DNA from: Chloroflexota bacterium
GTDB lineage: Bacteria; Chloroflexota; Dehalococcoidia; JACQGW01
Length of the DNA stretch: 20,475 bases
Reading direction: 5' to 3'
Assembly: GCA_016199325.1 (NCBI GenBank)
Contig: JACQGW010000161.1
Span: 1-20,475, forward strand
The position numbers and the translations under genes were made by a program. The stretch's first letter is position 1. Each line of letters starts with the position of its first letter. Shown here in pieces: positions 1 to 20,475 of the stretch. Below the pieces are notes generated by a model. The model was not told the origin of the DNA, made no database searches, and worked only from the letters and a program-made list of their open reading frames with translations.

Positions 1-76
1 CAGGGGCCGGAACCGGAGGCCAGGCAGGGTCACGTCTCTTGCCCTCGTCCCCGGTTCGGTGTTCCTGCTCACCGCT

Positions 77-1033
77 TCAGTTGAGACGGAAGCTCTGGCC
101 GATTCGCTCGAAGATGGCGGCGTAGGATTCCGCCTGGCCTGGCGTCGTCAGCAGCGTCAGGACGTAGCCCTTCTCCCCCTTGACCATCAGGTACTGGGTG
201 ATGACGACGGGCCTGACCTGGCCGGTGGCCGTCGTCGCGTTCAGCCGATAGCGGAGCTCCGCCGCTTCGCCGGCCGGTAGTGCCACGCGCCGAACGGCAA
301 CCGGCTTGACGATCTCCGGCATGCTCTCCAGAAGCCCCACGCCGACCTGCTCGAAGAAGTCCAGCGGTGTCTCGGCGCCGAAGGGGATTGGGATGACGTT
401 GGCTTGGGCGAAGCCGTCCGACGCCAACTGATAGCCGAAGAACCGGATGGTGAAGCCGCCGAGGGTACGGGCCTGGTCCTCCAGCAGGTCCGCCACGTCC
501 GGATTCTGGCTGCGGACGGCGGCGAAGGCGGTGCCGAGCGTTTCCCGATCCAGGTCGATCTGTTGCCAGGCGGCCGGCAGGGCGAGGGCGAACCCATCGC
601 TCCGCTTCTCGTAGAGCGTCCAGCCGCTCGCGGCCGGCGGCGCCGTGGGCGATCTGGACGCCGGCGCCGCCGTCGGCGGGGTGAGCGTCGCCGGCGCGGG
701 CAGTGGGGTCGGCGTCGAGGTCGGCGGCTCGCGGGTCGGCGTGGCCGTCGGCGGAACCGGCGTGAACGTGGCCGTCGGCGGAACCGGCGTGAACGTGGCC
801 GTCGGCGGGACCGGACTGAGCGTCGGCGTCGGCGCCACCGAAGCGGACGTGGCCGTCGGCGGCACGGATGCGACGGCAACCACCGGCATGACGGCTGTCG
901 CCGTAGCTGCTGGCGCGGTAGCCGCCGACGACGCTCGATCGGGCTCAGCCTGCGCTCCCAGCCAGCTACAGCCAGCCAGTAGGAGGAGCGCCAGCACGAC
1001 GCCGGACCACGGCAACCATGGGCAACGGGCCAT
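77..1033 (-). CDS. Lipoprotein with Pro/Thr-rich linker and PsbP/DcrB-like C-terminal domain
   Basis: About 318 aa. The start chosen is the ATG at 1033, because it places a clean lipoprotein signal peptide at the N-terminus (MARCPWLPWSGVVLALLLLAGC, lipobox LLAGC); the same frame is open further upstream to 1195 but that part is Arg-rich and crosses the promoter. A purine-rich stretch (AAGGAAG) lies about 15 nt upstream, so the RBS is weak. After the lipid-anchored Cys come about 100 residues of Ala/Pro/Thr linker containing tandem PPTATFTPV-type repeats, then a globular C-terminal domain of about 180 aa (starting near SGWTLYEKRSDGFALALP) with the pattern of PsbP/DcrB-type or LpqN-like secreted proteins. 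It should be anchored outside the cytoplasmic membrane. Function is unknown. It is divergent from the LppX-like gene and has its own promoter at 1103-1132. Confidence 0.85.
   Translation of the reverse strand: MARCPWLPWSGVVLALLLLAGCSWLGAQAEPDRASSAATAPAATATAVMPVVAVASVPPTATSASVAPTPTLSPVPPTATFTPVPPTATFTPVPPTATPTREPPTSTPTPLPAPATLTPPTAAPASRSPTAPPAASGWTLYEKRSDGFALALPAAWQQIDLDRETLGTAFAAVRSQNPDVADLLEDQARTLGGFTIRFFGYQLASDGFAQANVIPIPFGAETPLDFFEQVGVGLLESMPEIVKPVAVRRVALPAGEAAELRYRLNATTATGQVRPVVITQYLMVKGEKGYVLTLLTTPGQAESYAAIFERIGQSFRLN
741..821. repeat. 27-bp tandem repeat encoding a PTATFTPVP linker
   Basis: Units of 27 bp start at 741, 768 and 795. The first two are identical and the third is degenerate. 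They lie in frame in the minus-strand lipoprotein and encode the nine-residue Pro/Thr linker repeat. Confidence 0.8.
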
Positions 1034-1102
1034 CGTTCGCTCTCGGTCTTCCTTCGGCCACCCCTCCCCGCGGCGGGAAGCTGGCGACCGAGCGATGGTC
1101 CG

Positions 1103-1132
1103 AGGATACACGAGGGCGGTCGGGCACGTCAA
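1103..1132 (-). promoter_or_regulatory. Predicted sigma70-type promoter of the minus-strand lipoprotein
   Basis: Read on the minus strand: TTGACG (1132-1127), 18-nt spacer, TATCCT (1108-1103). The predicted start near 1096 leaves a leader of about 60 nt before the ATG at 1033. Confidence 0.55.
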
Positions 1133-1150
1133 GCGGGCGGCGTCCGGGCT

Positions 1151-1168
1151 GGCGGCTCTCGAGCCGCC
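1151..1168. promoter_or_regulatory. Inverted repeat between two divergent promoters
   Basis: GGCGGCTC (1151-1158), TC, GAGCCGCC (1161-1168): perfect 8-bp arms. It sits between the minus-strand promoter at 1103-1132 and the plus-strand promoter at 1179-1208, so it could be a shared operator or simply a hairpin. Of the 357-bp gap between 1033 and 1391, the rest holds these two promoters and the pair of 60-bp repeats; I see no gene in it. Confidence 0.35.
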
Positions 1169-1178
1169 CCTACGACGG

Positions 1179-1208
1179 TTGACGCGCCTCTCCACCGGAT
1201 GCTACGCT
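1179..1208 (+). promoter_or_regulatory. Predicted promoter of the LppX-like lipoprotein/MFS unit
   Basis: TTGACG (1179-1184), 18-nt spacer, TACGCT (1203-1208). The -35 is good and the -10 is moderate. The leader to the ATG at 1391 would be about 175 nt and contains the two 60-bp repeats. Confidence 0.4.
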
Positions 1209-1245
1209 ACACCAGACCGAGACCGGTTTGCGCAGGGATCGACCA

Positions 1246-1389
1246 GGCGAACAACCCGCGTTCCTGGCGTCTTCCTTGGCGATCCTGGCGTCCTGGCGGT
1301 TCACCCTCGTGCTGGAGGACCGAGATGCTGGCGAACAACCTGCGTTCCTGGCGTCTTCGTTGGCGATCTTGGCGTGTTGGCCGATCACT
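1246..1389. repeat. Two 60-bp direct repeat copies of a dispersed CGCCAAGA-type element
   Basis: Copy 1 (1246-1305) and copy 2 (1330-1389) align over 60 bp with few mismatches, offset by 84 bp. Internally each is built from short units that read as CGCCAAGA/CGCCAGGA on the minus strand. The same core (ACGCCAAGATCGCCAA) recurs on the plus strand near 3711-3727. The repeats end just before the ATG at 1391. Confidence 0.75.
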
Positions 1390-1390
1390 G

Positions 1391-1471
1391 ATGCTGGTGC
1401 TGCGGGTCGGGCTGATCATCTCCCTGTTCCTGCTCCTCGGGGCGGGTAGCTTCGGCTGTTCGCTGCTCTAA
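1391..1471 (+). pseudogene. Signal-peptide fragment of the LppX/LprAFG lipoprotein, ended by an in-frame TAA
   Basis: The ATG at 1391 opens a typical lipoprotein signal peptide (MLVLRVGLIISLFLLLGAG) followed by the cleavage region GAGSFGC and then SLL. TAA at 1469-1471 stops it only three codons after the lipobox Cys. The same frame continues without another stop as APPREPTGPEIVQRSAAE into the ATG at 1526, which starts the remainder of the lipoprotein domain. Together 1391-2095 reads as one lipoprotein of about 234 codons with a single nonsense codon. It could be a true inactivating mutation, a sequencing or assembly error, or a case of reinitiation, in which the second product would lack export. 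Confidence 0.7.
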
Positions 1472-1525
1472 GCGCCACCGCGGGAGCCGACCGGCCCCGA
1501 GATCGTCCAGCGATCGGCGGCCGAG

Positions 1526-2095
1526 ATGGAGAAGCTGCGCTCGTTCCACTTCCGGCTGGAGGTCGCCAACGGCGTCATGCCGCTTGGCGCCGGCTTCGTC
1601 GCGACCTCCGTGGAAGGCGACGCCGCCGCACCGGACCGCCTGAAGATGACCGTCAAGGCGCGGCTGGCGAACACCCCGGTCGAGCTCCAGGTCATCGCCA
1701 TCGGGTCGAGGCGCTACCTGACGAACCCCCTGACGCGCCGCTGGCAGGACGTCTCCGGCAACCTGGTCACCCCGGCGCTCCTCGATCCCGAGCGCGGGAT
1801 CGGCGGCGTCCTGCGCCGCTTGGAGAACCCCGAGCGCCTGGGGCGCGAGAGCCTGGAGGGCGTCGAGACCTGGCGCCTGCGCGGGGCTGTGCCGGCCGCC
1901 GTCCTCGTCGGGATGGTCGGCGGCCAGGCGGCCGGAGCCGAGCCCATCGGCCTGGAAGTGTGGGTCGGCGCCGGCGACTGGCTGGTGCGCCAGGTGAAGC
2001 TTGCGGGCGCCGTCACCCAGGGCGAAGCCCCGCAAATGGAGCGCACCCTCAAGCTGTCGAGCTTCAACCAATCCGTCTCGATCGACGCCCCATAA
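1526..2095 (+). CDS. LppX/LprAFG-family lipoprotein domain (mature part, separated from its signal peptide)
   Basis: 189 aa from the ATG at 1526. The sequence (MEKLRSFHFRLEVANG, then alternating beta-type segments such as DRLKMTVKARL, SRRYLTN and TWRLRGAV) fits the LppX_LprAFG fold: mycobacterial-type lipoproteins that hold acylated lipids in a hydrophobic half-barrel. No signal peptide is present in this ORF; it lies in the preceding frame-matched fragment at 1391-1471, beyond a TAA. No convincing RBS precedes 1526, so this start is an ORF boundary rather than a likely native start. The next gene, a DHA2 MFS exporter, follows directly; in mycobacteria LprG and the MFS protein P55 form an operon for lipid transfer, so a related role is a reasonable inference. 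Confidence 0.75.
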   Translation: MEKLRSFHFRLEVANGVMPLGAGFVATSVEGDAAAPDRLKMTVKARLANTPVELQVIAIGSRRYLTNPLTRRWQDVSGNLVTPALLDPERGIGGVLRRLENPERLGRESLEGVETWRLRGAVPAAVLVGMVGGQAAGAEPIGLEVWVGAGDWLVRQVKLAGAVTQGEAPQMERTLKLSSFNQSVSIDAP

Positions 2096-2100
2096 CGGAT

Positions 2101-2161
2101 GGTTTCTGGTTACTGGTTACTGGTTACGAAGGGGACAACCAGAAACCAGAAACCAGAAACC
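2101..2161. repeat. Inverted repeat of tandem GGTTTCT/AGAAACC units at the MFS gene start
   Basis: The left arm 2101-2125 is a run of GGTTWCT units. The right arm 2137-2161 is a run of CCAGAAA units. The arms are 25 bp each with only two mismatches, and the loop is 11 nt (2126-2136). A related degenerate element is at 3752-3796. Such elements look intergenic, which suggests that the real MFS start lies after 2161. Confidence 0.8.
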
Positions 2162-2173
2162 CGCAAGGAGCCA

Positions 2174-3682
2174 TTGCTGCGCACGCTGGTCGCGGAGCGC
2201 CGTCCTGGACCGACGGTCGGGCTTGTTGCCCTCTCGTGCGGCGTCTTTCTGGGCGCCCTCGATCAGACGGTGGTCGCCACGCTCCTGCCATCGATGATCG
2301 TCGATCTGGAGATCCCGTTCGGCCGTCTTGGAGACGCGGCCTGGATTGTCACGGGCTACCTGCTAGGCTACACGATCGCCATGCCGCTCATCGGCCAACT
2401 GGCCGACCGTCGTGGACGGGTGCGGGTCTACGTTGCCTGCCTGATGCTGTTCGTCGTAGCCTCGGTTGCCTGCGGCGCCGCCCGAAGCCTGGAATGGCTC
2501 ATCGTGGCCCGCATGGTCCAGGCGATCGGCGGTGGGGCGCTGCTGCCGGTAGCCCTCGCAGTCTCCGACGACCGGGCAGGCCCGGGCCGGCGGAGCGTCG
2601 CGCTGGGGATGGTCGGAGCGGTGGCCGAGGCCGGCGGGGTCCTCGGGCCGCTCTACGGCGCCGCGTTCCTCCAGTGGGGCTCATGGCGCTGGGTGTTCTA
2701 CCTGAACGTGCCGATCGGGCTTGCCATCGCCGCGTTCGCGCTCTGGAGCGACGACGAGCAGCCGGTCAGACCTGCCGGGGCGCTGGACGTCTCGGGCGGC
2801 GTGCTGCTGGGGGCGGCGCTCGGCCTGGTCACCTTTGGCCTCTCCCAGGAGCAGACGGCGGAGCGATCGCCGCTCGCGGCCGGAGCCCTCGTCCTGGCGG
2901 GGGTCGGCCTGCTGGCGGCGTTCGTGGCCGCGGAGCGCGCTGCCCAGTCGCGGGGCGCAGCTCCGCTCATCGATCTGGGGCTCTTTCGCCGGCCACCCTT
3001 TGCCGCGGCGAACCTCGTACACGTCCTCGTCGGGATGGGGCTCATCGTTGCGATGGTCGACCTCCCACTCTGGTCGGCGACCGTCTTGCAGCGGCCGCCG
3101 ACCGAGGGCGGACTGCTCCTCTTGCGGCTGACGATGCTGATCCCGGTCGGCGCGGTCGTCGGCGGCTGGGGAACCCGCCTCCTCGGAGCCCGGTTCGTGA
3201 CGGTCGCCGGCCTCCTCGCCTGCGCGGCGAGCTTCCTGCTGCTGTCCCGGTGGCCCGCGACGGCGCACGACGGGAGCATGACCTGGGACCTTGCCCTGGG
3301 TGGGCTGGGCTTCGGCCTCTTGCTGGCGCCGATCACGACGACGGCCATCGCCTGGGCCGGGCCAGGTCGAGGCGCCGTTGCCGCCTCACTGGTCACGCTG
3401 ATGCGGATGGTCGGGATGACGGTGGGGCTGAGCGCCCTGACATCGTACGGCCTGGGGCGGTTCAACGGCCTCGTCCGTGACCTCCCGCTGCCGCTGCCGC
3501 TCCCGGGCGAGGCCGCCGAAGCGCTGGCCCTGCGCCAATCCGAATACACCCAGGAGATCCTCGGAGCGACCGTCACCGTCTTTCACGAGATCTTCCTGGC
3601 CGCAGCCGTCCTGAGCCTCGCGGCCATCATCCCGGCGCTGCTCTTGCGCCTGCCACGCCAGCGTAGCTCAGGAGACAGGTGA
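2174..3682 (+). CDS. MFS transporter, DHA2 (EmrB/QacA, P55-like) 14-TM family
   Basis: About 502 aa from the TTG at 2174, which has AAGGAG at 2165-2170 (short spacing; CTG at 2177 is also possible). An ATG at 2099 in the same frame would add 25 residues encoded by the inverted repeat and has no RBS, so I prefer the later start. DHA2 hallmarks: GALDQTVVATLLPSM in TM1, LADRRGRVRVY (motif A), ARMVQAIGGGALLPVAL (TM4), and a motif-C-like stretch ending GSWRWVFYLNVPIG. Hydrophobic segments are enough for 14 TMs. The late segment LMRMVGMTVGLSALTSYGL resembles the P55 (Rv1410c) subfamily as I remember it. It is a proton-linked exporter in the cytoplasmic membrane; the substrate may be lipid or drug. 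It lies directly behind the LppX/LprAFG lipoprotein gene and is probably co-transcribed with it. Confidence 0.9.
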   Translation: MLRTLVAERRPGPTVGLVALSCGVFLGALDQTVVATLLPSMIVDLEIPFGRLGDAAWIVTGYLLGYTIAMPLIGQLADRRGRVRVYVACLMLFVVASVACGAARSLEWLIVARMVQAIGGGALLPVALAVSDDRAGPGRRSVALGMVGAVAEAGGVLGPLYGAAFLQWGSWRWVFYLNVPIGLAIAAFALWSDDEQPVRPAGALDVSGGVLLGAALGLVTFGLSQEQTAERSPLAAGALVLAGVGLLAAFVAAERAAQSRGAAPLIDLGLFRRPPFAAANLVHVLVGMGLIVAMVDLPLWSATVLQRPPTEGGLLLLRLTMLIPVGAVVGGWGTRLLGARFVTVAGLLACAASFLLLSRWPATAHDGSMTWDLALGGLGFGLLLAPITTTAIAWAGPGRGAVAASLVTLMRMVGMTVGLSALTSYGLGRFNGLVRDLPLPLPLPGEAAEALALRQSEYTQEILGATVTVFHEIFLAAAVLSLAAIIPALLLRLPRQRSSGDR

Positions 3683-3796
3683 ACCGCAAAGGAGACAGGT
3701 GAACCGCCAAGACGCCAAGATCGCCAAGAAGAGGCGGTTCCGGACTTTGCGATTCCTGGTTGCCTCCTTCCATACCAGAAACCCGAAACCGGAACC
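3671..3796. repeat. Repeat-filled convergent intergenic region
   Basis: GGAGACAGGTGAACCGC occurs twice (3671-3687 and 3691-3707); the first copy contains the TGA of the MFS gene. It is followed by CGCCAAGA-type tandem units (3706-3728). GAACCGCC at 3701-3708 pairs with GGCGGTTC at 3733-3740, and GGTTCCGG at 3736-3743 pairs with CCGGAACC at 3789-3796. A degenerate copy of the CCAGAAACC element is at 3774-3784. Any of these hairpins could end transcription of the two converging genes, but none has a clear T tract. Confidence 0.65.
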
Positions 3797-3799
3797 CGT

Positions 3800-4399
3800 T
3801 CAGAGCCCGAGGCTGCTCATCTGAACGATGCGGATCTGGCCGTCGACGCGGTCAATGGTGAAGGTTGCGCGGCCGGAGAAGGTCTGGCCGGGGACGACGA
3901 CGGGGCCGATCTTACCGCTCACGTCGGTGCTGAAGTCGGCGTCGACGTTCGCTGGCTTTCCGATGGCCGGCGGAACTGCCAGATTCAGGCGTGTCGTCTG
4001 GATGACCAGATCGACGCCCCGTGCCTCCGCCTCCGCCTCGACCCGGCCGATGATCTGATCGGTGGTCTCCCTGGCCTGGCCGGCGGTCAGGCGGCGGGCG
4101 CTTTGAAAGTCCTTGGCATCGAGCGCGGCGAAAAAGGCCCGGACGACCTGCTGGGCCTCGTCCTGTGAGACGCCGGTTGCGGCGGCAGCCGGCCCGGCGG
4201 GGGCCGTAGGCGCCTCGGGTGGGGGCAGCATCAGCTTCGGCACGGGCGTCGTGGCGCCGGCGACCGTCGCCGCCCTTGCGGGAGCGGTCGGCAGCGATCG
4301 ATCCGGTCGCGGCTGCGACGTAAGTTCTAGCGCCGCCGACCCGACGAGGACGAGCGCCAGCCCCAGAGCGAGCACGAGGGCTATCCATTTGAGACTCAT
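3800..4399 (-). CDS. Membrane-anchored protein with NTF2-like/DUF4878-type domain
   Basis: 199 aa from the ATG at 4399, with AGGAG six nt upstream. Residues 1-25 form a single N-terminal membrane anchor or uncleaved signal (SLKWIALVLALGLALVLVGS). An Ala/Pro/Thr linker follows (about 28-75). The C-terminal domain begins VSQDEAQQVVRAFFAALDAK; the pattern of a helix followed by DFQSARRL, then a strand-rich part ending in FTIDRVDGQIRIVQM, is that of NTF2-like or DUF4878-type extracytoplasmic domains. It should face outward. No catalytic residues can be assigned. A hairpin with a short T run lies in its leader (4417-4443). Function unknown. Confidence 0.8.
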   Translation of the reverse strand: MSLKWIALVLALGLALVLVGSAALELTSQPRPDRSLPTAPARAATVAGATTPVPKLMLPPPEAPTAPAGPAAAATGVSQDEAQQVVRAFFAALDAKDFQSARRLTAGQARETTDQIIGRVEAEAEARGVDLVIQTTRLNLAVPPAIGKPANVDADFSTDVSGKIGPVVVPGQTFSGRATFTIDRVDGQIRIVQMSSLGL

Positions 4400-4416
4400 T
4401 CTGGCTCCTGAAAACG

Positions 4417-4443
4417 GGTGATCCGCCCTGGCGGCGGATCACC
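4417..4443 (-). promoter_or_regulatory. Leader hairpin directly before the RBS (attenuator-like)
   Basis: GGTGATCCGCC (4417-4427), CTGGC loop, GGCGGATCACC (4433-4443): perfect 11-bp arms. Read on the minus strand the hairpin is followed by CGTTTTC and then the AGGAG of the gene starting at 4399. GC-rich stem plus a short U run resembles an intrinsic terminator placed in a 5' leader. No ligand-binding domain is recognisable. Confidence 0.45.
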
Positions 4444-4470
4444 TTTGATTGTACCGGCAAGCGGAATCCA

Positions 4471-4485
4471 GGCACAACCTGTGCC
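4471..4485. promoter_or_regulatory. Palindrome abutting the -35 box (candidate operator)
   Basis: GGCACA ACC TGTGCC: perfect 6-bp arms, ending three bases before the -35 of the promoter at 4489. The position fits a regulator-binding site. Confidence 0.4.
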
Positions 4486-4488
4486 GAG

Positions 4489-4517
4489 TTGACGGTTCGA
4501 GCGCATCGCGGTAGACT
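4489..4517 (+). promoter_or_regulatory. Predicted sigma70-type promoter of the Fsr-like gene
   Basis: TTGACG (4489-4494), 17-nt spacer, TAGACT (4512-4517). The predicted start near 4524 gives a leader of about 87 nt before the ATG at 4611. Confidence 0.6.
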
Positions 4518-4540
4518 GACCGGGCATTCTCAGGCTTCCT

Positions 4541-4580
4541 GGTGCGTTCGGCAAGTCCGTGAGTCCTTGCGGAATGCACC
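4541..4580 (+). promoter_or_regulatory. Long hairpin in the leader of the Fsr-like gene
   Basis: Arms 4541-4555 and 4566-4580 (15 nt each) pair with one G-U wobble and one mismatch around a 10-nt loop. The hairpin lies wholly in the predicted 5' leader, about 20 nt before the AGAGGA RBS. It could be a protein-binding or RNA-regulatory element; no known riboswitch class is recognised. Confidence 0.5.
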
Positions 4581-4610
4581 ACTTCCCAACGTGCGTCAAG
4601 AGGATAGACG

Positions 4611-5828
4611 ATGGCGGTTACGAATCAGCGGGTTGAGCCGTTGGCCCGATCGGGCGATCCGGCGAGCGATGAGTTCGATGCCGGGACGGTCGTGACGATC
4701 TCGGCTGCCCACTTCCTGCATGACACCTACCCGGCGTTTCTCTCTCCGTTGCTCCCGTTGCTCATCGACAAGTTCGGGCTCTCCCTTGCCGCCGCCGGGG
4801 CGCTCGTGACGATCCAGCGATCCTCCTCGATGCTCCAGCCGTTCATCGGCTTCTGGGCCGATCGGACCGACGCGCGCTTCATGGTGATCCTGCCGCCGAC
4901 GCTCTCGGCGCTGGCGCTCAGCTTTCTCGGCCTGGCGCCGAACTACCTTTCCCTCGTCGTGCTGATCGTCATCGGGGGCATCAGCACGGCGATGTTCCAT
5001 CCGGCCGCAGGCGCCATGATCACGCGCGCGAGCGGGAAGACCTGGGGGCGCGGCACGTCGCTCTTCATGACCGGCGGGGAGCTCGGCCGCTCGCTCGGGC
5101 CCATCTTCATCGTCGCCGTCGTCTCGGCGGTGGGGCTGACGCATTCCTACATCGCCGTCGCGCCGGGCCTGCTGGCCTCGCTGGCGGTCCACTGGCGGCT
5201 CGGACGCACGGCGCCGGCTGTGCTCAAGGTCGCGCGGGGGTCGGTCCTCTGGGCGACCATCCAGCAGCAGAAGCGCCCGCTGCTGCTGCTGACCGGCTCG
5301 ACGATCTTTCGGGTGCTGGGGACCGTCAGCTTCACCGTGTTCTACCCGACCTACCTGGTGGGCACCGGCTGGAGCCTGCTTGCGGCAGGCGCCGCGCTCT
5401 CGATCTTCGAGCTGGCCGGCGCCGCCGGCGCCCTCTTCGGCGGGACGATCTCCGACCGATTCGGCCGGCGCCAGATCATCGTCGTCTCCCAGCTCCTGGC
5501 CGTCCCCCTGCTCTATCTGGCCGTCATGACGCCCGGCGGCGCGGTGGGGGTCGTCTTCCTCGTTCTCGCCGGGTTCTTCGCCCTGAGCGTGGCGCCGGTT
5601 CAGCTCGCGCTGATCCAGGAGCTGCTGCCGGAGAATCGGAGCGTCGCCACCGGGATTCTCATCTTCCTCGGCTTCGAGGGAGCGGTGTTCGCCACCGTCG
5701 TGTTCGGCGCCGTCGCCGACCAGGTCGGGCTCCTGCCGACGCTCATCGGCTCCTTCGTCGCCTCGCTGCTGGCGATCCCGTTCACGCTGCTCCTGCCCGA
5801 GACCCGGCGGCATCTTCCCCGGGGCTGA
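4611..5828 (+). CDS. MFS transporter, Fsr (fosmidomycin resistance)-like
   Basis: 405 aa from the ATG at 4611 with AGAGGA upstream. The layout matches the 12-TM Fsr family: TM1 motif ISAAHFLHDTYPAFLSPLLP, SMLQPFIGFWADR, AMFHPAAGAM, then TGGELGRSLGPIF, the mid-protein motif GGTISDRFGRRQIIV, and late IQELLPENRSVATGI. I compared these with the E. coli Fsr sequence from memory and most blocks line up. It should sit in the cytoplasmic membrane as a proton-driven exporter of small molecules; the true substrate is unknown, and many Fsr-like proteins in other phyla have no proven role in fosmidomycin export. It has its own promoter and leader hairpin, and converges on the AioA/IdrA-like gene with a 78-bp gap, so no functional link to that operon can be assumed. 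Confidence 0.9.
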   Translation: MAVTNQRVEPLARSGDPASDEFDAGTVVTISAAHFLHDTYPAFLSPLLPLLIDKFGLSLAAAGALVTIQRSSSMLQPFIGFWADRTDARFMVILPPTLSALALSFLGLAPNYLSLVVLIVIGGISTAMFHPAAGAMITRASGKTWGRGTSLFMTGGELGRSLGPIFIVAVVSAVGLTHSYIAVAPGLLASLAVHWRLGRTAPAVLKVARGSVLWATIQQQKRPLLLLTGSTIFRVLGTVSFTVFYPTYLVGTGWSLLAAGAALSIFELAGAAGALFGGTISDRFGRRQIIVVSQLLAVPLLYLAVMTPGGAVGVVFLVLAGFFALSVAPVQLALIQELLPENRSVATGILIFLGFEGAVFATVVFGAVADQVGLLPTLIGSFVASLLAIPFTLLLPETRRHLPRG

Positions 5829-5906
5829 ACCGCCAGAGCGTCTCGGAGAGCGAGGAGATCGAGCCACATCGACATTGACGCTCAGTTCTCAACTGGACGA
5901 GCACCT

Positions 5907-8546
5907 TTACATGACTGTGCGCGGCTTGAAGGTCATCTCGTCAAACGTATGCTTGTACGGCGACTCCCCGATCTTCTCGATCTGGGCCTTGCCCAGTTTA
6001 TAGCGGTACACGTTGGTAATGGGGTCGGGCACGCGATGCACCAGCGAGTTGGTCGGGCTGGACGGATGCAGGAAGTTCGTAAAGAGCACTCCCGGTGCCA
6101 CGTCGTCCGAGATGATCGCCACCGCGGTAACGTCGCCCCGGCCTTGTCGGATGAGCCCGGCCTTCTGGAGATCGGTGAAGGTGTGATCCTTCACCCGAAC
6201 CCAACCCCCGGTCTGGATCAGGATGTCGTCGCTGAACAGCCGCACCACGTCCCCGCTCTCGATGCCGTACCGGGCAGCGTCGTCGGGATGGATGTCTACC
6301 CACGTATCCGGCCAGCGGTTGTGGATGTACGGCTTGCGGTGGTCGTCGAACCCAGACTGCCACACCTCGTTGACGCGCCCCGTTACCAGCCAGAGCTCGC
6401 CTTTTGCCGGGTTGGGGGTCACGCGTTGGTAGAAATCGCCGAAGAGCTCCCATGGACTCTTCAGCAAGAGCGCTTTGCCAGAGTGGGAATTGAACTGCGT
6501 GAGCCACTTGGCGTGAACGGTGGGGCCTTCCGGGGAGCCGAGCTCGAGCGTTGAGTCGTGCAGGCGTACCGTGCCCTCCATTCGGCCGTTGACCCAGCGG
6601 ATGGGGGTCTGGATGCCCTCGGTGCCAAGCTCGCGTAGGACTTCGTGCCCCGGCTTGGCAATCCGGCGCGCATGCCAGACCAGCACGTAGTAATCGAGTA
6701 CGCCACCGCGGCTGAAGCGTGCGGCCTCCTCGAACACATCATTGCTCGTTTGCCATCGAAAGCCCGCAAAGCCCATCTTCTGGGCGAAGCGACTGATCGC
6801 CCACCAGTCGGGCCTGGCCTCACCCGGCGGATCGTAGAACTTGCTGTAGAGGCGCAAGCGGCGCTCGCCATTGGCACGGGTCGCGTCGTGCTCGCCCCAC
6901 GCGGCCGCCGGGAGCACGATGTCGGCGAGCTCGGTGTTGATCGGCTCCACCGGGTAGATGTCGGAATCGACGATGACCGTACCGCCACCGTCGACGCGGG
7001 CGATGAGTGTCTCGATCATCGCCTGCTTCTCGGTAGAGGTAATCTGGCTAGGATGCTCGACGGTCAGCCGGCGTAAGGTCGCAGCCAACTCCTGGCTGGC
7101 CGCCATCGCCCCGGTCCAGGTGGTGCCGATGACCCAGACGAACCGCGCCTTGCCGGCCGCCACCCAGCGGTCAAGGTCGAGCTCGACCCTGCGTCGGCCA
7201 GGGAGCTTTTCCGGCGACAGCTCGATCGGATACTCGGCCGCACCCATCCACCCCCGCTGGTGGCCGCCCAACCGGCTGATCACCCGTCCCGGCCGATTGC
7301 CGGCGCCGCAGAGCAGGCCCATCGTCGCGAAGGAAGCGGTGTTCAAGTAGTTGTTGCTCCAGTAGCTGCCCTTCTCGAACACGAAGGAGGCTTTGGGACG
7401 CGGGCCGCCGGCACCGGTGAGCATTTCGGCTGCCTTGCGAATCTTCTCAGCCGGAACTCCGGTGACGCGTGCCGCCTGCTCCAGCCTGGCGGGCTCGTAT
7501 TTCAGCAGCCATTCCTTGTAGCCCTTGTAGTCCGCCATGAACTGTCCCCAGGTGGTGCGCCACTGCCAGGGGGTGTTGCGCGGGCCGCGCCCCATCCCGG
7601 CGTCCACATCCCATGTGCTGGCGACCCATTGCTCGATGAACTCCTTGTCCTCCCAGCCTTGCTCCAGGACGATCCGGTTGATGGCCAGGTGCAGCAGGGT
7701 GTCGGTGCCGGGGGTGACTTGCAGGAACAGGCCGCCGTTGGCCTCGGCGTAGGCGATACCGGCGGTACGGCGCGGCAGCGCGAAGATCAGCTTCGGCTTG
7801 CCCATCATCCACGAGGTGAAGACGGTCGTCTTCGTCTCAAAGGGATCGGTACCGGAGACGTAGATCACGTCGGCATCGGCCCAATCCTGATATGAGGCGC
7901 TGAAGGTGATGATACCGGCGTCGTCGACGCCACCGGTATCGGAGCCAATGCTGGGCTTGTCGTGCTGGGCAAACGCTGGCGTCTTGATCGCGTCGAAAGC
8001 CAGCTTGGTGATGGCGTAGGTGTTCTCGAAGAACTCATACGAGTAGGTCTTCATCGCCCACGCCGACTCGCCGTACCTTGCCAGCACGTGCTTGCTCACC
8101 GCCGCCATGACGTCGAGGGCGGTGTCCCAATCCACCCGCGTGAGCCTCCCATTGACCCGGATCTGGGGATACTGCAGGCGGTCACGCGTCGGCGCATCCG
8201 GGTTGTAGCACTTGAGTGCGAGCGTGCCGCCGCGGATGGAGTGATTGCCGCCTTTGTTGACCACCTTGGACTGGAAGTCCGGAACAATGAGGACGTGGTG
8301 CGGTTTCCCGTCCACGCTGACGGTATTGTGCTGGTTCGGGCTGATCCAGCCTCCGAGGATGGAGGTGGGGAAAGCGATACCAAGGGCGTTTTCGTTGGCC
8401 TTTGGTCCGCCCTCCTTACCTTCCGGCCAAACGTACGCCTTGTAACCGCAGGCGACGATGCAGTAGGCACAAGCTGTCGTGTAGACGTTGGCATCCGGCG
8501 GGGGCAGCGGAACGTGATCGCGAAACGTGTACTTACTCATCGTCAT
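5907..8546 (-). CDS. idrA: AioA/IdrA-family molybdopterin oxidoreductase, large catalytic subunit (iodate reductase-like or arsenite oxidase-like)
   Basis: 879 aa (877 if the ATG at 8540 is used, which has better spacing from GGAGG). Full-length DMSO-reductase-family enzyme binding Mo-bis-MGD. An N-terminal C26-x2-C29-x3-C33 with a serine (S103 in NHSIRGG) where other members have a fourth Cys gives the [3Fe-4S] pattern of AioA. Arsenite-site equivalents are H195, R425 and H429 (RLGGHQRG), but the glutamate position holds D203 (HDKPSIGSD). There is no signal peptide, so export must rely on the Rieske partner, as in AioBA. It is the last gene of the operon, 22 bp behind the Rieske gene. Two di-haem peroxidase genes upstream are the mark of iodate reductase loci (idrABP1P2) and are not part of typical aio operons, so I favour an IdrA-type oxyanion reductase. 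The symbol is provisional; a divergent arsenite oxidase is the alternative. Confidence 0.88.
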   Translation of the reverse strand: MTMSKYTFRDHVPLPPPDANVYTTACAYCIVACGYKAYVWPEGKEGGPKANENALGIAFPTSILGGWISPNQHNTVSVDGKPHHVLIVPDFQSKVVNKGGNHSIRGGTLALKCYNPDAPTRDRLQYPQIRVNGRLTRVDWDTALDVMAAVSKHVLARYGESAWAMKTYSYEFFENTYAITKLAFDAIKTPAFAQHDKPSIGSDTGGVDDAGIITFSASYQDWADADVIYVSGTDPFETKTTVFTSWMMGKPKLIFALPRRTAGIAYAEANGGLFLQVTPGTDTLLHLAINRIVLEQGWEDKEFIEQWVASTWDVDAGMGRGPRNTPWQWRTTWGQFMADYKGYKEWLLKYEPARLEQAARVTGVPAEKIRKAAEMLTGAGGPRPKASFVFEKGSYWSNNYLNTASFATMGLLCGAGNRPGRVISRLGGHQRGWMGAAEYPIELSPEKLPGRRRVELDLDRWVAAGKARFVWVIGTTWTGAMAASQELAATLRRLTVEHPSQITSTEKQAMIETLIARVDGGGTVIVDSDIYPVEPINTELADIVLPAAAWGEHDATRANGERRLRLYSKFYDPPGEARPDWWAISRFAQKMGFAGFRWQTSNDVFEEAARFSRGGVLDYYVLVWHARRIAKPGHEVLRELGTEGIQTPIRWVNGRMEGTVRLHDSTLELGSPEGPTVHAKWLTQFNSHSGKALLLKSPWELFGDFYQRVTPNPAKGELWLVTGRVNEVWQSGFDDHRKPYIHNRWPDTWVDIHPDDAARYGIESGDVVRLFSDDILIQTGGWVRVKDHTFTDLQKAGLIRQGRGDVTAVAIISDDVAPGVLFTNFLHPSSPTNSLVHRVPDPITNVYRYKLGKAQIEKIGESPYKHTFDEMTFKPRTVM

Positions 8547-8568
8547 TTCCTCCCGCGAGACAGGCTCA

Positions 8569-9135
8569 CTACCTGCCTCGCTCTGCGGCTGGATCGACCC
8601 GGTTGTTGTGAAAACCGTACAGCAACCCCATCACGCCCGTGGCGACAATGTCGTCGCCCTCGAGCTCCAGGACGATCTGCGGCAGGCCCTCGGTAGCGTG
8701 GCCGCTCACGACCATCCCGTGCCGGGTGAGATCGAAGGTGGTGAGGTGGAGCGGACACGGCCCGAGAACCTGATGTTCGGCGTTCAGGCGGCCCGCGAGC
8801 GGGCCGCCCTGATGAGGACAGAGGTTGTTGAACGCCACCACGTCCAGGGCCGGGCCAATGCCGCCGCCGGCCGGTTTGCCCAGCTTGTACAGGAAGTTGG
8901 TGCAGTTGGGATGGTCGAAGGGGTATTTGAACTCGACCGGCTGGCCCAGCTTGAGCGTGCTCAACTGCCCAACCTTCTGACGTGGATAAGCGGCCATCTG
9001 CAGGCTCAACCCTTCGGCCGCCGGTACGCCGTGCAGGAACCGGGGCATCGCCAGCGTGACGAGGGCGCCACCGCCGAGGAAGAGGAACTGGCGGCGGGTC
9101 AGGGCCGCTTTGGGATCACAGGCCTTGGCAGTCAT
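8569..9135 (-). CDS. idrB: Rieske [2Fe-2S] small subunit with Tat signal (AioB/IdrB-like)
   Basis: 188 aa. The twin-arginine signal TRRQFLFLGGGALVTLA is at residues 13-29, predicting Tat export with the cofactor-loaded large subunit as passenger. Rieske ligands: C106-P-H108 (CPHQGG) and C127-x2-H130 (CPLHLTTFD). The extra Cys of each box that forms the disulfide in bc1-type Rieske proteins is absent (G110 and L131 instead). The ATG overlaps the stop of the upstream peroxidase gene by four nt (ATGA at 9135-9132), so translation is probably coupled. It should shuttle electrons between the molybdenum enzyme and a membrane or cytochrome c partner. The Rieske-then-large-subunit order is as in aioBA; in the iodate reductase loci I know, the large subunit comes first. 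Confidence 0.9.
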   Translation of the reverse strand: MTAKACDPKAALTRRQFLFLGGGALVTLAMPRFLHGVPAAEGLSLQMAAYPRQKVGQLSTLKLGQPVEFKYPFDHPNCTNFLYKLGKPAGGGIGPALDVVAFNNLCPHQGGPLAGRLNAEHQVLGPCPLHLTTFDLTRHGMVVSGHATEGLPQIVLELEGDDIVATGVMGLLYGFHNNRVDPAAERGR

Positions 9136-10343
9136 CGGGGACCTCCCTGCGTGGGTATGCGCCAGACTTCGTAAGCCGGCAGTTGGGGTGCTTCGACGAC
9201 GATCTTGTCACCGCACAAGCTCTTCAGGAATGCGACGAGATCGCTCTGCTCGCCGGCGGTGAGATTCGGCGGCCGGAGCAGCGGGTCCTTGTGGGGAAGG
9301 GTTCCGCCCCCAGCGTTGTAGAACCCGACCACGTCCTCGAGTGTGGCGAAGGCGCCGTTGTGCATATAGGGCGCAGTGTAACAGGTATCGCGCAGGGACG
9401 GCGTCCGGAACTTCCCCCTGTCGCTGTCCAGCTTGGTAACGTAATACAGGCCAAGGTCGGTGTCCATCGCGCCGTATTCGCGCTCCGACATGCCGCGCGC
9501 CCAGTACTGCCAGCGGGCGGTGATCTGTCGGAGGGGATTTGTCTGGAAATCCGGCGCGGTCGGCACGCCGATGTTGTGGAAGCCATCGTCGCTCACGAGT
9601 GGCCCGTTGTGGCAGGCGATGCAGTTCGCCTTGCCGGCAAACAGCTCGTAGCCGCGCCTGGCTGGAGCCGAGATGGCGTTCCGCTGGCCTCTCAGATAGG
9701 CGTCGAACGGCGCATTGCGCGAGACGATGGTTCGCTGAAAGGTGGCCACGGCCTTGAGGGCGTCGCCGTACAGCGGGTACTCCGTGCCGAACACCTCTTT
9801 GAACCGCCGCACATACTCCGGAATCTGCGCGAGCCGCTCCTCAGCCATGAACGGATCGAGGTTGCCGGCTAACGCACCCGTCCAGGCGCTGTCGGCCTGT
9901 TTCTCGAGGCTGTTAGCCGAGCCATCCCAGAAGAGCTTGGTGTAGTAGGCGGCGTTGATGACGGTTTGGGAATTGCGCCAGTGGGTGGTGCCCGGATAGC
10001 CGAACGAGATCGGGCTGCCGATGCCCCAACTCCCGTCGTTCGCAGGGTGGCAACTGTTGCACGAGGTGCTCCCGTCGCCGGAGAGGCGTGGATCGAACCA
10101 CAGCAGCTTGCCCAGATCCGCCTTCGCGTCCGAATACGGGTTGTCTCCGGGGAAGGGCACGGGCGGGAGGGAGGCGAGCGCCGGGTACTCGGATTGGACG
10201 GCTGGCTGGGGTGGATGCGTAAACCAGAGACCGGCGAAGACGAGGACCAGCCCCAGGCCGAGTCCTAGCAGCCACCATGCCCGGCGCAAACCGAGCAGCC
10301 GCCGCTGCGGCGGGTTCTGTTGCGGAGGAGGTGCCGGCTTCAT
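9132..10343 (-). CDS. Di-haem cytochrome c peroxidase family protein (CcpA/MauG-like; IdrP-type)
   Basis: 403 aa. One N-terminal TM helix (about 22-41, WWLLGLGLGLVLVFAGLWF) anchors it with the catalytic part outside. Two c-type haem sites: CNSCH (95-99) and CIACH (241-245). Other family blocks: LGKLLWFDPRLSGDGSTSC, WRNSQTVINAAYY followed by WDGSA, and TAPYMHNGAFATLEDVVGFY near the C-terminus. Length is slightly above that of classical di-haem peroxidases because of the anchor. The start codon overlaps the end of the upstream tri-haem gene (ATGA at 10343-10340) and its own stop overlaps the Rieske start, so it is locked into the operon. Likely role: removing hydrogen peroxide or reactive intermediates made by the molybdenum enzyme, or passing electrons, as proposed for IdrP1/IdrP2. 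Confidence 0.9.
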   Translation of the reverse strand: MKPAPPPQQNPPQRRLLGLRRAWWLLGLGLGLVLVFAGLWFTHPPQPAVQSEYPALASLPPVPFPGDNPYSDAKADLGKLLWFDPRLSGDGSTSCNSCHPANDGSWGIGSPISFGYPGTTHWRNSQTVINAAYYTKLFWDGSANSLEKQADSAWTGALAGNLDPFMAEERLAQIPEYVRRFKEVFGTEYPLYGDALKAVATFQRTIVSRNAPFDAYLRGQRNAISAPARRGYELFAGKANCIACHNGPLVSDDGFHNIGVPTAPDFQTNPLRQITARWQYWARGMSEREYGAMDTDLGLYYVTKLDSDRGKFRTPSLRDTCYTAPYMHNGAFATLEDVVGFYNAGGGTLPHKDPLLRPPNLTAGEQSDLVAFLKSLCGDKIVVEAPQLPAYEVWRIPTQGGPR

Positions 10344-11872
10344 CGGTTGTCTCCCAGTTTGCGGAGTTGATAGTTCGGCTGGGCCGGGGCCTGGACAGCC
10401 GGTAGGTCGCCGGTCAGGCTCTGGAGAAACGCGACGAGCTGCCCGGTCTCGGCTTTGGTGAGCCCGAGCGGCTTGAGGACCTTGTTCCCCGGGCCGCCCC
10501 CGGCGTTGTAGAACTGGACTACCTCGTCGAGCGTCGCGAAGACGCCGTTATGCATGAAGGGCGCGGTGCGGGCGACCTCGCGCAGCGGAGCGGTGCGGAA
10601 GGCCCGTCGGTCGTGTTCTTCCTGCGTCAGGGTGTACCGGCCGACGTCCTCGAATGTGTTGCGGTAGTTTGGGAGGCCGAGGGTGCGGAAGAATCGCCGG
10701 AACGTGATGTGGCGTAGGGGTTCGCGGACGATGTCCGGATTCTCCGGCACACCGAGGGCGTAGAACTTCTGATCGGAGAGGATCGGGCCGGTGTGGCACG
10801 AGGCGCAGCCAGCCTTGCCCTGGAAGAGCACGAGGCCGGCCTTCGCTTCCGACGAGAGCGCGGTCGAGTCGCCGGCCACGGCGCGGTCGTAGGCGCTCGG
10901 GCTGGAGTTGAGCGAGAGAACGTAGGCCGACACAGCCGAGACCATTCGTCCGAAGCTCGGCTCACTGCCATAGGCGTCCTTGAACAGTTGGACGTATTCC
11001 GGCACTTGCTTGAGCCGTTCGACGACCAATCGCCCGTCGGCTTGGAAGAAGTGCGCCTCGGTAAGGTGATCCCGGACAACGGTCGGCAAGTCCCCACTGT
11101 CGAGCCGACCGTCCCAGTAGCTGGAGCTAGTGAAGGCCACGTTGAGCAGGGTCGGCGTGTTGCGGAAGTACAGCGTCCCGGGGTAGCCGTCGCTCAGCGC
11201 CTTCCCATCCGTCCAGGCCTTGTCCGGCTGGTGGCACGAGGCGCAACTGAGCGAAGCATCGGCGGACAGGCGCGAGTCAAAGAAGAGGTGTTTGCCGAGC
11301 AGCACCTCGGCATCCTTGTATTGCTTCGCCGGCGGAGCGAAAGGCTTGTTGGCGGTTTCGGGCGGCCGGACAATGGGGATGGGGGTGAAGACGTAGGCCG
11401 GCGCGCCCGCCGGGCTCTCGCCGGTGAGGGCGGCCAGATAGTCGACGATCAGGTCGATCTCGGCTCGACTAAGGCGCTGGCCGGAGTTCGGCGGCATCAC
11501 GCCCGTTGGACAGGGGCCGCTCGGGCACCTGGGGGCGATGAAGGCCGCCGGGTCGAGGATGGATTCGCGGATGTAGTCCTTGGCGCTCACGCCGGATTTG
11601 CGTGTCGCCGCCTCAGCACCGATCTTGGCAAGGTTCGGGCCGACGAGGCCGACAGCATTGGGGATGTCAGGGATGGTGTGACAGCCCCCGCATCCGGCCT
11701 TGGCGAACACGGCGACGGCAGCCGGATCGGGCGCAGCCAGTGTCGGAGCGCTGCTGGTGGGCGCTGGCGCGGGCGCGCTGCTGGCGGGGGGAGTTCGGCT
11801 GGCGAGCGTAACCCCCACAAAGACCAGGGCCAGCGTCGCGCCGAGCAAGACCCATCTGGGTGTTTGACGCAC
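10340..11872 (-). CDS. Tri-haem cytochrome c peroxidase-like protein (mono-haem domain fused to di-haem peroxidase)
   Basis: 510 aa from a GTG at 11872 with GGAGG six nt upstream. A signal peptide or anchor spans residues 7-24. An extra N-terminal cytochrome c domain follows: CGGCH (61-65) with a probable axial Met at 126 (GVMPPNSGQ). A di-haem peroxidase module then carries CASCH (210-214) and CASCH (356-360), with FRNTPTLLNVAF, WDGR (253-256) and RTAPFMHNGVFATLDEVVQF. The added haem domain makes it about 100-150 residues longer than its neighbour and recalls tri-haem YhjA-type peroxidases that accept electrons directly from quinol; that parallel is inference. It is the first structural gene of the cluster, 110 bp after the regulator gene. 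Probably one of the two IdrP-type peroxidases. Confidence 0.9.
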   Translation of the reverse strand: MRQTPRWVLLGATLALVFVGVTLASRTPPASSAPAPAPTSSAPTLAAPDPAAVAVFAKAGCGGCHTIPDIPNAVGLVGPNLAKIGAEAATRKSGVSAKDYIRESILDPAAFIAPRCPSGPCPTGVMPPNSGQRLSRAEIDLIVDYLAALTGESPAGAPAYVFTPIPIVRPPETANKPFAPPAKQYKDAEVLLGKHLFFDSRLSADASLSCASCHQPDKAWTDGKALSDGYPGTLYFRNTPTLLNVAFTSSSYWDGRLDSGDLPTVVRDHLTEAHFFQADGRLVVERLKQVPEYVQLFKDAYGSEPSFGRMVSAVSAYVLSLNSSPSAYDRAVAGDSTALSSEAKAGLVLFQGKAGCASCHTGPILSDQKFYALGVPENPDIVREPLRHITFRRFFRTLGLPNYRNTFEDVGRYTLTQEEHDRRAFRTAPLREVARTAPFMHNGVFATLDEVVQFYNAGGGPGNKVLKPLGLTKAETGQLVAFLQSLTGDLPAVQAPAQPNYQLRKLGDNR

Positions 11873-11982
11873 GGCGCACCTCCGAAGAGCAGGATGCAGA
11901 TGCTAGCTGCCCTTACTGTACGGCAAAGGTGCGCGTGCGGCGTCACCCTCTGGGATGAAGTCGCTCATCCTGGCGAGTGATC

Positions 11983-12636
11983 TTATTCCAGCCCGTGTCG
12001 GACCGCCCAGAGGGCGGCCTGGGTCCGGTCGGAGACGTTGAGCTTCTCGAAGATGTGTCGGACGTGGGTCTTGACGGTATTGACGCTGAGCGTGAGCGCG
12101 GCGGCGATCCGTTCGTTGTCCAAGCCGTCGGCGAGCAGGCGCAGGACGCGCGCTTCGGCCTCGGTCAGGAGATCGGCCGGGTGCGTCTCCGGTTCGGGGA
12201 TGAGCGTGGTCTCAACGGCGGCCGAGGCCAGGGCGGCCCGCAGCAGCGCCGGATCGAGCAGGTGCTCGCCGGTGGCCGCGGCGCGCACGGCAACCGGGAT
12301 ACGGTCGGGGTCGACCTCTTTGGAGAGAAAGCCCGCGGCGCCGTGCGCGACCGCGCGGGCGAGGTAGCCCGGATTGGCGTGTGAGGTCAGCACGATCACA
12401 CTCGTCTCCGGGCGCGCCGCTTTGATCGCGGCGAGGGCCTGCAGACCGTCGAGGTCCGGCATCCGAATGTCGAGCAGGACGACCTTCGGCGCCAGGGACT
12501 CGGCAAGCGCGATCGCTTCCCGACCGGTGCGCGCCTCGCCGACCACCTGCAGCCCCGCGTGCTGGAGAAGAGCCCGCAGCCCCTCCCGCACGACGCCGTG
12601 ATCGTCGGCGATGAGGACGGTGATCACTGTGGTCAT
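11983..12636 (-). CDS. NarL/LuxR-family response regulator
   Basis: 217 aa. The receiver domain (about 5-120) has the acidic pair D11/D12, phospho-acceptor D56 (LLDIRMPDLDG), the switch region VLTSHAN and the conserved lysine in FLSKEV. The C-terminal LuxR-type HTH (about 150-215) reads LTEAEARVLRLLADGLDNER, then SVNTVKTHVRHIFEKLNVSDR. The ATG overlaps the stop of the histidine kinase gene by four nt (12636-12633), so the pair is translationally coupled. The next gene on the same strand is the tri-haem peroxidase 110 bp away, which makes the respiratory module the obvious target. This differs from aio operons controlled by the sigma54-type AioR. Confidence 0.93.
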   Translation of the reverse strand: MTTVITVLIADDHGVVREGLRALLQHAGLQVVGEARTGREAIALAESLAPKVVLLDIRMPDLDGLQALAAIKAARPETSVIVLTSHANPGYLARAVAHGAAGFLSKEVDPDRIPVAVRAAATGEHLLDPALLRAALASAAVETTLIPEPETHPADLLTEAEARVLRLLADGLDNERIAAALTLSVNTVKTHVRHIFEKLNVSDRTQAALWAVRHGLE

Positions 12637-15074
12637 CCACGCACCTCTGCCGACGCAATCGGGAGGATTGCTCGCACGGTCGTGCCCGCGCCGAGCGTGC
12701 TCTCGATCAGGCAGTCGCCGCCGAGGAGTCGGGCGCGGTCGCGCATGCCCATCAGTCCCAGACCCCGTCCTTCGACAATGGCAGTCGGATCGAAGCCGCG
12801 TCCCCAGTCGCGGACCTCGACCGTGAGGGCGCTACCTGTGAGCGCGACGGCGACCCGCAGGCACGGCGTTCCTGAATACTTCCGCGCGTTGGTGATGGCT
12901 TCCTGGGCGATGCGGAACGCGGTCGTTTCGACGTGTGTCGGCGCGCGGAGATCGGGCGGGCTAGCGAGGAATTCGAGCTCACCAGCACAAGAGCTCAGCG
13001 CTTCTTCGGCAACGTGCCGGATCGTCGGCACCAGACCTAGGTCGTCGAGGGCGGCCGGACGCAACCCTTCGATCACCCGTCGAGCCTCGACGATCGCCGC
13101 GCCGAGCTCGTCGAGCCCCTTCCGCAATTGCGACTCCGCCAGTTCCGGCTCGCGCTCGCGGTCGGTCAGGGCGTTCGAGAGTTGCAGGCGGGCGCCGACG
13201 AGCATTTGGATCAGGCCGTCATGAATGTCGTAGGCAACGACGCGCCGTTCTTCTTCCTGCACGGTGATCAGCTTCTCGACCAGCGCCTGCAGCTCGGCAT
13301 GACGCTCAGCCAGCTGCTCGTATAGCTCGGCGTTCTCGAGCGCGATCGAGATTTGCCCGGCAAGCGTCGAAAGCAGATTGCCGGCGGTGGGGTCGCCCAG
13401 CGCCGGGCTGGAGCCATACAACTCGACCAGGCCAGGCCGGCGGCTCACACAGAGAGGGGCGCAGCAGAGATACCCGGCCGGTTTGCCGCTGTCGCCGGGT
13501 AGGCCGGTCGTCCGCCACTCGCCGTCGGCCCGCGCCGCCTCGAGAAGCGCCTGGAGACTCGGATCGTCGCGGTGGTGCGCCCAACGGGCGTCGCCGACGG
13601 TGTGCGTGATTGGGCCACCACGCTCGGTGTTGAACGCGAGCACGCAGTAGTCAACCGGGAGGAGCTGCTGCACCGACGCGGCGGCCGCCGCCAGCACTGC
13701 GGGGCGCTCAAGGCGGGCGGCGATCTGATGTCCCACCCGGTTGAGCAGCGAGAGCTGTTCGAGGTGCCGGTTCAGCGCCGTCGACATCTCCTTGAAGGCC
13801 GAGGCCAGCTCACCGATTTCATCGGACCGCTGGCTTGCCGTCGGTTTGCTGCCCTTCGGCGCTGGCGCCTGGCCTGCCCCTAGGGCCGCCGAAGGGGAGC
13901 CCCGGCTCAACCGTCGGACCTCTTCGGTCAGCCCGAGGATTGGCGCCGTCAGACTGCGGGCCAGGGCGATTGCGATGATCTGCGCGCCGAGGGTGGCGGC
14001 CACCAGGATGCCGATCGCGGTCAGGCGAAACGTCCCGATGGCGGCGAAGAGGTTCACACGCGGCGCGTCGTTGAGGAGCAACCAGCGCGGGCCGGCCCCG
14101 CCGTCTGCTTGAACGGACTGGTAGACGAGCACTCTCAGGTCCGCGGAGTCCCACCCGGGCACGAGACCGAGGGGGAGCAGCTCGTCGTGGACGGCAGCCA
14201 GCCAGGTTCCTGGCGACGGCGAATAGACACCGGACGACCGTGGGGTATTACCCCCGCTGAGATGACGCTCCATCTCGGCCCAGGTGACCGAGTAGTCGAT
14301 CGCGGCGCTGGCACCGGTGTGGAGGTCACTTGGCCCGCCGAACTCGCGCGCCGGATCGGGGTGGACGAGGTAGTAGCCGGCCGCGTCGACGAGGGCGAGG
14401 AAGGCCTCCGGTACCTCTCCGGCGCGAGCAAAGCGCAGGAACGGCTCCGCGTAGAGGTTGAGGATCACCAGCCCGGCGCGTGAGCCATCCGGGCGAAAAA
14501 CGGGGGTGGCGTAGCGGATGGTGGGCGTTGGCGGACCCTCGATCACCCCTCGCTCGCGGTTCAGGTCCAGCGGGGAGATGAAGACGGCGCCCAACGGCAG
14601 CTCCATCGTCGCCGCGAAATAGTAACGCTCGGCCTTGTTCTGCAACCGGTCGGCCGGGACAACCTCTATGCCACCGGCGGTGCTGTCAACCCGCACCACC
14701 TCCATCCCGGTCGCGCCAAGGTATCGGACCTGAAACACGCCGGGGTGCGTGGCGGCGAAGGCGGCGAAATCAGACTCGACGCTGGCGATCAGCGCAGGCG
14801 TCGGGCGACTGGCCGCCAGGAGCGCAGCCAGAGAGCCGGTCCGGCTCAGGAAGAGGATGTCCTGGCGGACGCCGCGGAGGTAGCCTTCGATCTGCTCGGC
14901 GCGCAAGCGCAAATCGACGCGGGCAGCGTCGAGTGCCTGCGCCTGCAGAGTACGGCTCGTCGTCCAGTTGCCGTACAGGCTGGTGCCGACGAGCGGCAAG
15001 AGCACGGTGACGAGGAAAGCCAGGATCAGTTTGGCGCGCAGACTCTGAAGGCGGAACATGTGGCAGCTACTCAT
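12633..15074 (-). CDS. dCACHE-HAMP-GAF sensor histidine kinase, NarX/HisKA_3 type
   Basis: 813 aa from the ATG at 15074, which has GAGG six nt upstream; ATG at 15059 has no RBS and the open frame beyond 15074 crosses the promoter. Order of parts: TM1 (about 13-33), a large extracytoplasmic double-CACHE domain (about 40-335, with the family stretch RYYFAATMELPLGAVFISPL and then DLNRERG), TM2 (about 345-372), HAMP, GAF (about 445-585), a coiled coil, HisKA_3 with phospho-acceptor H618 (VAYDIHDGLIQ) and a HATPase_c domain (N730 in TNARKYS, DWGRGFD, GLGLMGMRDRA). It should sense a small molecule outside the membrane and phosphorylate the NarL-type partner encoded directly downstream. A good promoter lies just upstream. 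Confidence 0.93.
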   Translation of the reverse strand: MSSCHMFRLQSLRAKLILAFLVTVLLPLVGTSLYGNWTTSRTLQAQALDAARVDLRLRAEQIEGYLRGVRQDILFLSRTGSLAALLAASRPTPALIASVESDFAAFAATHPGVFQVRYLGATGMEVVRVDSTAGGIEVVPADRLQNKAERYYFAATMELPLGAVFISPLDLNRERGVIEGPPTPTIRYATPVFRPDGSRAGLVILNLYAEPFLRFARAGEVPEAFLALVDAAGYYLVHPDPAREFGGPSDLHTGASAAIDYSVTWAEMERHLSGGNTPRSSGVYSPSPGTWLAAVHDELLPLGLVPGWDSADLRVLVYQSVQADGGAGPRWLLLNDAPRVNLFAAIGTFRLTAIGILVAATLGAQIIAIALARSLTAPILGLTEEVRRLSRGSPSAALGAGQAPAPKGSKPTASQRSDEIGELASAFKEMSTALNRHLEQLSLLNRVGHQIAARLERPAVLAAAAASVQQLLPVDYCVLAFNTERGGPITHTVGDARWAHHRDDPSLQALLEAARADGEWRTTGLPGDSGKPAGYLCCAPLCVSRRPGLVELYGSSPALGDPTAGNLLSTLAGQISIALENAELYEQLAERHAELQALVEKLITVQEEERRVVAYDIHDGLIQMLVGARLQLSNALTDREREPELAESQLRKGLDELGAAIVEARRVIEGLRPAALDDLGLVPTIRHVAEEALSSCAGELEFLASPPDLRAPTHVETTAFRIAQEAITNARKYSGTPCLRVAVALTGSALTVEVRDWGRGFDPTAIVEGRGLGLMGMRDRARLLGGDCLIESTLGAGTTVRAILPIASAEVRG

Positions 15075-15117
15075 CCCCTTCCTCGCCCGGCCTTCGACCA
15101 TGCAGTGACACCAGGGG

Positions 15118-15142
15118 ATGATACACGTTTTGAAGATCGCTC

Positions 15143-15146
<4 letters not shown>
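15118..15146 (-). promoter_or_regulatory. Predicted promoter of the kinase/regulator (and possibly whole redox) operon
   Basis: Minus strand: TTGAGA (15146-15141), 17-nt spacer, TATCAT (15123-15118). The -35 box overlaps the TGA stop of rluD. The predicted start near 15111 gives a leader of about 37 nt. I found no equally good promoter in the 110-bp gap before the peroxidase gene, so this one could serve all six genes. Confidence 0.6.
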
Positions 15147-16051
<905 letters not shown>

Positions 16052-16066
16052 AGCGCGGACTGCTCT

Positions 16067-16172
16067 TGCGTCATACGTCATTACGTCATACGTCATTACG
16101 TCATACGTCATTACGTCATACGTCATGCGTGGTGGGGTCGTGATGACGCATGACGTAATGACGTATGACGCA
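16067..16172. repeat. ACGTCAT tandem array with inverted partner (large hairpin) between lspA and rluD
   Basis: From 16075 to 16126 the units ACGTCATT and ACGTCAT alternate, giving a 15-bp period over about three and a half copies. The segment 16067-16089 is repeated in perfect inverted form at 16150-16172 (23 bp). The whole fills the 128-bp gap between lspA and rluD. The RNA would fold into a long stem with alternative registers. Confidence 0.9.
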
Positions 16173-16179
16173 TGCGGTT

Positions 16180-16686
16180 CTAGCTGCCGGCGGGCTCGTC
16201 CGTCCGGGGCGCCGACAGGGGCTGCGTCGGGCTCGGCCCGAACAGCATCAGATAGCCGAGCAGGATGACGCCGACGACGATGGCCGAGTCGGCGACGTTG
16301 AAGACCGGCCAGAAGCGGAGGTCGACGAAGTCGACGACGTGGCCGTAGCGGACGCGGTCGATCAGGTTGCCGACGGCGCCGCCGAGCTGGAGGCCGAGGG
16401 CGATACGGAAGAACGCCGAGTTGGTCGCCAGGACCTGGAAATAGAGCACGATCAGGACGACGACGGCGAGCGCGATGAGCGCGAACATGTAGGAGCTACC
16501 CTGGAACAGACCGAAGGCGGCTCCGGTGTTCGTCACGTAGGTGATCCGAACCGGCGCGTCCTCGAACAGCGACTGGTTCGGCACGAGGTTGGCCATCACC
16601 CAGCGCTTGGTGAGCTGGTCGAGGGCGAGCGTCAGGGCGGCGATGCCGAACAGCAGCAGGGAGCTCAGGGTCTTAGCGTAATGCAC
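16180..16686 (-). CDS. lspA: Lipoprotein signal peptidase (signal peptidase II)
   Basis: 168 aa from the GTG at 16686 (VHYAKTLSSLLLF), with GGAG seven nt upstream; the same frame is open further upstream but overlaps the zinc-finger gene and is not protein-like there. Four TM segments; conserved LspA blocks: ALDQLTKRWV, YVTNTGAAFGLF, GGAVGNLIDRVRYGHVVDFV and FNVADSAIVVG, which hold the aspartyl-protease catalytic pair. It cleaves prolipoprotein signal peptides after lipidation, in the cytoplasmic membrane; the lipoprotein genes at the left of this window encode the kind of substrate it would process. The start lies 14 nt inside the upstream zinc-finger gene, so the two are coupled. Confidence 0.95.
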   Translation of the reverse strand: MHYAKTLSSLLLFGIAALTLALDQLTKRWVMANLVPNQSLFEDAPVRITYVTNTGAAFGLFQGSSYMFALIALAVVVLIVLYFQVLATNSAFFRIALGLQLGGAVGNLIDRVRYGHVVDFVDLRFWPVFNVADSAIVVGVILLGYLMLFGPSPTQPLSAPRTDEPAGS

Positions 16687-17050
16687 TCTCTCGCTCCAGC
16701 CGAGCGCGGCAGCGAACGCAGGTCGTCGCCCAGGGCAGAACCTCGAGCCGCTCCGGACGGATCGACTCGCCGCACTCCTCGCAGATTCCGTACGATCCGC
16801 GATCGAGCTTGCGAAGCGCCAGCTCGATCTGATCCTCCAGGCGCCGGAGATTGTCGTCCAGCGCGCGGTCCTTCTCTTGCTCGAAATACTGGGTCGCCTC
16901 GTCGGCCAGATGGTTCGAATAGCCGACGCTGTTCGTGGGGGCGCTCTCCCGAAAGGACTCCTCACGACGCCGGGCCTGATCCAGCTCACGGTGGATGCGG
17001 TCGCGCTCTCCGAGGAGCCGAGTGCGCACCAGGTTCGTGTCCATCGCCAT
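16673..17050 (-). CDS. TraR/DksA-type C4 zinc-finger protein
   Basis: 125 aa from the ATG at 17050, supported by AGAAGGA seven nt upstream (ATG at 17044 is possible but badly spaced). The N-terminal half is a long charged coiled-coil (RDRIHRELDQARRREESF, later FEQEKDRALDDNLRRLEDQI). The C-terminal part holds GSYGICEECGESIRPERLEV followed by TTCVRC, a four-Cys zinc finger (C-x2-C-x17-C-x2-C). Proteins of this type bind RNA polymerase through the secondary channel or are general stress proteins of unclear role (YteA/YocK-like). Its end overlaps the lspA start. The promoter at 17071-17100 leaves a very short leader. Confidence 0.9.
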   Translation of the reverse strand: MAMDTNLVRTRLLGERDRIHRELDQARRREESFRESAPTNSVGYSNHLADEATQYFEQEKDRALDDNLRRLEDQIELALRKLDRGSYGICEECGESIRPERLEVLPWATTCVRCRARLERESALR

Positions 17051-17070
17051 GCCAGTATCCTTCTGCACAG

Positions 17071-17100
17071 ATTCTAGCCGAACGTCGGCATCTGTGGCAA
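17071..17100 (-). promoter_or_regulatory. Predicted promoter of the zinc finger-lspA(-rluD) operon
   Basis: Minus strand: TTGCCA (17100-17095), 18-nt spacer, TAGAAT (17076-17071): five of six matches in each box. The predicted start is near 17064, about 14 nt before the ATG at 17050. Confidence 0.65.
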
Positions 17101-17128
17101 GCAATCAGCGTGCCACGGATGCGACACG

Positions 17129-17157
17129 TTGATGAACGGGCCGGCCGGCCGTATAAT
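17129..17157 (+). promoter_or_regulatory. Predicted strong promoter of lpdA
   Basis: TTGATG (17129-17134), 17-nt spacer, TATAAT (17152-17157). The -10 is perfect. The spacer contains GGCCGGCCGGCC, a self-complementary 12-mer. The leader would be about 78 nt. Confidence 0.75.
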
Positions 17158-17241
17158 GGCGCCTGGATGCTCCGGCGCACGCCGCCGGACAGACCAGGCG
17201 CGCCGTGAACGCTGCGCGGCGGAGGAGTGGAGCGAGCAGCC

Positions 17242-18660
17242 ATGACCACCGGCAATCGCGAGAGCTTTGACATCGTCGTCCTCGGCGGGGGGCCGGCCGG
17301 CTACGTCGCCGCCATTCGGGCAGCCCAGCTCGGCGCCCGCGTCGCCGTCGTCGAGCGCGACCGCGTCGGCGGCACCTGCCTCAACCGGGGGTGCATCCCA
17401 TCCAAGGCGTTCATCGAGAGCGTCCACGTCTTTCGGCAGGTCAAAGAGGCCGCCCGCTTCGGCGTCGACGTCGGCGAGCCGACGCCCAACTGGGCGCGCG
17501 TGCTCGATCGCAAGCGGCAGATCGTGAACCAGCTCGTCGGCGGCGTCGAGGGGCTGCTCAAGGGCCACCGGATCGAGCTCGTCACCGGCAGCGGCCGGCT
17601 GCGGGCGCCGGGCAGGATCGAGGTCCGGCTCCCGAACGGCGAGCGCCGCAACCTGAGCAGCCGATACACGGTGATCGCCACCGGCTCGGAGCCGGCCCGG
17701 ATTCCGGTCCCCGGTGCGACGCTGTCGGGCGTCATCACCTCGGACGAGCTGCTGGAGGTTCCGGCCATTCCCAATCGCCTGGTCATCGTCGGCGGCGGCG
17801 TCATCGGCGTCGAGTTTGCCGGCGTCTTCGCCGGGCTGGGCAGCCGCGTGACGATCGTCGAGATGCTGCCGATGATCCTGGCCGGCGTCGACGACGAAGT
17901 GGCCCGGCGCTTCCTGGCGCTCCTGAAGCGGCAGGGCGTCGAGGTCCACCTGAACGCCCGGGTCAAGGAGGTTCAGGAGGTGGAGCGGGGCCGGCGGGTC
18001 GTGTTCGAAACCGGCGAGGACGAGCGCCAGGCCGAGGGCGACCTGGTCCTCATGGCGACCGGCCGGCGGGCGGTAACCGAGGGTATCGGGCTCGACGAAG
18101 CCGGCGTCCTCCTGAGCGGACGGTTCGTCGGCGCCAACGAGCGGATGGAGACGAACGTGCCGGGCGTCTACGCCGCCGGCGACGTCGTCGGCGGCTGGAT
18201 GCTGGCGCACAAGGCGTTCCGGGAAGGCGAGGTCGCCGTCGAGAACGCGCTGGGCCGCCGGTCGAAGGTGGACTACCGGGCGGTTCCGAACTGCATCTAC
18301 TCCTACCCCGAGATCGCTGGCGTCGGTCTGACGGAGAAACAGGCCCGCGAGAGCGGCGCCAACGTCTCGGTCGCCAAGTACCCCTTCGCCGCCAACGGAC
18401 GCGCGCTGACCCTGGGCGAGACCGACGGCTTCGTCAAGATCGTCGCCGACGCCGATACCGGTGAAGTCCTCGGCGTCCACATCCTCGGCCCGGAGGCGAC
18501 CGAGCTGATCGCCGAGGCCACACTCGCCATTCAGATCGAGGCGACCGTCGAGGACCTCGCGGCCACCATCCACGCCCACCCGAGTCTGGCCGAGGCCGTC
18601 CACGAGAGCGCGCTCGGCCATCTCGAAGGGTCGATCCACTATATGGCGCGGAGGACGTAG
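17242..18660 (+). CDS. lpdA: Dihydrolipoyl dehydrogenase (E3)
   Basis: 472 aa from the ATG at 17242 (GGAG nine nt upstream); a GTG at 17227 would add five residues. FAD-binding Rossmann motif VVLGGGPAGYVAAIRAAQLG, redox disulfide GGTCLNRGCIPSK (C46/C51), NAD-binding VIVGGGVIGVEFAGVFAGLG, second FAD motif NVPGVYAAGDVVGG, and the C-terminal HAHPSLAEAVHE with the His-Glu pair of the dimer active site. It reoxidises dihydrolipoamide with NAD+ as E3 of pyruvate, 2-oxoacid or glycine-cleavage complexes. No E1/E2 genes are adjacent, so it is probably shared between complexes. It has its own strong promoter, and the MDMPI-type gene follows within 70 bp. Confidence 0.95.
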   Translation: MTTGNRESFDIVVLGGGPAGYVAAIRAAQLGARVAVVERDRVGGTCLNRGCIPSKAFIESVHVFRQVKEAARFGVDVGEPTPNWARVLDRKRQIVNQLVGGVEGLLKGHRIELVTGSGRLRAPGRIEVRLPNGERRNLSSRYTVIATGSEPARIPVPGATLSGVITSDELLEVPAIPNRLVIVGGGVIGVEFAGVFAGLGSRVTIVEMLPMILAGVDDEVARRFLALLKRQGVEVHLNARVKEVQEVERGRRVVFETGEDERQAEGDLVLMATGRRAVTEGIGLDEAGVLLSGRFVGANERMETNVPGVYAAGDVVGGWMLAHKAFREGEVAVENALGRRSKVDYRAVPNCIYSYPEIAGVGLTEKQARESGANVSVAKYPFAANGRALTLGETDGFVKIVADADTGEVLGVHILGPEATELIAEATLAIQIEATVEDLAATIHAHPSLAEAVHESALGHLEGSIHYMARRT

Positions 18661-18668
18661 GAACGCCG

Positions 18669-18710
18669 AAGGAGACGAACCGCAGAGGCGCAGAGGACAC
18701 AGAGACGCAG
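18669..18710. repeat. CGCAGAGG-type intergenic repeat element
   Basis: AAGGAGACGAACCGCAGAGG begins a run of degenerate 8-9-bp units (CGCAGAGG, CGCAGAGGA, CACAGAGA, CGCAG). Its first part resembles the element at 3689-3708. It lies between lpdA and the next gene. Confidence 0.6.
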
Positions 18711-18724
18711 TGGAGAGAAGACAC

Positions 18725-19366
18725 GTGGATGCCGAGCTGTGCAACGTCGCGATTGCGCTGGCGGCCGAGACCGCCGACATCCTCGGCATCCTGGAGGGCC
18801 TGGAGCCGGCCCAATGGACCAGCCCGACCCGGCTGCCCGGCTGGGATGTTGGCGTACTCGTCGCCCACCTCGTCCGCGCCCTCAATCAGGTGCCGACGCT
18901 GGCGGCCTCGCCGGTCGCCGATGCGCCGAGCCGCACCCGCGTCTCCTACTGGCGGTTCGATCCGGCCACCATCGCGCCCGGCATCAGCGCCCGCGCGGTC
19001 GAGTCCGCCCGCGGAGCGACGCCGGAGAAGCTGCGTGGCGCGCTTGCCACCGCGCTCGCCGAAACCCTCGGCACCGTCCAGCGCCTGCCGCCGAACACCG
19101 TTCTCCGGCCGGCGCTCGGTCCCATCACGCTCCAGGAGTACTTGCCGACGCGCGTGCTCGAAGTGTGCGTCCACGGCCTCGACCTGCGCCGTGCCCTCGA
19201 CCTGGCGGCCACGCCGACGGCCGAAGCGCTCGCCATGACGGTCGATATTCTGGAGCGACTCCTCGGGAGCGCACGCCCACCGGAGCTTGCCGACCCGGTC
19301 GAGTTTATCGAAGCGGCCACCGGTCGCCGCGCCTCGGCGGACCCGCGGTTTCCGCTGCTGGGGTGA
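18725..19366 (+). CDS. Maleylpyruvate isomerase (MDMPI)/DinB-family protein
   Basis: 213 aa from the GTG at 18725, with GGAGAGAAG upstream; a GTG at 18710 would add five residues but lies at the end of the repeat element. The four-helix DinB/MDMPI_N pattern is seen in LPGWDVGVLVAHLVRAL (first metal-ligand His) and LEVCVHGLDLRRAL (second His region). Family members use a divalent metal and a thiol cofactor (mycothiol, bacillithiol) or have unknown substrates; the TIGR03083-type grouping is a family-level assignment and does not prove maleylpyruvate isomerisation. It is downstream of lpdA and seven nt ahead of the methyltransferase gene. Confidence 0.8.
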   Translation: MDAELCNVAIALAAETADILGILEGLEPAQWTSPTRLPGWDVGVLVAHLVRALNQVPTLAASPVADAPSRTRVSYWRFDPATIAPGISARAVESARGATPEKLRGALATALAETLGTVQRLPPNTVLRPALGPITLQEYLPTRVLEVCVHGLDLRRALDLAATPTAEALAMTVDILERLLGSARPPELADPVEFIEAATGRRASADPRFPLLG

Positions 19367-19372
19367 ATCACG

Positions 19373-20475
19373 ATGACTCTCGAAGACCACTTCGATCCCA
19401 TCTTCACAGCTCGGCTTGCGCTGCGCGAGAAGCAGATCCAGCAGAACTACCGACCGGTCATTGGGGTTCACAAATGGTTCGCACGACGACCGGGGACGGT
19501 GTTTCGGAGTCTGTTGCTGGCGGAGTTCAACGGTCGAGAGCCTCTCGACACCAGCTACTGGCGCGCGCATCAATTGCACGGAGTGATCGCTGATCCGTTC
19601 ATGGGAGGCGGGACGACGCTTTTCGAGGCCAATCGCCTGGGCTTCAATGTCGTCGGTACAGATATCAATCCAATGGCGTGCTGGATAGTCCGGCAATCAC
19701 TGGGGTCACTCGACCTGACAGCGTTTGGAGCGACCGCTGAGGCCGTAGTCGATGAGGTCGAGTGTCAGACAGGTGAGCTCTACAGGACCCGATGCGTGAA
19801 GTGTGGACGACTGGCGATCGTCAAGTACTTCTTGTGGGTGAAGACTGAGACCTGTCCGGTTTGTGGCACTGAGAACGACCTGTTTCCGGGCTATGTGCTG
19901 GCAGAGGCAGGTCGGCATCCCAAACACGTGCTCGTCTGCGCGCACTGCGGCGCCCTGAATGAATACGACACCCAACCTACCCGCACCGCTCCAGCGTTCT
20001 GCGGCGCGTGCGGAAGTCCGGTGCAGGGTTACGGTCCCGCGCGGCGCCAACGCGTGCGCTGTCGAAGGTGCACCAGCGAGTATCCCTACCCGGCGAGGCA
20101 GCCGACCGCTCCACCCAAGCACCGCATGTGGGCGATCGAATACCACTGCGACCCGTGCAAACCAACTCACTCAGGTCGTTTCTTCAAGCGTCCTGATGCC
20201 GAGGATCTTGCCCGGTTCGACCTCGCGAGCGCCATGCTCGCGAGGTCCTCCGGTCTGCCTATCCCGGACGATGCGATCCCGGCCGGTGACGAGACAGACA
20301 GACTTCATCGGTGGGGCTACCGGCGGTACCGGGAGATGTTCAACGAACGCCAACTGCTTGGTCTCGGCTCCCTCCTGCGCCGGATTCACGACGTCAAAGA
20401 GCCTGAGATACGGCATGCTTTGCTCACGGTGTTCTCCGACTTCCTCCGGTATCAGAACATGTTATGTCGATACGA
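19373..20475 (+). CDS. DUF1156/COG1743-like DNA methyltransferase with three zinc ribbons (3' end outside window)
   Basis: 367 codons are open from the ATG at 19373 to the edge with no stop, so the gene is cut by the window. Near the N-terminus, VHKWFARRPGTVFRSLLLAE (32-51) is the conserved start of DUF1156-type methylases. The SAM-binding motif DPFMGGGTTLFEANRLG (74-90) and acidic GTDINPMA (95-102) follow. Then come six CxxC pairs forming three likely zinc ribbons: C141/C144/C161/C164, C189/C192/C210/C213 and C230/C233/C259/C262. The catalytic (D/N)PPY motif is not in the visible part and should lie downstream. Base composition is visibly lower in GC than the neighbours, suggesting transfer. 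It likely methylates adenine or cytosine amino groups in DNA as part of a restriction or defence locus. Confidence 0.82.
   Translation, partial: MTLEDHFDPIFTARLALREKQIQQNYRPVIGVHKWFARRPGTVFRSLLLAEFNGREPLDTSYWRAHQLHGVIADPFMGGGTTLFEANRLGFNVVGTDINPMACWIVRQSLGSLDLTAFGATAEAVVDEVECQTGELYRTRCVKCGRLAIVKYFLWVKTETCPVCGTENDLFPGYVLAEAGRHPKHVLVCAHCGALNEYDTQPTRTAPAFCGACGSPVQGYGPARRQRVRCRRCTSEYPYPARQPTAPPKHRMWAIEYHCDPCKPTHSGRFFKRPDAEDLARFDLASAMLARSSGLPIPDDAIPAGDETDRLHRWGYRRYREMFNERQLLGLGSLLRRIHDVKEPEIRHALLTVFSDFLRYQNMLCRY

Follow-up and report, generated by a model that had tools for sequence, protein, structure and literature searches.

The window, by which we mean the whole 20,475-nt stretch of DNA analysed here, carries on its minus strand four adjacent genes, named idr here, whose transcription order is idrP1, idrP2, idrB, idrA, together with an upstream two-component pair. 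The features, with the evidence for each in brackets, are as follows:

5907..8546, minus strand: idrA, molybdopterin catalytic subunit, 879 aa (ORF, Pfam, NCBIfam, tree, residues)
8569..9135, minus strand: idrB, Rieske [2Fe-2S] subunit, 188 aa (ORF, Pfam, NCBIfam, motifs)
9132..10343, minus strand: idrP2, di-haem CCP/MauG-family peroxidase, 403 aa (ORF, Pfam, NCBIfam)
10340..11872, minus strand: idrP1, tri-haem protein, 510 aa (ORF, Pfam, NCBIfam, profile)
11378..11737, minus strand: DNA of the fused mono-haem cytochrome c domain (IdrP1 residues 46-165)
11873..11982, no strand assigned: 110-nt gap between the response regulator gene and idrP1, inferred probable site of the operon promoter
11983..12636, minus strand: NarL/LuxR-type response regulator, 217 aa (Pfam, NCBIfam)
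12633..15221, minus strand: histidine kinase, 862 aa as listed, with a putative start (Pfam, NCBIfam)
15143-16048: RluD gene, beside the operon
17227-18660: gene for a dihydrolipoyl-dehydrogenase-like protein

The first-pass annotation had read here four adjacent minus-strand genes encoding a tri-haem peroxidase, a di-haem peroxidase, a Tat-Rieske protein and an AioA/IdrA-family molybdoenzyme; the ORF coordinates (5907-11872) bear out the first part, and the Pfam and NCBIfam matches together with the CXXCH counts bear out the second. Its statement that the genes are locked by four-nt overlaps holds for idrP1/idrP2 (10340-10343) and idrP2/idrB (9132-9135) but not for idrB/idrA, which are separated by a 22-nt gap (8547-8568), or by 28 nt if idrA starts at its second ATG (8540). 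This ATG, six nt downstream of the listed one, may be the true start, and a start there is compatible with the spacing to a GGAGG-like stretch. The response regulator and histidine kinase genes overlap by 4 nt and lie on the same strand as the idr genes. Since the family matches of the four genes reach E-values down to 1e-133 (NCBIfam) and the same gene order recurs in relatives that share 48-82% identity in the enzyme, the four-gene set is not a chance arrangement. No c551- or moaA-like gene adjoins the operon within the window.

IdrA comprises Rieske_3, Molybdopterin and Molydop_binding domains (Pfam) and matches TIGR02693 (NCBIfam). Its N-terminus is MTMSKYTFRDHVPLPP, in which no signal peptide was seen by eye, and its CX2CX3C [3Fe-4S] motif consists of Cys26, 29 and 33, kept in 85/86 Idr rows of our alignment (the remaining one has a gap) and in 12/12 AioA. 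The predicted structure (pLDDT 86.5) has the AioA fold, as expected. IdrB matches Rieske and TIGR02694 (103.5 bits; model passed), and inspection by eye found the twin-arginine motif LTRRQFL and the cluster motifs CPH...CPLH. Both peroxidases match PF03150 (IdrP2 at 141.5 bits, IdrP1 at 135.2 bits). IdrP2 is a CCP_MauG protein with a hydrophobic N-terminal segment and two CXXCH motifs, at residues 95 and 241, while IdrP1, with matches to Cytochrom_C and CCP_MauG, has a hydrophobic N-terminal stretch and three CXXCH motifs, at residues 61, 210 and 356. IdrP1 is laid out as a mono-haem cytochrome c domain (residues ~46-165) followed by a di-haem peroxidase domain (175-495); compared with the usual two-haem form, it has gained a cytochrome c domain that brings in a third haem. 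Its predicted structure (mean pLDDT 60, pTM 0.41) was too poor for use, and 9qdt, a solved peroxidase of 417 aa, matches only the di-haem part, with the best stretch at 170-377. The histidine kinase has sensor/Cache, HAMP, GAF, HisKA_3 and HATPase domains.

The placement of IdrA relative to arsenite oxidase was determined by a main tree of 99 rows (IQ-TREE quick, LG+G4), from which L154 and L155, being pieces, were omitted. The results showed that 86 Idr rows, with the window among them, lie behind a branch of length 0.73 (support 100), which sets them off from 12 AioA rows and an odd relative, L148. The window groups with L009 and L021 (support 100) inside a clade of 10 Chloroflexota rows (support 98), which is sister to 3 rows from Gemmataceae-type Planctomycetes (support 99). 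Because of a program warning that long branches met where AioA joins the remainder, a second tree was built from 41 hand-chosen rows under LG+C20; it gave the same placement, with a support of 94 for the Chloroflexota clade, and a constraint that placed the window with AioA cost 27 log units and was rejected (p-AU 0.00107, same rows and model). In parallel, 28 diagnostic columns separating the 12 AioA from 39 IdrA of the known-reducer clade were chosen with the window left out, to avoid circularity. At these columns the window has 21 Idr, 1 Aio and 6 other residues, and L148 has 3 Idr and 10 Aio. The arsenite pocket of AioA is formed by residues that we take to be His199, Glu207, Arg447 and His451 of NT-26. 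At the position of Glu207 the window has Asp203, and Asp is found in 78/86 Idr rows as against Glu in 12/12 AioA. The equivalents of His199, Arg447 and His451 are kept in AioA and in all 86 Idr rows, window included, so that arsenite oxidation as a side activity of the window IdrA would be compatible with its sequence and may occur.

That the locus is an arsenite oxidase (AioBA) which merely adjoins two peroxidase genes could be argued from the models, as the window passes TIGR02693 (446.8 bits) and TIGR02694 and the NCBI name of the former is that of the arsenite-oxidase family. TIGR02693 was, however, passed in 11/400 Chloroflexota genomes, made up of nine AioA at 990-1280 bits, the IdrA genome G007 (the source of L009) at 445.6 bits and the odd G342, and it does not separate IdrA from AioA because L009, which the tree places in IdrA, passes as well. 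The AioBA of Pseudorhizobium NT-26 (L004), Thermus (L005) and Chloroflexota (L140-L147) share with the window the fold, the cofactor motifs, the Rieske partner and the B-A order, but they are only ~29-34% identical, lack the peroxidases and have Glu where the window has Asp203. Eight of the nine Chloroflexota AioA loci were fetched, and in all eight B-A is present and a peroxidase match absent, which agrees with the earlier remark that aio operons lack paired peroxidases; moreover, no ars gene was recognised among the 10 window ORFs searched for families. Membership of the arsenite oxidases is thus ruled out by the trees, the AU test, the 21:1 residue pattern and the peroxidase-free Chloroflexota aio loci, and we regard the adjoining-peroxidase explanation as highly improbable. 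Together, the tree, the residue pattern and the gene set support the IdrABP1P2-type operon proposed at first pass. A NarL/LuxR-type regulator is also found near 6/8 Chloroflexota aio loci, and is therefore not special to idr.

The same annotation had held the order P-P-B-A to be a rearrangement of A-B-P1-P2. Gene order was scored in 84 Idr loci, i.e., 80 from GTDB genomes (of 512 relatives the best 80 were fetched), 3 plasmids and the window. Within this set P1-P2-B-A was found in 56/84 loci, including the window and three known iodate reducers by strain or species, Denitromonas iodatirespirans IR-12 (L056), Notoacmeibacter marinus (L064) and Roseovarius azorensis (L068), and A-B-P1-P2 in 0/84. 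The other 28 loci include P2-B-A (9), A alone (5), B-A (3), P1-B-A (2) and B-P2-A (1, L015), and these 20 partial orders, except L030, are truncated where a contig or record stops or carry a P1-P2 fusion. Five further loci are of Dehalococcoidia type with P2-A, L054 is in our reading an ORF-extension artefact, L038 has broken pieces, and L066, which reads P2-B-A-P1, is a real exception. Vibrio sp. THAF190c has P-P-B-A, and the annotation of the Azonexus hydrophilus NCP973 plasmid runs kinase, sigma-54 regulator, two peroxidases, small subunit, large subunit, c-type cytochrome, moaA; no iodate paper on A. hydrophilus was found in the open-licence literature. The accessible part of PMC8801600 states that idrP1P2 always precedes idrAB, and that of PMC10989891 gives the order idrP2,P1,B,A for Ca. 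M. iodofontis, as in SCT and IR-12. The order in the window is accordingly the ordinary one and a rearrangement is ruled out; "idrABP1P2" is a naming order, not a transcription order. The first-pass suggestion that other Chloroflexota be checked for P-P-B-A was followed, and the order is present in the Chloroflexi MAG loci L009 and L021.

To define the distribution of the fused cytochrome, the ORFs at 91 loci were scanned with a profile of the IdrP1 N-terminal domain (residues 45-165, alignment of 37 proteins). The fused domain was found in 12/91 loci, namely all 10 loci with a readable P1 in the 13-row clade formed by the Chloroflexota and Gemmataceae-type rows, plus L154 and L155; L153, L010 and L015 run into contig ends, so that their P1 is unreadable. 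The layout c-CCP is shared by the window, L008, L009, L021, L152 and L154, of which L008, L009 and L021 are Chloroflexi MAG loci; in all five relatives IdrP1 is tri-haem and the enzyme is 73-82% identical to that of the window (66-77% for the pieces of L154); the IdrA of L154 and the end of that of L009 are split over two frames. Caldilineaceae-type loci (L011, L014, L048, L155) and Gemmataceae-type loci (L012, L013) likewise carry an N-terminal cytochrome c on IdrP1 and, where in the tree (the L155 piece being omitted), belong to the same clade, but they differ from the window in having c-CCP-c in the former four and P1 plus P2 in one protein, c-CCP-CCP, in the latter two. Among the 91 loci no P1 or P2 outside this kin matched the profile (E 1e-4). 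P1 and P2 are fused in frame at five loci (L012, L013, L035, L044, L087), and the spread of these fusions over four places of the 99-row tree suggests that the two proteins function as a pair. A separate small cytochrome gene is present in 12/88 loci and the c fusion in 12/91, with no locus having both; this exclusion is not an independent test, since each trait is confined to one part of the tree.

Two side observations concern the same search. L037 and L040 have three CXXCH in both P1 and P2 without a match to the c-domain profile, and unfused ORFs matching the profile, some of them weakly, occur in L019, L023, L042, L058, L062 and L084.

Upstream of the four genes, conservation extends to the two-component pair. 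The arrangement HK-RR-P1-P2-B-A is found in the window, L009, L021, L152 and L154, and in L008 the contig ends at the response regulator, which is 67-86% identical between the window and these relatives. The other genes of the window were unmatched in the relatives' flanks that were fetched, bar a weak dihydrolipoyl-dehydrogenase-family match in L009. The response regulator, the histidine kinase and the idr genes therefore form a conserved compact six-gene cassette, and the operon unit is larger than four genes, with the two-component pair belonging to it.

The probable Chloroflexota host named at first pass is upheld by RluD and by the Chloroflexi kin of the operon. RluD was compared with 27 genomes, of which 11 are Chloroflexota: its 10 best matches all fall in that phylum, the eleventh Chloroflexota genome ranks twelfth, and a deltaproteobacterial genome comes before one Chloroflexota genome, G009. 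The nearest IdrA sequences are from Chloroflexi MAGs (best 80 of 512 relatives). For the dihydrolipoyl-dehydrogenase-like protein the best match is a Myxococcales MAG, and the phyla are not separated. The nearest genomes, G007 and G012, share their class with Caldilineaceae MAGs and the named enzyme kin include Anaerolineae and Anaerolineales MAGs, so that the host class is probably Anaerolineae. A relative of the window IdrA (E <= 1e-60) was found in 10/396 genomes of the class of G012, and idrA in that class is rare and patchy. The idr gene set in Chloroflexota falls into two separate lineages of the 99-row tree, an Anaerolineae-type branch joining the Gemmataceae-type Planctomycetes and a Dehalococcoidia branch. 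In PMC8692401 a Dehalococcoidia relative without peroxidases served as outgroup.

Judged from sequence, the locus is quite probably the idr operon of a Chloroflexota bacterium and encodes an iodate reductase that is exported. The closest known IdrABP1P2 systems are those of IR-12 and, by comparison through papers only, Pseudomonas sp. SCT. IR-12 shares with the window the four genes in the order P1-P2-B-A, an upstream two-component pair and an IdrA that is 58% identical, but the window differs in the fused mono-haem cytochrome c domain and three CXXCH of IdrP1, in its NarL/LuxR-type rather than sigma-54-type regulator, and in having no small cytochrome gene. Available excerpts report that R. 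azorensis and N. marinus reduce iodate (PMC11445184) and, citing IR-12 work, that growth on iodate is impaired after idrA deletion (PMC9732548). Gene content, order, clade membership, the residue pattern and the domain fusion are direct results of the analysis; substrate, direction, electron path and regulation are inferred. The three known reducers in the tree, to which the window IdrA is 57-58% identical, belong to Idr but to another of its clades, a mainly proteobacterial one of 39 rows, so that function would be carried over a deep split.

In the proposed mechanism, electrons would pass from the quinol pool through a cytochrome c to the Rieske centre of IdrB, and from there through the [3Fe-4S] cluster of IdrA to Mo-bis-PGD, where iodate would be reduced to hypoiodous acid. 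The latter would disproportionate, and IdrP1 and IdrP2 would remove hydrogen peroxide formed along the way. IdrA, being signal-less, would probably be exported through the Tat signal of IdrB, and the upstream NarL/LuxR-type two-component pair probably turns the operon on. Electrons would most likely enter the peroxidase through the mono-haem domain of IdrP1, which may also take the place of the separate small cytochrome gene of some beta- and gammaproteobacterial operons. The layout of IdrP1 resembles in outline that of E. coli YhjA, or quinol peroxidase, a tri-haem cytochrome c peroxidase in which an extra N-terminal haem domain is joined to a di-haem peroxidase. More tentatively, as a possibility that we favour less than its opposite, IdrP1 of the Chloroflexota/Gemmataceae-type branch might, besides scavenging peroxide, stand in the electron path itself, its own haem replacing a soluble c-type carrier, so that cytochrome, peroxidases and IdrAB would make up one surface-bound respiratory unit; the P1-P2 fusions in four places of the tree would fit this. 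The role of the two peroxidases is treated as a hypothesis in the accessible text of PMC8692401 and PMC10100899.

The first-pass annotation also suggested that the operon might represent a separate branch of oxyanion respiration. Within IdrA the branch is indeed distinct, but there is no sign of a different substrate. Another oxidant of like chemistry (bromate, chlorate or another oxyanion), or a substrate shift in the Chloroflexota/Gemmataceae-type branch, would fit the deep position outside the known-reducer sub-clade, the 6/28 diagnostic columns that are neither Idr nor Aio, the extra haem domain of IdrP1 and the origin of the two nearest relatives, L009 and L021, which are groundwater MAGs; iodate should be scarcer in groundwater than in the sea. 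On the other hand, the window is of the IdrA type in its pocket positions and in its set of four genes, no feature indicates any particular other substrate, and we consider either case improbable. The operon might instead detoxify iodate or peroxide when oxygen is low, rather than support energy-yielding respiration, with iodate perhaps still the substrate. Aerobic marine idr bacteria reduced iodate mainly in static, oxygen-limited conditions and did not grow anaerobically as tried (PMC11445184, accessible part), but iodate respiration supports growth of Denitromonas and Aromatoleum, which use the same operon, going by the available sections of PMC8692401 and PMC8801600, and a detoxifying role appears to us unlikely, if less so than a change of substrate.

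The window operon is of the known iodate-reductase type, not a new kind of system: its gene set and gene order are known, and what is of interest is the host range and the lineage-specific tri-haem IdrP1. No paper describing idr in Chloroflexota, SAR202 or Anaerolineae was found in the open-licence literature; the accessible parts of PMC11264602, PMC12300337, PMC12195580 and PMC11040949 contain "iodate" once each, in the reference list alone. "Chloroflex" is absent from the available text of PMC8692401, PMC10746228 and PMC10100899, whose figures may show such hosts, and in the accessible part of PMC10989891 a Chloroflexi protein is the best match of the IdrP1 studied. The operon widens the range of bacteria that may cycle iodine, and the fused cytochrome together with the repeated P1-P2 fusions offers a testable handle on the role of the two peroxidases. 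As IdrA-type proteins are named arsenite oxidase in the source records, marker-gene surveys could misread idr as arsenic metabolism.

In the Dehalococcoidia-type idr loci (L025, L026, L027, L029 and L036, with the accompanying L149, L150 and L151), the gene set is truly split: idrP2 and idrA lie together while idrP1 and idrB are carried on a separate contig in three of the five genomes, and IdrB was not found in the remaining two. A single protein of 733-890 aa in which IdrP1 and IdrP2 are fused is encoded at L012, L013, L035, L044 and L087, and these fusion loci fall in four different parts of the tree. Of the 84 loci whose gene order was scored, L066:4918-10767 alone keeps the four genes together in a clearly rearranged order, P2-B-A-P1. 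For the IdrA of L030, a Planctomycetaceae MAG, none of B, P1 or P2 was recognisable within about 7 kb.

In the close relatives sharing the six-gene cassette, IdrA is spread over two frames in L154 (5639-8285), and in L009 (7001-9636) it is in two frames near the end only; these breaks represent either a frameshift or an assembly fault. Two overlapping frames also encode the AioA-like protein of L148:4390-7467 (genome G342), which is positioned between AioA and IdrA. Its larger piece carries 3 Idr and 10 Aio residues at the 28 columns that discriminate the two families, and the locus gave no peroxidase match. This protein may be a member of the unknown outgroup clade of PMC8692401.

The Chloroflexota aio loci L142-L147 resemble the idr operon of the window in having a NarL/LuxR-type regulator near BA. 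On the Azonexus plasmid, the idr genes (L001:14287-19829) are located near TnsA-like and IS21 genes, and this neighborhood fits their being on a mobile island. In the window, the G+C content of the four idr genes (5907-11872) was 64.9%; it was 69.3% in the sequence to their left and 68.4% across the two-component genes, with 67.4% on the right. One further gene lies at the right-hand end of the window:

19373-20473, a gene resembling N6/N4 DNA methylases that also matches a zinc ribbon weakly, continuing past the end of the window
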